From NCBI RefSeq assembly GCF_000153765.1, contig NZ_DS022295.1:498666-562665 (forward strand): DNA of 64,000 nt, written 5' to 3'. The stretch is from Mariprofundus ferrooxydans PV-1. Lineage in GTDB: Bacteria > Pseudomonadota > Zetaproteobacteria > Mariprofundales > Mariprofundaceae. Below are positions 1 through 64,000 of the stretch, piece by piece; within the stretch, counting starts at the first letter, position 1; the number at the start of each line of letters is the position of its first letter. The notes under the pieces were generated by a model. The model was not told the DNA's origin. It saw only the letters and a list, made by a program, of their open reading frames with translations, and searched no databases. A program made the position numbers and the translations under genes.

Positions 1-19
1 ATTGAATAAATTGGGCGCT

Positions 20-94
20 GTGATTCGGCACATCCATATGCCTCACCCTGCGGGCTGCCTGATGCAGTCCAAATCAGCTATCCTGCAGATTTGT
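20..94 (-). repeat. Copy a of a 73-bp dispersed repeat (REP-like)
   Basis: Read on the minus strand, this stretch matches the two tandem units at 12761-12906. Shared blocks include ACAAATC, GATTTGGAC, GCCCGCAGGGTG and a terminal ATCAC. It keeps two potential hairpins at the same places (CTGC/GCAG and GGCA/TGCC), but their sequences differ from those in the other copies, so pairing is kept while bases change. It lies in the intergenic sequence downstream of the ligase gene. It resembles a REP-type or small non-autonomous element; no family is recognised. Confidence 0.7.
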
Positions 95-100
95 CTTTCA

Positions 101-148
101 CCCCTTTCTTTTCCGCAAAAGAAAGGGGGATGCTCTGCTTTAGCAGAG
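101..148. repeat. Two adjacent inverted repeats (hairpins)
   Basis: Positions 101-112 and 117-128 form a perfect 12-bp inverted repeat around the tetraloop ccgc (CCCCTTTCTTTT with AAAAGAAAGGGG). Positions 133-139 and 142-148 form a second perfect 7-bp one (CTCTGCT with AGCAGAG). Neither is followed by a clean T-run on either strand. They could mark the transcript end of the ligase gene or be part of the neighbouring repeat element. The rest of 1-239 shows no gene. Confidence 0.6.
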
Positions 149-239
149 TAGTATGTAACTTTAAAAGCACCTATCGCATACCGGAAATCAAAAAACTTTC
201 TTCAGCCATATTTCCCGATAATGCGCTATGAACATCCGA

Positions 240-1082
240 TCAAAGGCGCCCTGTTTTATCGGCCGGGCGCAGGCGCAGAAACCTCGGGAAGCGCGGCAAC
301 CCACTGCTGGTCAGGCCGTTGAACCGGTATGTGATGATCGAACCAATCGGCGGCGGATTAGCCCGATCGCTGTCACTAAAACCACTGCCGATACGAAAAC
401 GTCTGCCGTCCATTGTCTCCACCTCGATAGCACCTGTTTTACCAGCCAGGCGACCGCGCCCCGGAATCAGCGCCACAACACGCGCTTCGGCATCATCATA
501 CGGCTTGTATTTGAGCAGCAGAGCGGAGCGTCCGCTTACATAGGGGGCATCGGCCCGGTGCAGCATCAACCCTTCGCCACCGGCGGCCACAACACTTTCG
601 AGTTTCTTACGCAGCCCGGCTGCATTTTTCACCCGGAACTGCCGCACAGGCAGCAGCCAGGGTATTCCTGCATCTGTTGTCAGCCGCACAATTTCCCGGC
701 TGCGGGCAGTGAAATCCCCTGCCATGCCCGGCAACTCGAATACCCGGTACTGCACCTGATGCCAGCGCTGATCTGTTGCACTGCCGCGACTAATCACACT
801 GGCGACTTCGGAGAAGCGCCCTCTGCCCATCCATAGCTCGCCATCCATCGCCCGCGAGGGGAAACCTGCGGCAAACCAGTGCGGCGCATGGATAAGATTG
901 CCGTTGCGGGTGTAGAGATGATGCCCGTCCCATAGGCAGCGCACGCCATCGAGCTTCTCGCTGACCAGATAGGCGGCAGGATCTCTTCCCGCATCCCACT
1001 TTTTCGCCAGCACCACCTCTTCGCCCCAAGTCTGCGCGGCGATGAACAGGCAAGTCAGGAGTAGAAGAATGGTTCGTTTCAT
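240..1082 (-). CDS. ligE: Exported minimal ATP-dependent DNA ligase (Lig E type)
   Basis: The 280-residue protein starts with a Sec-type signal peptide (residues 1-20). The rest is the adenylation plus OB-fold core of ATP-dependent DNA ligases with no extra domains. Motif I SEKLDGVR carries the adenylated lysine K43, motif III is DGELW (80-84), motif IV EGLMLH (170-175) and motif V LLKYKP (189-194). It should seal nicked DNA using ATP. Lig E-type enzymes with signal peptides occur in some Gram-negative bacteria and are thought to act on DNA in the periplasm, possibly linked to DNA uptake; that role is inference here. The ATG is preceded by AAGGGGG. The gene stands alone beside defence genes. 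Confidence 0.9.
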   Translation of the reverse strand: MKRTILLLLTCLFIAAQTWGEEVVLAKKWDAGRDPAAYLVSEKLDGVRCLWDGHHLYTRNGNLIHAPHWFAAGFPSRAMDGELWMGRGRFSEVASVISRGSATDQRWHQVQYRVFELPGMAGDFTARSREIVRLTTDAGIPWLLPVRQFRVKNAAGLRKKLESVVAAGGEGLMLHRADAPYVSGRSALLLKYKPYDDAEARVVALIPGRGRLAGKTGAIEVETMDGRRFRIGSGFSDSDRANPPPIGSIITYRFNGLTSSGLPRFPRFLRLRPADKTGRL

Positions 1083-1167
1083 TTCGCCCCCTTATCAAGC
1101 GCGCAATAACAGCAAAACGCTGTCATATTCTTTAGATTCGACCTGCCTTGCGGCCTCGACTAACCGA

Positions 1168-1173
1168 TTATAG
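1168..1173 (-). promoter_or_regulatory. Consensus -10 hexamer for the ligase gene
   Basis: The minus strand reads TATAAT here, about 85 bases upstream of the ligase ATG. No good -35 hexamer lies at 16-18 bases, so this is only a candidate promoter. Confidence 0.35.
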
Positions 1174-1180
1174 ACGCGAA

Positions 1181-1348
1181 TTCTTTGCCCTACCCATACC
1201 GCAACGATCCGACTAAGCCGTTACAACTGCGCCATCTCCGCGCTTCTTCCACAAACACCAAAAGTATTGCTATTGGCGCCCATCCCCGTAAAATACGCCA
1301 CAACACGGCCCGCGCCCCTTCATCTCCGGATGTAAGCGCGGGTTTTTT
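1181..1348 (+). ncRNA. Candidate small RNA, convergent with the abi gene
   Basis: No convincing plus-strand gene exists here, yet the stretch ends in a strong plus-strand intrinsic terminator (1309-1348). A weak promoter-like TATAGA (1169-1174) would give a transcript of about 168 bases. Inside, GCGCCA (1229-1234) can pair with TGGCGC (1274-1279). The transcript would end 13 bases before the stop of the minus-strand abi gene. AbiF-type HEPN proteins have been described with adjacent structured RNA partners, so an RNA antitoxin is possible, but nothing here proves expression or pairing with the protein. Confidence 0.3.
1309..1348 (+). terminator. Rho-independent terminator
   Basis: CCCGCGC (1309-1315) pairs with GCGCGGG (1336-1342), a smaller CATC/GATG hairpin sits in the loop, and six T residues follow on the plus strand (1343-1348). 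On the minus strand there is no T-run after the stem, so the direction is plus. Confidence 0.8.
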
Positions 1349-1360
1349 ATTGCCATGTAA

Positions 1361-2335
1361 TCACTGCCACAATGCCCATTGTTCCCAACCTTCAATAAGC
1401 CCCATATTGCCAGCACATACTCCTCCACCTGCGCCAATTTCCGGAAACTCACGGACCAGCTGTTTAAACCGCTCATTCCAGTGGCTATTCGGGCAGATTC
1501 GATTTAACAGATGCTGCATGATACAAAAAATAAGAAATGGCCTTGCGATTAATTCCTGCTTATCTCGAAAACAGTCCAGCTCCAACACATCCCCGGCTTT
1601 AGAAAGCTTAGGTTGATCAACTACGTTACGGTTCCAAAGACGACTATGGTGCGCACAAATATTTCTGATGTAATTCAGGCTGCGCAACCAGCTAGCAAAT
1701 ACGACTGGTTCGCTGATGCCAAATTTAGAAGCAATGGCTTGCTGATCCTTATATTGCATACCTGAATACAGTATTGAGAACATGCCAAAATCCCATGTCT
1801 CTACTGCCACCCAAATCGGCAGAGGAAGCCCATGCTTCTGGCGATAATGTTTGACAAACTCTTCTTTGGATCGAGACAGTGAGGTTTCAAATTTACTTAA
1901 CCATTGCTGGTGCCTGGACGCAGAAAACCCGGGTTTCACTTCAACAAAACGCGTGTTAAACAGTGCCGGGTTTTGATATGCAAATGTATCCCGTTCGCCA
2001 AGCAAGTGCGCAATACCTGTCCTGATAGCTACTTCAATGCGCTCCAACGCATCCGAAGCGAGCAGGCGCAGTTGCTTATCGTAAACATACAAGTGCACTG
2101 CATCCTGGAATTGTGTTCCTGCTACAAAGTTATCCAGCCGCTGGTAAGAAATTTTTCCTGATTCTTGCTTGCGAAAAACAATCTCACGAAATGGATACCA
2201 ATAACCGCTAAGGCGGTAATAACCAAGTCGTTCGAGGTAGTTGATTGCCTTTGCTTCGTCCGAAACCACCATGCCTCTGCATTTAAGCATGGCCAGCTGT
2301 TCTTCAAATGATTTCCACGGACGACTATATGACAT
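1361..2335 (-). CDS. Abi_2 (AbiD/AbiF) family HEPN protein
   Basis: A 324-residue protein of the Abi-like family (Abi_2). The N-terminus has the family features INYLERLGYYRLSGYWYPF (31-49). The HEPN-like catalytic motif is R224-x4-H229 in YIRNICAHHSRLWNR, the RNase signature of HEPN toxins. Family members act in abortive infection, probably by cutting RNA after phage infection or when an antitoxin is lost. The ATG has a strong ribosome site (GGGGGAG, 5 bases) and a good promoter upstream (2364-2392), so it is transcribed alone. No antitoxin protein is adjacent; a candidate RNA partner lies convergently at 1181-1348. Family and motif are clear; target and trigger are not known. Confidence 0.88.
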   Translation of the reverse strand: MSYSRPWKSFEEQLAMLKCRGMVVSDEAKAINYLERLGYYRLSGYWYPFREIVFRKQESGKISYQRLDNFVAGTQFQDAVHLYVYDKQLRLLASDALERIEVAIRTGIAHLLGERDTFAYQNPALFNTRFVEVKPGFSASRHQQWLSKFETSLSRSKEEFVKHYRQKHGLPLPIWVAVETWDFGMFSILYSGMQYKDQQAIASKFGISEPVVFASWLRSLNYIRNICAHHSRLWNRNVVDQPKLSKAGDVLELDCFRDKQELIARPFLIFCIMQHLLNRICPNSHWNERFKQLVREFPEIGAGGGVCAGNMGLIEGWEQWALWQ

Positions 2336-2363
2336 GCTTCTCCCCCGCAGTTAACTAGCAACA

Positions 2364-2392
2364 GTTATAATCGTGTCAGTTAAAAAACTCAA
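2364..2392 (-). promoter_or_regulatory. Sigma70-type promoter of the abi gene
   Basis: The minus strand shows TTGAGT (2392-2387), a 17-base spacer and TATAAC (2369-2364). Start of transcription would be near 2357, giving a leader of about 20 bases before the abi ATG. Confidence 0.6.
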
Positions 2393-2518
2393 TAACTCAT
2401 GGCTGAGTCCGGCTAACAGAAGGACCTCGGCACCAGATTCAAGATCACCCATGATGGGTTGTGACACTGTTGCTGTTTCATATATCATTAGTTCTTCATC
2501 TTACGGAGGCAAGCAACG

Positions 2519-3172
2519 ATGCAGGGTGTCATTACAACAAAAGCAATCTTGCAGAATCCCATTGTGATTATTGAAGGCTTCGGGCTGCGTGTATTTATCA
2601 ATGCCCTGTTTGCCGATAAAGATGCGACATTTCTTGATATTATCAACGAATGTCATGAGCTGGATGCGCATAAGGATATGGCCAGCATGAACCTCTCCGA
2701 AATTGTGAATCAATTCATTGGCTATGAACTGAAATCGCAGGAGATTTATACCATGCTCTCTGAACGCTTCAGTGAACTAAGCGATGTCTCCGCATTTTTT
2801 AAAAACCTTGCCCGCCATGAGGAGGGCCACGCGATTGTACTTGCCAGGGTGCGCAGGGAGATAGAGCGCGGCCATTACTGGAAAGAGTCCAAACAGATTC
2901 ATCTTGATGAAATTAAGCGTTTTGATCGGTTCATGAAAAAGGCGGAAGCATCCGTCCTCGCCGGCGTGTCACTGGCAGAGGCCCTGACTCTGGTGGATCA
3001 ACTTGAAGGATCAGAGATCAATATCGTGTTTGAAAACCTGAACAAATCCGTTGATATGAAATCGAGAAAACGTTTTGAAAAATTCTTCGTCATGACTTCC
3101 GAGCATATCGGCTACTGCGATAAGCAAACAACAGCCTTTCGCAAGAAATATGCGGCTCTGGTGAATCCTTAA
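2519..3172 (+). CDS. Ferritin-like/rubrerythrin-type diiron protein
   Basis: A 217-residue, mostly helical protein. From about residue 58 it looks like a four-helix ferritin-like domain: E70 and E75 in helix A (IGYELKSQEIYTMLSERF), E101-x-x-H104 in helix B (ARHEEGHAIVLARV), and glutamates 163 and 166 followed by E195/H196 as candidates in the second pair. These fit a carboxylate-bridged diiron site. The first 57 residues are an extra segment not usual in rubrerythrins, and no CxxC rubredoxin motif is present. It may handle peroxide or iron, but substrate is not evident. GGAGG lies 9 bases before the ATG. A palindrome ACCCAT-g-ATGGGT (2447-2459) upstream could be an operator. Confidence 0.65.
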   Translation: MQGVITTKAILQNPIVIIEGFGLRVFINALFADKDATFLDIINECHELDAHKDMASMNLSEIVNQFIGYELKSQEIYTMLSERFSELSDVSAFFKNLARHEEGHAIVLARVRREIERGHYWKESKQIHLDEIKRFDRFMKKAEASVLAGVSLAEALTLVDQLEGSEINIVFENLNKSVDMKSRKRFEKFFVMTSEHIGYCDKQTTAFRKKYAALVNP

Positions 3173-3281
3173 CCTCACCACGCCTGGGCGAGCGTCTCCC
3201 CTGCTTCCGGACTCTCGAATAGCTCAAGTCGTATCATCCTCTTATCCCTGCTAAGCTTGCAGTTTTATAGAGGAGTTTAGC

Positions 3282-3614
3282 TTGGAGATACCACCGGTAG
3301 CCCGCATTTGTGAAGCCATTGAAGTGGCACACGCCAGGATTCAGACCGATTTTGCAGACATCAATCCCGTTGTCGCGGTAAACAAGCAGATGCGCAATTA
3401 CGGTATTCCCTCCGACGTCATGACCATCGATTGCCTGAAATCCGGCAAACGCATTTTGCTGGTTTTCCATGACTCCCAGCCTGATCTGGCAAACTATCAG
3501 TTCTGCCGCCGTGACGCCGACCCCGGTGATGAATTCGAGTCCATCCCTCTGCAGTCTCTGACCGAACAACAGCTCTACGACTGGATGAAGGACACCTTTT
3601 CAAGACCCCATTAA
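3282..3614 (+). CDS. Conserved-looking hypothetical protein, 110 residues
   Basis: The family is not recognised. The reading frame starts at TTG with AGGAG six bases upstream, and no ATG start fits better. The product is soluble, with no signal peptide or membrane segment, and has an acidic C-terminus rich in Q, D and L. The central part (NKQMRNYGIPSDVM, then KRILLVFHD) looks like an alpha/beta unit. It follows the ferritin-like gene by about 110 bases on the same strand and could share its transcript. Coding likelihood rests on the ribosome site and protein-like composition. Confidence 0.55.
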   Translation: MEIPPVARICEAIEVAHARIQTDFADINPVVAVNKQMRNYGIPSDVMTIDCLKSGKRILLVFHDSQPDLANYQFCRRDADPGDEFESIPLQSLTEQQLYDWMKDTFSRPH

Positions 3615-3685
3615 GCATATGATGTGCAGCGGGGCTGCCTCCTGCCTGTATCTGTTCAATGATCCATCGATTCAGTTCGGTCAGT

Positions 3686-3721
3686 TTTACACCGACATTT
3701 ACACCGACATTTACACCGACA
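3686..3721. repeat. Three tandem 12-bp units
   Basis: TTTACACCGACA is repeated three times without change. It lies in the 243-base gap between two hypothetical genes. An open frame through it would read YTDI repeats, but that frame has no ribosome site and is not called. Nothing else was seen in 3615-3857. Confidence 0.7.
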
Positions 3722-3857
3722 TCGGAATGAGGTCTGTTCCCTCGTACTCAGGCCTCGACTCTGGTCGGACCAAGCAATGCCCATTTTTATATCAAAATGG
3801 ACACTCTAAGCCTGTCAGTCTAGAAACTCAGTGGCGATTCACATGTTTTAATCTACT

Positions 3858-4274
3858 TCACTTCTCACCAGCCAGCTCCCTTAGTTTTGTAACAGATAAA
3901 ACTGGAAGATCTGGAAGCTCTACAGCATCACCCGTTTCAAGTACCTTGATGATCGCCCCCTGAATTTCTTTATGACATGGAATACCATCAGGAAAGGAAA
4001 CAGGGATATATGGCTGGTGTTTATAAATCAAATTTGTTCTGTTCCGGCCATTACAAAACAGTATTGCATCATCGTCAGTGTTGAGTCCTATTTCAGCAAC
4101 AGTAAATGTGACTTGATCGCCTTCCCTCAAAAACCACTGCTCACTGTAGGCATCAATCAGTAGCTCCCTATCTAAAGGGTGAAAAGTTGACCGTACCCAT
4201 AGGTGATCAATCTTTCCCCAATCAAGAAGCACTGCAACATCTTGTTCATTTCTCTTACGTATCTGCACCAACAT
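3858..4274 (-). CDS. Hypothetical protein orf138
   Basis: The family is not recognised. The 138-residue product is soluble and rich in beta-forming stretches (VRSTFHPLDRELLIDAY, VTFTVAEIGLN). It lies 19 bases downstream of orf94 on the same strand, so it is probably the last gene of the transcript that includes hsdR. There is no signal peptide and no metal-binding pattern. A link to the restriction system is suggested only by position. Confidence 0.55.
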   Translation of the reverse strand: MLVQIRKRNEQDVAVLLDWGKIDHLWVRSTFHPLDRELLIDAYSEQWFLREGDQVTFTVAEIGLNTDDDAILFCNGRNRTNLIYKHQPYIPVSFPDGIPCHKEIQGAIIKVLETGDAVELPDLPVLSVTKLRELAGEK

Positions 4275-4293
4275 AATTTATCGTTCCTTTGAA

Positions 4294-4578
4294 TCAAAGC
4301 ATGCCGTACAACCGCTTTTTATCTCTATGATAGAACTTGTATGCCGCAACCCATGATGAAAAAAGAATGCCCAATGCAACTTTATCATAGTAACGAAACA
4401 TTCTTTCTTTATACACATCCTCCAAAGGCTTTAGAAACCCAGAGAATTGCATGTTGCTTATAAGGTGCTCCCCCAGCAGTAGAAGACCAACAGCAAAAAA
4501 AGCACCAATTACAATCATAAACTGAGTTCTCCCTGAGTGGGAAAGAACTACTAGAAACTCATGAAACCAGTCTCTCAA
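4294..4578 (-). CDS. Small membrane protein orf94
   Basis: The family is not recognised. The 94-residue product has a hydrophobic helix at about 19-37 and a weaker one at about 66-84, with basic residues at the C-terminus (HRDKKRL). The start is TTG with GAGG 7 bases upstream. It follows the 44-residue frame downstream of hsdR and precedes orf138 by 19 bases, so the small genes look co-transcribed. Small membrane proteins are often effectors in defence loci, but no function can be assigned. Confidence 0.5.
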   Translation of the reverse strand: MRDWFHEFLVVLSHSGRTQFMIVIGAFFAVGLLLLGEHLISNMQFSGFLKPLEDVYKERMFRYYDKVALGILFSSWVAAYKFYHRDKKRLYGML

Positions 4579-4606
4579 TATATCACCTCAAGATTGAAAT
4601 CTTTCA

Positions 4607-4718
4607 TTAAGCCTCCAAACTTCCGCTATCAACGTCACCTTTGACCACAACTTTGAAGCCTCCTCTAATAACACGAACAAGGTTATTCTGGTCGTTCGCC
4701 ACGATGAAAGAAGTTATC

Positions 4719-4741
<23 letters not shown>
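4607..4741 (-). CDS. Possible 44-residue protein overlapping the hsdR 3' end
   Basis: A frame starting at GTG (4739-4741) runs 23 bases inside the end of hsdR and continues to TAA at 4607. AAGG lies four bases before the GTG. The product has beta-like stretches (ITSFIVAND, then LVRVIRGGFKVVVKG) and no membrane helix. Its stop overlaps an ATG (TAATG) that opens a ten-codon frame leading to orf94, suggesting translational coupling. This is a judgement from composition and layout only; it fills most of the gap between hsdR and orf94. Confidence 0.4.
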
Positions 4742-7991
<3,250 letters not shown>

Positions 7992-8112
7992 ACCATGCCT
8001 GCTTATATTATCTATCTTTTTCCCTGCTTAATCACATACAAAGTTTTGTCTTGCCCCTGCCTTTGAGCTGATCTGTTGCTCTTTCTCAAAGAGAACCGAG
8101 TTATTCAACAAC

Positions 8113-8985
8113 TCACTTTTTGAAAACTTTTCTGGCTATATCACTACTTCTCTGATCTTTATTAATCCAATTAATAAAGAGGGATGTATCAAATTCAATC
8201 TTATGCTGAAAAATGATAGAGCTATTGCTCCCTTCTTTTTTCTCTACATTCATCAATAATGATTCTTCACCCGTATTTTTATTTCGATTGTGCTCAGTAA
8301 AAAACATATTCAGACTAACGCTTGAATCATTTCGCTTTATCTGGTTTTTCGATATAAAAATTGATTTATTGAAAGATTCATTAATACTGGCTTTCAACTT
8401 ATCACCTACTTCACCCTTTAGATATTGATAGTTAATTGACCTATTTTTCATAAGATAAATAATCGCATATGGCAAATTATATCTATTCACAAATCGATAT
8501 AGGTGCCCTTGCTCTGATTTGAAGTCATTTAATATCGACTCGAACAATTTGTCGCCGACGTTCAGTCCAATCGCAGAGCTAATCATTGTTCGAATTATTT
8601 TGGCATTGTTGATAATGAGATCTAGCAGTTCGTTACTTACATCACCTTCCATTCGACGATCTGTACATGAAAACACAGCGGGATTAGCCAAATAGCATTC
8701 GTTGTATTTTGCTTCGTCATATTCTGCAATGCCCACGATTGTTTTTTGTGAATGCCTCGCATGCAAAGGTGCAGGTGAAGAATCCCCTTCGATAGTACTG
8801 CTGTCGGTATACAAGTTCACAATTACGATCGGATTTCTACATACTGGACAAACAGCATAATGCTTACCCTTTCCGTTCTCATTTTGATAATAAGGGGAAG
8901 CCTTTTTAGTTAACTTCTCAAAATCGTTAACAGTTAGTGGGCTCCCTACTTTCGGCACAGTGCCAATCAAATCAAAAATCTTCAT
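8113..8985 (-). CDS. Hypothetical AT-rich protein with putative zinc site (orf290)
   Basis: The family is not recognised with confidence. The 290-residue protein has an N-terminal CPVC pair (C46, C49) followed by H75, H78, C97 and C107, which could bind zinc. The rest is helical, charged and rich in N, K, I and S. Its base composition is clearly more AT-rich than hsdR or hsdM, a sign of separate origin. The ATG overlaps the stop of the PLD-like gene by four bases (ATGA), so the two are translationally coupled and probably act together. It sits inside the restriction locus just upstream of hsdR. Confidence 0.7.
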   Translation of the reverse strand: MKIFDLIGTVPKVGSPLTVNDFEKLTKKASPYYQNENGKGKHYAVCPVCRNPIVIVNLYTDSSTIEGDSSPAPLHARHSQKTIVGIAEYDEAKYNECYLANPAVFSCTDRRMEGDVSNELLDLIINNAKIIRTMISSAIGLNVGDKLFESILNDFKSEQGHLYRFVNRYNLPYAIIYLMKNRSINYQYLKGEVGDKLKASINESFNKSIFISKNQIKRNDSSVSLNMFFTEHNRNKNTGEESLLMNVEKKEGSNSSIIFQHKIEFDTSLFINWINKDQRSSDIARKVFKK

Positions 8986-9968
8986 AAAATAACCTTTTGT
9001 ATTTGAGTGTTTTTTTCTTCCTCGTCTTTAGTCTTACCAAATAGCCGATCTCTAGCTGTATTCATATCTATATAAACGGCATCCTGATTATCGTAGTTCA
9101 GCACCTTGATCTTTTCCTTCAACAGCCCCTTGTCTACTTCAGTAAGCTGTAGGCCATAGATGCTTTCAACTTTACGGCATAGAAACAGTGATGTGCCATT
9201 ATCATTAACCACCGTTTTGCCATCGGCCTTGAAGAGCCCCATCACTTCAAAGCCCCCCCTTGGGCCATAATATAGGTCGATAAAGTAAGCATCGCCCGGT
9301 AACTCAGGCCAATCCTCATAAGCATCCAAATCCATACCATGCCCGTCACTAATCCGCAGCTGATCAAGGAGTTCTTCTGCCTTATCACTGCGACAATCGC
9401 GAGTAATGGTGAAGTAGACCCGTTTGTCTTTGAAGAAATCCGGATTATCGCGGAGCTCACCGAGAATCGAGGAGTGTTTGGTCTGAACTGGCCTGGCTAT
9501 TCGCCTTTTTTCCCACTGCTCTTTTGCCGATTTAATATCTTCTTTGCTAATTGGCTTTGCCGCATCCCACTCACTGGATAACCATGTCTCAATCTTTGCC
9601 AACTGATCATGATCCAAGACTTTGTACCCAGCTTCGAGCCAACCTTGTGTCTCGTCACCCTCAAGCCCGAGGCCATTCGAGGATAAGTTAGCCGAACTCA
9701 CGATGGCAATATCATCCCCTAGGTACACTTTGGCATGGAGCAGGGGTTGGTTTTTTATCTGGATATTGCCCAAACCCATCAGTTCTTCGACCACATTGGG
9801 GTTGGTGGCTCCACTATCAAGATTACAAACGATGCGGATGCTGGCTTCGCTATCTCTGAGAACCTCTGCAGCTTTTCCACCCAGAAAGGCGACGGCACAA
9901 TGAATACTTCTTGCGGAAGAGAGCAATTCAAAGATTGCCTCAGTGTTCTCAGAGGAACCTAGGAACAC
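8982..9968 (-). CDS. PLD-like nuclease-family protein
   Basis: A 328-residue protein with one phospholipase D-type motif, H78-x-K80-x4-D85 (LLHAKVYLGDD), followed by SSANLSSNGL, the usual continuation in PLD-like nucleases. One motif per chain implies an active site formed by a dimer. The domain covers about residues 1-130; the remaining 200 residues are uncharacterised. The start is GTG; no earlier start codon fits because the frame is closed by TAA upstream. It is the third of four genes lying between hsdS and hsdR and is coupled to orf290. Expected substrate is nucleic acid, though some relatives are inactive. Confidence 0.8.
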   Translation of the reverse strand: MFLGSSENTEAIFELLSSARSIHCAVAFLGGKAAEVLRDSEASIRIVCNLDSGATNPNVVEELMGLGNIQIKNQPLLHAKVYLGDDIAIVSSANLSSNGLGLEGDETQGWLEAGYKVLDHDQLAKIETWLSSEWDAAKPISKEDIKSAKEQWEKRRIARPVQTKHSSILGELRDNPDFFKDKRVYFTITRDCRSDKAEELLDQLRISDGHGMDLDAYEDWPELPGDAYFIDLYYGPRGGFEVMGLFKADGKTVVNDNGTSLFLCRKVESIYGLQLTEVDKGLLKEKIKVLNYDNQDAVYIDMNTARDRLFGKTKDEEEKNTQIQKVIL

Positions 9969-10007
9969 CTTACAATTCCACCCGTATGCAAAATTTTATG
10001 ATGCCTA

Positions 10008-11840
10008 TCAAAATGCCCAAACCGTTTCACAGATTTTGCGATAAAGCTCCTGGCGTTTAATGATGTCTGCTTGCTTGAACTGCTCATGTGGTTCAAAGGG
10101 CAGGCCAAGCGTTTCTTTCATGCGCAGAAAATTCGGATTGTTTTGATAGGTCAGTGGGCAGAGTGTCTGCACAAAAAGGTTTTCTTTGATGTAGTGCTTC
10201 ATCTTTTCGGAATACGGCTTGGCACCATAGGACTGGTTGGCTCCGCGCGGCAATAAGACTAAGCCTCCAAGCCGATTCCGGTATTCGTCGAAGTCGCCTT
10301 TTTGCTCAAACTCATCCGTGTGCTCTTCAAACTTGTTACCCCAGATATGCTCGACTTCAAAAGGCTTGCCACCAGGGCTGAAATAATAGGTCTCAAATGT
10401 CTCGTTTCTGCCGGCATTTTTATCGATGAATGCGGAGATACGGGATAGCAGAAACTTTACAAACCGTCGGTTTTGTCCATGCAACCGGAAGACATCAAGA
10501 CCATTCCAAGTCTGTCCCATGTCATTCAATTTCTGGGTCAAAATCTCTTTCAGCTCATCCAGTGGTTTACTGCGAATCTCCTTCACCAATGTGTACATGG
10601 TGTAACGAATGGAGCTGGCGGAGAACTTCTTGAAGTTCACCGAACGGCGCACCACAAAGGTTTCAATATATTTGGCGACCAGATTGATTTTCTGATCGAC
10701 CATCTCAGGAGTGTCCGACTTAACCAAGGGGGCGAGCATGAGCGGATAACTAAGCGAATTGGCAATCCCCCATTGCTGTATGTAATAGACATGCTCCAGG
10801 GCAGGCGAGAGGCTTTCTTCCGCCTGTCTTATCTTCAGGTAGGCATCCCGAAAAAATGTGAAATCCTCGTTCACAAAGGTATCAAAGCCGCTTTGGGAAT
10901 TGTCAGAGAGTTTCAGTAGCTCCAGGTTCTCACGCACCCAGCTATGGAAGCGCGTGCCGATTTTCTCAAAGTCCTCATTCTTGGAGCCAGCGGAGCCGGG
11001 GCGAATGCTTTCGGCATATTTGGCACGCAACCAAGCTTGAAAGAATCTCTGATCCTCATCCTTGTCGAAACAATGTAGCTGCTGGATCGACTCCTTCCAC
11101 AGGTCGTTGGCCTTCTGCCGAACCTCATTCTCTTTGAAGCGGGAGAGCACAAATCCCTTCAGCATTTCCGTTGAGGTCAGGTTCATACCTCGATCGTTCA
11201 TCGTTTCGAAAATGGTATAGGCGTTGTCATCCGAGTAGGCGACGATCTCTACCAACACCACCCGCTCTTTCATCCAATCGATGAAGTATGGTAATGAAGT
11301 TTGGTCGATCTCTTTGGGAAAGGCTGGTTCAATATCCTCGTAACGGGCTGCCATATTCCGGGTCGATTCGTCATCGCCGTTATTTGGTGTGTAAGCCCCT
11401 TGGTTGAACAAGCTATCCAGGCATGGGATACGCTCTTCAACCGTAATATTGAAAGATTTACTGCCGAATTTTTCTGAGTAGATCATGTCATCAAGCTTTA
11501 ACACTAAACCATAATCACGTTCTAAATTCTTCAGATAAATCATAAAAAGTGTTAAGGAGGTTAAGCGCTGTTGGCCATCAATAATGCTTCGTTTACCACC
11601 CTTTTCACTGAGAACGAATGGTCCGAGATAATAGCTATTATAATTTGCTACTTCTTTGCGCTCATGGCTTGAGTCGTACTCGGAAAGGAAAGCGGAGGTC
11701 AAATCGGTTACCAATTGCTCGATATGCTTTTGCTGCCAGCTGTATTCGCGTTGAAAGTAATCCACCGTATACTTTTTGTTATCCAGCACTTCCAGAACGG
11801 TGCGATCATTCGCTTCGATTTTGTTTTCCAACTTACCCAT
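10008..11840 (-). CDS. DUF262/DUF1524 protein (GmrSD-like)
   Basis: A 610-residue protein with an N-terminal DUF262 domain: YFQREYSW (28-35) and the signature IIDGQQRLTSL (86-96), a ParB/sulfiredoxin-like nucleotide-binding fold. The C-terminal DUF1524 domain is HNH-like, with EVEHIWGNKF (495-504), NRLGGL (522-527) and N535. This is the GmrS plus GmrD layout in one chain, as in GmrSD-type and related enzymes that cut modified phage DNA, and in other defence proteins. Here it lies within a type I restriction locus, so it could act on modified DNA that HsdR cannot cut; that is inference. Confidence 0.88.
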   Translation of the reverse strand: MGKLENKIEANDRTVLEVLDNKKYTVDYFQREYSWQQKHIEQLVTDLTSAFLSEYDSSHERKEVANYNSYYLGPFVLSEKGGKRSIIDGQQRLTSLTLFMIYLKNLERDYGLVLKLDDMIYSEKFGSKSFNITVEERIPCLDSLFNQGAYTPNNGDDESTRNMAARYEDIEPAFPKEIDQTSLPYFIDWMKERVVLVEIVAYSDDNAYTIFETMNDRGMNLTSTEMLKGFVLSRFKENEVRQKANDLWKESIQQLHCFDKDEDQRFFQAWLRAKYAESIRPGSAGSKNEDFEKIGTRFHSWVRENLELLKLSDNSQSGFDTFVNEDFTFFRDAYLKIRQAEESLSPALEHVYYIQQWGIANSLSYPLMLAPLVKSDTPEMVDQKINLVAKYIETFVVRRSVNFKKFSASSIRYTMYTLVKEIRSKPLDELKEILTQKLNDMGQTWNGLDVFRLHGQNRRFVKFLLSRISAFIDKNAGRNETFETYYFSPGGKPFEVEHIWGNKFEEHTDEFEQKGDFDEYRNRLGGLVLLPRGANQSYGAKPYSEKMKHYIKENLFVQTLCPLTYQNNPNFLRMKETLGLPFEPHEQFKQADIIKRQELYRKICETVWAF

Positions 11841-11864
11841 AAATCCTCACTTTAAAGTGCTTAA

Positions 11865-12764
11865 TCACTTCCACTCTGCCCACCCCAAATCACACAGGAT
11901 CACACCTACACATTGCACAGCAAGTTGCGCATCCTGCTCCCGCAACTCACGAACACCTCGAGCCTCCTGCTCTGCATGTTTGCCTCTGGAATGCAGTCTT
12001 GCCGCTATCTCTCCCGCACAGGCAACGACCCGGCGCCCATGTTTCCCCGAATAATCAACCAAAAGGCCAACCAGTTTACTCAGGTCTTCACCCTTGGCTT
12101 TTGCGATGTCTTCCTTCTGCAAATAAGCGCTAAGTATGGCTGTTGCAGCTTCTCTAGCCCGATCCACGACGGACTCAACACCAGCTCTGTGAAACTCATC
12201 TTCCAGTGTATCCAGCTTCTCCCGCACGGCAGAAACAGCTGATTCTGGCACCTTGCTCCAATCTACTGCAGGAAGAGCGCCAAAACTTTGCCTCGCTTTC
12301 AGCATGACAATTTCTTCCCCGGTAAAACCGGTTTCCAAATGTATCACCTGCCAGAGCGTCGATGCCGTATCGTCACCCAGTCGAACCAAGACCTCTGCAA
12401 CCTGCTGCCTCTCAAACTCACGACTCATTTTCCAAGGTTCATAGTGGGTTAGCCCGGAAGCTTTGTAAGCGCCATCAGAGTCCTGTTGAAAATGAGGAAA
12501 GGTAACCATCGGGTGTGGATAAACCCGCCATGGGCCTCCACTTTGACCCGTAGCTTTATAGAACCGTCCTCGCCGAACGCGACTCACCAGGTCAAAAGAG
12601 TCCTCCCGAAAATAATAAGGTGCTTCACGATTTAAGCCGGAGCTTGCGACTTCCTTTCCTGCTGCACCCAAAAACTTCGCCACACTCATGACTGGCGTGG
12701 GCCAAACCACGCTTTCATCTTCAAACACCCATCCTTTACTTGGATCAATGCCTAATCTGTACAT
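11865..12764 (-). CDS. Hypothetical protein orf300 of the restriction locus
   Basis: The family is not recognised. The chosen ATG (12762-12764) gives 299 residues starting MYRLGIDPSKG, with GGAG seven bases upstream. An upstream in-frame start at 12818 would add 18 residues that come only from the 73-bp repeat and is rejected. The N-terminal half is rich in W, P, Y and F; the C-terminal half is helical and charged, and ends in VQCVGVILCDLGWAEWK. An R-x6-H spacing in RLHSRGKH is compatible with a HEPN-type motif, but the evidence is thin. The next gene begins 24 bases downstream. Ribosome site and start codon both lie in or at the edge of the repeat. Confidence 0.7.
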   Translation of the reverse strand: MYRLGIDPSKGWVFEDESVVWPTPVMSVAKFLGAAGKEVASSGLNREAPYYFREDSFDLVSRVRRGRFYKATGQSGGPWRVYPHPMVTFPHFQQDSDGAYKASGLTHYEPWKMSREFERQQVAEVLVRLGDDTASTLWQVIHLETGFTGEEIVMLKARQSFGALPAVDWSKVPESAVSAVREKLDTLEDEFHRAGVESVVDRAREAATAILSAYLQKEDIAKAKGEDLSKLVGLLVDYSGKHGRRVVACAGEIAARLHSRGKHAEQEARGVRELREQDAQLAVQCVGVILCDLGWAEWK

Positions 12765-12906
12765 CACAAATCTCCACGGATGGATGATTTGGACGAGCTT
12801 TGCTCGCCCGCAGGGCATGGGGCATGATGCCGAACATCACAAATCGGCATGGATAGCCGATTTGGACGACTGTAAGTCGCCCGTAGGGTGTGAGACATGA
12901 TGTCTC
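12761..12906 (+). repeat. Two tandem copies (b, c) of the 73-bp repeat
   Basis: Units 12761-12833 and 12834-12906 each begin ACATCAC and are exactly 73 bases long. The sequence after the second begins ACATCAA, so a six-base ACATCA is repeated at every boundary. Conserved blocks are GATTTGGACGA, TCGCCCG, AGGG and CATGATG. Hairpin 1 is CGAGC/GCTCG in copy b and CGACT/AGTCG in copy c; hairpin 2 is GGCAT/ATGCC and GTGAGACAT/ATGTCTCAC. These are compensatory differences. The array separates orf300 from hsdS and forms coding sequence at the hsdS end. Confidence 0.88.
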
Positions 12907-14224
12907 ACATCAATCTTGCCTGTAACAGCAGCAGAGATCAGGGCTGTGCGGCGCTCTTTCATAAGTAATATTGAATATTCAGCCTTGGCAATTAAATCAT
13001 CAAACTTTGGCAATCTCATATCAATTTCAGCAGCAATTTCTTTTTGTTCTTTGAATGGTGGCATCAACACATTGAACTTTCTTAAATCAGCTTGAAATAA
13101 ATGAGGTACACCCATGCCGCCTTGAATTCGTTTAATTACGTTTTGAACATAAGTCGAAACAAAAAAGTAATATAAATAACTACTATCTATTCTACCCACA
13201 CTTCGTAGAACGGCTATCGAACTATTGACGGTAGCCGGTGAGGGTAACTCCCTTACAATATTCGTAGTTCCTGTGGTTGATCCATCTTTCGTTACTAAGA
13301 CATCGCCTTCATTAAGCATGATTTCTGGTGATTCATCGTATCTTGCCTTGGTAATATAATTAACATTCTCAAAATCAATTTTTTCGCCTTTTATGTTAGG
13401 TGTTGCTAAGAAAATGTATCCTTCATCAACATATTCTTCGGCTTTTAGACCTTTCCACCCCAACCGAGCTTTTACAGAGCACTCAAAGCCTAGGCTGCTT
13501 ATTTCCCAATGCGCCGGGACTTCGCCTAGCCATTCGATGCCGGAATTGCGCATGGGGGCATCGGGATTTAAGCCTTTGGTGACGGCATGGCTGATCACGG
13601 CCTGACGCTTCTCTTTCAGCAGCTTGATCAGCTGCTGCTGCTTTTCGATCAGGGTGTCGATTTTGGCGGTTTCACGGTCGAGAAAGTTGGCAATTTCCAT
13701 TTGTTCATCATGCTGTGGGACAGCAGCAATGTAATTATTCAAAACATCTGATGGGACTCTTTTCAAGCCGCCAGCCCCAGTCATAGCTGCGATTGCAATT
13801 TCCATGAAGCTATCTTCTTGTAATCGGTAAAATAGAAATCTGTTAGACACCCTTTGATTAGCTCGAATTACATATATTTCAGAAGAGCCAAAACCAACTC
13901 CATTTACCAGATCCTGAGCTATTGCAATGTTCTTATTCTCAAAGCATGGAGTTACTTTTGCCATCAACACATCTGAATCAGCGAAATAAGTATATCCATC
14001 ATAAACATCATCAATAGTCCGCACTTCATCTAAAACAATTGAATCTGTCTTAAGTTTTTCCATTGGAATAAAACTACATTCCTTGTCACGAGAAATTTTA
14101 GGTTTCTTCGGGGTTAACTCTGAAATGTACTTAGTACGGGTCAAAACCCAATGAGCAGGTATCTCCCCCAGCCATTCAACTCCAGAATCCTTATACTCTG
14201 GATAAGGCGGATACTTGCCTGGCA

Positions 14225-14225
<1 letters not shown>
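12837..14225 (-). CDS. hsdS: Type I restriction enzyme specificity subunit (HsdS)
   Basis: A 462-residue specificity subunit with two target recognition domains. Each half starts with the same element (SGVEWLGEIPAHW near residue 14 and SGIEWLGEVPAHW near 229), and helical spacers follow each domain, the first around LIEKQQQLIKLLKEKRQAV. The first recognition domain is AT-rich compared with the spacers, typical of domain swapping. The usual end AAVTGKIDV is followed by 22 residues encoded by repeat copy c, stopping at TGA on the repeat boundary. The ATG overlaps the hsdM stop by one base (TGATG). It sets the DNA sequence methylated and cut by the complex. Confidence 0.95.
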
Positions 14226-16570
<2,345 letters not shown>

Positions 16571-16964
16571 TCGCTACAGTCCAATAGTCGTATTTTCAAA
16601 GGTGACGGGAACAAATCGTTGTAATTTAAAAGTGCATCGATAATCAGTCCGGTACTAAAAAGCGGTACCATCCCCTCTCCCAAACATTGCCGAGCGAGTG
16701 TAGCATAGAACCGGACATATTGTAGCGGAGGTTTCACACCACCTATGCGGATAGCGATGGCTATAGTTCGATGAAGTGCGCTGAATGGGGGCGAATCAGT
16801 GAGGTGTCGGAACTTTTTGGTGTCGGGAGAATGTGCAGGAGGAATTGCGGAAGCAATTATTGGGAGTGGTGCTATCGGGTACGGCGTTTTGACCCACCGG
16901 TTGGTGAAGCAGTGATCATGTGCGGGGCGTGCGAAAAATGCTCGCATGCCGGGGTTTTACGGGA
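16571..16964. other. Intergenic stretch without a supported gene
   Basis: Open frames cross this region on both strands, but none has a ribosome site or protein-like composition. A short hairpin GGTAC/GTACC near 16650-16669 and AATTGC/GCAATT near 16853-16867 are visible. It probably holds the hsdM promoter, which cannot be pinned down. Confidence 0.5.
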
Positions 16965-17060
16965 TCAGGCGCCCAGTTTATCCATCAGAAAAAACAGTGC
17001 GATAATGATGAAAATGCCGCCATAGAATTGTAACCTTTTAAACCATAATTTATTACTCAT
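16965..17060 (-). CDS. Small single-helix membrane protein, 31 residues
   Basis: The frame starts at ATG (17058-17060) with GGAG seven bases upstream and ends at TGA (16965-16967). The product has a basic N-terminus (KLWFKR), one hydrophobic helix (GGIFIIIALFFLMD) and a short tail KLGA, so the N-terminus should face the cytoplasm. A near-consensus promoter lies about 33 bases upstream (17093-17120). It is transcribed alone. The family is not recognised; size and shape recall small inner-membrane regulators or subunits of membrane complexes, without further support. Confidence 0.6.
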   Translation of the reverse strand: MSNKLWFKRLQFYGGIFIIIALFFLMDKLGA

Positions 17061-17092
17061 GTGTCTGCTCCGGGAACATATTTTATGGGCGT

Positions 17093-17120
17093 ATTATATG
17101 TGGCATTCCGGATTTATCAA
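17093..17120 (-). promoter_or_regulatory. Near-consensus sigma70 promoter
   Basis: The minus strand shows TTGATA (17120-17115), a 16-base spacer and TATAAT (17098-17093). It points at the 31-residue gene and is among the best promoter matches seen in the window. Confidence 0.75.
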
Positions 17121-17301
17121 TAAAGCTAACATTAATGGTTATTTAGGGAGATACCCTAATACATAGTCTTAATTAAGAGGTGGAAATCACCCTGTGAAAA
17201 TCTGCAAACAAACGGATTTTGAGCGCACAGATATCTCCCTCCCGCCCTGTTGGGGCGGCAGACAGAGACGACTTTTGGGGATGTTGTTTTACGGTTGGTG
17301 A

Positions 17302-17321
17302 ATCCGGTTTAAGAACCGGAT
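17302..17321. terminator. Hairpin downstream of rnfH
   Basis: ATCCGGTT (17302-17309) and AACCGGAT (17314-17321) form a perfect eight-pair stem with a four-base loop, nine bases after the rnfH stop. No T-run follows on the minus strand, so it may stabilise the transcript end and not act as a classic terminator. Confidence 0.45.
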
Positions 17322-17329
17322 CAGCGGGT

Positions 17330-17644
17330 TTAGGCCTCGTCGCCGGCGGCGCGGCTTTCCTTGCGGGCGCGGATGCGCGCTTTTTTATCTTCCACGGCAT
17401 GTGCATCGCGCGGCTTGCGCGGCAGCGGACGATAGATCTCCAGCCTGTCCCCGTTCTCCAGTACCTGAGTGGCTTTGATCAGCTTGGCGTAGATACCGAG
17501 CTTGTTTACGGCCAGATCAATCTCCGGAAATTTTTCCAGTACCGTGGATGCCTGCAGCGCCTCTTCCGCCGTGGTGCCTTCGGCGACATCCAGCGACTCA
17601 AGGAACTGCTCATTCGGCAGCGCGTAAACAATCGAGATATGCAT
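17330..17644 (-). CDS. rnfH: RnfH family protein (UPF0125)
   Basis: A 104-residue ubiquitin-like beta-grasp protein of the RnfH/YfjF family, recognised from VVYALP-like start (ISIVYALPNEQ), the GTTAEEAL segment and the conserved NGDRLEIYRPL (64-74). The C-terminus is basic (RIRARKESRAAG). Its function is poorly defined. It overlaps the ratA stop by one base (TGATG); the ratA-rnfH pair is found together in many Pseudomonadota. Confidence 0.9.
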   Translation of the reverse strand: MHISIVYALPNEQFLESLDVAEGTTAEEALQASTVLEKFPEIDLAVNKLGIYAKLIKATQVLENGDRLEIYRPLPRKPRDAHAVEDKKARIRARKESRAAGDEA

Positions 17645-18072
17645 CAGTCAATCGCCATCGCGCGTTTCTCAAACGATTGCACCATCGACTTGCAGGCCGT
17701 GGTGAAAATCGGACTGGCTACCAGATCCAGCATCATGCTGCGAAACTCGAATTCAATAGAGAAATGCACCTTGCACTGATCATCCCCCACCTGTTCGAAG
17801 GTCCAGATGCTCTCCAGAAAACGGAATGGCCCGTCCAGCAGCCGGATCTCCACCAGCTTGTTGGTAATATAGCGGTCAATGGTGCGAAACTTGTGATGGG
17901 TGCCGGCAAGATCGGCCACGAGTTCGGCCGTGAGCTCGCCATCCTGGCTGGTCAGCACCGAAGCGCCTGCCACCCACGGCAGGAAATCGGGATAGGCCTC
18001 GATATCCATGACCACGGCGAACATCTTGTCCACCGTACAGCGGAGCACCCGCGTCTCTTCAAAGCTGCGCAC
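17644..18072 (-). CDS. ratA: RatA/Coq10-type START-domain protein
   Basis: A 142-residue single SRPBCC/START-like domain with the typical VDKMFAVVMDIEAYPDFLPW (14-33) and an FRFLESIWTFE strand pair. Homologues include RatA, reported as a ribosome association factor, and mitochondrial Coq10, which binds ubiquinone. Either activity could apply. It is the first gene of a two-gene unit with rnfH and is separated from der by 37 bases, so it may belong to the der-bamB-yfgM transcript. Confidence 0.9.
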   Translation of the reverse strand: MRSFEETRVLRCTVDKMFAVVMDIEAYPDFLPWVAGASVLTSQDGELTAELVADLAGTHHKFRTIDRYITNKLVEIRLLDGPFRFLESIWTFEQVGDDQCKVHFSIEFEFRSMMLDLVASPIFTTACKSMVQSFEKRAMAID

Positions 18073-18109
18073 GATCTCTACTGACCCGACAACCGGTTAG
18101 CGCAGCAGA

Positions 18110-19480
18110 TCATTTGTTGCCCTTATCCGCATACGGGTTGGTACCGCCGACAAAGGAGAAGCGGATCGGTACACCGCTTAGATCGAACGTCTTGCGGAAA
18201 GCCTGTTCCAGATAGCGCTTGTAGGTCGGTTTGAGTTTACCCGGCCGGTTACAGAAGATCTTGAACGATGGCGGATTGGTACCGGTCTGGGATGCATATT
18301 TCATGCGCACCATCGAGCCGTCATCACTGGGAGCATGATGCGCCTCCTGCGTATCACCCAGCCAGCGGTTAAGCTCGCCCGTACCGATGGTGAAATGATT
18401 GCGCACAGAGGCTTTTACCGCCTCATGCAGCAACTGCTTCACACCTTTCCCCTGCTTTGCCGTAACGCGATACACCGGGATATCGGTCATTCCGCGCATG
18501 CGGAAGTTCAGCCGCTCGGCAAAATATTTCCACTCCTGCTCGCTGAGCAGATCCAGCTTGTTGACCGCCACAATCAATGCGCAGCCCTCATCCTGCGCCA
18601 GCTGCATCAGCCGCATATCCTGCTCAACAATGCCCTCGGCACCATCAAGCAGCATCACAGCCACATCGGCCATACGGAATGCCTGCACGGCTTTAACGCG
18701 CGCAACAAATTCAATGACATCGGAGATACGACCGTGCTTGCGCTGGCCGGCTGTATCCACCAGTCGCACAAAGCCGTCCTGAAACGGCAGCATCGAATCG
18801 ATGGCATCACGGGTGGTACCGGCAATCTCGCTGACCACCATGCGATCACGTCCGAGCCAGGCATTGATCAGTGTTGATTTACCGACATTCGGTCGCCCGA
18901 TCACGGCGATATTGGCCAGCGGCTTCTCTTCCTCTTCCAGCGCCTGATCATCCGGCATTTCCGGCAGCAGCTCAGCAAGTGCATCCAGCAGCTCCGGCAT
19001 ACCCTGCCCGTGAATGGCTGAAACCGGCAGCGGCTCACCCAGACCCAGACCGTAGAAATCGGTAGCACTGTTTTCGCGCTCGGCCTTGTTCACCACCAGC
19101 AACAGGGGCATCCCCTGCCGGCGCAGTTTATCGGCAATCACAGCATCCACACCGGTTGCACCGGACTGCGCATCGACGGTAAAGATCACGATATCGGCAA
19201 TTTCCAGCGCCGCATCAACCTGTATATCGATCGCCGGCTGCATGATGTCATGCGTACCTTCACCGATACCACCGGTATCGACCAGTATCACATGCCGATC
19301 ACCGAGCATGAACTCGCTCTCCAGCCTGTCCACCGTAACACCCGGCCGATCGCCCACGATCGCCTTGCGCACACCGATCAGGCGGTTAAACAGCGTGGAT
19401 TTGCCGACATTGGGACGCCCGACAATTGCTGCAACAGGTAATCTGCCCGTTTGTTTTTTCTGAATAATCTCTTCGTTCAA
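18110..19480 (-). CDS. der: GTPase Der (EngA)
   Basis: A 456-residue ribosome assembly GTPase with two tandem G domains and a C-terminal KH-like domain. The first P-loop GRPNVGKS is at 21-28 with DTGG at 68-71 and NKAE at 131-134; the second P-loop is at 195-202 with DTAG and NKLD following. It acts in 50S subunit maturation and is essential in studied bacteria. The start is TTG, with only a weak ribosome site and a bamB stop nine bases upstream, suggesting coupled translation. The order yfgM-bamB-der matches that of many Pseudomonadota. Confidence 0.97.
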   Translation of the reverse strand: MNEEIIQKKQTGRLPVAAIVGRPNVGKSTLFNRLIGVRKAIVGDRPGVTVDRLESEFMLGDRHVILVDTGGIGEGTHDIMQPAIDIQVDAALEIADIVIFTVDAQSGATGVDAVIADKLRRQGMPLLLVVNKAERENSATDFYGLGLGEPLPVSAIHGQGMPELLDALAELLPEMPDDQALEEEEKPLANIAVIGRPNVGKSTLINAWLGRDRMVVSEIAGTTRDAIDSMLPFQDGFVRLVDTAGQRKHGRISDVIEFVARVKAVQAFRMADVAVMLLDGAEGIVEQDMRLMQLAQDEGCALIVAVNKLDLLSEQEWKYFAERLNFRMRGMTDIPVYRVTAKQGKGVKQLLHEAVKASVRNHFTIGTGELNRWLGDTQEAHHAPSDDGSMVRMKYASQTGTNPPSFKIFCNRPGKLKPTYKRYLEQAFRKTFDLSGVPIRFSFVGGTNPYADKGNK

Positions 19481-19489
19481 GGTTACAAC

Positions 19490-20680
19490 CTATCGCAGCA
19501 TATAAAGGATGCCGAGGTTGTTACGTACCAGCACACCACCGTTGCCTGTAGCAACCGGTGTGCGATCAATACGTCCGTCAAGCGCAATCCGGCCAGCTAC
19601 ACGACCATCCTGCTCCATCCGGTAAACCCGACCATGATCATCAGCAAACCACAACAGACTGCCCACCAGCACAGGTCCGGTCAGCTCACCGTCACTGATC
19701 TGCTGCTTCCACAGGGTTGCCCCGTTTGCAGCATCAAGCGCACTGACTGCGCCGTGAGCATCGGCCACAAACAGCGTACTGCCGATCAGCAAAGGCGATG
19801 CTTTTGATGAGATATCCCGCGTTCTCAGTGTACTGCCGTCCTGCAGGGAGATGAAGATCAACTTGCCCTGAAAAACCGGCACAGCCAGCATATCTTCACT
19901 GCCACCGGACTGAGACGCCGGAATAATGGTTGGCGAAGCAACAGGCACTTTAAGCTCGCTTAATACTGCCGCATCGTTGCTCAGCACTGTCTGACGCTTC
20001 CACAAGAAACCGCCGTCGGCAGCATTCATCGCCACCACATCACCATTACTCAGTGCTGCATAGATACGATCCTTATAGACAACCGGCGAAGGCGACAGAT
20101 GCATGGCCAGTCCGCCAAGCAGGCCTGAAAAACTCCACACTTTCTTGCCATCGGCGGTAAAACGATAGATCTGATTATTGGAGGTCTGAATAACGAAATC
20201 ATTGCCCAGCACAACAGGCTGACCGATCAGCGCCGAGCTGAGCGTATAGCGCCATTTGATCACGCCCTGCTTCAGATCCACGCCGTAGAGATTGCCGCCG
20301 ACATCACCGACAACAATATCGCCATTGGCTAATTGCAGTGCACCGGATTCCACCGGAGCATCCAGCGCAATACGCATCAATTCACTGCCATCGGCATCAT
20401 AGACTCTCAGGCGGCTATCCTGTGAACCTGCAACAATACGCTCGCCGGCAGCCGTGGTGATGACCGCAGGCAGACTGAAACCCGGCGGCGATGCCGGTTT
20501 TCTCTGATCCAGATCGGTTTCCCACTGCAATGCAATGGCCTTGCCGGCCGGCTGTTGCACCGTCTTCTCGCCGGTGGATGCGGAGGCATCATCATGCCAT
20601 AAGCCGCTGATCGTAGAGCAACCGCTGCTCATCAACACGATCAGCAGAGGGATTAAGGAGCTGCGCACCATGCGTGGCAT
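19490..20680 (-). CDS. bamB: Outer membrane assembly lipoprotein BamB
   Basis: A 396-residue lipoprotein with signal peptide and lipobox SSGC (lipidated C21). The rest is a PQQ-like beta-propeller of repeated blades ending in motifs such as GVIKWRY, GKKVWSF, GGFLWKR and GATLWKQ. BamB is part of the BAM complex and helps insert beta-barrel proteins into the outer membrane. It overlaps the upstream yfgM-like gene by one base and precedes der by nine bases, forming one operon. Confidence 0.95.
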   Translation of the reverse strand: MPRMVRSSLIPLLIVLMSSGCSTISGLWHDDASASTGEKTVQQPAGKAIALQWETDLDQRKPASPPGFSLPAVITTAAGERIVAGSQDSRLRVYDADGSELMRIALDAPVESGALQLANGDIVVGDVGGNLYGVDLKQGVIKWRYTLSSALIGQPVVLGNDFVIQTSNNQIYRFTADGKKVWSFSGLLGGLAMHLSPSPVVYKDRIYAALSNGDVVAMNAADGGFLWKRQTVLSNDAAVLSELKVPVASPTIIPASQSGGSEDMLAVPVFQGKLIFISLQDGSTLRTRDISSKASPLLIGSTLFVADAHGAVSALDAANGATLWKQQISDGELTGPVLVGSLLWFADDHGRVYRMEQDGRVAGRIALDGRIDRTPVATGNGGVLVRNNLGILYMLR

Positions 20681-21345
20681 CAGGATGCAAGACCTGCGAG
20701 CTGGGACTCAATGCGCTGCTTAAGCCCCTGATCGGGAGCGGCTGCATCGAGTGCCTTCTGCAGCTGCTTCTTCTTCTCCGCATCATCTTTGGCAATACCG
20801 GCCAGCAGGAAATAACGTAACTGCTGATACTCTTTACCGACAGGCTCCTTAAGCAGTGTATGAGCTGCTGCTGCATCGCCCTGTTCGATTTTCAACTGTG
20901 CCAGATCGAGCCTGGCCTGCCACTTCCACTCATCCATCGCAGATGAGTTGCTAATCAGCGCCTGGTAATGTGCGTCGGCATGCTTGCTGTCTGTCGCAAT
21001 CAACTGCAACTGTGCCATTGCCGCGTATGAGCTGGAGGAAAAATCGCCGGCCAGACTCTCCAGCAATGCTGTTTTCTTCGCTGCATCGGTTTCACCGAGA
21101 GCCTGCTCATAGAGATTGGCTGCGGCATCCTGCCGGCTATGACTATGCTCCAGCCACATGCCGCCTGCGATCAATCCGACAACAACCAGACCGGCAGCCA
21201 CCAGCAGCGATTGCATGTTCTTTTCCGCCCAGTGATTCCACTCGGCTGAGCGCATCTCCCGCTTGAGTTCATCCATTTCGGTTTTTGACGTTACAGGCTC
21301 CACAACTACCGGCTCTGCTGTCTTGTCTGATGCTTTCTTATTCAT
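20680..21345 (-). CDS. yfgM: YfgM-like TPR membrane protein
   Basis: The start chosen at 21343-21345 gives 221 residues and has GGAAGGA upstream; a longer frame to 21390 lacks such a site. A cytoplasmic N-terminus of about 30 residues is followed by one transmembrane helix (LLVAAGLVVVGLIAGGMWLE, about 49-68) and a periplasmic TPR-like helical domain. YfgM associates with the Sec translocon and periplasmic chaperones in E. coli. It is the first gene of the yfgM-bamB-der operon. Confidence 0.9.
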   Translation of the reverse strand: MNKKASDKTAEPVVVEPVTSKTEMDELKREMRSAEWNHWAEKNMQSLLVAAGLVVVGLIAGGMWLEHSHSRQDAAANLYEQALGETDAAKKTALLESLAGDFSSSSYAAMAQLQLIATDSKHADAHYQALISNSSAMDEWKWQARLDLAQLKIEQGDAAAAHTLLKEPVGKEYQQLRYFLLAGIAKDDAEKKKQLQKALDAAAPDQGLKQRIESQLAGLAS

Positions 21346-21453
21346 GGTTTCCTTCCTGAAGCGGTCTCGACTTACGCCCGCGCAGGGCAAATAGGTTTTA
21401 TAATTAAAAAATAAAGAGGCTGCAGCCTAAAAGGCCACCCCCTGCTGTCAATG

Positions 21454-22527
21454 TCAGCCTGATTCAGACCCGACAGCGCCGTGCCGTCGCTCGAGAATAA
21501 TAGAGACAACACTTTTAACCAAAGCTGCCATCGGAATGGCAATGATAACGCCGACAATACCCCACAAGCTGCCGAACATCAGAATAGCAACGATAATGGC
21601 GATCGGATGCAGGTTAACAATTTCAGAAAACAACCACGGCACGATAACGTTGGCATCGATCGCCTGCACAATGACATAGGCCAGCAACCCGTAAGCCATC
21701 GTATCCGACCAGCCCCACTGAAAATAGGATAACAGGATGACCGGCACCGTAACCACGGCCATGCCGACAAACGGAATCCATACCGACAGGCCGGTCAGCA
21801 CGCCCAGCAGCAGTGCATAATCATGCCCCATCCACCAGTAGACCACCCACATCGCGCAACCGATGATGAATGCTTCCCAGAATTTGCCGCGAATATAGTT
21901 GCCGATCTGGATATCCAGTTCACGCCATACGCGCTGCAGCAGCGTGCGCTCCCTGGGCAGAAACTGTTGCGCCCAGCTCATAATCAGCTGCTTGTCCTTG
22001 AGCAGAAAGAAGACCAGCACCGGCACCAGTACGGCGTAGACCAGCAATGTGATCATGCCCGGAATCGATGCGATGGAGAACTTGAACAAGGCCCCGCCCC
22101 ACTCCTGCATTTTGTCCGTCGCTCCGGCGATGATCTGTTGCAGATAATCCGGGTTAATCCATTCGGCATAGTTCGCCTGCAACTGATGCAATGTATCTCT
22201 GAGCGACTGCATATATTGCGGCGCATGGGTCGCCAGCCGGCCAATCTGTTCGGTGAGCAGCGGTAGCACGGCCAGCAGTGCAAACAGCAGCAGTAGCAGC
22301 GCGCCGCCAACGGTCAGACCGATTGCCAACATGCGCGGCAACCGGCAGCGGGTCATCAGTTCAATCACACCGTCGAGTACATACGCCAGTGCAATCGCCA
22401 GCAACAGCGGCGCCAGCACAGGCACCAGCAACACCAGCAACAGGAATATGACCAACAGCGATGTTATCAGCATCACCAACTCGGTATCCGCCAGACGTTG
22501 CCTCAGCCAGTTTATGAAGATTGACAT
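21454..22527 (-). CDS. AI-2E family transporter (PerM-like permease)
   Basis: A 357-residue polytopic membrane protein of the AI-2E/PerM family. About seven or eight membrane helices are visible: two at the N-terminus, one around 60-80, a long loop with amphipathic helices (100-150), and a C-terminal block ending IVGVIIAIPMAALVKSVV. Substrates vary in this family (autoinducer-2, sodium, other small solutes) and cannot be told from sequence. It overlaps the DUF4149 gene by 16 bases. A short palindrome AGGCTGCAGCCT at 21417-21428, followed on the minus strand by a T-rich tract, could end the transcript. Confidence 0.88.
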   Translation of the reverse strand: MSIFINWLRQRLADTELVMLITSLLVIFLLLVLLVPVLAPLLLAIALAYVLDGVIELMTRCRLPRMLAIGLTVGGALLLLLFALLAVLPLLTEQIGRLATHAPQYMQSLRDTLHQLQANYAEWINPDYLQQIIAGATDKMQEWGGALFKFSIASIPGMITLLVYAVLVPVLVFFLLKDKQLIMSWAQQFLPRERTLLQRVWRELDIQIGNYIRGKFWEAFIIGCAMWVVYWWMGHDYALLLGVLTGLSVWIPFVGMAVVTVPVILLSYFQWGWSDTMAYGLLAYVIVQAIDANVIVPWLFSEIVNLHPIAIIVAILMFGSLWGIVGVIIAIPMAALVKSVVSIILERRHGAVGSESG

Positions 22528-23009
22528 GATCCCTTATCCGGTGATCGTCCGACAGGACCCATGGCGACCAGCAGTGCAGCCAGCAGAGTGGAGATCAGAT
22601 GCATAACGGCGCTGATACCGTGCCACATGCCGAACAGCTGGCGCTGTGGATCATCTTTGGCAACCAGATCAATCGGTCCCATCTGAGCCTTGATCTCAGC
22701 CATCACCGGCGCCAGTGCAAAGGCATTAACAGCCACCAGAATCGATAGCGTCAGCAGCAGTATCCAGCGCCGGCGACCAACGCCTCCGTCCTGCATACGC
22801 ATCCAGAATGCAGCCGTAGCTGCAGCCAGAAACAACAATGATATCAGGCTGATATGGAATATGTTTCCAGCAATTTCTCCGGCCAGACTCTGACTGGGAG
22901 CCGTACTGAACAGGACCGGCGCAACGATATAGCCGGGCACCACCAGCAGAGCCAGCATCAAAGCCAGGCAGAGCCGTGTTGCGCCGATGCGGATGCAGTT
23001 AACGCTCAT
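22512..23009 (-). CDS. DUF4149 domain membrane protein
   Basis: A 165-residue protein with four predicted membrane helices (about 13-33, 48-68, 81-101 and 131-150). It matches DUF4149, seen in the pattern VVPGYIVAPVLFS near the N-terminus and a conserved LFGMWHGISAVMHL helix. Function is unknown. It begins 39 bases after the greA stop, and its end overlaps the following permease gene. A role with greA has not been shown. Confidence 0.8.
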   Translation of the reverse strand: MSVNCIRIGATRLCLALMLALLVVPGYIVAPVLFSTAPSQSLAGEIAGNIFHISLISLLFLAAATAAFWMRMQDGGVGRRRWILLLTLSILVAVNAFALAPVMAEIKAQMGPIDLVAKDDPQRQLFGMWHGISAVMHLISTLLAALLVAMGPVGRSPDKGSCQSS

Positions 23010-23048
23010 AGCGCCTGATCACTCCACTCCGCACTTTTGCCATACCCA

Positions 23049-23522
23049 CTAGACGTACTCAATGGCCTGAATTTCAAATTCACGCTCTCCGCCCGGCGCC
23101 TGTACCACAGCCAGATCGCCTTCCTCTTTGCCGATCATGGCACGGGCGATCGGTGATGTGATCGACACCATCCCTTTTTCGATATCGGCTTCATCCACAC
23201 CGACAATCTGATAGGTCACTTCGGTGCCCTGGTTCACATCAATAAGCTCAACCGTGGCGCCGAAGACCACTTTTTCAGCCTTGATGGTTGCCGGGTCAAT
23301 CACATGTGCACGCGCCAGCTTGTCTTCGATATCCGTGATTCTGCCTTCATTCATGCCCTGCTCTTCCTTGGCTGCATGATATTCGGCATTTTCCGACAGA
23401 TCGCCGTGTGCTCGTGCCGATTCGATCGTGGATACAATCTGATGACGCTTCTCACCCTTGAGATAAGCCAGCAGCTGCTTCAACTCTTCAGCACCTTTTT
23501 TTGTCATGGGAACACGTTCCAT
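23049..23522 (-). CDS. greA: Transcription elongation factor GreA
   Basis: A 157-residue protein of standard GreA length. The N-terminal coiled coil has the acidic tip region DLSENAEYHAAKEEQ (46-60), whose D and E residues coordinate the catalytic magnesium in RNA polymerase, and the C-terminal FKBP-like domain ends with GEREFEIQAIEYV. GreA stimulates cleavage of backtracked RNA. GGAG lies five bases before the ATG. It follows carB by about 80 bases. Confidence 0.97.
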   Translation of the reverse strand: MERVPMTKKGAEELKQLLAYLKGEKRHQIVSTIESARAHGDLSENAEYHAAKEEQGMNEGRITDIEDKLARAHVIDPATIKAEKVVFGATVELIDVNQGTEVTYQIVGVDEADIEKGMVSITSPIARAMIGKEEGDLAVVQAPGGEREFEIQAIEYV

Positions 23523-23570
23523 TAATTCTCCTTAAGTTTGGGGTCAGGCATGAGGGATAAGCAATACGCT

Positions 23571-23587
23571 ACAGGAGTTACTCCTGT
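23571..23587. repeat. Inverted repeat between carB and greA
   Basis: ACAGGAG (23571-23577) and CTCCTGT (23581-23587) form a seven-pair stem with a three-base loop. There is no T-run on either side. It may be a weak terminator or processing site between carB and greA. Confidence 0.4.
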
Positions 23588-23601
23588 TTCACCTGCTCTC
23601 C

Positions 23602-26600
23602 TCAACCTTTATGATATTCCTGAATACTTTTAACGGCAGTGACATCAAAATGTCCAACCATCGCACCTGCTGCAGCCAGTCCGCCGGCCATGGTGGTGAA
23701 ATATACAATTTCGCGCACCAGCGCCGCCTGACGGATCGATTGCGAGTCATGAATCGCCTGCACGCCTTCGGTGGTATTGACGATGAAGTCCACCTCATCG
23801 TTAATCAGTCGATCCACGATATGCGGACGCTCGCCATCAGTCACCTTCGGCACAACCTGGGCTTTGATACCGGCCCCGGTCAACACGGTATAGGTGCCGG
23901 CGGTAGCCAGAATCGTAAAGCCGGCATCATCGAGCAGACGGCCTAACTGTACCACTGCAGGCTTGTCGCTATCCTTGACCGAGATAAATGCCGTGCCGCT
24001 CTCCGGCAGGCGTTGTCCTGCACCCAGCTGCGCTTTGGAAAACGCGGCAGGGAAGACTTCGGCAATGCCCATCACCTCACCCGTCGACTTCATTTCCGGC
24101 CCCAGCAGCGGATCAACACCGCGGAACTTCACAAACGGGAATACCGCTTCCTTGACTGCCCGGAAGGTGGTCGGCTGGGCAATTTCATCTATACCCTGAT
24201 CATCCAGCGACTGACCGACCATGATACGCGCCGCGATTTTGGCCAGCGGCTTGCCGGTTGCCTTGGAGACAAACGGCACGGTGCGGGATGCACGCGGGTT
24301 CACTTCCAGCACATAAATGGTTTCACCCTGCACGGCAAACTGGATATTCAGCAGCCCCTTCACATGCAGAGCCAGTCCCAGTGCTGCGGTCTGGCGACGT
24401 ACTTCGTCAATAATCGCATCAGAAATCGAGTGCGGCGGCAGACAGCAGGCTGAATCGCCGGAGTGTACGCCCGCCTCCTCGATATGCTCCATGATGCCGC
24501 CGATGACCACACGCTTGCCATCGGAGAGTGCATCCACATCCAGCTCGATCGCGTTGTTCAGGAAACGATCCAGCAGTACCGGATGATCGGGCGAGGCCTG
24601 CACGGCTTCGCGCATATAACGCAGAAGCCCCTTTTCATTGTGCACAACCTGCATGGCACGACCGCCGAGCACATAAGATGGACGCACCACCACCGGGTAG
24701 CCGATGTTTGCAGCCACAGCCAGCGCTTCATCGGTGGAGCGTGCCGTACCGTTCTCCGGTTGCAGCAGCTTCAGCTCATGCAACAGTTTCTGAAAACGCT
24801 CGCGATCCTCTGCCAGGTCGATCATATCCGGATTAGTGCCGATAATCGGTACACCGGCCGCTTCCAGCGACTCAGCCAGCTTCAGCGGCGTCTGGCCGCC
24901 GAACTGCACGATAACGCCTGCCGGTTGCTCGACATCGACAATGGCCATGACATCTTCAAATGTCAGCGGTTCGAAATAGAGGCGATCGGATGTATCATAA
25001 TCGGTCGATACCGTTTCCGGATTACAGTTGACCATGATGGTTTCATAACCGTCATCCGAGAGTGCAAAAGCGGCGTGTACACAGCAGTAATCGAATTCGA
25101 TACCCTGACCGATCCGGTTGGGACCGCCGCCGAGTACCATAATCTTCTGTTTGCCGGTTGGACGCGCCTCGCACTCATCCTCATAGGCGGAGTAGAGATA
25201 CGGCGTATGCGCTTCAAACTCGGCCGCACAGGTATCCACCCGTTTAAATACGGGCAGCACGCCGTGCGCCTGCCTCATGGCATGGATGGCCGACTCGCTT
25301 TCACCCAGCAGGGCAGCCAGACGAATATCAGACAACCCTTCGCGCTTGGCATATCGCCACTCTGCAGCCGTAAGCAGGGATGCATCACGACCAACAAGCG
25401 ATTGCTCGAGCTGGATGACCGTATTGATTTCACGCACAAACCACGGATCGATACGGGTCACATCAAAGACGCGCTCTTCGCTCCAGCCGGCACGTAGTGC
25501 CTCACCGACCCACCAGAGTCGCTGCTCGCCGGCAATCGCCAGCTTCTCCTGCAGGAAACGCTCGGCATCAACATCTTCCGGGATTTTCAAATCAAAGCCG
25601 CTGGTGCCGGTCTCCAGCCCGCGCATGGCCTTACCCAGTGATTCGGTAAAGCTGCGACCGATCGCCATCACTTCGCCGACCGACTTCATCTGTGTGGTCA
25701 GCCTGACATCGGCACCCGGGAATTTTTCAAAGGCAAAACGCGGCAGCTTGGTAACCACGTAATCGATCGATGGCTCAAATGCCGCCCATGTTTCGCCGGT
25801 AATATCGTTACGAATCTCATCAAGCGTAAAACCGACAGCCAGTTTTGCCGCAATTTTCGCGATCGGGAAGCCGGTAGCCTTGGAGGCCAGCGCCGAGGAG
25901 CGGGATACGCGCGGATTCATCTCAATAACAATCAGACGGCCGTCCACCGGATTAACGGCAAACTGCACATTGGAGCCGCCTGTTTCAACACCGATCTCGC
26001 GCAGAATCGCAATCGATGCATTACGCATGCGCTGGTATTCCTTATCGGTCAGTGTCTGGGCCGGCGCAACCGTGATCGAGTCGCCGGTATGGACACCCAT
26101 CGGGTCCAGATTTTCAATCGAACAGATGATGACGCAGTTGTCCGCATGATCGCGCATCACTTCCATCTCGAACTCTTTCCAGCCGATGATCGATTCTTCC
26201 ACCAGAATTTCGTCGGTCGGGCTGGCATCAATACCGGATGCGGCAATCTGCTCGAACTCTTCAGGGTTATAGGCAATACCGCCGCCGGAGCCGCCGAGAG
26301 TGAAGGATGGACGGATAATAATCGGATAACCGATATCGGATGCCAGCGAGCGCGCTTCATCCATCGAATGGGCAAAGCCGCCGCGCGCCATTTCCAGACC
26401 CAGCCTGTCCATCGCATCCTTGAATCGCTCACGATCTTCCGCCATATCGATGGCATCGGGCTGTGCGCCGATCAGCTTGACGTTGAACTTCTCCAGAATA
26501 CCGTGCTTGTTCAGGCTCAGGGCACAGTTAAGCGCCGTCTGTCCGCCCATCGTAGGCAGAATGGCATCCGGCCGTTCCTTCTCGATGATTTTCGCGACCA

Positions 26601-26817
26601 CTTCCCATGTCACCGGCTCGATATAGGTAGCATCGGCAAATTCCGGGTCGGTCATAATCGTGGCCGGATTGGAGTTCACCAGAATAACCCGATACCCCTC
26701 CTCCTTCAGCGCCTTGCAGGCCTGAACGCCGGAGTAATCAAACTCACAAGCCTGACCGATAACAATCGGCCCTGCTCCCAAAATCATAATCGAATGAAGA
26801 TCTGTACGACGTGGCAT
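23602..26817 (-). CDS. carB: Carbamoyl-phosphate synthase large subunit
   Basis: The start at 26815-26817 gives 1071 residues beginning [20 protein letters not shown], the usual CarB N-terminus, with AAGGAG upstream. Two homologous ATP-grasp halves are clear, with [17 protein letters not shown] and [17 protein letters not shown] as paired motifs, and a C-terminal MGS-like allosteric domain. The enzyme makes carbamoyl phosphate for arginine and pyrimidine synthesis using ammonia passed from CarA. carA is not adjacent; the next gene upstream is divergent. A frame extending to 26883 would run through a terminator-like hairpin and is rejected as the start. Confidence 0.97.
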
Positions 26818-26858
26818 GTTCTCAGCGACTCCTTGGGGAATAACAGTTCCGGACACAG

Positions 26859-26876
26859 AAAAACGGGCAAGCCCGT
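26859..26876 (-). terminator. Terminator-like hairpin in the carB leader
   Basis: On the minus strand ACGGGC-TT-GCCCGT (26876-26863) is followed by a run of T residues and lies about 45 bases upstream of the carB ATG. No minus-strand gene ends here, so it looks like an attenuator in the carB leader. The nearest upstream minus-strand coding sequence is over 1.3 kb away, beyond a divergent gene. Confidence 0.55.
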
Positions 26877-27151
26877 GACTCACCCGCCATTAGCGCCAAC
26901 ACTAGCGTACCCCGTACTATTGGCAAAGTGAATGCTGTGATTGCTCCGTCTGGACTGATTATCTCGCCTGCGGCATCATTGCAATCGTATAGCAACGCAC
27001 GTCTCCCCGCTATCTTCAACAATAACATGACGCATGTTTATTAAAAAGCCCGTGACGCCACGTTCTCTCCAATGGGACCTGTCGTTTACCATGACCTCAT
27101 TGAGGGGAAGAAATGCACGATGACCCGGCTGTACAACAAAGGAGCAGATCC

Positions 27152-28177
27152 ATGGATGATAAAGACCTATCCCCGCAGCAGGACGCCGCTCATGCTCCGG
27201 AGTCAGCTCCGCATGATGCCGATGATGATACATCCACCAGCGCCGAAGCGCTGTTCACCCAGATGCAGGAAGCATTCCAACCGTTGCAGCAGGGTAACGG
27301 GCAGAGCCGCGAGCTTCCCGACGCAGACAATCCAGCAGCTGACGAGCCCATTGAAGTCTCCGACGGGAGTACCCGGGCGAGCAATAACGGCCGCAAGATT
27401 GCACTGGCCGTAAGTGTCGGAGCTATTGCGCTGGTGGCAGGGTTATATATTGCATCTCTTCCCGACTCAGACGATCGACCGGCTTCCCGTAGCGTCGCAA
27501 CCACATCTGCACCGATTCTGCCGGCCGATCACGATGCAGATGAGAAACAGGAGAGTACGGCTCAACAACCGGTTGTAACACCGGAGACTCAAATGGCTGC
27601 ATCAGAGCAGCAGCCATCATCCGGAAGCGAAAGCAGCGATTCAGCTATGAACGGTACACCGGCAATATTGCCTGATAAGTCGCCGGTTGATGCGCCGGTG
27701 GTCAGTGATGATATCAGCCATGCAACAGAAGCAGCATCAACAGCAGAGCTGCCATCGAGCAGCCCGGTGACTCCGCATCTGGCAGAGACACGCTCACCTC
27801 AAACTCAGGCAGCAGCCACTCCCGACCGTCAGGCAGCTGAGCCCTCTTCCCGAATCGCGGTCAATGATGCGCTGGATCCGGCAAATACCGGTGAACAACA
27901 CAAGGGTGCTATGGCGACCCTCCCTGCGCAGAAACAGTGGGTCATTAACCTGGCTTCATTTCTGGATGCCGCCGCAGCCGACAGGATGCTTGCCCGATTG
28001 AGAGATGACGGGCTGGCATGCGCCGGCACGGAGGTCACAATCGCAGGCACTGTCTGGCACCGCATTTATCTGCCGGGTTTCTCCACCGTTCATCAGGCAA
28101 CAAAGCCGATGCAGGAGCTCTCCGACAGATATGGTATTAAGGGTGCATGGATCGGTAAAGCCCCTGCCGCCGAATAA
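27152..28177 (+). CDS. SPOR-domain membrane protein
   Basis: The chosen ATG has AGGAG eight bases upstream and gives 341 residues; an ATG at 27113 would add 13 residues and also has a purine-rich site. An acidic cytoplasmic segment is followed by one membrane helix (KIALAVSVGAIALVAGLYIA, about 82-102), a long low-complexity linker rich in S, A, P, T and Q, and a C-terminal SPOR-like domain (about 262-337, WVINLASFLDAAAADRML to IKGAWIGK). SPOR domains bind denuded peptidoglycan at division sites. It is divergent from carB and stands alone. Confidence 0.8.
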   Translation: MDDKDLSPQQDAAHAPESAPHDADDDTSTSAEALFTQMQEAFQPLQQGNGQSRELPDADNPAADEPIEVSDGSTRASNNGRKIALAVSVGAIALVAGLYIASLPDSDDRPASRSVATTSAPILPADHDADEKQESTAQQPVVTPETQMAASEQQPSSGSESSDSAMNGTPAILPDKSPVDAPVVSDDISHATEAASTAELPSSSPVTPHLAETRSPQTQAAATPDRQAAEPSSRIAVNDALDPANTGEQHKGAMATLPAQKQWVINLASFLDAAAADRMLARLRDDGLACAGTEVTIAGTVWHRIYLPGFSTVHQATKPMQELSDRYGIKGAWIGKAPAAE

Positions 28178-28179
28178 CC

Positions 28180-28206
28180 CTCCGACAGTTTTTCTGATCG
28201 TCGGAG
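28180..28206. terminator. Hairpin between convergent genes
   Basis: CTCCGAC (28180-28186) and GTCGGAG (28200-28206) form a perfect seven-pair stem with a 13-base loop containing TTTTT. It lies just after the SPOR gene stop and before the end of the convergent aminotransferase gene. No strong T-run follows, so it may be a weak bidirectional terminator. Confidence 0.5.
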
Positions 28207-28229
28207 CACTGCTTTAGAGGTGGCTCAGT

Positions 28230-29354
28230 TTAACGTACACGCCACCATACGGGTGGAAATGCTTCGACATCGGAATAGCAGTGCGGTGAGAGACGTATGG
28301 CACCACCGCGACAGGCACAGACCACACCTGCATCCATCAGGCTGCGATAGAGGCGCTCATGCCCTGCTCTGTCCAGATCACGACAGCGAAAGCTGATAAT
28401 ACCGGCATGTCGTTCAGGCTCGGCAGAAGTGATGAGCTCCAGCTCCGGCTCGTGTATCACCCACTCGATCAGCCACGCGGCCCTCTCCATTATCATCTGC
28501 TCAACCGCTTGCATACCCATCTCTTCAAACAGGGAGAGGCTGGCATTGAGCGCATAAATACCTACGGTGTTGGGGCTGCCCGGCTCAAACCGACGGGCCG
28601 AGTGAGCCGGCTGCCAATCCATTCGATCGAAATCACCGACATGCTCAACCATGTGCCAGCCGAACTGCTGCAGACGCAAGCGATCTCTGGCCTGAGGCGT
28701 TGAATAAAACAGAGCGATCCCTTCCGGCCCCAGCATCCATTTATGCGCATCGGCCACAACAAAATCCGCCCGGCACGCCTGCGCATCAAAGGCTGCAGCA
28801 CCCAGACTCTGGATCGCATCCACACAGAACAGGATGCCGCGCGCAGAGCAGTCATGCCCCAGCCGCTGAAGATCCATGCGCAGGCCGCTGGCATATTGCA
28901 CCGAGCTGATACTAAGCAAACGTGTCCTTTCATCACAGAGAGCGAGTAGCGCCGCTTCCGGATCAGGGCATGATAGATCGGCCTCTACCAGCTCAACCCC
29001 CTGCTCTGCCAGCGACTCCCAGACGATACGGTTGGACGGAAATTCCTGATTGCTAATCACCACACGATCCTTTGCCTGCCACTCAAGGCCTGCGGCAATC
29101 AGCGAGAGCCCCTCGGATGTGTTCTTCAGTAAGGCAATATCGTCCACCGAAGGGGCGTTGAGCAACCACGCCAGTCGCTTGCGTAACTGACGCTCCACCC
29201 CCATCCAGCGCGGATAATCGGCAGCCCCCTGCAGCATGTTCTCTTCGGCAAAGGCTTTAACGGCATCGGCTGTGCGCCGCGGCCATACGCCGACCGCCGC
29301 ATGATTGAGATAGATCAGGCCTTTCCGGTGCGGGAATTCATTTTTCAGATCCAT
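28230..29354 (-). CDS. Class V aminotransferase (cysteine desulfurase-like)
   Basis: A 374-residue PLP enzyme of the class V fold. IYLNHAAVG (14-22) is the family start, D179-x-x-Q182 (VDAIQS) contacts the cofactor, and K205 in ADAHKWMLGPEG forms the Schiff base. A C-terminal CACRGGAIRLSPHCYS provides the small-domain motif. Relatives include cysteine desulfurases, selenocysteine lyases and isopenicillin N epimerase-like proteins; the catalytic cysteine loop of IscS/SufS is not obvious, so the substrate is open. It is a single gene convergent with the SPOR gene. Confidence 0.85.
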   Translation of the reverse strand: MDLKNEFPHRKGLIYLNHAAVGVWPRRTADAVKAFAEENMLQGAADYPRWMGVERQLRKRLAWLLNAPSVDDIALLKNTSEGLSLIAAGLEWQAKDRVVISNQEFPSNRIVWESLAEQGVELVEADLSCPDPEAALLALCDERTRLLSISSVQYASGLRMDLQRLGHDCSARGILFCVDAIQSLGAAAFDAQACRADFVVADAHKWMLGPEGIALFYSTPQARDRLRLQQFGWHMVEHVGDFDRMDWQPAHSARRFEPGSPNTVGIYALNASLSLFEEMGMQAVEQMIMERAAWLIEWVIHEPELELITSAEPERHAGIISFRCRDLDRAGHERLYRSLMDAGVVCACRGGAIRLSPHCYSDVEAFPPVWWRVR

Positions 29355-29463
29355 GGAGATCGACCTCCTGTACGCCGGCCGGATGGATCTGCTGGCGACT
29401 GTATGAACAACAGGGACACTAACAGCAGAAACGACTCGCCGATGACCGGCTTCAGATATTTTT

Positions 29464-30075
29464 TCATATGCCCTCGTGGCTGCGGTTTTTCCGGCTGCGC
29501 CAGATCAGATAAGCAATGCCGGTTATGAACAGAATCGCCGTTGCTATCCAGCCCAGTGTATGTATCGGCTGCATCAGCTGCCACAGATGCAATATCGTGT
29601 CGGCAGCATAATACAAACCGAGACCCCATACGCTACACCAGAGAAAGGCGCCGATAGCATTAAACAGCAGAAACGATTTCCACGCCATGCCCAGTGAGCC
29701 GGCTATAATGCCGTTGATTTGGCGGAACCCTTCAATAAAGCGGGAAAATACAATGAATGCGCCACCATGTCGGGCGTAAGCCCTGTCGACTTTTGCAATC
29801 GTGATATTCGATACCGGCAAACGATCCAGCACCCTGCGCCCGAGATACCGGCCGATCAGATAGCCAATCACGTCGCCTGAGAATGCCGCAGACCATGCGA
29901 CGAAGAAGACGCGCGCCATATCCATATCTCCGGATCGGGCCAGCATGGCCCCGCCCATCAGAGCCGATTGGCCGGGGAGCGGGATACCGAAATTCTCGAC
30001 AAATACCGTACCAAACAGCCCGAAATAGCCATACTCAACCATCCAGTGATGAGCGAAAAGCAGCGCATGATTCAC
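29464..30075 (-). CDS. DedA family membrane protein
   Basis: A 203-residue DedA/SNARE-associated family protein with the motifs ENFGIPLPGQSAL (27-39), GDVIGYLIGRYLGRR (68-82) and SRFIEGFRQINGIIAGS (111-127), including the conserved F-x-R-x2 region. Five or six membrane or re-entrant helices are predicted. The family supports proton motive force and lipid-carrier or phospholipid flipping. It overlaps the upstream PsiE gene by four bases (ATGA). Confidence 0.92.
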   Translation of the reverse strand: MNHALLFAHHWMVEYGYFGLFGTVFVENFGIPLPGQSALMGGAMLARSGDMDMARVFFVAWSAAFSGDVIGYLIGRYLGRRVLDRLPVSNITIAKVDRAYARHGGAFIVFSRFIEGFRQINGIIAGSLGMAWKSFLLFNAIGAFLWCSVWGLGLYYAADTILHLWQLMQPIHTLGWIATAILFITGIAYLIWRSRKNRSHEGI

Positions 30076-30518
30076 GGTTGATTTATACCCTTACGCTCAC
30101 GTCCCCAACGCTGGCCCTGCCTGACCAGAAAATAGGTCAACCCCAGCAGAAAAGCGGCGCCGGTCCACTTGCCCAACACAATCCATGTCGGGCGTATATC
30201 CGCAACAGGCAGCAAAATAATTTCACGTAAAATGACCACCAGTGCGACCTCAATAAATATCGAGATATCAACACTGCCTCCCCGCAGCAGACGGACTTCC
30301 GTATTGATCAACTCCACCATCGTCCATAATAACAGCAATACGCCGATGGCATGCATAAATCCGGTCATGAAGGGGTGCACTGTCACGGCCAGATAGATAT
30401 CGTGAAAAAAAGCTGCGGTAATCAGACCTGTTGCCATCACAAGGGCCAGACTGATGATGATACGCGCGAACTGGTTCGTCCGGTTCAGCAAGCGCTCCGC
30501 CCATTCAATATGCTCCAT
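30072..30518 (-). CDS. PsiE family (phosphate-starvation-inducible) protein
   Basis: A 148-residue protein with four membrane helices and the PsiE-type motif ISIFIEVALVVILREIIL (85-102). The name comes from phosphate starvation induction in E. coli; molecular function is unknown. No Pho box was seen. Its stop overlaps the DedA start, and it lies 35 bases downstream of the P-type ATPase gene, suggesting one transcript. Confidence 0.85.
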   Translation of the reverse strand: MEHIEWAERLLNRTNQFARIIISLALVMATGLITAAFFHDIYLAVTVHPFMTGFMHAIGVLLLLWTMVELINTEVRLLRGGSVDISIFIEVALVVILREIILLPVADIRPTWIVLGKWTGAAFLLGLTYFLVRQGQRWGRERKGINQP

Positions 30519-30553
30519 ATTGTCCTCCTGATGATGACCTGACGGGGAGAGTA

Positions 30554-33058
30554 TCAGCGGGGCCTGTGCGAATGCAGCGACTGGCCGAGCAGGCTGATAA
30601 ACCGTTTATGCCGGCTGCCGCTCAGTTCCAGTTGCTTGTAGACGAACAGTTTTACCTGATCTTCAATCAGCATCCAGATCAGGCAGTAGCCCCAGATCAA
30701 TCCGATATATGCCCATGGAATCGGCGTGACCAACCAGCCCATGCCCGCAATCAGCGCGGCAACACCCTGCGTGGCAAGTATCGCACCGAATAGCAACGCG
30801 GACGGATGCGGTCTGGAGAACATGGAATGGCGGGTGCGCGCAACAAACAGCGTTAAATGGCCGGCAATCGACAACTTCAGAAAGATGATGGTTTGCAGAT
30901 GTGCCTGATCAATTCCGAACCATGTACTGGCAATTGACAGCAGTAGAAACGTCTCGACCACGCCCACCAACCCCAGCACCGTGGCCATGGTCAGTACCCG
31001 ATGCATCTTCCAGCGCACCGGCTTCGGGTCCAGCCAGGTATTATCTCCGGCAATGGCCATAATCGGGATGTCGTTGAGCAGAGCCAACAGGATGATCATC
31101 ACCGCCGTAATCGGGTAGAAACCGTAGATGATCATCGCCAGCACCATAAAAATCATGATGCGTACTGTTTCGGTAATACGGTAAATGGCATAGGAGTTCA
31201 TGCGCTCGAAAATATGCCGCGCCTCCTCCACCGCACTGACAATCACCGACAGCCCGGGCGCTGTCAGAATCAGATCGGCTGCGGCGCGGGCCGCATCGGT
31301 GGCACCGCTGACCGCAATACCCACATCCGCCTGCTTCAGCGCCGGCGCATCGTTAACGCCGTCTCCGGTCATGGCCACCAGATGATCGCGCGCCTGCAGG
31401 GCCTTGATGATGCCGTATTTGTGCTCCGGAAATACCTGGGCAAAGCCGTCCTCCTGCTCAACACGCTTGCCCAACTCCGGTCCCGGGCTGGTAATATTGG
31501 CTTCATTGGCAAACAGCTCATCCGCCGGACAGATATTTTTACCCATGCCGAGCTGACCGGCTATCTCGCGGCCGATGGCAACGTTGTCGCCGGTCACCAT
31601 CTTGACCATAATGCCATGCTCTCCGGCATGTGCGATGGTTTCAGCAGAGTCCGGCCGCGGCGGATCGAACAGAGGCAGCAGCCCGAGGAAGTGCCAGTGC
31701 CCGTCGGCATCGGTTCTGGCCACGCCCAGTGTGCGGTAGCCCTTGGTGGCGAAGTCATCAATCAGGGCACCGGCCTTCTCCCGTACATCGCGCATCGCAT
31801 CGTAACCGATATCATGACTGACGAGATCAAGTATGACCTGTGGTGCACCCTTGCTGACAGAGAAGCTGCCGCCCTGACTATCGCTGATCTCCGCCTCGGT
31901 CCGTTTATGTACGGGATCGAAAGGCATAAAGTGTTTCTGCGTATAGCTTGCCAGCGCATCGGCATCGTTCAGGCCGCCCATTACGGCCAGATCGATTGCA
32001 TCCCCGTTCTCCTTTTTGGATGCCAGCGAAGCAGCCAGAACCAGCGCCTGCGCATCCACCGCCTCAAACAATACAGGCTCGCCCAGCGTCAGCTTGTTCT
32101 GTGTCAGTGTGCCGGTCTTGTCCGAGCAGAGAATATCGATGCCGGCCATCTCTTCGATCGATTCCAGGCGTGATACGATCGCCTGCATATTCGACAGTAC
32201 CTGCGCCCCCACGGTCATTGTAACCGATAGTACCGCCGGCATGGCCACCGGAATCGAGGCAACCGCCAGAATCAGGGCAAACTGAATCAGCTCAAACAAT
32301 GGCGCACCACGCTCAAGCTGAACCAGGACCAGAATAGCGACCAGAGCAAGACTCAGGTAGATCAGGTAATCGCCGATTTGCAGCACGGCTTTCTGGAAGT
32401 GCGATACGCTCTGTGCACCCTCGACCAGTTTGGCGGTGCGCCCGAAATAAGTATTTGCACCGGTGCCCGTAACCACGGCGAGCATCTCGCCCTGCTTGGC
32501 AATAGAACCTGAATAAGCTACCTCACCCGCCTTTTTATCGACAGGCAGCGATTCTCCGGTCAGAGCCGACTGATCAACACTGAGGTAATCTCCTTCTATC
32601 AATTGAGTATCGGCCGGGATGATGTCCCCCATGCGCAGTCGAATAATATCTCCGGGCACAAGGCCTGCGGCATCCGTCTCAAGCCAGATATTGTTACGCA
32701 ACACACGGGCTCTTAGCGCCAGCTGTTTTTTCAGCGCCTCCAATGCAGTCGATGCCTTATATTCCTGCCAGAAACCGACAGCGGCATTGAAGAAAAGCAT
32801 GACCAGAATAATGATCAGATCAGGCCAGTGGCGATTGACGGCGGAGAGCCCGGCCGCCACCTCAATCATCCACGGGATCGGCCCCCAGAAATAACCCAGA
32901 AACAGCAGCCATGGTCGCTGCTTCTCCTCTTGCAGACGGTTTGGTCCATACTCGGCAAGCCTGAGCGCTACCTCCGCGTCGGTGAGCCCTGTGTCGCTCT
33001 CCACCTTCAAGGCGGATAGTGTTTCTTCAATCGGTTGAGATTCGGCTTCCTGATTCAT
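30554..33058 (-). CDS. Plasma-membrane proton-type P-ATPase (P3A)
   Basis: An 834-residue P-type ATPase. TGES (167-170) is the actuator motif, SIPVAMP (268-274) is the ion-site helix typical of proton pumps rather than the CPC of metal pumps, and D313 in CSDKTGTLT is phosphorylated. TGDGVNDAPALKQADVGIA is the hinge motif. The N-terminal cation-ATPase domain is present and the C-terminus is short. It should pump protons out of the cytoplasm at the cost of ATP, useful in acid or metal-rich settings. It heads a likely unit with PsiE and DedA genes. Confidence 0.93.
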   Translation of the reverse strand: MNQEAESQPIEETLSALKVESDTGLTDAEVALRLAEYGPNRLQEEKQRPWLLFLGYFWGPIPWMIEVAAGLSAVNRHWPDLIIILVMLFFNAAVGFWQEYKASTALEALKKQLALRARVLRNNIWLETDAAGLVPGDIIRLRMGDIIPADTQLIEGDYLSVDQSALTGESLPVDKKAGEVAYSGSIAKQGEMLAVVTGTGANTYFGRTAKLVEGAQSVSHFQKAVLQIGDYLIYLSLALVAILVLVQLERGAPLFELIQFALILAVASIPVAMPAVLSVTMTVGAQVLSNMQAIVSRLESIEEMAGIDILCSDKTGTLTQNKLTLGEPVLFEAVDAQALVLAASLASKKENGDAIDLAVMGGLNDADALASYTQKHFMPFDPVHKRTEAEISDSQGGSFSVSKGAPQVILDLVSHDIGYDAMRDVREKAGALIDDFATKGYRTLGVARTDADGHWHFLGLLPLFDPPRPDSAETIAHAGEHGIMVKMVTGDNVAIGREIAGQLGMGKNICPADELFANEANITSPGPELGKRVEQEDGFAQVFPEHKYGIIKALQARDHLVAMTGDGVNDAPALKQADVGIAVSGATDAARAAADLILTAPGLSVIVSAVEEARHIFERMNSYAIYRITETVRIMIFMVLAMIIYGFYPITAVMIILLALLNDIPIMAIAGDNTWLDPKPVRWKMHRVLTMATVLGLVGVVETFLLLSIASTWFGIDQAHLQTIIFLKLSIAGHLTLFVARTRHSMFSRPHPSALLFGAILATQGVAALIAGMGWLVTPIPWAYIGLIWGYCLIWMLIEDQVKLFVYKQLELSGSRHKRFISLLGQSLHSHRPR

Positions 33059-33177
33059 TTGTCATCCTCTTCCACCATCTCCAGACATGTATCAATATTT
33101 CACTATAGCTGGTTTAAGCCTTGTTTTACATGCCGGTTTTACTGGTTGATCAGTATCGCACCCGTAAGCCGGTCATC

Positions 33178-36100
33178 TCAGGCAGAGGCTGAACCCCCTT
33201 TTCGATCCAGCCAGAACAACAGCACCGGCAACACCAGCAGTACCAGCGGAAACTGTGCGGCAAGACCGAATATGATGGCAATAGCCATCGGTTGCAGCAT
33301 GGCAGAGCCTTCACCCATAGCCAGTGCCAGCGGCATCAGGGCCAGAATCGCCGCCAGCGTAGTCATGGCAATCGGACGGAATCGATTGCGCCCTGCCTGA
33401 ATATAGTCCTCAAGCCTTTGCTGCACTTCCGGCGGGCTGATACGCCTGAACTCCGAGTAATAGAAAACAGCCGTTTCGGTGACGATGCCGATAATCATTG
33501 TCAGCCCCATCATCGAGGTGATGTTCAGTTCCGTATCGGTCACGGCCAGTCCGAGAAAGACCATGCCCATGGCCAGTAGCGGCATGGACAAAATGGCCAG
33601 AGCCGCGCCAAAGCGCTCATAGAGAAACAGCAGCAATACAAACACCAGCGCCACGGCAGCGGCAAAGACCTGCATCAACCCGTGAAAGGCCTTCTGTTGT
33701 TGCAGATAAAGCCCGCCCAGCTCAACCCGGACATCCGCAGGAATCAGTTTTGTCGCAATCAGGGCCTTGACCTCGTGCATCACCGATCCCATATCGCGCC
33801 CGCTAATGCGGCCGGTCACAGCGACCATACGTTTAAGATTCTCGCGCGTAATCTGCGGCTGGCCGGTGATCGTGTTGATCGAGGCAATACGTTTGAGCGG
33901 CAACCAGTGCCCGTCCGCCGCCTGCAACTGCATCAGACCCAGCTTGTAGATCGCATCACGCTCATGCGCACCGGACCACAGGCGCACACCAATCATCTTC
34001 TGCCCCTGCTGTACCGTGGTTGTGACCTGACCTGCCAGCAGTGTGTTAACCTGACGTGTGACCTGTTCGGGATTGAGCCCCTCAAGAGCTGCGCGAGCCC
34101 GATCCACCCTGATGGAGATCGCATCGCCGGCAATCATGATGCCGTCGCGCACATCTACTACACCGGCGATTTTTCCTACGGCTTCGGCCACCTTCGGGGC
34201 CAGTTCAGCGAGCTGTTGCGGGTCATCGCCGAACAGCTTGATTTCGATCGGTTGCGGATTGGATGTCAGATCGCCGATTACATCTTCCATCAACAGAGCC
34301 ATATCGATATCCAGTGCCGGCACGGCTGCATGCACCTTCTCGCGGATCTCATCCATAATCGCATCAATGCCGCGTCGCGGCTGTGGCTTCAGGCGAACAA
34401 AAATATCACCCTGATTGGCTTCGGTCAGGCCACCACCGAGTTGTGCGCCGGTTCTGCGGGCATAGGTATCCACTTCGGGCGTTGCATGCAAAATCGTCTC
34501 AACCTGTTGCAGCAGGCGATCTGTTTCCGTCAGGGACATACCGGGCGGCGCGATATAATCGAAAATAAAGCCGCCTTCATCCATATGAGGCATGAAGCCG
34601 CTGCCCACAGCCCGGTAACCGCCGTAACCGGCGGCCAGCAGCGCTGCGGCAATGACCAGCAGAATTGCCGGCCGGTGCAGCATACCGCCCAGCAAACCGG
34701 TATATCCGGCCAGGATACGGGACTGCATTGGCCCTTCATCATCCTCGGTTGCATCCTTCTCACGCAGCAGATGCCCTGCCAGCAGGGGTACGGCCAGCCA
34801 GGCAATCAGGAAGGAGACGATCAGGGCACTGGCCATGGTCAGCGACAGAGCCTTGAAAAACGCGCCGGTAACACCGTCGAGGAAGGCCAGCGGCAGAAAA
34901 ATGATGGTGGTGGCAAGCGATGAGCCGAGCAGCGGTTGAAAAAATTCGGTCGCAGCCTGCATGATGGTTTGCTCATGGCTGCTGGCGCCGCTTGCGCGCA
35001 AGCGGCGGATAATCTGCTCGATCATGACGATGGCATCATCAATCACCAGCCCCACGGCTGCAGCCATGCCGCCGAGTGTCATGATGTTGAAGCTGAAATG
35101 GAACAGATCCAGCAGCAGCACGGTGGTGGCAAATACCGCAGGTACCGCGATCAGCGTGATCAGTGTAATGCGCAGGTTACGCAGAAAGGCAAACAGCACG
35201 AGTGCGGCCAGTGCAACACCGATCAGAATCGCATCCAGCACGCTTTTTGCCGAGGCCACAACCAGCCGGCTTTGGTCATACCAGTTTTTGACGGTAACAC
35301 CCGCCGGCAACTTGCTTTTGAAATGCTCCATCTGCGCACGCACATCAGCCGCGATCTTCACCGTGTTGCCGCCCGGTTGCTGATAGACCATGAACAGCAC
35401 GGCATCCTTGTTGTCCGCTGTCACACGCAACCACTGCGGTTGGATGCTGCGGCTGACAGTTGCAATATCTTCCAATTCCACATTGCCGTTGCTACCGCTG
35501 GCCAGCACGGTATGGCGAATGGCATCAAGTGAATCAAAGCGGGTATCCGAAACGGTAAGAAACAGTTTATAGCGATCTTCAACCCGACCGACAGCCGTTA
35601 ATACATTGCCGGAAGCCAGGGCGTTTGCCACCTGTTGCAGGCTGATGCCGAAGGCCAGCAGGCTGCCCGGATGCAGCGTGACGCGGTACTCCTCCTGATT
35701 GCCGCCCAGCACCGCGACCCGAGCCACACCGTCCCCACTGGAGAGTAGCGGTACGATTTGAAACATCGCCAGATCACGCAACTTTGTCTGGGACTCCTGT
35801 GTCGATGTCAGGCTATAGGCCAGTACGGGGAATACGGTCGGGTCCATCCGCCGCACGGTAAAACCGGTACCGGCGGGGAGCTGTGCCTGAATCTGGCCGA
35901 GCGCCGCACTCACCTGCAACGCAGTGGAGATCATGTCGGTACCCCAGTTGAAATTCACTGAAATATCGGCACTGCCGCGGCTGGTTGTCGAGCGCAGGTT
36001 AACCACGCCGGGAACCGAACGGATCGCCATTTCAGCCCGACGGGTGACCTGAACCTCCATCTGTTCGGCCGGTTGGTCGCCGGCATTCAGGGTCACGACA

Positions 36101-36234
36101 ATGCGCGGAAAGGTGACATTCGGAAACAGCCCAACAGGCATCTGAAAAGCACGTACGGCACCGATCGCGGCAAATAGCAGCAGCAGCGTCAGCAGCGAAC
36201 GCCTGTGCCCCTGAATCCATGCAGAAACACTCAT
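33178..36234 (-). CDS. RND efflux permease (AcrB/CusA superfamily)
   Basis: A 1018-residue inner-membrane pump with twelve helices: TM1 near residues 14-30, two large periplasmic loops, and the TM4 segment GGMAAAVGLVIDDAIVMIEQ with acidic residues for proton relay. It is the last gene of an outer membrane factor-adaptor-pump operon and overlaps the adaptor gene by four bases (ATGA). The layout recalls CusCBA/CzcCBA, but methionine clusters of copper pumps are not evident, so metal or organic substrates cannot be told apart. Confidence 0.92.
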   Translation of the reverse strand: MSVSAWIQGHRRSLLTLLLLFAAIGAVRAFQMPVGLFPNVTFPRIVVTLNAGDQPAEQMEVQVTRRAEMAIRSVPGVVNLRSTTSRGSADISVNFNWGTDMISTALQVSAALGQIQAQLPAGTGFTVRRMDPTVFPVLAYSLTSTQESQTKLRDLAMFQIVPLLSSGDGVARVAVLGGNQEEYRVTLHPGSLLAFGISLQQVANALASGNVLTAVGRVEDRYKLFLTVSDTRFDSLDAIRHTVLASGSNGNVELEDIATVSRSIQPQWLRVTADNKDAVLFMVYQQPGGNTVKIAADVRAQMEHFKSKLPAGVTVKNWYDQSRLVVASAKSVLDAILIGVALAALVLFAFLRNLRITLITLIAVPAVFATTVLLLDLFHFSFNIMTLGGMAAAVGLVIDDAIVMIEQIIRRLRASGASSHEQTIMQAATEFFQPLLGSSLATTIIFLPLAFLDGVTGAFFKALSLTMASALIVSFLIAWLAVPLLAGHLLREKDATEDDEGPMQSRILAGYTGLLGGMLHRPAILLVIAAALLAAGYGGYRAVGSGFMPHMDEGGFIFDYIAPPGMSLTETDRLLQQVETILHATPEVDTYARRTGAQLGGGLTEANQGDIFVRLKPQPRRGIDAIMDEIREKVHAAVPALDIDMALLMEDVIGDLTSNPQPIEIKLFGDDPQQLAELAPKVAEAVGKIAGVVDVRDGIMIAGDAISIRVDRARAALEGLNPEQVTRQVNTLLAGQVTTTVQQGQKMIGVRLWSGAHERDAIYKLGLMQLQAADGHWLPLKRIASINTITGQPQITRENLKRMVAVTGRISGRDMGSVMHEVKALIATKLIPADVRVELGGLYLQQQKAFHGLMQVFAAAVALVFVLLLFLYERFGAALAILSMPLLAMGMVFLGLAVTDTELNITSMMGLTMIIGIVTETAVFYYSEFRRISPPEVQQRLEDYIQAGRNRFRPIAMTTLAAILALMPLALAMGEGSAMLQPMAIAIIFGLAAQFPLVLLVLPVLLFWLDRKGGSASA

Positions 36235-37310
36235 TGCGTGGCTGCTTTTGAGGCGCCCTGCACCCTCACTCTGTCGCCATCGGTAACTTCGGCCACACCG
36301 ATCGTGGCAATAGCCTCCCCTGCCGCCAGTTCGCCCTGCACCACAACCGACTCATCCTTTTCCAGCAAAATACGCACCGGCACGCGCCGGGCGACACCAT
36401 TCTCAATCCGCATGACATAGGCCGCGCCTGCATCATACATGACAGCCTGACGGGGAATAATCAGCGCATCGCGGAACGTACGTCCGACGATATCAGCCGA
36501 CACAGCCATACCGGCGAGGAAAGGCTTGGCCTGACTGCCAGACAACCGTACCAGCACATCGACAAGACGTGTTTGTGGATTGATTGCGCGTAGAATCTGA
36601 TCTACAGATGCCGTGACCTTTACATCGTCACGCATTGCCGGGTGAATATAGACCGGATGACCTGCGGCAACGCTACCCACATCCTCAGCCTCTACCCCCA
36701 GCAACACCTTCAGGCGGTCGGGCTTGCCCAGTTGCAGCAGTGTAACTCCTGCTGCCACGCGCTGTCCGGCCTGTACGGGAATCGCAGCAATAACGGCCGG
36801 GAAAGGCGACAGTATCCGGCGAATACCTTTACCAACGCCCTGCTGCCTGAGTTGGTGCAATTGCGCCTGAGAGTCCGCCACGGCTTTTTCGGCGGCTGCC
36901 AGCTGTGATTTTGTCGCCAGCTGATCGGCCAGCTGACTGCGCATGCGATCCACTTCAGCCTGGGCGAATTTGACTGCAGAAAGCGCCTGCTGCCAGGCAG
37001 CTGCCGCAGCAGGATCGGTTGCGACCTCCGCCAGCAGTTGTCCTTTGGCAACCTGTTCACCGGCAACGACGGGCAAACGGATAATTTGCCCCGCGTAGGC
37101 CAGGCTGATGTTCTGCAGCCAGGCATCATCAAAACTGACCTTGCCATAGACATGCAGGAGCTCATCGACTGTATGTTGCCTGACCGCTGCGGTTTGAACC
37201 TGATACAGAACCGGCAGCTCCGACCCGCCATCCCCCTCATCTTCGGCCACGGCAGGGGCGATAGCCAGTCCGGACAGCAGTGCCAACACCAGGATTTGTA
37301 GATATTTCAT
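36231..37310 (-). CDS. RND periplasmic adaptor subunit
   Basis: A 359-residue membrane fusion protein with a cleavable-looking signal peptide (1-22, ending APAVA). A biotinyl-lipoyl-like half motif (ISLAYAGQIIRLPVVAGEQV), a helical hairpin rich in A, Q and K (about 110-165), the second lipoyl half (VIAAIPVQAGQRVAAG) and C-terminal beta domains follow. It links the inner membrane pump to the outer membrane channel. It overlaps both neighbours by four bases. Confidence 0.92.
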   Translation of the reverse strand: MKYLQILVLALLSGLAIAPAVAEDEGDGGSELPVLYQVQTAAVRQHTVDELLHVYGKVSFDDAWLQNISLAYAGQIIRLPVVAGEQVAKGQLLAEVATDPAAAAAWQQALSAVKFAQAEVDRMRSQLADQLATKSQLAAAEKAVADSQAQLHQLRQQGVGKGIRRILSPFPAVIAAIPVQAGQRVAAGVTLLQLGKPDRLKVLLGVEAEDVGSVAAGHPVYIHPAMRDDVKVTASVDQILRAINPQTRLVDVLVRLSGSQAKPFLAGMAVSADIVGRTFRDALIIPRQAVMYDAGAAYVMRIENGVARRVPVRILLEKDESVVVQGELAAGEAIATIGVAEVTDGDRVRVQGASKAATQ

Positions 37311-38716
37311 GAATGCATCCCCTTGTTCGTTTGCGCAGGCGTTGCGGAGAGCGTCGTACCCGTCAGCGTATCAAGCGCCACACCCTGTTCGAGCAGAGCC
37401 TGCTCCAGCATCAGTACTCTGGCCTGTTGGGAAAAATAGGCCGTGCGCAGCGTGGTAAAGGTCAGCATATCAATTTGACCGATGCTCAGTGCATGCGCCA
37501 TCCGCTTCACCGTCCGTGCCAGATGCGGCAGATGTATGGTCAGGGCCTGCCACTCTTGATATGCCAGCTGCTGATCCTGTGCAATTTTACTCGCCTGCAC
37601 GCGAGCATTTGCCAGTTGAAAGCGGTACTCCTCCGCCAGACGCCCGCGTGTCGCCCGGGCAACAGCGACATTGCCTCTGTTGCCGTTGAGAATTGGCAGA
37701 TTAAAATTCATAAAGGGACCCAGCGTCCATAACCCGGCTGTATCACGCAGAGAGTTTGCGCCAATGGAAAACGAAGGAAATTGCGACAGAATCTGTTCGC
37801 GCACCTTAGCCTCCTGGCTCATGTAACCCGCCTGCAGTGCAAGCAGATCAGGGCGGCGCTTGCCGATCATGGCGAGCATATGTTGCAACGCTTCGCCGCT
37901 TAAAGGCGCTGCTACCACCAGTGATGACAGCGCAGCTCCCGGATCGGTCAGTGCAATGTGCACAGACGGGTCAACACCCAGCAACAGGTTAAAATCATGC
38001 AGGGTGGTATTGAGCTGGCGTTCAGACTCGATAACTGCGGCCTGGGCATCCATCAACGGTGTTAGCGCCAGTCCTTCCTGATCCAGCGTGGTATTCGCTT
38101 TGTTCAGTGCATCATCTTGCCCCTGCCATGTGGTTTTAGCCTGCTTGAGTTGCTGTTGGAGTATGGCAAGCTGCTGTTGTTGAATAATGGCACGTCGCCA
38201 AAGCATGCGCGCCTGCCCAATGACCTGCCACTCCTGCCATAATACGTTCAGCCAGGTTGCCCTTGCCTGCTCGATAGCTGCATCCCGGCGCGCACCCCGG
38301 GTCAGGATCTGTTGCAAATCAATACCCAGAGTGAAATTCTCGCCTGTTTTCAGCGTCGGATCATTACTGCGCGGGAAATCCAGTGAGACGCCACCCTGAG
38401 GATCTGGCAGCAGACCGGCAGCAAAGAGTGCAGCACGGGATTCTGCAATCTGTGTACGTGCAGCTTTGAGTTGAGGGCTGTTGAGCACTGCCAGAGCGAT
38501 AGTTTCATTTTCATCCAGCCCGTCTTCCAGAACGATTTTTTTGATCCGCCATTTTTCGGGTAATTCCGGATGTTTGTCCCTCTCCATACCCAGTTGCAAC
38601 TGTTGCAACGAGGATGCAAGCCCGGCAGAGCTGCTCAACGCCACCGGATGATAGGTAGCACAAGATGCCAGCAGCATCATCGCAGACAACCATGTAAAAC
38701 ACAGACGTATATGCAC
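37307..38716 (-). CDS. TolC/CusC-type outer membrane efflux lipoprotein
   Basis: A 469-residue outer membrane factor with a lipoprotein signal (LLASC, lipidated cysteine 19) and two repeats of the OEP fold: long helical stretches such as NSPQLKAARTQIAESRAALF and KRRPDLLALQAGYMSQEAKV. It forms the outer channel of the tripartite pump. It is the first gene of the operon; a clear promoter could not be fixed upstream. Confidence 0.9.
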   Translation of the reverse strand: MHIRLCFTWLSAMMLLASCATYHPVALSSSAGLASSLQQLQLGMERDKHPELPEKWRIKKIVLEDGLDENETIALAVLNSPQLKAARTQIAESRAALFAAGLLPDPQGGVSLDFPRSNDPTLKTGENFTLGIDLQQILTRGARRDAAIEQARATWLNVLWQEWQVIGQARMLWRRAIIQQQQLAILQQQLKQAKTTWQGQDDALNKANTTLDQEGLALTPLMDAQAAVIESERQLNTTLHDFNLLLGVDPSVHIALTDPGAALSSLVVAAPLSGEALQHMLAMIGKRRPDLLALQAGYMSQEAKVREQILSQFPSFSIGANSLRDTAGLWTLGPFMNFNLPILNGNRGNVAVARATRGRLAEEYRFQLANARVQASKIAQDQQLAYQEWQALTIHLPHLARTVKRMAHALSIGQIDMLTFTTLRTAYFSQQARVLMLEQALLEQGVALDTLTGTTLSATPAQTNKGMHS

Positions 38717-39182
38717 CCTACTCTCTCCCTATTCCCCAACGCTGTATCCATTGGCCCTGCGAATCAATCGATATGGAATCAGGCTTCGATATCGTCGAAC
38801 ATATCCAACTCCTTCGCTGCCAGCCTGACAAGCTTATCCTGCCGGGATTCAGTCATCAGCCCTTGTATCCACCGGATCAACCTGTTGAACCAGAGCAACA
38901 CCGCCCGCACCTACTCACTATCAGGCTCATAATGAAGCTTAATTAAATTCTGTATCCAATTGATATTCATAGATTAAGTAACCTATTATGGCGGAGTATC
39001 CATCTTCATTCACAGTCGAGAGAGCTGACTCTTATCGGGTGGTGGCGGTTATGTTGACCGGGTTTCGATGGCGCTTTTATCCGCGCCTGCCTGGCAATAG
39101 ATGGAGTTATTAAACAAGTAACAGGCCGGCCGGTGGCCGCGATTAAATAGATAACCGCTTTATCCCAAACGGGGCTGCCTTA
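38717..39182. other. Intergenic region upstream of the efflux operon
   Basis: About 466 bases without a strong gene. It holds one weak small frame (38779-38910, minus), AT-rich stretches near 38940-38990 that may contain the efflux promoter, and a GC-rich block GGCCGGCC near 39126. Confidence 0.45.
38779..38910 (-). CDS. Doubtful 43-residue frame
   Basis: A GTG-started frame with no clear ribosome site encodes a helical, charged peptide: FNRLIRWIQGLM, then TESRQDKLVRLAAKELDMF. An internal ATG would give 25 residues. The composition looks protein-like and may be a remnant of a longer gene or a small leader gene of the efflux operon. The family is not recognised. Confidence 0.22.
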   Translation of the reverse strand: MRAVLLWFNRLIRWIQGLMTESRQDKLVRLAAKELDMFDDIEA

Positions 39183-39872
39183 TTATTGAGAGTGTTCAAG
39201 CTGTGCAACGAAATCCAGCAGTTTTTTTGCCAGAGCGACTGTTTCAGCCGGCTTCTTTGAAGACTTGATGGCATCGACAAGCATATCACCCTGAATGAGC
39301 AGTGGTTTGTTTCTGAATTTTCGTATCAACTCATCCCTCAGCCGGCCCCATGTGTTTTCCAGCGTGATAAGGCGTATACTCAACAGATCGGCATTTGCTA
39401 CCGGATCTTCCAGCGTCAATAACTCCATTTCACGGCCCAGATAATTCAGCCATGCGATATCACGCTCCTCCAGGGTTGGAAAGTGCGATGTCTGTATGAT
39501 CATGCCACTAAGCTGATTGGCGGCAACCGCCGCCCCGACCCACGACTTGTGTCCCATCTCCTGATTCATCACGCGCAACCATGAATAGGTCATAAGCAAC
39601 TCACGGGAGCGTTGTTCCTCATAGGGCGCGGCCTTGATCATCTGATCCAGCAACTTGATATCATGGTGGAGCTGTTGATAGTGCTTGCGCGAAGCAACCC
39701 TGTCTTTTGCCAGCAGTGTATCGATGATCTGTTCAGCATGCTTATCCATATCAGCCAGCGTGAGCGGGATGGTCGTCGCAGGAGCCGCAGAAGCCGGAAC
39801 CGCATGCATAGAGATAAGCAGCGGCAATGCAGTAAACACGATAGCCAGTTGAATGCGTTGTCTGATGTTCAC
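39183..39872 (-). CDS. Exported helical protein of unknown function
   Basis: A 229-residue protein with a signal peptide (1-29, ending ASA-AP). The mature part is all helical and charged (DKHAEQIIDTLLAKDRVASR, then KHYQQLHHDIKLLDQMI), without cysteine pairs or recognised metal motifs. The family is not recognised. It lies upstream of the RND operon on the same strand, separated by about 470 bases, and downstream of the PHP gene. A TATACT -10 element lies about 40 bases before the ATG. A periplasmic role near the efflux system is only a guess. Confidence 0.65.
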   Translation of the reverse strand: MNIRQRIQLAIVFTALPLLISMHAVPASAAPATTIPLTLADMDKHAEQIIDTLLAKDRVASRKHYQQLHHDIKLLDQMIKAAPYEEQRSRELLMTYSWLRVMNQEMGHKSWVGAAVAANQLSGMIIQTSHFPTLEERDIAWLNYLGREMELLTLEDPVANADLLSIRLITLENTWGRLRDELIRKFRNKPLLIQGDMLVDAIKSSKKPAETVALAKKLLDFVAQLEHSQ

Positions 39873-40010
39873 GATCTAGCGCCCCTTGATAAGATTGAGC
39901 CGAGTATAACTTACTCTCGGTGCATTGCGATAACCTTACAGCAAGATGACTCTTTTACCATCGAATGCTCTGGTGATTTTAATTTACTTGAAAATATGTA
40001 AACAGGCCCG

Positions 40011-41603
40011 TCAAACAACCCCCCGCTGACCTTTTGGTCGAAAAAGGCCGGTTAGTGACAGAAACAGCATGATCGGAGATATCAGCTTCAGTAGCCGGGC
40101 GGTTTGAACCTGTTTGAAGTGAGCATAAAACAGACGGCTTTCAAAGGTAATCAGGAGCAGGCCGATCCCTATGCCGATACACGAAATTTTCAGATTCAAT
40201 GCAGGGGCAAGCGATGAAGAATAACTGGTCAGCAGCATCGCCGCCCCATCGCAGAGCTCCAGAACGCCTGCTGTTAAAATGAACAAGTGCATAACGAACC
40301 TGGCTGGAGAAATTCGACGGAAGGGCCAGGATCTTACCAGTAAAGTAAATATGCCGGCCCAAACCCACCAGAACAACAGTTGCCAGAATGATAGTGTCTT
40401 TGCATATAGAAAGGTCGCTGAAAACGGAGCAGTAATGACTTCAAACCAACTCATCGGATGAACAGGAAAAGAGACTGCCGGTATAATATGAGCGCTGTCA
40501 TGATGCCGCAGTGCTTCAAGCACAATATCTCCTGGCATTAGGGCCTGTGTATTGGCAGGCGCAACCAGTGTCCATGCATTGAGGTTACCTGACCACCCAT
40601 GCCAGTCATTTGAAGCAAGCAAAGGTATCCCTTTTGTCCGCTGCACCGTTAGCATGGCCTTGCGCACTGTCCCGGATAATGGCGCATGACCGGAATTGAT
40701 ATATTCAAAACCGTCAACACCCTGATCAGCAAGCTTGAACACTTCGCTGGCATCAAGGTTATGAGCAACCGTAATGACGACCCCGTGATAGTGATGGATT
40801 GTGGCAATAAATTGTTTTACATCCCATAGGTATGGTGGCAACCGTGCCGGAGGAGTTGGACTCTCCGTACCTTCACGCCACGACAGGCCATTCGGTAGAG
40901 GCGCACCCTTGCTCATGCCCAGTCCGAGCAGATAAAAGTGTGCACCATAATAAACAGGCACCTCAATGCCCGACAGTACGGCAGGTATGCCGCCCTCGCC
41001 CTTGACCCGACCGGCATCAAAGGGCCCCTGTGAATTCACATGATCAGTCATTGCCACGACATCATAACCGCGTTGTTCGTGCAGAAGCAGGTTTTTGTTA
41101 GCAGATATCATGCCGTCATGAGAAAGCAGTGAGTGCGAATGAATATCGGCCACAACAAGCTCTGACCCGTCTTTCTCTAAAGCCCAGTTCGGAAAGTGGA
41201 TTGTCAGGCCGACAGCAAGGTATAAAGCGAGCAGTAACAGTGCCAGCCCTGCGTTGCGGAAAGTCTGGAAAACGGTTGAAAACAGAGTGCTACCATTTTT
41301 TCTTGCCGTAGAGATCGAAAGGATCAATACAACAACCATGATCCACGCCAGTATCGAGCCTATGCCCGGCTTATATGCGGGCACTGCTCCCATAATATGG
41401 AACAGGGCAGTAAATGGTTCCATAATACTGCCCCATACAGGGAAGCTCAGGTGGACGCCACCAATGGGTAAATTCGTTCTGGAATCTACAGGGGCAAGTG
41501 TCTCTTCGCCAAAGAGCAGTGAAATAGCAGTGATCAACATAATCCATGCATACAGGGCAACGATAGAAGGCCTGTTCACACTAAAATGACGCACACGGTT
41601 CAC
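40011..41603 (-). CDS. Membrane-anchored PHP-domain phosphoesterase
   Basis: A 530-residue protein with an unusual layout: four membrane helices at the N-terminus (about 14-31, 55-75, 83-98 and 117-136), a central PHP domain, and four or more helices at the C-terminus. PHP metal ligands are visible: H155-x-H157 (DIHSHSLLSHDG), D187-H188 (MTDH), E214 (SGIEV), H280 and N332-D333-W334-H335. This is a likely metal-dependent phosphoesterase facing the periplasm or cytoplasm. It overlaps the DUF374 gene by four bases (ATGA), so lipid or envelope substrates are plausible. Confidence 0.8.
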   Translation of the reverse strand: MNRVRHFSVNRPSIVALYAWIMLITAISLLFGEETLAPVDSRTNLPIGGVHLSFPVWGSIMEPFTALFHIMGAVPAYKPGIGSILAWIMVVVLILSISTARKNGSTLFSTVFQTFRNAGLALLLLALYLAVGLTIHFPNWALEKDGSELVVADIHSHSLLSHDGMISANKNLLLHEQRGYDVVAMTDHVNSQGPFDAGRVKGEGGIPAVLSGIEVPVYYGAHFYLLGLGMSKGAPLPNGLSWREGTESPTPPARLPPYLWDVKQFIATIHHYHGVVITVAHNLDASEVFKLADQGVDGFEYINSGHAPLSGTVRKAMLTVQRTKGIPLLASNDWHGWSGNLNAWTLVAPANTQALMPGDIVLEALRHHDSAHIIPAVSFPVHPMSWFEVITAPFSATFLYAKTLSFWQLLFWWVWAGIFTLLVRSWPFRRISPARFVMHLFILTAGVLELCDGAAMLLTSYSSSLAPALNLKISCIGIGIGLLLITFESRLFYAHFKQVQTARLLKLISPIMLFLSLTGLFRPKGQRGVV

Positions 41604-42244
41604 TTGAAATAGTTATCCGCTCGTATTTGTACGGCATCCATCGCAGCCTGAATACGATCAAGGCTATCGGCATCACTTTCACCTGCATGTATCATCAGAG
41701 GCTCTCCGAATACAAATACACCTCTGGTGAACGGCTTGGGTATATAGAAATGATCCCATGACGAAGTAATCCTCCACTGCCGGCACGTTGCCCACATCAC
41801 CGGGTAAATTTTGATGCCCGTTTTTTTTGCCAGCAGGACAATGCCCGGTTTGACGATTTCCCGCGGGCCTTTTGGACCGTCCGGAGAGAGTCCGAAGTCA
41901 CATTTTTCATCACGTGATTTGAAAATCATTTGCATCAGAGCTCTGCTGCCGCCCCGGGTAGAGGAACCGCGTATGGTTCTGAAACCCTGCAGATGCAGTG
42001 CATCGGCAATAAATCCACCATCCCGATGCGCAGATATCAGCGTATACCCCTTGCACCCTTTCAATCCGACGCCCATCATTAACAATCTTGCATGCCAGAA
42101 TGAAAAAATATGCTGTTCGGTTGAATCCGGATGATATCTCTCCCCGCAATAATCCCAGCGAATTGTTGCCGAAAGTGTAGAGATTGTCATTCTTATCAGT
42201 CGTGGAACCAGCCATGTGAGCAAATATTCCTGCATGCTTTTCAA
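41600..42244 (-). CDS. DUF374 lysophospholipid acyltransferase-like protein
   Basis: A protein of about 214 residues of the DUF374 family, related to glycerolipid and lipid A acyltransferases. FSFWHARLLMM and ISAHRDGG give the acyltransferase H-x4-D-like block, with GSSTRGG and SPDGPKGPR as later motifs. The start is uncertain: TTG at 42242-42244 has GGAG seven bases upstream and is preferred; ATG at 42235 and a TTG at 42316 are alternatives. It probably adds or transfers acyl groups on envelope lipids and is coupled to the PHP-domain gene. Confidence 0.8.
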   Translation of the reverse strand: MKSMQEYLLTWLVPRLIRMTISTLSATIRWDYCGERYHPDSTEQHIFSFWHARLLMMGVGLKGCKGYTLISAHRDGGFIADALHLQGFRTIRGSSTRGGSRALMQMIFKSRDEKCDFGLSPDGPKGPREIVKPGIVLLAKKTGIKIYPVMWATCRQWRITSSWDHFYIPKPFTRGVFVFGEPLMIHAGESDADSLDRIQAAMDAVQIRADNYFK

Positions 42245-42365
42245 ATGATGGCTCCGATCAATAAGATTTGTTTTCCGCCCGTCGTTTTGACACCTTGCCG
42301 GAAGAGTGCTTCCCAAACCTTAAATATTCCTTAAAGCTGGCGGCATGATAGCCGCACTTATTACA

Positions 42366-42551
42366 TCACACTGCCTCAACCGGTAGCTCGACAATAACGC
42401 TAGTGCCCTGCCCATCCCGGCTATCAATACGGATGAAGCGCTCGAAAATATGGGATTGCGCCCCGGCCGAGATACCGATACCCGTATCAGAAACAGCCAG
42501 TTCGATCACCGGAGCTCTGCGGCAGAGTCGCACAGACACCATCCTGCTCAA
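42366..42551 (-). pseudogene. Histidine kinase C-terminal remnant
   Basis: A 61-codon frame encodes part of a HATPase domain: VIELAVSDTGIGI (the G1/N-type box) followed directly by FERFIRIDSRDGQGTSVIVELP, the normal end of such domains. The G2 region and roughly 30-40 residues between are missing, as is everything before the ATPase domain, and the frame is closed by TGA upstream. It is a decayed kinase end and should not be functional. The adjacent 42552-42759 shows nothing recognisable. Confidence 0.7.
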
Positions 42552-42759
42552 GGCCTGAATGATGAATCATACCAGCCTTGGATCATCCCCTACCAATAAA
42601 TATGCACATAGGGGCAGTAGTGCTCGCATCCGGATAGCAGAAAATATTCGCAGACAGAAGCTGCGCATATAGCCGGGCTACATCCGGAAGAATGACCCAC
42701 CATGCCTGACCAAAAGTGCTTTTACCTGTGCACCCTATCCGCTTAAAAGAGACTTATTG

Positions 42760-44478
42760 CTATTGATCCGGGTACAGCCCGGGCAAACGTTTTCCCGACT
42801 TGCCTGCTTTCCCGGCTCGGTGATGGAAATCGGCCTGTTCAAAGGCGTGTAACAGCTCATCTCCGTGCCACTGAGAGCCGGCCGGTGCATACAAATAGTG
42901 CTCCAGCTCGCTGACCCGGCGCACCAGTGACTCACCACCATGTTGCCTCAGTGCACCCGGCCCGCCATCCGGCCAGCGGCATCCGGCAAATACTATGAGT
43001 GCCTTCTCACAGGCTTTGGCATCGTTTCGTTTACAGGCGTCTCTGACCGCCCGTATCGAGTCGTTCAGGTTTTCCCGGTTATACGGCTGCGCATCATCCG
43101 CCTGCTGCCCTGCTCGTTGTTTTTTCCGCACTCTGTTTACCAGCAGAATGAGCAGCGTAAGTCCCCATCCGCATAAGGAGATAATGGCAATCCATCGCCA
43201 CGGTGTGTGATCCGTTGAGTTATTGCTCGCAACTGCAACAGCTTGCGGCAACTGCGACTGAGCCTCGGTCATTGGCGCGGGCGGCGCGCTCTTCTGCACA
43301 GCGGCAACAGCACCCGTCACCTTGAATGTGCGTGCAGGCAGCTCGGCTGTTTCCATTTTCCCGCTATTCACATTCCACCAGGGAATCTCAATGGCAGGTA
43401 GAATATAGGTGCCCGGTGCCGTCGGAATGATTGCGGTTTTTTGCCTGCGAAGGCCGGTTATGCCCTGCTCCGATTTATCATCCTTGAGCACCGGCTGATC
43501 CGGGTAGGATTTTAACTGATCCGGCAGCAGCTCGGGCAATGCAGGCAACTGACTCATTGACTGACCCTGTGCCTGAACGGTGATGGTGCGGGTAATCGGC
43601 TCCCCCACCTTGAAACTGTTTGCCGACGGCCACTTCTCGGTCAGCGACAAACCCGATGCAGGCAGCCAATTGGCTCCATGCCATGCCGCGGGTATAGGGT
43701 TTACCTGCAGTTTCAACGCATTGGAACGCGCACGAATCGGTCGGGAAGACTGAAAAAACGGCGAACCAAAACTCTGTGCATTGGCAATCACCGATGCATC
43801 CAGTTGCACAGGCGATATAGCCAGTGTGCCGCTCTGTTGCGGGAAAATTGCATACTGACGCTCTGTCACCAGCCAGTTTCGACCGCTCTTCGTGACCTGA
43901 TACTGCTTGTCCTCACCCAGACGCTCGATAACGGCATGTGCGGCCGCAGGCTCGGTAAGCTGAGCCTGCGCCAGTGTCGTTGCCTGATAAATCTTGATGC
44001 TGATAATCGCCTGTTGCTGAACCAGCACGGATTTTGGTTCAATCTGCATATCCAGCCAGACATCCCCGCTGGGCTCTCCGCCGGGGCTTGTTCTGGCCGC
44101 AAGTTTTTTCACCTGTAGTGCAATGGCTTGCGTAGATGCCTGACCTACCTTCAATGGAGGGACCGTCATCTGCCCGCTGTGACGCGGCCTGAGTGTGAAT
44201 TGCCAGTTAACATTGCTGTGAAGCGAGCCATTGATCAGACTATAGGAGCTGCTGTGATTACGGGAGAGAATTTCAAAATCCCGTTCCAGCGGAGCCGTAT
44301 CCGGCTCGCCGCTGCTATCGCCATTGATATCGATCGTCAGCGTGACCGTTTCCCCTTCCCCGATCACCTGCCTGTCCAGATGAGCATTGACCGCAGCCAT
44401 GGCGGGGTTGATCACCAGAAAAGATAGTGCCAGCAGCAGAAAAGCGAGTGCCGCCTTGCCGGTAAATCTTGCTACCAT
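42760..44478 (-). CDS. batD: BatD (oxygen tolerance) family protein
   Basis: A 572-residue protein with a signal peptide (1-28), Ig-like beta domains typical of BatD (VNAHLDRQVIGEGETVTLTI near residue 30 and TITVQAQGQSMSQLPALPEL in the middle), a membrane helix near residues 428-448 (WIAIISLCGWGLTLLILLVN) and a cytoplasmic tail. BatD works with BatA/B VWA proteins; the cluster was linked to aerotolerance in Bacteroides and to envelope stability elsewhere. It overlaps the upstream batB/C gene by seven bases and is the last intact gene of the operon. Confidence 0.9.
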   Translation of the reverse strand: MVARFTGKAALAFLLLALSFLVINPAMAAVNAHLDRQVIGEGETVTLTIDINGDSSGEPDTAPLERDFEILSRNHSSSYSLINGSLHSNVNWQFTLRPRHSGQMTVPPLKVGQASTQAIALQVKKLAARTSPGGEPSGDVWLDMQIEPKSVLVQQQAIISIKIYQATTLAQAQLTEPAAAHAVIERLGEDKQYQVTKSGRNWLVTERQYAIFPQQSGTLAISPVQLDASVIANAQSFGSPFFQSSRPIRARSNALKLQVNPIPAAWHGANWLPASGLSLTEKWPSANSFKVGEPITRTITVQAQGQSMSQLPALPELLPDQLKSYPDQPVLKDDKSEQGITGLRRQKTAIIPTAPGTYILPAIEIPWWNVNSGKMETAELPARTFKVTGAVAAVQKSAPPAPMTEAQSQLPQAVAVASNNSTDHTPWRWIAIISLCGWGLTLLILLVNRVRKKQRAGQQADDAQPYNRENLNDSIRAVRDACKRNDAKACEKALIVFAGCRWPDGGPGALRQHGGESLVRRVSELEHYLYAPAGSQWHGDELLHAFEQADFHHRAGKAGKSGKRLPGLYPDQ

Positions 44479-46418
44479 GTCTGAGCCTCCGTTGATTGAC
44501 CGCCCTGATGTTGATATTGATACAGAAATTTACGTCGCAACAGTCCACCCGGATCATCGGGTATGCGGCGCAACCACTGGCGCCGGGCATTCTCTTTTTC
44601 CATCTGTTTCTCAGTCGTCGCTTCATCGGTAGCGGCAGCCGCTTGCTTGTCGCTCTGCCCGGCTCCTGCCGATTTTTGTGCCCTACCCGCCGGCTGCTTA
44701 TTCGCCTCTGTTTTATCCGTCTGTGCCTGATTAGTGGACGGGCTCCCGTCCTTTTCCGACTGTTTCTCTTTCTTCGCCTGTGCACTCTTTGCACTGTCAG
44801 ATCCGGATTGCGATGGCTTATTCCCGCCCGCCTTCTGCTCTCCCTGCTGTTTTCCTGATTCCTGTTTGGACCGGCTCCCCTGCCCCTGCTCCTTGCCGGA
44901 CTGTTTTCCGTTTGCCCCCTTCTTGCCGCCGGATTGAGATTGCTGCTTCCCGCTCTGCTGTTTCTGACCCTGTTGATTCGGCTTGTTCGGCTGTTTTTGA
45001 CCCTGCTTGCCCTGCCCTGATTTCTGCTGCTGTTTCTGCTTTTGTTGCTTTTGTTGCTGCAACAGTTTCTCTACCAGTTTTCGATTGAACGTGGCATCGG
45101 CATCCGTCGGTTTTAGCTTGAGTGTTTGATCATAGGCAGCGATGGCCTCCTGCAGTTTACCTGCCCTGGCCAGAGCATTACCACGATTATACCAGCCATC
45201 GGCCGTGTGCACGCCTTCCAGCGCTTTTGCCGCCTTGTCAAACTGGCCTGATTTGTACAGCGCCGCACCCCGCCACGCAGGATCGGTAAATCGCCCGGCC
45301 GCAGCTTTGGCACTACCCTGCTGCATCAGCGCCTGCCCCTGCTGATCCGGCGTTTGCCAGAGATCACGCCACGTTGACGCGTGGGCCTGAGAGGGCATCG
45401 CAAGAGGTACAACGATCAGCAGCAACAAAACACCCCGACGGAATACCAGCGCCAGCAATGGCAGCATCAGCAGTACCAGCCACGGTCCCTCTTCCCGCCA
45501 CTGATCCGTTTGCATGTGTGATCGGGTTTCACCCGTGTCGCGGGCAGGGTGAAGGCCGGGCAGTCGCTCCACATCCAGATCATCCGCTCGCATCTGTTGG
45601 TAGATACCACCGCCTGCTGCCGCCAATGCTGCCAGCTGCTCCTTCTGTAACCGCGGAATAACGATATTGCCCTGCTTATCCTGCAAAAAACCGCCATCAC
45701 TCAGCGGGATGGGAGCCCCTTCTGTTGTGCCCACCCCGAGAATACTGAGGTGATGACCCGCTGCAGCCAGCTCTTTGGCCACGGCTGTGGCATCGGCATC
45801 CACGCCATCGGTCAACATCACGACAGAACCGTGCTTGATAGCTCCCCGCTTGAGCATTGCCCCTGCATGTTTCAACGCATCCGATGCAACAGAGCCCTGA
45901 ACGGGCATCATGGAGGTATCCAGGCTGGGAAGTAGCGCAAGAATAGCTTTGTTGTCGGTTGTCATCGGCACGACATCAAAAGCCGAACCGGCAAACACAA
46001 CCAGACCTGTCTCTCCTTCGGTGCGCTTGTGCAGGATATCCTGCACCTTCTGCTTTGCCCGCTGTAAACGACTAGGTTTGAGATCGCCTGCATCCATGGA
46101 GCGCGACAAATCAAGGATGATGACCATACCTGAATGCGCCCGGTAGACCGGTTGCGGCAGTGCCTGCCATACGGGGCCGGCCAGGGCTGTCAGCAGCAGT
46201 AATCCGCCCAGCAGCAATGCTGCCGGCAGCCAGGGCGAGCGGCGATCCTGCTTTGTGCTATTGCCGACCATATAGGTCAGCAGTGCGGGGTCACACAGCG
46301 CTGACCACCCGCTCTGACTACGCTGACTGCGTAAAAATCCGTAGACCAGCAAGCCATACACAGGCAGCACCAACAGCCACCACGGGCGTAACAGGTGTAG
46401 CGTACTCAACGCTTCCAT
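44472..46418 (-). CDS. batB: BatB/BatC fusion: VWA plus TPR protein
   Basis: The ATG at 46416-46418 has GGAGG five bases upstream and gives 648 residues. Two N-terminal membrane helices are followed by a VWA domain with the MIDAS motif DLSRSMDAGD (near residue 83), a membrane helix near 306-335, a TPR region (YNRGNALARAGKLQEAIAAY) and a tail of about 190 residues made mostly of K, Q, G, S and P. BatB and BatC are separate in some genomes. It overlaps batA by 13 bases and batD by seven. The protein probably acts as a metal-dependent adhesion or chaperone scaffold with MoxR. Confidence 0.9.
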   Translation of the reverse strand: MEALSTLHLLRPWWLLVLPVYGLLVYGFLRSQRSQSGWSALCDPALLTYMVGNSTKQDRRSPWLPAALLLGGLLLLTALAGPVWQALPQPVYRAHSGMVIILDLSRSMDAGDLKPSRLQRAKQKVQDILHKRTEGETGLVVFAGSAFDVVPMTTDNKAILALLPSLDTSMMPVQGSVASDALKHAGAMLKRGAIKHGSVVMLTDGVDADATAVAKELAAAGHHLSILGVGTTEGAPIPLSDGGFLQDKQGNIVIPRLQKEQLAALAAAGGGIYQQMRADDLDVERLPGLHPARDTGETRSHMQTDQWREEGPWLVLLMLPLLALVFRRGVLLLLIVVPLAMPSQAHASTWRDLWQTPDQQGQALMQQGSAKAAAGRFTDPAWRGAALYKSGQFDKAAKALEGVHTADGWYNRGNALARAGKLQEAIAAYDQTLKLKPTDADATFNRKLVEKLLQQQKQQKQKQQQKSGQGKQGQKQPNKPNQQGQKQQSGKQQSQSGGKKGANGKQSGKEQGQGSRSKQESGKQQGEQKAGGNKPSQSGSDSAKSAQAKKEKQSEKDGSPSTNQAQTDKTEANKQPAGRAQKSAGAGQSDKQAAAATDEATTEKQMEKENARRQWLRRIPDDPGGLLRRKFLYQYQHQGGQSTEAQTW

Positions 46419-47446
46419 ACATGCCTCCACTCCGTCATGGATAGCATCAGCGCACAGCCAAGCAGCAGGGCCAGCCCCAGAGGCCAGACAAACAGGCTGT
46501 GGCGAGGGCGAAATACCACGCGATCTCTTGCCACAGGCTCCAGTTTGTCGATCATGGCATAGATCTTCTGCAACTCCTGCGTGTCATGCGCGCGGAAATA
46601 GCGGCCGCCGGTTTTTGTGGCGATATCCGTCAGCATTTTTTCATCCAGATCTGCCGAAGGATTAACCCGCTGTGTGCCGAAAAACGACTGGACGGTCATG
46701 GCATCAGCACCGATACCAATGGTATAAATAGTCAGCCCATGCTCTGCCGCCAGTTCTGCAGCCTGCGGCGCAGACAACTGGCCGGCCGTATTCACGCCAT
46801 CCGTAAGTAAAATCAGCACCTGCTCCTTCGAGGCAATGCGTTTATCCCGATTACTCTGCTCCAGGCGCTTTACAGCCAGACCAATAGCATCGCCGATAGC
46901 GGTGGCCTTGCCCGCCAGACCAACCGCAGCTTCATCCAGTAGCGTTATGACCGTTTTACGATCAAACGTCAGCGGCGTCTGCACATAGGCATTGCTACCG
47001 AAGAGAATCAGACCAACCCGGTCACCGACACGCCGGCTGATGAACTGTCGCGCCACCGCCTTGGTTGCTGTCAAACGGCTAACCTGTTGACCGTTCATCT
47101 CGAAGTCCTTGATCTGCATCGAACCGGAAATATCCACCGCCAGCAACAGGTCCCGGCCACTGACCGGCAAGGCAACAGCATCATCGTACCACGCGGGCCG
47201 TGCGGCAGCGAAGAGCAGCAGCACCCACACAAGGGCGGCCAGCAGCATGCGTATCCGCTCCTGCCGACTAACGGTTGATGTTGAGGCGTGCGGAAGTGCA
47301 GAGAACTCTGCAGCAAATGGAATCCATGCTACCGCGCGAGTCTGCTGTACCGCCGGCAGCAAGCGCCGCACCAGCCAGGGCAACGGTAACAGGGCCAGCA
47401 CCCACGGCCATGCCAATTCAAAGCCCGCAAAGGAGAAAGCACTCAT
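46406..47446 (-). CDS. batA: BatA-type VWA membrane protein
   Basis: The start at 47444-47446 overlaps the DUF4381 gene in an ATGA motif and gives 346 residues beginning MSAFSFAGFELAWPWVLALL. Two N-terminal helices precede a VWA domain with the MIDAS motif DISGSMQIKD and TDGVNTAG, and a C-terminal helix near residue 325 anchors it again. An in-frame start at 47473 would add nine residues and is not preferred. It belongs to the MoxR-DUF58-DUF4381-BatA-BatB-BatD unit. Confidence 0.92.
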   Translation of the reverse strand: MSAFSFAGFELAWPWVLALLPLPWLVRRLLPAVQQTRAVAWIPFAAEFSALPHASTSTVSRQERIRMLLAALVWVLLLFAAARPAWYDDAVALPVSGRDLLLAVDISGSMQIKDFEMNGQQVSRLTATKAVARQFISRRVGDRVGLILFGSNAYVQTPLTFDRKTVITLLDEAAVGLAGKATAIGDAIGLAVKRLEQSNRDKRIASKEQVLILLTDGVNTAGQLSAPQAAELAAEHGLTIYTIGIGADAMTVQSFFGTQRVNPSADLDEKMLTDIATKTGGRYFRAHDTQELQKIYAMIDKLEPVARDRVVFRPRHSLFVWPLGLALLLGCALMLSMTEWRHVWKR

Positions 47447-47934
47447 CGCTGTGCCTTCAGCCAGTCGCGACATACACGACCCAGAGCCATTGTATCGCCG
47501 GTACTCACCGGTCGATACGGAGCCTCAATGAGAGTGCGGCCGGCACCGGCAGTGAAATCATCCTGTTGCCAGCGATCGTCCAGCCATTCTAACCAGAGAT
47601 CACCGGTTAAGCCGGCCGTACCTGCATCCAGTTGCACCGCTATGCGTCGCATTAGCGCGGAGAGGGTCGCTATCGCTGCCACATCCCCGGATTCCAATGC
47701 ATCATCGATCTGATCCATCTCCCGCAATGCTTCAGCCAGCAGGGCTTTTTCAGAAGGAGCAGGATCTCTTTTCCGCCACCATCGCCACAAATACCAACCT
47801 CCTGCGACCAACAAACAGACAAGCAGGGTAAGTCCCCACCAACCGGGTGCAGGCGGCCACCAGGAGATGGCCTGCGGCAGGTGAATATCATGCAGCTGGC
47901 TCAGCGCATCGGGCTTCACGGCTCCCTGCTTCAA
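47443..47934 (-). CDS. DUF4381 membrane protein
   Basis: A 163-residue protein with one membrane helix (WGLTLLVCLLVAGGWYLW, about 33-50) flanked by the motif DIHLPQAISWWPPAPGWW. DUF4381 proteins occur between DUF58 and VWA genes in MoxR operons. It overlaps both neighbours by four bases. Its exact role is unknown; it is probably a membrane partner of the VWA proteins. Confidence 0.85.
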   Translation of the reverse strand: MKQGAVKPDALSQLHDIHLPQAISWWPPAPGWWGLTLLVCLLVAGGWYLWRWWRKRDPAPSEKALLAEALREMDQIDDALESGDVAAIATLSALMRRIAVQLDAGTAGLTGDLWLEWLDDRWQQDDFTAGAGRTLIEAPYRPVSTGDTMALGRVCRDWLKAQR

Positions 47935-48827
47935 CGCATCCTCCTCAAGCGGCCTTCCAGCACAGTGACCGGGTCATCATCGGTTGCGCATTCGATCAGC
48001 ACAAAACCCGGCCGCTGCTCCAGACGATGCAGGATCTCGTGACGACGGGCAAAGCGTTCGGCATGCTCCCTGCGCAGCTGTTGTCTGCCACTGTCGATCT
48101 GCTGCACAGCTACGCCATCCGAGGCATAGAGCAGGCCGGCATCATCCATCTCCCGCTCAAATGAATCATATATGCATACAAACAGAATACTGTGGTGCTG
48201 CAGCAAGCGGGTCAGCATGGCCTCACTACCATCATCCAGACCGCGCCCGTCACTGACGATCATCATCAGGCTGCCTGCAGGTGTCACATGCGCGGCACGT
48301 TGCAAAATGCCCAGCAATGACTCCTGTGCAGGCTCGGGCCGCTGTTGCCAGTATGGGTGAGAAACGACATTACCCAGCAGACGCATGACCGCCCGTTTAC
48401 CGCGTGCTGGCTTGATCGGGTGCACATCCGCGCCGGATGCATCAAATATCATACTGCCAACACGATCGCCCTGATGCTGGATGCTCCAGGCCAGCAAGCT
48501 TGCACACTCCCCTGCCACCACGGCTTTGAGTGCACCGTGCGTGGCAAAAAACATCGCCGGCCTCATATCCAGTAACAGCATGGCCGGCCGCTCCCTCTCC
48601 TCACGAAACAGCTTTGTATGCGGCTTTCCGGTGCGTGCTGTGACACGCCAGTCCATGCTGCGAATATCATCACCGGCCTGGTACGGGCGCACTTCATCAA
48701 ATTCAATACCGCGTCCCTGAAAGCGCGAGAGATGCGGTCCGGCCATGAGCGCGCGCGGGTAGCCCTCGCGCAGAGACAAACCGGCTGCCGGACGCTGTAG
48801 TTGGAGCAGGTAAGAAAGATCGGGCAT
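47931..48827 (-). CDS. DUF58 family protein
   Basis: A 298-residue soluble DUF58 protein. The family motif is clear in the N-terminal third: GRGIEFDEVRPYQAGDDIRS (39-58) followed by MDWRVTART and GKPHTKLFREERE. The rest resembles a VWA fold without a complete MIDAS. It is a conserved partner of MoxR ATPases. The 160-bp inverted-repeat element lies between it and moxR. Confidence 0.9.
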   Translation of the reverse strand: MPDLSYLLQLQRPAAGLSLREGYPRALMAGPHLSRFQGRGIEFDEVRPYQAGDDIRSMDWRVTARTGKPHTKLFREERERPAMLLLDMRPAMFFATHGALKAVVAGECASLLAWSIQHQGDRVGSMIFDASGADVHPIKPARGKRAVMRLLGNVVSHPYWQQRPEPAQESLLGILQRAAHVTPAGSLMMIVSDGRGLDDGSEAMLTRLLQHHSILFVCIYDSFEREMDDAGLLYASDGVAVQQIDSGRQQLRREHAERFARRHEILHRLEQRPGFVLIECATDDDPVTVLEGRLRRMR

Positions 48828-48894
48828 GATCGGGCTGGGACGTTGCAGTGTTTTCTCCTTTTATGCTCTTAAGTCATATAAAACAAAAAGGTTA

Positions 48895-49055
48895 TCACCA
48901 CAGAGAGACACAAAGAACACAGAGGAAAAGCAAAATATATTTTGTGATTTACTGGTCGGGACAAGGCTATATATTTTGACCATGCCACTACTAATAAATA
49001 TACCGCTTTTACCCAACTTACTTTCCTCTGTGTCCTTTGTGTCCTCTGTGGTGAG
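48895..49055. mobile_element. MITE-like inverted repeat element (CACAGAG type)
   Basis: Two imperfect 34-base arms face each other: TCACCACAGAGAGACACAAA... at 48895-48928 and its near reverse complement at 49022-49055, separated by about 93 bases. Differences are few (AGAGAGACAC versus AGAGGACAC and one more). The middle contains a perfect palindrome CAAAATATATTTTG (48931-48944). Similar CACAGAGG inverted repeats are common in many bacterial genomes. No transposase is present. It splits moxR from the DUF58 gene and may end or restart the transcript. Confidence 0.75.
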
Positions 49056-49067
49056 TGCTTTTGACTT

Positions 49068-50021
49068 TCAGGGCACGGCAACACGCTTGAGCAGTTCGGT
49101 AATGACATCATCGACGCTGACGCCGGCAGCTTCAGCTTCAAAGCTGAGCAGGATGCGGTGCCGCAGTACATCCGGCGCAATCGCCTGAATATCCTCCGGG
49201 CTGACGTAATCCCTGCCAGCAAGCCAGGCATGTGCACGGGCACAGCGATCCAGAGCAATGGTGGCACGCGGGCTGGCCGGATATTGAATCCAGCGCGCCA
49301 GATCCTGGCTATAGGAGGCAGGTTGCCGCGTAGCCAGCACCAGATGCACCAGATAATCCTCCAGCGCCTCTGCCATATGCATATCCATGACCTCACGCCG
49401 GGCAACGAAAATATCCGCCTGACTGATAGATATCTCCTGCTCCGCACTGGTCCCTGCAAACTCATCTCTGGAGAGGCGCAGAATAGCTTTTTCTGTTACA
49501 GCGTCGGGATAATCGATGCGCACATGCATCAGGAAACGATCAAGCTGCGCTTCGGGTAACGGATAGGTACCCTCCTGCTCAATCGGATTTTGTGTGGCCA
49601 TGACCAGAAACAACTCCGGCAGCGGATGGGTGGTCTTGCCTATGGTAATCTGGCGTTCGGCCATGGCTTCCAGCAATGCCGCCTGAACCTTGGCCGGTGC
49701 GCGGTTGATTTCATCAGCCAGCACCAGATTATGAAACAGCGGGCCGGCCTGAAAACGAAAGGATGAGTCCTGCGGGCGATAGATCTCCGTACCCGTCAGA
49801 TCCGATGGCAGCAAGTCCGGCGTAAACTGCACACGATGAAAATCAGCATCAATTCCTTCACTCAGCACCTTGATCGCACGTGTTTTGGCCAGCCCCGGCG
49901 CACCTTCTACCAACAGGTGCCCATCGGACAACAATGCAATCAACATACGATCTACCAGTACTTCCTGGCCCAATACTCTCTGTTGCACCCGTTTTTTCAG
50001 GGCATGAATTGGATTCGGCAT
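49068..50021 (-). CDS. moxR: MoxR family AAA+ ATPase
   Basis: The ATG at 50019-50021 has GGAG five bases upstream and gives 317 residues. Walker A GAPGLAKT is at 40-47, Walker B LVLADEI at 99-105, and the MoxR signature ATQNPIEQEGTYPLPEAQLD lies in the middle. MoxR ATPases act as chaperones that mature metal enzymes or complexes with VWA partners. A longer frame to 50081 is not preferred. It heads the Bat operon. Confidence 0.95.
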   Translation of the reverse strand: MPNPIHALKKRVQQRVLGQEVLVDRMLIALLSDGHLLVEGAPGLAKTRAIKVLSEGIDADFHRVQFTPDLLPSDLTGTEIYRPQDSSFRFQAGPLFHNLVLADEINRAPAKVQAALLEAMAERQITIGKTTHPLPELFLVMATQNPIEQEGTYPLPEAQLDRFLMHVRIDYPDAVTEKAILRLSRDEFAGTSAEQEISISQADIFVARREVMDMHMAEALEDYLVHLVLATRQPASYSQDLARWIQYPASPRATIALDRCARAHAWLAGRDYVSPEDIQAIAPDVLRHRILLSFEAEAAGVSVDDVITELLKRVAVP

Positions 50022-50153
50022 GTACGCTCCAAGGTATATGTATTGTTCCGGGCGGATCGTCACCACACGCATACCGCGCAATTGATCCGCCCGGTTTTAT
50101 GGGCGTGTTAAGACCCGATCAGCGAATCTTCAAAACTAAATATTACGGTTACA

Positions 50154-50639
50154 TTAATCGCGGAAGTTGGTGAATGATAACGGCCGATCTGTATCCATAC
50201 CGCGTACCAGCGTCATCACCTGCTGCAGATCATCACGCTTTTTGCCTGTCACACGCACCTGGTCACCCTGAATGGCAGCCTGAACCTTCATTTTTTCCTG
50301 CTTGATCTGTTTGACGATAGCCTTGGCCAGATCCGTACTGACGCCCTGTTTGATGCGGATCAGCTGGCGTTTGGTGCCGCCGCTTGCGTCTTCTGCATCC
50401 TCATACTCCAGGCACGATGGTTCCAGTTTGCGACGTACCAGCTTGGCGCGCAAAATTTCTGTGACGGTATTCAATTTATTGATATCGTCACCGACCACCG
50501 TGATCGTATCATCACCCAGTTCAATACTGGCCTTGCTGGCCTTGAAATCAAAGCGAGTGGTAATCTCCTTGATGACCTGATTGACGGCATTACTCATCTC
50601 CTGCATATCGGTTTCACTGACAATATCGAAACTGGGCAT
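50154..50639 (-). CDS. yajQ: YajQ family nucleotide-binding protein
   Basis: A 161-residue protein matching the UPF0234/YajQ family, with MPSFDIVSETDMQEMSNAVN at the start and the typical end RGMDTDRPLSFTNFRD. YajQ-type proteins bind nucleotides; some bind cyclic di-GMP and affect transcription. The gene stands alone, divergent from the M23 peptidase gene. Confidence 0.95.
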   Translation of the reverse strand: MPSFDIVSETDMQEMSNAVNQVIKEITTRFDFKASKASIELGDDTITVVGDDINKLNTVTEILRAKLVRRKLEPSCLEYEDAEDASGGTKRQLIRIKQGVSTDLAKAIVKQIKQEKMKVQAAIQGDQVRVTGKKRDDLQQVMTLVRGMDTDRPLSFTNFRD

Positions 50640-50785
50640 AATCGTTACTCCGGCTGTTGTGGTATTGGTATCACCCTATAGATAGTCGCTGCCTGCTGCA
50701 TTGCAAATGCATAGCCATGCCGGTCGGCACTCATCGCCGTTCCACTATCCACCGATGAAAAAACAAAACCCTGCCGCCTGATACT

Positions 50786-50813
50786 TTGACAAGCAATCCG
50801 GCAGACCTAGGTT
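50786..50813 (+). promoter_or_regulatory. Candidate promoter of the M23-kds-lpt unit
   Basis: TTGACA (50786-50791), a 16-base spacer and TAGGTT (50808-50813). The -35 is perfect and the -10 is weak. The predicted start would leave a leader of only about 15 bases before the peptidase TTG start. Confidence 0.4.
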
Positions 50814-50835
50814 TGCGACAAACAGGAGAAAGTGT

Positions 50836-52161
50836 TTGTCCAAATTCCGTTTACATGATCTATTAAAACAGTTGAAACACGGCAAACAGGCTGCCCCTGT
50901 GTCCGGCTCCCGCCGGCGCATTCCTGCATGGTCACTCTGGTCAGGGACGGCTGTAGCTGTTGTCCTGCTTTTCATCGTGATCGGCATCAGCATCTCCCCT
51001 GTTGCGCGTACGGTGATATCGCATGAGGAGTGGTTATCTCCTGAGTTGAGTAAAGCCAATAAAGTGGAGAGCAAAAGTATACGCATTCATCGGGGAGACC
51101 ATGCGGTTTCAATCCTGCAGCGGCTGGGTTTTAGCCTGTCTGAATCGCGTCAGATAGTGATTGCCGCCACTGATCGTTATAACCTCAAGGATATTCGTAC
51201 GGGAAAGGTGTTTAAACGTGTGGATTCTGCCGAGAGTACCGATGTCTATTACAACATCAACGAAATGGCCCAGCTGCACCTGCAACGACAAATCGGTCAA
51301 CAGGTATGGACATGTAACATGGAGGCCCGCACCCTGCTAACCCGCCAGCGCGTCGTGACCGGCAAGATCGTGGACAGCCTGTTTGGTGCTGCCGACGAAG
51401 CCGGGATGGATCAGCGTACGACAATGAATCTGGTGGATATCTTTGCATGGGACATAGATTTTGCCAGAGATATGCGCCGTGGAGACAGCTTCAGTGTAGT
51501 ATATGAAGAGCATTTTGGTGAAGATGGAAGGATTTTGGACACCACGATTCTGGCGGCTGAATTCGTCAATCAGGGCAACCATTTCAGAGCCGTTCGCTAC
51601 GAGAAAAGCGATGGCACAAGCAGCTATTATACCCCTGACGGAAAAAGTATGCGCAAGGCCTATCTGAAAGCTCCGGTAAAATTCTCGCGCATCTCTTCCC
51701 GTTTCCAGCTCAGCCGGAAGCACCCTATTCTCGGTTATACCCGCGCCCATCGCGGTGTGGATTACGCGGCCTCGTCAGGCACCCCCATCCATGCTGTTGG
51801 CGATGGCTATATCAGTTTTATCGGCTGGAAGCACGGGTTTGGCCGCTTTATCCTGATTACTCACAATAATCGCAATCACTCTACCGCCTATGCTCATATG
51901 CGGGCATTTGCCCGTGGTCTCAAGCGCGGGGACAGGGTCAAGCAGGGACAAGTCATCGGTTATGTCGGCATGTCCGGCCTGGCCACCGGCCCCCACCTGC
52001 ATTTTGAGTTCCGGGTCAGAGGCGTGGCCGTCAACCCGCTGACTGTCAAGCACCCGCCTGCCCGCCCGATTCCCGCCAAAGAACGTGATCGGTTTATGCA
52101 GCAAACCGCTCCACTTCTGGTAGAGTTGAATAAATTGCAGTCTCCGGCTGCCTGGGGCTGA
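50836..52161 (+). CDS. M23 (LytM) peptidase, MepM-like
   Basis: A 441-residue protein starting at TTG with AGGAG upstream. One N-terminal membrane helix (37-54) is followed by an OapA/LysM-like region and a LytM domain whose zinc ligands are H305-x3-D309 (HRGVDYA) and H387-x-H389 (PHLHFEF). It should cut peptide cross-links in peptidoglycan to allow growth. The gene is immediately followed by kdsD (one base apart), so the cell wall hydrolase is co-transcribed with Kdo and Lpt genes. Confidence 0.9.
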   Translation: MSKFRLHDLLKQLKHGKQAAPVSGSRRRIPAWSLWSGTAVAVVLLFIVIGISISPVARTVISHEEWLSPELSKANKVESKSIRIHRGDHAVSILQRLGFSLSESRQIVIAATDRYNLKDIRTGKVFKRVDSAESTDVYYNINEMAQLHLQRQIGQQVWTCNMEARTLLTRQRVVTGKIVDSLFGAADEAGMDQRTTMNLVDIFAWDIDFARDMRRGDSFSVVYEEHFGEDGRILDTTILAAEFVNQGNHFRAVRYEKSDGTSSYYTPDGKSMRKAYLKAPVKFSRISSRFQLSRKHPILGYTRAHRGVDYAASSGTPIHAVGDGYISFIGWKHGFGRFILITHNNRNHSTAYAHMRAFARGLKRGDRVKQGQVIGYVGMSGLATGPHLHFEFRVRGVAVNPLTVKHPPARPIPAKERDRFMQQTAPLLVELNKLQSPAAWG

Positions 52162-52162
52162 G

Positions 52163-53149
52163 ATGACAACAGAAGAGATTCATATGAAACAACAGGCATG
52201 GCTGGATAAGGCTCGCAAGGTGCTGGACATTGAAATAGCGGCACTGCAGGCGCAGCGGGAGTCACTGGACGACTCATTTGTTCAGGCAGTGGCAACGATT
52301 CTCGATCTGAAGGGACGACTGGTCGTCGTCGGCATGGGAAAATCCGGCATTATCGCCAAAAAAATCGCCGCCACCTTTGCATCGACCGGGACACCGGCAT
52401 TTTTTGTACATGCCGCCGAAGCGCAGCATGGTGATCTGGGCATGATTACCGGGCAGGATGCAGTACTGGCACTATCGCACAGTGGCGAAACCGCTGAAGT
52501 GTGCGGCCTGTTACCCGAGATACGTCGCCGCGGTGCACATGTCATTGCCATGACCGGAGATCGTTCCTCAACACTGGCCAGATATGCCGATACCGTGCTG
52601 CATATCGACGTGCAGCTGGAGGCATGTCCACTGAACCTGGCTCCTACCGCTTCTACCACCGCAACGCTGGCACTCGGTGATGCGCTGGCCGTGGTAGTAC
52701 TTAAGGAACGGGGCTTTCGCGAGGAGGATTTCGCACGCGTGCATCCGGCAGGCAGCCTCGGTCGCAAACTGTTACGCGTTCAGGATATCATGCATCAGGG
52801 GCAGGAGCTGCCTATGGTGGCGCGCACGGCAAGCCTGCGCGAAGCGATCATGGAGATCAGCGCCCATCGTCTGGGCATCACCGGTGTGACAGACGGTGGA
52901 GATATCATCGGCTGCATCAGCGATGGCGATCTGCGCCGCATACTGGAATCCGGCCATATGGATCTGGACGCGCCGGTGTATACGCTGATGCATCCGAATC
53001 CAATGTGCATTGATGCCGGACGACTGGCCAGTGAGGCGCTGCGCCTGATGGAAGAAAACAAGGTCCTTGTTCTCTTCGCCCGTGACGAGCACGGACAGGT
53101 TAACGGCATCATTCATATGCACGATATTCTGCAGGGAGGTATAAAATAG
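52163..53149 (+). CDS. kdsD: Arabinose-5-phosphate isomerase (KdsD/KpsF)
   Basis: A 328-residue enzyme with an N-terminal SIS domain (VVVGMGKSGIIAKKIAATFA and SHSGETAEV) and two C-terminal CBS domains (about 205-325). It converts ribulose-5-phosphate to arabinose-5-phosphate, the first step of Kdo synthesis for lipopolysaccharide. An ATG at 52184 is an alternative start with AGAAGAG upstream. It is followed directly by kdsC. Confidence 0.95.
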   Translation: MTTEEIHMKQQAWLDKARKVLDIEIAALQAQRESLDDSFVQAVATILDLKGRLVVVGMGKSGIIAKKIAATFASTGTPAFFVHAAEAQHGDLGMITGQDAVLALSHSGETAEVCGLLPEIRRRGAHVIAMTGDRSSTLARYADTVLHIDVQLEACPLNLAPTASTTATLALGDALAVVVLKERGFREEDFARVHPAGSLGRKLLRVQDIMHQGQELPMVARTASLREAIMEISAHRLGITGVTDGGDIIGCISDGDLRRILESGHMDLDAPVYTLMHPNPMCIDAGRLASEALRLMEENKVLVLFARDEHGQVNGIIHMHDILQGGIK

Positions 53150-53719
53150 ATGAAATACCGTGGATATCACTTCCCATTTGAAGCCGCCCGAAACATCCGT
53201 ATGCTCGTTCTTGATGTTGATGGCGTGATGACCGATGGCTCAATTATCATGAACGGTGAGGGAGATGAGTTGAAAGCGTTTAATGTGCGCGATGGCCACG
53301 GCATTAAACTGCTCCAGCGAGCCGGCATTGAAGTGGCTATCATTACCGGCCGCACTTCCAATGTGGTCGAAGCACGCGCCCGTGATCTGGGTATTCAATA
53401 CACCATTCAGGGCAGCCTGAACAAGGCGGAGGCACTGATCGAGCTGGAAGCACAATCCGGCATCCCGGCCAACCAATGCGCCATGATGGGCGATGATGTG
53501 CTGGATCTGCCGCCGATGTATTGCATGCCACTGAGCCTGGCTCCTGCCGATGCACATCAGGCTGTGCTGGGCTATGTCGACTGGGTCTCGGATTACTGCG
53601 GCGGTCGCGGTGCTATCCGACAGGCGGCTGAGGGACTGATCATCGCCCGGAAAGCATGGGAGTCGGTGATTGGTACGCGCTATAACGTATCCCCCGTTCA
53701 ATGCGGTTGGGATATTTAA
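53150..53719 (+). CDS. kdsC: Kdo-8-phosphate phosphatase (KdsC)
   Basis: A 189-residue HAD phosphatase with nucleophile motif LDVDGVMTDG, TGR in the second motif and GDDVLDLPPM in the fourth. It removes phosphate from Kdo-8-phosphate. The ATG directly follows the kdsD stop and has GGAGG ten bases upstream. The lptC start lies four bases after its stop. Confidence 0.95.
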   Translation: MKYRGYHFPFEAARNIRMLVLDVDGVMTDGSIIMNGEGDELKAFNVRDGHGIKLLQRAGIEVAIITGRTSNVVEARARDLGIQYTIQGSLNKAEALIELEAQSGIPANQCAMMGDDVLDLPPMYCMPLSLAPADAHQAVLGYVDWVSDYCGGRGAIRQAAEGLIIARKAWESVIGTRYNVSPVQCGWDI

Positions 53720-53723
53720 TCGA

Positions 53724-54299
53724 ATGCACAATGGCTGGCGATGGCTGAAATGGACAAGTCTGCTGATAGCGACCGGCAGCATTGTCATCGCTGTATTCCT
53801 GATCTGGTCGGCAGGACCTCAGCGCCCCGCCAGAGATTCAAACGGAACAGAAAAACCCAGGACGGAAGTTGACGCACCTGTTATCGTCGAACGCAAGGAT
53901 GGACGTGTGCTATGGCAGCTGCGCGCCAGTGAAGCCAGCCAGCAACTGGACGGGCAAATGCACCTGATTGGCCCCCAACTGCGTCTGTACACCGAAACCG
54001 GAGCGGAGGTGAATATTAATGGTGAGCAGGCCTGGTTTAACCCGCTCAAGCGCAATGTTCATTTTCAGGATCACGTCAAGGTTGTTTACGGGGAGTGGAC
54101 GATGACCAGTCAGAGTCTGATCTATAGCAGCTCCAGCGACCAGCTCAGCGTACCGGGAGCCTTTATCATCCATGGTAAAACGGTTAACGCACACGGAAAG
54201 CATATGGTTTTCCATCGTATTAACGAACAGGTTGACGTCAAGGAAGGTGTATGGATTGAGGATACGAGTCCGAAATGGCAAGGAGTCACTCCACGATGA
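53724..54299 (+). CDS. lptC: LPS export protein LptC
   Basis: The start at 53724 gives 191 residues: one N-terminal membrane helix (WTSLLIATGSIVIAVFLIWS, about 8-27) and a periplasmic beta-jellyroll (EKPRTEVDAPVIVERKDGRV onward). LptC links the LptBFG transporter to LptA in lipopolysaccharide export. The longer frame from 53670 overlaps kdsC and is not preferred. The ribosome site is weak, so translation may depend on kdsC. Confidence 0.9.
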   Translation: MHNGWRWLKWTSLLIATGSIVIAVFLIWSAGPQRPARDSNGTEKPRTEVDAPVIVERKDGRVLWQLRASEASQQLDGQMHLIGPQLRLYTETGAEVNINGEQAWFNPLKRNVHFQDHVKVVYGEWTMTSQSLIYSSSSDQLSVPGAFIIHGKTVNAHGKHMVFHRINEQVDVKEGVWIEDTSPKWQGVTPR

Positions 54300-54796
54300 A
54301 ATCTAATAGCAAGCTGACGCGTTACCTTCCGGCTCTGCTGGCATGTTTTCTGCCGCTCTCCGCCTGGGCTGGCACGATACAGATCGAAGCGAAAAAAATG
54401 ACCCTGCTGCAAAAAGAGAGCAAAGTGGAGTTTACTGGCAAGGTACACCTGACCCGCGACACCATGCAAATGGACTGTGATCACCTGGTCGCTTACTACA
54501 GTGATCATCAACTGACCCATGCCGATGCGGACGGCCACGTCGTCATCGTTCAGGATAAGGTGCACGGTCACTCAAACAAAGCCAGACTGGATCAGATCAA
54601 AGGTATACTAACACTGACCGGCCAGGCTGTGCTGGAACAGCAGGGTAACCGGGTTGAGGGTGAAACCATCGTACACAATCTGAATTCGCAGAAAACCGTT
54701 GTGACACCGGATACAGGCGGGCGCATTCACATGACGATCGAATCCGAAGATAACGGTGCGGCCACCACCATCCTACCCGGGAAGGTTTCCAAGTGA
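54296..54796 (+). CDS. lptA: LPS transport periplasmic protein LptA
   Basis: The ATG at 54296 has AAGGAG ten bases upstream and overlaps the lptC stop by four bases (ATGA). It gives 166 residues with a signal peptide (1-25, ending AWA-G) and an OstA-type jellyroll (IQIEAKKMTLLQKESKVEFT onward). LptA forms the periplasmic bridge for lipopolysaccharide. The start at 54275 would add seven residues and is less likely. Confidence 0.92.
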   Translation: MKSNSKLTRYLPALLACFLPLSAWAGTIQIEAKKMTLLQKESKVEFTGKVHLTRDTMQMDCDHLVAYYSDHQLTHADADGHVVIVQDKVHGHSNKARLDQIKGILTLTGQAVLEQQGNRVEGETIVHNLNSQKTVVTPDTGGRIHMTIESEDNGAATTILPGKVSK

Positions 54797-55524
54797 GTAC
54801 GGTCCACCACCTTTCCGCTCGCGGCCTGTGCAAGGCCTATCGCAGTAAGCAGGTCGTTTCAAATGTAGATATGGATGTCTATTCGGGTGAATGCATTGGC
54901 CTGCTCGGCCCCAATGGAGCAGGTAAAACCACAAGCTTTTATATGGTTTCCGGCCTGATACGCGCAGATAAAGGAGAGATCTCACTGGATGATATGGATA
55001 TTACCGAACAGCCCATGCATCTGCGCGCCCGTAGCGGCATTGGTTACCTGCCTCAGGAGGCCAGCATCTTTCGCAAGTTAAGCGTGCGCGATAACCTGCT
55101 GGCCATCTTTGAAACACTGAACCTGCCATCTGCCCAGATCGAGGAAGAGCTCGAGGCACTGTTGGTCGACCTGGGTATTGAAGCTGTTCAACATCAGAAG
55201 GCCTATACACTTTCCGGCGGTCAACGCCGTCGTACGGAAATTGCCCGCGCACTGGTCACCAAGCCGAAGTTCCTGCTACTGGATGAACCATTTGCCGGCG
55301 TGGATCCCATTGCCGTGGAGGATATTCAAGCCATTATCGCCGAATTACGCAGCAAGGGCATCGGCATACTGATTACCGATCATAATGTGCGTGATACCCT
55401 CTCCATTTGTGATCGTGCCTATCTGATGAGCGCAGGCGAGATTATCGTAAACGGCACTCCGGACAATATTATTACCCATCCGGATGCACGCAGACTCTAT
55501 CTGGGCGAAAGCTTTTCCATGTAA
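54793..55524 (+). CDS. lptB: LPS export ABC transporter ATPase LptB
   Basis: A 243-residue ABC ATPase with Walker A GPNGAGKTT (36-44), a signature variant LSGGQRRRTEIARAL, Walker B FLLLDEPFAG and the H-loop histidine in LITDHNVRDT. The GTG start overlaps the lptA stop. It powers extraction of lipopolysaccharide from the inner membrane with LptF and LptG, which are not in this window. No rpoN follows, unlike in many relatives. Confidence 0.96.
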   Translation: MSTVHHLSARGLCKAYRSKQVVSNVDMDVYSGECIGLLGPNGAGKTTSFYMVSGLIRADKGEISLDDMDITEQPMHLRARSGIGYLPQEASIFRKLSVRDNLLAIFETLNLPSAQIEEELEALLVDLGIEAVQHQKAYTLSGGQRRRTEIARALVTKPKFLLLDEPFAGVDPIAVEDIQAIIAELRSKGIGILITDHNVRDTLSICDRAYLMSAGEIIVNGTPDNIITHPDARRLYLGESFSM

Positions 55525-55620
55525 TGACAAACACATGTTACGATTGCCATCGATGTATCATCAGTGATGCACAACCATCTATTATGAGAGACCTGTGCCG
55601 CAAAGGAGGGTTCCGCTGCT

Positions 55621-56247
55621 ATGAATAACAATACCATTGAGCAAGCTGATGAACCCGTTATTGTTGCGGTTACCGGTGCATCCGGCGCACCCTATGCCCT
55701 GAGACTGATTCAGCGATTGGCACGCACCGGTATGACACAGCACCTGCTGCTCTCCGATGCAGCACGGGTGGTATTAAAACAGGAAGTCGACCTGGACTTG
55801 CCGGCAGAGCCGAAACTCGCTGCACAGGCGCTTGCCAGCGCATTGGGTGTCGATGCAGATGCTATCCACTGTTACGGTACCCGAGACTGGTTTTCCCCTT
55901 CGGCTTCCGGCTCTGCCGGCATTCGCCGAATGATTGTTATCCCCTGCTCAATGGGCACACTGGCACGTATTGCATGCGGTGCATCCGATAACCTGATCGA
56001 GCGTGCAGCCGATGTTATGATCAAGGAGCGCAGGCAGCTGATCCTTGTGCCGCGTGAAACGCCACTCTCTGCCATTCATTTGGAGAATATGCTCAAACTG
56101 GCCCGTTTGGGTGTCGATATTATTCCCGCCATGCCCGGCTTCTATCACCGCCCTGAAACACTGGATGATATCATCGACTTCGTCGTCGACCGCGCACTCT
56201 CTCACATGGATATTGCGACGCCAGAGGCGAAGAAATGGGGTCAATAG
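55621..56247 (+). CDS. ubiX: Flavin prenyltransferase UbiX
   Basis: A 208-residue enzyme with the flavin motif AVTGASGAPYAL near the N-terminus, IPCSMGTLARIA in the middle and LVPRETPLSAIHL. UbiX prenylates FMN to make the cofactor of the decarboxylase UbiD in ubiquinone synthesis. AAAGGAGG lies upstream. It begins about 100 bases after lptB and is followed by a lipoprotein gene that overlaps it by 13 bases. Confidence 0.95.
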   Translation: MNNNTIEQADEPVIVAVTGASGAPYALRLIQRLARTGMTQHLLLSDAARVVLKQEVDLDLPAEPKLAAQALASALGVDADAIHCYGTRDWFSPSASGSAGIRRMIVIPCSMGTLARIACGASDNLIERAADVMIKERRQLILVPRETPLSAIHLENMLKLARLGVDIIPAMPGFYHRPETLDDIIDFVVDRALSHMDIATPEAKKWGQ

Positions 56248-56846
56248 CAGGCAGGCGTCAACCCGTGTTGGCACTGCTCCTGCTCATCTGCCTGCCCGGC
56301 TGTGTTGCACTTGGCGCAGCTGCCGCCGTCCCGGGCACACTGGTCGATGTCGTTACCGATCAGTTCCGTGGGGAGGAGGTCAGCTTCGCCTCTAACATGC
56401 GCCGTACGATTGCAGCAACCCAGGCGGTTCTGCAAACCATGCAACTGGACATCGACGTCCTCGAAAGTCAGCAGAATGGCGGCTATATCATAGGCTTCAG
56501 CAACGACAGGCTGGATGGCACCATCAACTTGCGCAAACAGACCGAACGGCTGACCACAATGAATGTGAAGGTTCGTTCGAACACACGTGAGAAATCCGTA
56601 GAACGCGCAATTGTCGATCTTCTACGGCAGGAGCTGAAAACCCTGCCTGAGACAGTGCAATTCGATAAATCGCAGTATCAAAGCCTGATGGAAAAGCCGT
56701 CGACTGCGTCAGCTCGTGTTGGCTGGTTCAGAGCCGGCGCCCGACTGCAGGTGGTAGCACAACAGAGCGGCAAGCAGGACTGGTTGAAAGTAGAGTTACC
56801 ATCAGGAAAAATGGCTTACCTGAAAGGCACTGTTGTTAATAAATAA
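56235..56846 (+). CDS. Lipoprotein with SH3-like domain
   Basis: A 203-residue lipoprotein with lipobox CLPGC (lipidated C23). The first part resembles DUF3568 (RRTIAATQAVLQTMQLDI), a family of small secreted proteins. The C-terminal 60 residues look like a bacterial SH3 domain (VGWFRAGARLQVVAQQSGKQ, then DWLKVELPSGKMAYLKG), common in cell-wall binding proteins. It overlaps the ubiX end and leads into ubiK. Function is not known. Confidence 0.75.
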   Translation: MGSIAGRRQPVLALLLLICLPGCVALGAAAAVPGTLVDVVTDQFRGEEVSFASNMRRTIAATQAVLQTMQLDIDVLESQQNGGYIIGFSNDRLDGTINLRKQTERLTTMNVKVRSNTREKSVERAIVDLLRQELKTLPETVQFDKSQYQSLMEKPSTASARVGWFRAGARLQVVAQQSGKQDWLKVELPSGKMAYLKGTVVNK

Positions 56847-56871
56847 AAAATTCGTAAGGCTCGGAGGAAAC

Positions 56872-57129
56872 ATGACAAACAACCAACAGACCATGGATGA
56901 TATTGCAGAAAAAATCGCCGGCGGCATCCGTATGCTGGGCGGCCTCAAACAGGGGGCGGAAGAGCAGGTGCGCAATATCGTTGAGGGTGCCCTCTCCCAG
57001 TTTGATGTGGTCACTCACGAGCGCATGCAGGTGCAGGAAGCGATGTTGAAAAAGTCCAGAGATGAACTGGCGGCACTGGATGCACGAGTGCATGAACTGG
57101 AAGCGCAAATCAAACTGCTGAGCAAATAA
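56872..57129 (+). CDS. ubiK: Ubiquinone biosynthesis accessory factor UbiK
   Basis: The ATG at 56872 has GGAGG four bases upstream and gives 85 residues. The product is a helical, coiled-coil forming protein (EAMLKKSRDELAALDARVHE) of the BMFP/YqiC family, now called UbiK. UbiK assists UbiJ in late, soluble steps of ubiquinone synthesis. A longer frame from 56833 lacks a site. Its position two genes after ubiX supports a quinone-related group. Confidence 0.88.
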   Translation: MTNNQQTMDDIAEKIAGGIRMLGGLKQGAEEQVRNIVEGALSQFDVVTHERMQVQEAMLKKSRDELAALDARVHELEAQIKLLSK

Positions 57130-57135
57130 AGTTTC

Positions 57136-57172
57136 TCTCCCCTGACCCGGCCAGTCCGGCTATCAGGGGAGA
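57136..57172. terminator. Bidirectional terminator-like hairpin
   Basis: TCTCCCCTGA (57136-57145) and TCAGGGGAGA (57163-57172) form a perfect ten-pair stem around a loop with its own CCGG/CCGG pairing. It lies between the convergent ubiK and methyltransferase genes. On the minus strand the stem is followed by AAACTTTATTT, a partial T-run. Confidence 0.7.
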
Positions 57173-57185
57173 AAAACCTGAAACA

Positions 57186-57764
57186 TCATCTCCCGGTACG
57201 ACGCAGCATGTGCCCCAGCTCAAAGCGCCCGTTTTTGTGGGGAACCAGCACCGCTCCCGTTTCCTCCGGCCACTGCCAGCGTGAGGCATCGAACAGTTCT
57301 CGCATCATGAGCAGGTCGCAGTGAAATGGCGGCCCCCCGCGTATACCTGTCTGCATAAACAGGGCATATAAAACACCCTCCGGCTTAAGCCAGCCATGCA
57401 AGCGCTGTTCATAATCGGCACGCTGTTCAGGCTCAATGGCACACAGGCATGTCTGCTCATACACGGCATCGAAGCAGTGGTCGGGCGCATAGGCAAACAG
57501 GTCTCCGTTCACCAGCTCTGCATCCAGATCTTCCTGCTCCAATTGTTGACTCAGGTGTGCAATAGCCGAGGGGGCAATATCAATCGCTGTCACCCTGAAT
57601 CCCAGCCTCGCCAGTTCAATCACTTCATGTCCACGACCGCAACCGGGGATCAACACGCGAGCCTCAAGGTGCAAATGATCAACCAGTTGAGTCAGCGCCG
57701 GACTCACCCCGCCTCTGTCCCAGCCGGTTTCACCGCGCTGATATCGCTCTTCCCAAACAGTCAT
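57186..57764 (-). CDS. TPMT-family SAM-dependent methyltransferase
   Basis: A 192-residue class I methyltransferase of the thiopurine methyltransferase family, with the start WEERYQRGETGWDRGG and motif I VLIPGCGRGHEVIELARLGF (36-55). Relatives methylate sulfur, selenium or tellurium compounds and some aliphatic thiols. Its place beside the sulfide oxidation genes suggests detoxification of thiols or sulfide, which is inference. It lies ten bases downstream of the osmC-type gene, so it is the last gene of the sqr transcript. Confidence 0.85.
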   Translation of the reverse strand: MTVWEERYQRGETGWDRGGVSPALTQLVDHLHLEARVLIPGCGRGHEVIELARLGFRVTAIDIAPSAIAHLSQQLEQEDLDAELVNGDLFAYAPDHCFDAVYEQTCLCAIEPEQRADYEQRLHGWLKPEGVLYALFMQTGIRGGPPFHCDLLMMRELFDASRWQWPEETGAVLVPHKNGRFELGHMLRRTGR

Positions 57765-57773
57765 GTGTGCACC

Positions 57774-58160
57774 TTATTTGACGATCACATTCATCAGCGG
57801 CGGATGCATCAATGTGGCGTGAATCAGACACTGATTGGCGACACGCTCCACAGCCTTACGCCTGTTTGCCGGCAACTCCGGCAACTCCACTTCTACTGTG
57901 AATGAGCCGATGCGCTTGGGATCGTCCATCACCTGCCAGTCGCAACCGACCGCAAGCCCTGTTGTATCGATACCGGCCTGTGTGCAGTAACGCGCCACAT
58001 AGTGGGCAATACAACCAGCCAGTGATGCAGCCATCAGCTCCGGCGGCGTCATACCTGAATCTTCACCACCGTTATCCAGCGGTTGATCAATGGTAATCGT
58101 ATGAGAGCGGCAGGCTGCCGTAAAACGGCAGCCTCCGTCATAGGCAATTTGCATACGCAC
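57774..58160 (-). CDS. OsmC family protein
   Basis: A 128-residue OsmC/Ohr-type protein with two conserved cysteines, C50 (ASLAGCIAHYVARY) and C111 (ANQCLIHATL). It may reduce organic hydroperoxides or handle sulfane sulfur. The GTG start overlaps the sqr stop by one base (TAGTG); an ATG two codons later is an alternative. Coupling with SQR suggests a role with polysulfide or related oxidants. Confidence 0.85.
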   Translation of the reverse strand: MRMQIAYDGGCRFTAACRSHTITIDQPLDNGGEDSGMTPPELMAASLAGCIAHYVARYCTQAGIDTTGLAVGCDWQVMDDPKRIGSFTVEVELPELPANRRKAVERVANQCLIHATLMHPPLMNVIVK

Positions 58161-59437
58161 TATTTGAGCCGCTCGATCCCCATACGCTTGAGGAATGCTT
58201 TTTCCATAAACGGTTCGGAAACGCCGGTTTTCATCTTGCGCATGAAGTACTTTTCAAAACCTACCTTGGCCACATGCACCCAGGCACCACCCTTGGCCCA
58301 GACCATATTGCGTGGCGGAATCTGCGGGTAAGCAACCAGCGCCACACCGCCATCACCAAAGTCCGCCAGGCAGATCGCGCCCCAGGTACCGCTCTTTTCG
58401 ACCTCTTCACCCTTCAGGTCATGAATAATATTGTGCACAATGGCAGTGGTCATCGTTTCGATCATAAAACCTGTTTTCGGAGTCCCCACCGGCAACGGTG
58501 TTGCCTCAACCGGAGGAATTGCAACAATTACACCGGTACCATAGATATTATTAAACTTCGGATTCTGTTGATAATCATTGATGACGACAAATCCCATCGG
58601 ATTGACCAGGCCTTCGCAGTTGGCTACCGGCCCCACGCCGCGGAATGGTGGCATTAGCATGGCGAACTTATGATCCAGTGATCCCGATGCGATCACTTCG
58701 CCATGGCGGTCCACTTCCTCATAGTCAAGAGAGTGCTCATGTACGGCCAGCGTCTTACAGTTAGTGATAAACTTGATATCGCGTTTGCGCAGCTCTGATT
58801 CCAGCAGCCCCTTGGAGTCTTCCACTCCACCCAGGCCAAGATGGCCGATATACGGTTCAGGGGTAATAAACGTCATCGGTACCTTGTCGCGAATTTTGCG
58901 ACGACGCAGTTCGGTATCAAGAATAGCAGCATACTCATAGGCAGGGCCGTAACAGGATACGCCCTGCACAGCACCGATGACGATTGGGCCGGGATCCTTG
59001 CAGAACTCTTCAAAGGCGTTATAGGCCTCAACGGCATGATCCACGTGGCAGATCGAGTGGGTATGACCTTCCGGACCCATGCCGGGAACCAGTTCAAATG
59101 CCAGGCGAGGGCCTGTGGCAACAATCAGGTAGTCATAGTCCAGATTCTGGCCGTTACCCAGACGCAACTGGTTCTCATCCGCCAGTATTTCATCCACACC
59201 GCAGGAGAGAAAATTAATTCCCTTCTTATTCAGGTAGGGTGAGCACTGAAAACTGATCTGATCTTTATCGCGCCAGCCGACTGCAACCCAGGGATTGGAG
59301 GGCGTGAAATGAAAGTAATCCATATTGGATACCACTGTCACTTCATGCTGCCCGCCAAGTTTTTTCAGGGCATCTTTCATTTCGTACGCAGCAGGCATAC
59401 CACCGATCCCCGCTCCGATAATGACTACATGTGCCAT
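58160..59437 (-). CDS. sqr: Sulfide:quinone oxidoreductase
   Basis: The ATG at 59435-59437 has GGAG seven bases upstream and gives 425 residues. The FAD motif GAGIGG (8-13) is followed by two Rossmann domains. The three redox cysteines expected in SQR are present as C130 (SICHVDH), C162 (VSCYGPAYEYA) and C356 (AICLADF), at spacings matching characterised enzymes. It oxidises sulfide to polysulfide or sulfane sulfur and passes electrons to the quinone pool, which links to ubiX and ubiK nearby. A longer frame to 59533 is rejected. Its leader is highly structured. Confidence 0.93.
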   Translation of the reverse strand: MAHVVIIGAGIGGMPAAYEMKDALKKLGGQHEVTVVSNMDYFHFTPSNPWVAVGWRDKDQISFQCSPYLNKKGINFLSCGVDEILADENQLRLGNGQNLDYDYLIVATGPRLAFELVPGMGPEGHTHSICHVDHAVEAYNAFEEFCKDPGPIVIGAVQGVSCYGPAYEYAAILDTELRRRKIRDKVPMTFITPEPYIGHLGLGGVEDSKGLLESELRKRDIKFITNCKTLAVHEHSLDYEEVDRHGEVIASGSLDHKFAMLMPPFRGVGPVANCEGLVNPMGFVVINDYQQNPKFNNIYGTGVIVAIPPVEATPLPVGTPKTGFMIETMTTAIVHNIIHDLKGEEVEKSGTWGAICLADFGDGGVALVAYPQIPPRNMVWAKGGAWVHVAKVGFEKYFMRKMKTGVSEPFMEKAFLKRMGIERLK

Positions 59438-59508
59438 AATACGTCTCCTCTGATTCAGGCATTGGCTATTGATGCCCTGTAATATCGTTGCCAGTAGCGA
59501 CAGAATGA

Positions 59509-59613
59509 GGTGAGGAAGCAGGTTCCTCCTCACCCCCTCTTCCTGCAGGCTCTTGGTGTTACAGGTAACACCTGCATGGAACAGTAGAGTGCCCGGCTAT
59601 CACCGGGCACTCT
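59509..59613 (-). promoter_or_regulatory. Structured leader of sqr with three hairpins
   Basis: A TATAAT box on the minus strand (59620-59615) is followed by three potential hairpins before sqr. The first is an 11-pair stem (59586-59596 with 59603-59613) right at the predicted RNA 5' end. The second pairs GGTGTTAC with GTAACACC (59555-59572), enclosed by TGCAGG/CCTGCA. The third pairs GGTGAGGAA with an interrupted complement (59509-59534). No T-run follows them, so they are leader structures and not terminators. Confidence 0.55.
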
Positions 59614-59701
59614 CATTATAGTTTATAATGACCTGCAGTCCATCGACGAATCATCAAAAACAACGCCCCGGCAAAACCATATATCACACTTGGTTATGCG
59701 T

Positions 59702-59739
59702 AACATAATATGATAATATATAATATCAACTATTATGTT
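59702..59739. promoter_or_regulatory. AT-rich operator-like palindrome
   Basis: AACATAATA (59702-59710) and TATTATGTT (59731-59739) enclose an inner pair TGATA/TATCA (59711-59715 and 59724-59728). Apart from two unpaired bases the whole 38-bp block is one palindrome. It lies between sqr and the DUF2892 gene, upstream of the sqr -10 box. Sulfide-responsive ArsR-type repressors (BigR/SqrR) use AT-rich inverted repeats, but no regulator gene is in the window. Confidence 0.5.
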
Positions 59740-59827
59740 GTATTGCACAGCTGTTGTTTAACTACAGATGCAACCTGTTTCTGGTCAGAGTATTATTCAC
59801 CGACTTGACGCACGATGAGCAGCGATT

Positions 59828-60031
59828 TCATTTACCGCCGCAGGTATTGATGCCAAGAAGCGGATACAGCGGACAAAAGCGGATCACCGCAGTCAGTGCA
59901 AATACCGCACCAACACCCATTGCCACATAATTCCATGGAGCGGCCAGACCACCCACCGCACCGAATGCAATCAGCGCGATACCGGCTAACAGGCGAATCA
60001 CTCTGTCTATACCACCTACATTTGCTTTCAT
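59828..60031 (-). CDS. DUF2892 (YgaP-like) membrane protein
   Basis: A 67-residue protein with the DUF2892 start MKANVGGIDRVIRLLAGIAL and two membrane helices (about 13-28 and 34-50), ending RFCPLYPLLGINTCGGK. This is the membrane domain found fused to rhodanese in YgaP; here it is free. AAGGAG lies six bases before the ATG. A strong RNA-structure candidate lies just upstream (60068-60144). It may anchor or channel sulfur species near the rhodaneses. Confidence 0.88.
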   Translation of the reverse strand: MKANVGGIDRVIRLLAGIALIAFGAVGGLAAPWNYVAMGVGAVFALTAVIRFCPLYPLLGINTCGGK

Positions 60032-60067
60032 ATCAATCTCCTTCCGTTTGAGTGAGCATATGTTAAT

Positions 60068-60144
60068 TGGCCCGACTCAGGCTTCAGTGACTTTGTCACT
60101 CAGGGGACTTCTGATGATTAGAAGTCATCCCCCTGTCCGGGCCA
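60068..60144 (-). ncRNA. Candidate three-way-junction RNA leader
   Basis: The closing stem pairs TGGCCCG (60068-60074) with CGGGCCA (60138-60144) and continues with CAGG/CCTG (60078-60081 and 60132-60135). Inside are two hairpins: AGTGAC/GTCACT (60086-60091 and 60095-60100) and GACTTCT/AGAAGTC (60106-60112 and 60120-60126), the latter extended by GGG/CCC. On the minus strand it lies 37 bases before the DUF2892 start codon and has no T-run after it. It could be a riboswitch-like leader or a processing site between two coding regions; it matches no class I recognise. Confidence 0.4.
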
Positions 60145-60169
60145 CCCTACTCTCTCACACCTGCGAAGC

Positions 60170-60496
60170 TCAATCCACCGGGTAGCCTTGCTGTAGCCAG
60201 GCCATCGTGCCTCCCTGAATATTAAACAGGTTCTTCCGCCCGCACTGCCGAGCCAGATAATCAGCAGCCTGCGCCGAGCGAGCGCCTGAGCGGCAGATCA
60301 GATAGACATCGCCGTTTTCAGGTATGTCACTGACCCTGGCCATCAGCGTATGTAGCGGGATGAGCTGTGCACCGGGCACATGGCCGGACTGATACTCTTC
60401 CAGCGAGCGCACATCAATCAGATTCAGGGTACTCCCCTTCTCACGCGCCTGCGACCAACGCAGGTATAATTCGTTCACATTAATTGCATCAAACAT
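60170..60496 (-). CDS. Cytoplasmic single-domain rhodanese
   Basis: A 108-residue rhodanese domain without signal or anchor. The active loop CRSGARS has the catalytic C68, and NLIDVRSLEEYQSGHVPGA is the family CH2-type motif region. It transfers sulfane sulfur to thiol acceptors. Its ATG directly follows the TAA of the lipoprotein rhodanese gene (no gap), so both are co-translated. Confidence 0.92.
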   Translation of the reverse strand: MFDAINVNELYLRWSQAREKGSTLNLIDVRSLEEYQSGHVPGAQLIPLHTLMARVSDIPENGDVYLICRSGARSAQAADYLARQCGRKNLFNIQGGTMAWLQQGYPVD

Positions 60497-60910
60497 TTAC
60501 TTCACCACCGGGTAGCCGGCATCTTTCCATGCTTCGATACCACCGACTATATTTTCAATATTCGTATATCCGTGCTCTGCCAGCAGTTTCGAGGCACGTG
60601 CTGAACGTTTTCCAGAGTGACAGTAGATATATACCTGTTTGTCACGCGGTACTTCGACCAGATGCTCTGCCAAATCCTGTACCGGAATCAGTGTTGCACC
60701 GGGAATATGCCCTGCTGCATACTCTTCCGGCGTACGCACATCCAGCAGCATAAAAGGATTAGGTGATGCCGTCCCCTGCTGCCAATGTTCATGGATATCA
60801 GTGACGCTGGCATTTTCATAGCCACCGGCACTCTTCTCCCCCATACCACAGCCGTAAACCATCATCGACACCATCAATGCCATAGCGATCAATAACAATC
60901 GTTTCATCAT
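60497..60910 (-). CDS. Rhodanese lipoprotein
   Basis: A 137-residue protein with a lipoprotein signal peptide (VYGC, lipidated C21) and one rhodanese domain (about 38-135). The catalytic cysteine is C97 in YCHSGKRS. It should work on the periplasmic side of a membrane, receiving or moving sulfane sulfur. It is the middle of three rhodanese genes on this strand. Confidence 0.92.
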   Translation of the reverse strand: MMKRLLLIAMALMVSMMVYGCGMGEKSAGGYENASVTDIHEHWQQGTASPNPFMLLDVRTPEEYAAGHIPGATLIPVQDLAEHLVEVPRDKQVYIYCHSGKRSARASKLLAEHGYTNIENIVGGIEAWKDAGYPVVK

Positions 60911-60989
60911 TTATCTCCTGAGGGTATTTACAAGGATATGAAAACTACACGTGCAAACATTAAATCCCTGCTCCTGCGCCACACACGAC

Positions 60990-61400
60990 TCATTTTTTAC
61001 CGGTGCGTACGGGAAGCCCGGCCCCGGCCCATGCACCCATGCCGCCGGAGAAGTTATATACAGGCTTGAGTCCTGCTTTGGCCAGTGCCGTGGCTGCCAT
61101 GGCTGAGCGATTCCCTGAGGCGCAAATCACTACCACAGCTTTATTCGCATCGATTTCATGTTTGCGTTTGCCGATATCACCCAGCGGAATGTGTATCGCA
61201 TCCGGAGCATGTCCACCTGCCCACTCACCCTCAGAGCGTACATCAACCAGCGTATGCGGTTCATTACGCATGGCAAAATATGTCGATGCCGACAGGCTTT
61301 TTACACCCGAGAGCCTTGGTGCAACCACCCTTTGCCACAGCATCCAGCAGATCAGCAGCGTTAAAAAAATATATACAGCATATTGTTGCATAAATTGCAT
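60990..61400 (-). CDS. Membrane-anchored rhodanese
   Basis: A 136-residue protein with one N-terminal membrane helix (VYIFLTLLICWMLWQ, about 9-23) and a rhodanese domain with catalytic C93 in CASGNRS. The side facing is uncertain; few positive charges precede the helix, and RVVAPR follows it. The gene lies 79 bases upstream of the lipoprotein rhodanese. Three rhodaneses with different predicted sites suggest a relay of sulfur across the membrane. Confidence 0.9.
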   Translation of the reverse strand: MQFMQQYAVYIFLTLLICWMLWQRVVAPRLSGVKSLSASTYFAMRNEPHTLVDVRSEGEWAGGHAPDAIHIPLGDIGKRKHEIDANKAVVVICASGNRSAMAATALAKAGLKPVYNFSGGMGAWAGAGLPVRTGKK

Positions 61401-61636
61401 GGTTTTATCTCCATTGAAATAGTCAAAATATTATCCCGTAGCGGATATAAGCATGACATCAGGGCCGGGACAGGTATCTGAACCAATAACCTTCGTATCC
61501 GGGACTTATAGCTTGATCATTACTGATCCTGCGCTACATAGATGAAAAAAAGACAGTTGCAGGCGATGTCCCCCTCCTTGAAGGGAGGGATTACGTGGGT
61601 ACCACCTGCCCCGTCAACGGTAAGCTAAAGCTGAAA

Positions 61637-61846
61637 TCAGCCGTGTTTCATGCCCAGCTTGGACAAGATCACTTCCATCAGACACCACTGCGTGAAGCCC
61701 GATTGTAGCAGGTTGGCGCCGACAAAAGCCGTAAACCAGAGCCAGGTAGGCTCGCTCAGGTCTACGCCATTATAGCGGTAGGCCAGATACAGGCTGAGCA
61801 GGATAAATGTGCCTGCGATAATGCGAATAGCGCGTTGTATTGTCAT
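61637..61846 (-). CDS. Second DUF2892 membrane protein
   Basis: A 69-residue DUF2892 protein (MTIQRAIRIIAGTFILLSLY) with two membrane helices and a conserved GANLLQSGFTQWCLMEVIL segment. It lies upstream of the rhodanese genes on the same strand, with about 235 bases between. This gap includes a GC-rich hairpin (CCCTCC/GGGAGGG near 61570-61590) and no gene. Confidence 0.88.
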   Translation of the reverse strand: MTIQRAIRIIAGTFILLSLYLAYRYNGVDLSEPTWLWFTAFVGANLLQSGFTQWCLMEVILSKLGMKHG

Positions 61847-61954
61847 ATTAATACTCCTTTTTTTTAAACTTAAACTCTGTTCACTGGAGAGTAGAGAGAA
61901 AAGAAGACCGCTACAGCCTGTCCCTCTGTGCTCCGTGGGGAATCGTGCTTTTGG

Positions 61955-64000
61955 CTAAATGGTATTGCACTGGGCGCCATCATCGCTCGGCCATGGGGTA
62001 TTGCGTTGCCACAGATAGTAAATCAGCGGGATGATGAACAGTGTCAGTACCGTAGCCGCCAGAGTACCGAAGGCCATGGACACACCCAGACCACCGAATA
62101 CCGGATCGGAAATCATTATGGATGTACCGGCAATCACAGCCAGAGCTGTCAGCAGGATCGGCCGGGCGCGCACAGCGCCCGCTTCCAGTACGGCCGTCTT
62201 TACGTCATATCCCTGGCGACGATAATCCAGGATAAAGTCGATCAGCAGCAGTGAGTTGCGCACAACGATACCGGCCAGTGCGATCATGCCGATCATCGAT
62301 GTGGCAGTGAACGGCTGGCCGGTAATCCAGTGTCCGGGAAAGATGCCGATCAGTGTCAGCGCTGTCGGTGCCATGACCAGCATCGGCAGAATAAACTCAC
62401 CGTAATAGGCCACCATCAACAGATAGATCAGAATCAGGCCGACAATAAATGCCGCCCCCAGATCACGGAAGACATCCAGCGTCAAACGCATCTCACCGTC
62501 CCACAACATCTGATAGCCAAACGTGTCATCCGGTACCGCGTCTGTGAAATGCATACCGCCGGTTTTCAGCCGCTCACCCGGTGCGATCTGGCTGCCATCA
62601 ATATGGCTGTCCATATCCAGCAACGGATAGACCTGTGAGCCGATCTTTGGCTCCGCGGTCACATAAACAACCGGGTGTGAATCCTTGCTGAATATCGGCA
62701 ATCTGGCCGTCGTTTTCCTGACCGTTGCAATCGAAGAGAGTTGTACAGGTCCGCTTTTGCCGCTGACATAGATTCGACTCAGATCATCGGATGTCGCGCG
62801 CAGCTTTTTAGGCAGCTGCACATGCAGCATGACCGGATGTCTGGATGCATCCACATGGATTGCGCCGGCATTATAGCCACCCAGAAAATCCTTTAATGCC
62901 AGCTCTACCTGACGTGTGGCAACCCCCAGGCGGGAAGCCTTCTCCTTATCAACAACGATCGTCAGTTGCGTCTGCGCCTCTCCAACCGAATCATCAATAT
63001 CAGTCACATCATAGGTGGCGGCAAAGCGTTTCTTCACCTGTGCGGCAATAGCACGCTGGGTTGCATAGTCCGGCCCGTAAATTTCACCCAGCAGTGTTGC
63101 CCGCACGGGCGGGCCCGGCGGATCTTCCACCAACTTGATACTGGCGCGCGGGTGCGCGGCAATGATCGGCGCAAGCGCCTTGCGCAGCTGCAGCACAATC
63201 TGATCGGAGTGGATGCTGCGCTCCTGTTTATCCACCAGATTGACGCGCAACTCCGCCTGATACGGACTGTTCCTGAACAACGCCCCGCGCAGCATACCGT
63301 TGAAATCGATCGGCCCCGCCTGTCCGACATAAGCCTCGTAATCGGTTACCATCGGGTTAACACGCACAATATCGGCAATCTGCCGGGTTACACCGTCGGT
63401 CTCTTCCAGCGTCGTACCTTCCGGCATATCGATGGTGATATTGAAAGTGTTTTTATTCCCCTTCGGCAGCATCTTGAGCTCCACGGTGCCGGCTGTCAGC
63501 GGCCCGTTAATACCTGCCGGTCGCACGAACTGCCAGGCCGGCTCCCACATCGAGAAAGCAAACAGCAACAGCACAATCAGCCAGAAGAGTGAGCGTATGC
63601 CGCGCTTCTCAATCAGCGGCGTAGCCAGCTTCATATAGGTACGATGAACCCAGTCAGTTGTTTTTTCATCCTCTTCTTCCATCGTCGGTTCAACCATACG
63701 ACAGGGCAGCCAGCGCTGCGCAATCCACGGTGTAAACATATAGGCAATCACCAGTGAGGCAGCCATGGCAATCGGCGCATTAAAAGGAATCGGAGCCATA
63801 TACGGCCCCATCATGCCGGTCACGAAAGCCATCGGGATAAATGCCAGAATCACGGCAATGGTGGCAATAATCGTCGGTTTTCCGGTTTCATTGGTCGCAC
63901 GGATAATCAGCTCTGCCTTGTCTTGCAAACTTTTGGCGCCGTGATGCAGGTGGCGGTGAATATTCTCTATCACCACAATAGCATCATCCACCAGCAGCCC
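61955..64000 (-). CDS. RND efflux permease (partial, runs off the window)
   Basis: Coding sequence is open to the end of the window; the first visible residues are GLLVDDAIVVIENI, the TM4 motif of RND pumps, so the missing part is the N-terminal third. The remaining 681 codons include the second periplasmic loop and TM7-12, with GMIALAGIVVRNSLLLIDFI near TM10 and a clean end. The closest type is an AcrB/heavy-metal-like pump. It lies upstream of the DUF2892 and rhodanese genes on the same strand, so it may share their regulation. Confidence 0.92.
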   Translation of the reverse strand, partial: GLLVDDAIVVIENIHRHLHHGAKSLQDKAELIIRATNETGKPTIIATIAVILAFIPMAFVTGMMGPYMAPIPFNAPIAMAASLVIAYMFTPWIAQRWLPCRMVEPTMEEEDEKTTDWVHRTYMKLATPLIEKRGIRSLFWLIVLLLFAFSMWEPAWQFVRPAGINGPLTAGTVELKMLPKGNKNTFNITIDMPEGTTLEETDGVTRQIADIVRVNPMVTDYEAYVGQAGPIDFNGMLRGALFRNSPYQAELRVNLVDKQERSIHSDQIVLQLRKALAPIIAAHPRASIKLVEDPPGPPVRATLLGEIYGPDYATQRAIAAQVKKRFAATYDVTDIDDSVGEAQTQLTIVVDKEKASRLGVATRQVELALKDFLGGYNAGAIHVDASRHPVMLHVQLPKKLRATSDDLSRIYVSGKSGPVQLSSIATVRKTTARLPIFSKDSHPVVYVTAEPKIGSQVYPLLDMDSHIDGSQIAPGERLKTGGMHFTDAVPDDTFGYQMLWDGEMRLTLDVFRDLGAAFIVGLILIYLLMVAYYGEFILPMLVMAPTALTLIGIFPGHWITGQPFTATSMIGMIALAGIVVRNSLLLIDFILDYRRQGYDVKTAVLEAGAVRARPILLTALAVIAGTSIMISDPVFGGLGVSMAFGTLAATVLTLFIIPLIYYLWQRNTPWPSDDGAQCNTI

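Follow-up and report, generated by a model that had tools for sequence, protein, structure and literature searches.

AbiF, together with its RNA, is regarded as a precursor of Cas13. In C. difficile, the RNA RCd22 neutralises AbiF both in cis and in trans by binding directly to the protein (PMC12373285). RCd22 is encoded upstream of abiF on the same strand and is co-transcribed with it, with a terminator positioned before abiF (PMC12373285). In this usual layout, one promoter and the terminator set the antitoxin excess (PMC5086642, PMC12373285). The type III systems ToxIN, AbiQ, TenpIN and CptIN carry a tandem-repeat antitoxin upstream of the toxin in one operon (PMC5086642). HEPN/Abi2 genes have also been described as embedded in restriction-modification (R-M) operons; the parts of that paper drawn upon here list the association with R-M genes and not an RNA (PMC3710099).

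The stretch of DNA analysed here (the window, 64 kb; G000:C3:498666-562665 of a 2.99-Mb genome) contains an abiF gene. The Abi_2 domain of its product is recognised with E=6.7e-60 and 203 bits (Pfam cut-off 25.6), and the product matches PADLOC AbiD (7e-67). The sole significant solved relative by sequence is 8VZ6, the structure of PbAbiF with its bound ncRNA (3.1e-36, residues 3-324). The AF2 model (pLDDT 92.4) has the PbAbiF fold, as a Foldseek search of the PDB with this model returns 8vz6_A (9.4e-19, TMq 0.78) and no other significant match. The R-x4-H motif, described as intact in the preliminary description, is so: R224 and H229 align with R210 and H215 of 8VZ6, and R224, N225, A228, H229 and H230 are unchanged across 16 relatives. 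By domain, motif and predicted fold, the protein is a member of the AbiF/Abi_2 HEPN family, for which RNase activity and toxicity are predicted. No antitoxin-like protein gene adjoins abiF, and none is found between abiF and the ligase gene at 240-1082(-), as had been stated before. The strong promoter previously attributed to abiF is present as a candidate, but it is of moderate quality, and the promoter scan does not call it.

Just past the abiF stop codon, on the opposite strand, the preliminary description had placed a strong terminator. This hairpin, CCCGCGC...GCGCGGG followed by TTTTTT, does end at 1348, 13 bases from the stop; it is missing from a simple terminator scan because its loop is longer than 8 nt. 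Its presence exceeds chance, since the same hairpin stands beside nearly every close AbiF relative. The hairpin constitutes the 3' half of a small RNA gene (Table 1). A short plus-strand transcript without a protein gene had been proposed to span 1181-1348; a conserved RNA unit is indeed found, but its length is about 50 nt and not 168 nt. The locus, 1267-1351(+), reads TTGCTA-16-TAAAAT-7-AACAC GGCCCGCGC CCCUU CAUC UCCG GAUG UAA GCGCGGGUU UUUUAUU. The RNA thus starts with the 5' AACAC and continues through a 9-bp outer stem, the CCCUU internal loop, a 4-bp inner hairpin, UAA, the second arm of the outer stem and the U tract. A sigma-70-like promoter is found in 28 homologous RNAs with a mean score of 9.3/12, compared with 5.9 in shuffles, mostly 7 nt before the RNA start. 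At one locus (L127) it is a perfect TTGACA/TATAAT.

Table 1. Features of the abiF locus and of the convergent RNA gene (window coordinates).
Feature	Position	Strand	Basis
Small RNA gene, candidate antitoxin, ~50 nt	1302..1351	plus	R1 covariance model, conservation, covariation
RNA promoter, -35 TTGCTA	1267..1272	plus	promoter scan, 9/12; conserved in homologues
RNA promoter, -10 TAAAAT, 7 nt ahead of RNA start	1289..1294	plus	promoter scan; conserved in homologues
Outer stem, 5' arm GGCCCGCGC	1307..1315	plus	fold and pair counts
Outer stem, 3' arm GCGCGGGUU, leading into terminator U tract 1343-1348	1336..1344	plus	fold and pair counts
abiF, 324 aa, putative RNase toxin	1361..2335	minus	Pfam Abi_2, PADLOC AbiD, PDB 8VZ6
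R-x4-H catalytic motif, R224-N-I-C-A-H229	1649..1666	minus	alignment with 8VZ6 and relatives
Shine-Dalgarno GGGGGAG of abiF	2340-2346	minus	by eye
Candidate abiF promoter, TTGAGT (2387-2392)-17 nt-TATAAC (2364-2369)	2364..2392	minus	by eye, moderate, 9/12
abiF 5' region, without R1-type RNA or Rfam abiF RNA, unlike other AbiF genes	2336..2518	minus	

When 84,980 species genomes were scanned at the protein level for AbiF relatives, 30 loci were obtained. Among the 22 loci with a near-full-length AbiF (L055-L076), chosen only by AbiF similarity, 21 have the same RNA in the same place and on the same strand, either directly past the abiF stop codon or slightly overlapping it. Two of these RNAs (L071, L073) were found by the covariance model, and that of L064 was recognised by alignment alone and is not listed by the model. 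The exception, L074 from Opitutae, carries its RNA upstream and co-directional. Further convergent loci, selected by protein or by family, are L110, L112, L116 and L123-L127, and more weakly L131. No full-length AbiF of the window's group was seen without an RNA. Judging by these loci, the convergent layout, rightly called unusual in the preliminary description, is common to the whole group and not private to the strain. In L110, L112, L116 and L123-L127, which lie in a separate branch of the convergent group, the RNA takes a long-loop form (AACACGGCCCCTNTCGGYT...GCTGCTNAGGGGTTTTTTATTGCC).

The fold of the RNA is conserved. In 18 aligned sequences, the nine pairs of the outer stem are formed in 96.9% of the cells, compared with at most 52.5% when the arms are slid against each other, a control that keeps the relatedness of the sequences. 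The covariation score of this set is 0.410 against 0.150 in shuffled alignments (0/500). In the 12 sequences that possess both helices the score is 0.550 against 0.212 (0/500), and changes on both sides are found in 8 of the 14 pairs (33 cells against 12.8 shuffled, 0/500); the shuffles in all these comparisons ignore relatedness.

The window pair resembles PbAbiF-ncRNA (8VZ6) and AbiF-RCd22 in its full-length HEPN family protein, its R-x4-H pair and an adjoining RNA with a GC stem. As in AbiF-AbiFr, a conserved structured RNA adjoins abiF. Unlike AbiFr and RCd22, which are upstream and on the same strand, the window RNA lies downstream, is convergent and has its own promoter. Like the type III systems ToxIN, AbiQ, TenpIN and CptIN, the window pair would consist of a protein toxin with RNase activity and a small RNA that holds it, but their toxin fold is unrelated to that of AbiF. 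Neither the canonical type III order (one promoter, antitoxin first, terminator between) nor the tandem repeats are seen here: the two genes are on opposite strands with separate promoters, and the RNA is single-copy, with one match to the covariance model R1 in the window. RNAs of the Rfam family RF03085 are likewise short and linked to abiF, and combine an asymmetric internal loop and an inner hairpin with an outer stem rich in GC. In the window RNA, however, the internal loop is long on its 5' side (CUCUU) and short on its 3' side, and the RNA is single-copy. The known AbiF-associated RNA that a covariance search might have revealed is not present: RF03085 has no match in the window, the region 2336-2518 included, nor does it match the window RNA in a 121-nt search with E up to 10. 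At gathering and relaxed thresholds, Rfam gives only chance matches in the window, such as OmrA-B with 16.9 bits, and neither Rfam nor R1 detects an upstream RNA at 2336-2518. Since the features of the protein and the conserved RNA agree with AbiF systems, whereas the type III layout and RF03085 do not fit, the best explanation is that the pair works like an AbiF/RNA type III pair and that its gene arrangement is new. No description of a convergent AbiF RNA was found in the open literature searched, though Zilberzwige-Tal et al. may have seen such loci.

By combining all this information, it is possible to propose, with a probability of roughly 0.8, that the locus encodes a toxin and an RNA antitoxin paired in a type III-like manner, with the antitoxin gene convergent to abiF and served by a promoter of its own, where expression of the RNA, its binding to AbiF and neutralisation are predicted. 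The convergent partner suggested at the outset is upheld by its occurrence in 21 of 22 relatives, the compensatory changes, strand-specific wobble pairs, the conserved promoter and the upstream position of the same family elsewhere. We infer the antitoxin role of the RNA from the AbiF systems that have been studied (PMC12373285, PDB 8VZ6), and by this analogy the RNA very probably keeps AbiF switched off. AbiF would be a HEPN RNase toxin. The RNA would be made from its own promoter and end at its own hairpin and U tract just before the abiF stop codon. It would then act in trans, binding the AbiF dimer and blocking the RNase, as AbiFr and RCd22 do. A drop in the RNA, such as might follow a phage's shutdown of host transcription, would free AbiF to cleave cellular RNA, and both growth and phage production would be stopped.

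It is improbable that the RNA is instead an antisense, type I-like regulator, which lies opposite the 3' untranslated region of the abiF mRNA and works through base pairing or through collision of transcription. An abiF transcript running past its stop codon is complementary to the RNA, and in Marinomonas the 3' end of the RNA overlaps the abiF stop region. In the window, however, the RNA does not overlap the abiF coding region. Complementarity is an automatic consequence of the convergent position, while the compensatory changes preserve the fold. RNAs of the same family are found upstream of abiF and co-directional with it, thus not antisense: on a Microvirga plasmid (L128; R1, 59.8 bits), beside an intact abiF in L092 (43.0 bits), and in L109 (38.1 bits) and L074 (31.9 bits). 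At these four loci the RNA therefore works without antisense overlap. That the same RNA is used from two genomic positions argues for its action in trans on the protein, and against attenuation or antisense control.

It is very unlikely that the hairpin serves as a terminator alone and that no functional RNA partner exists. Two minus-strand genes do flank a plus-strand hairpin of good quality that is followed by a U tract. A terminator would not account for an inner hairpin whose sequence varies while its pairing is kept, for the conservation of the unpaired AAYAY and CUCUU and of a promoter 7 nt ahead of the RNA start, or for the fact that the element tracks AbiF in many genomic contexts.

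It is just as hard to believe that the element is a separate small RNA, at home in R-M/defence islands, which merely hitch-hikes beside abiF. R1 gives 62.3 bits for the window RNA, its only match in the 64 kb; sequences that were not used to train it reach 60.9 and 60.0 (Lautropia), 51.5, 48.7 and 42.1 bits. Among 74 genomes of the family, it has four matches with E<1e-3: the window, G012, G073 (with a decayed abiF) and the locus already known as L068. Across 398 genomes of the phylum, matches occur in eight, the new ones being L092, L093, L094, L095 and L096. The match in L095 is a plain terminator. No abiF was detected within 1.5 kb of the matches in L093, L094 and L096; abiF relics beside L094 and L096 were suspected by eye, and these two loci are counted as orphans because tblastn gave no support for the relics. 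The L093 match, 1501-1546(-), has 39.8 bits and is flanked by a yicC-like gene and by part of an HTH-type ORF.

The G012 copy (L029 1504-1553(-), G012:C25; 63 bits) is likewise an orphan. No Abi_2 was found in this genome, which was also the only match of the intergenic DNA within the genus. Its core is identical in 48 of 50 bases, the promoter is conserved, and the neighbours are hsdS and a truncated hsdR. This copy and the absence of abiF near L093 favour a hitch-hiker. However, a short stretch beside the G012 RNA can be aligned with the last abiF codons, and abiF fragments are kept next to an intact RNA in L087 (75 aa) and in L081, where a deletion removed the R-x4-H region. Survival of the RNA after loss of abiF in these three cases is what is predicted of a toxin/antitoxin pair. 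Furthermore, the RNA immediately adjoins AbiF on chromosomes and plasmids alike, amid unrelated neighbours, and its place next to AbiF in both layouts argues for a function with AbiF. The orphan in G012 may be a fossil, or it may serve as protection from AbiF modules that arrive from outside; since its core is preserved though abiF is gone, the RNA may have a role besides AbiF, or abiF may have been lost very recently.

Finally, the suggestion that the element is part of the 3' untranslated region of the abiF mRNA, for which the nearly palindromic outer stem allows a similar hairpin to be drawn, can be dismissed, because the stems contain 49 G.U and no A.C pairs on the convergent strand, all 49 of which become A.C mismatches on the abiF strand, and the convergent strand also carries the promoter and the U tract. 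This asymmetry identifies the convergent strand as that of the RNA and rules out the candidate on the abiF strand.

Returning to the toxin-antitoxin pair with a convergent RNA gene, the two layouts suggest how it could have arisen. By eye, an RNA-like hairpin on the same strand precedes the start codon of most other Abi_2 genes, and the upstream RNAs of L009 and L012 resemble RF03085 (29 bits, under the gathering score). The upstream position of the window-type RNA in the Microvirga plasmid implies that the RNA gene moved and flipped. In a tree of 56 proteins, all 25 convergent rows fall into one clade (SH-aLRT 97), next to L092. In a wider tree of 46 rows, the layout requires two changes, compared with 15 when shuffled, and a single convergent clade is not rejected (2.25 log units higher, AU p 0.58). 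The trees thus point to one or two origins and are compatible with one relocation. The antitoxin gene would have been relocated from an upstream, co-directional position with an attenuating terminator to a downstream, convergent one with a free-standing promoter. AbiF could therefore be driven by its own promoter or by that of a neighbour, often a type I R-M operon, with the RNA supplied independently, and the separate RNA promoter would have to set the antitoxin excess.

Such neighbours are present. An hsdS-like ORF is followed directly by abiF in L055, L057, L058, L063, L066 and L072 (by eye), and in a Methylobacter plasmid abiF is annotated between hsdS and hsdR. In these positions abiF is probably co-expressed with the R-M genes, unlike the RNA. 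These relatives, and the window with its adjacent type I R-M island, are like the cases listed in the parts of PMC3710099 considered here. A broader scenario is tentative and somewhat doubtful: a Pseudomonadota-wide AbiF subfamily may have uncoupled toxin and RNA in one relocation, from an attenuator-coupled upstream RNA to a free-standing convergent one, which would have let AbiF plug into type I R-M operons; read-through from abiF, antisense across the antitoxin gene, might then provide a feedback not described for RNA-antitoxin systems.

RNA toxin-antitoxin systems are a known kind, and the convergent gene arrangement is the new part. One RNA family in both layouts separates the effect of the RNA on the protein from the effect of its position on expression, and these natural rearrangements allow a test of whether attenuation is needed for an RNA antitoxin. 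R1 covers an RNA family missed by the Rfam abiF model. For AbiF genes that seem to lack a partner, the rule is to search the opposite strand beyond the stop codon.

The R-M island of the window, 4719-16570(-), comprises hsdM (14225-16570), hsdS (12837-14225) and hsdR (4719-7991), and between them lie additional genes, namely a DUF262-like ORF of 610 aa (10008-11840) and a PLD-like ORF (8982-9968); except for hsdR, these names were read from the sequence only. The same genome contains an AbiF paralogue (L002, G000:C3:1184493-1188065) whose start is immediately preceded by an RNA-like element, CAACACCCGCCTCGCCTCTCCCTGAAGCGCATTTTTGGCGGGTTTTTTT, in the upstream, co-directional layout; nearly identical elements are found in L007, L010 and L011. 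An ORF of 45 codons (MIYETATVSQPIMGDLESG...) at 2351-2488(-) stops just ahead of the window abiF and spans its candidate promoter. In Mariprofundus erugo (L064 / L004), a small Lys/Ala-rich ORF (MANKKVTGPKAASSAAKTLTSKATG...) is located upstream of abiF and ends at its start.
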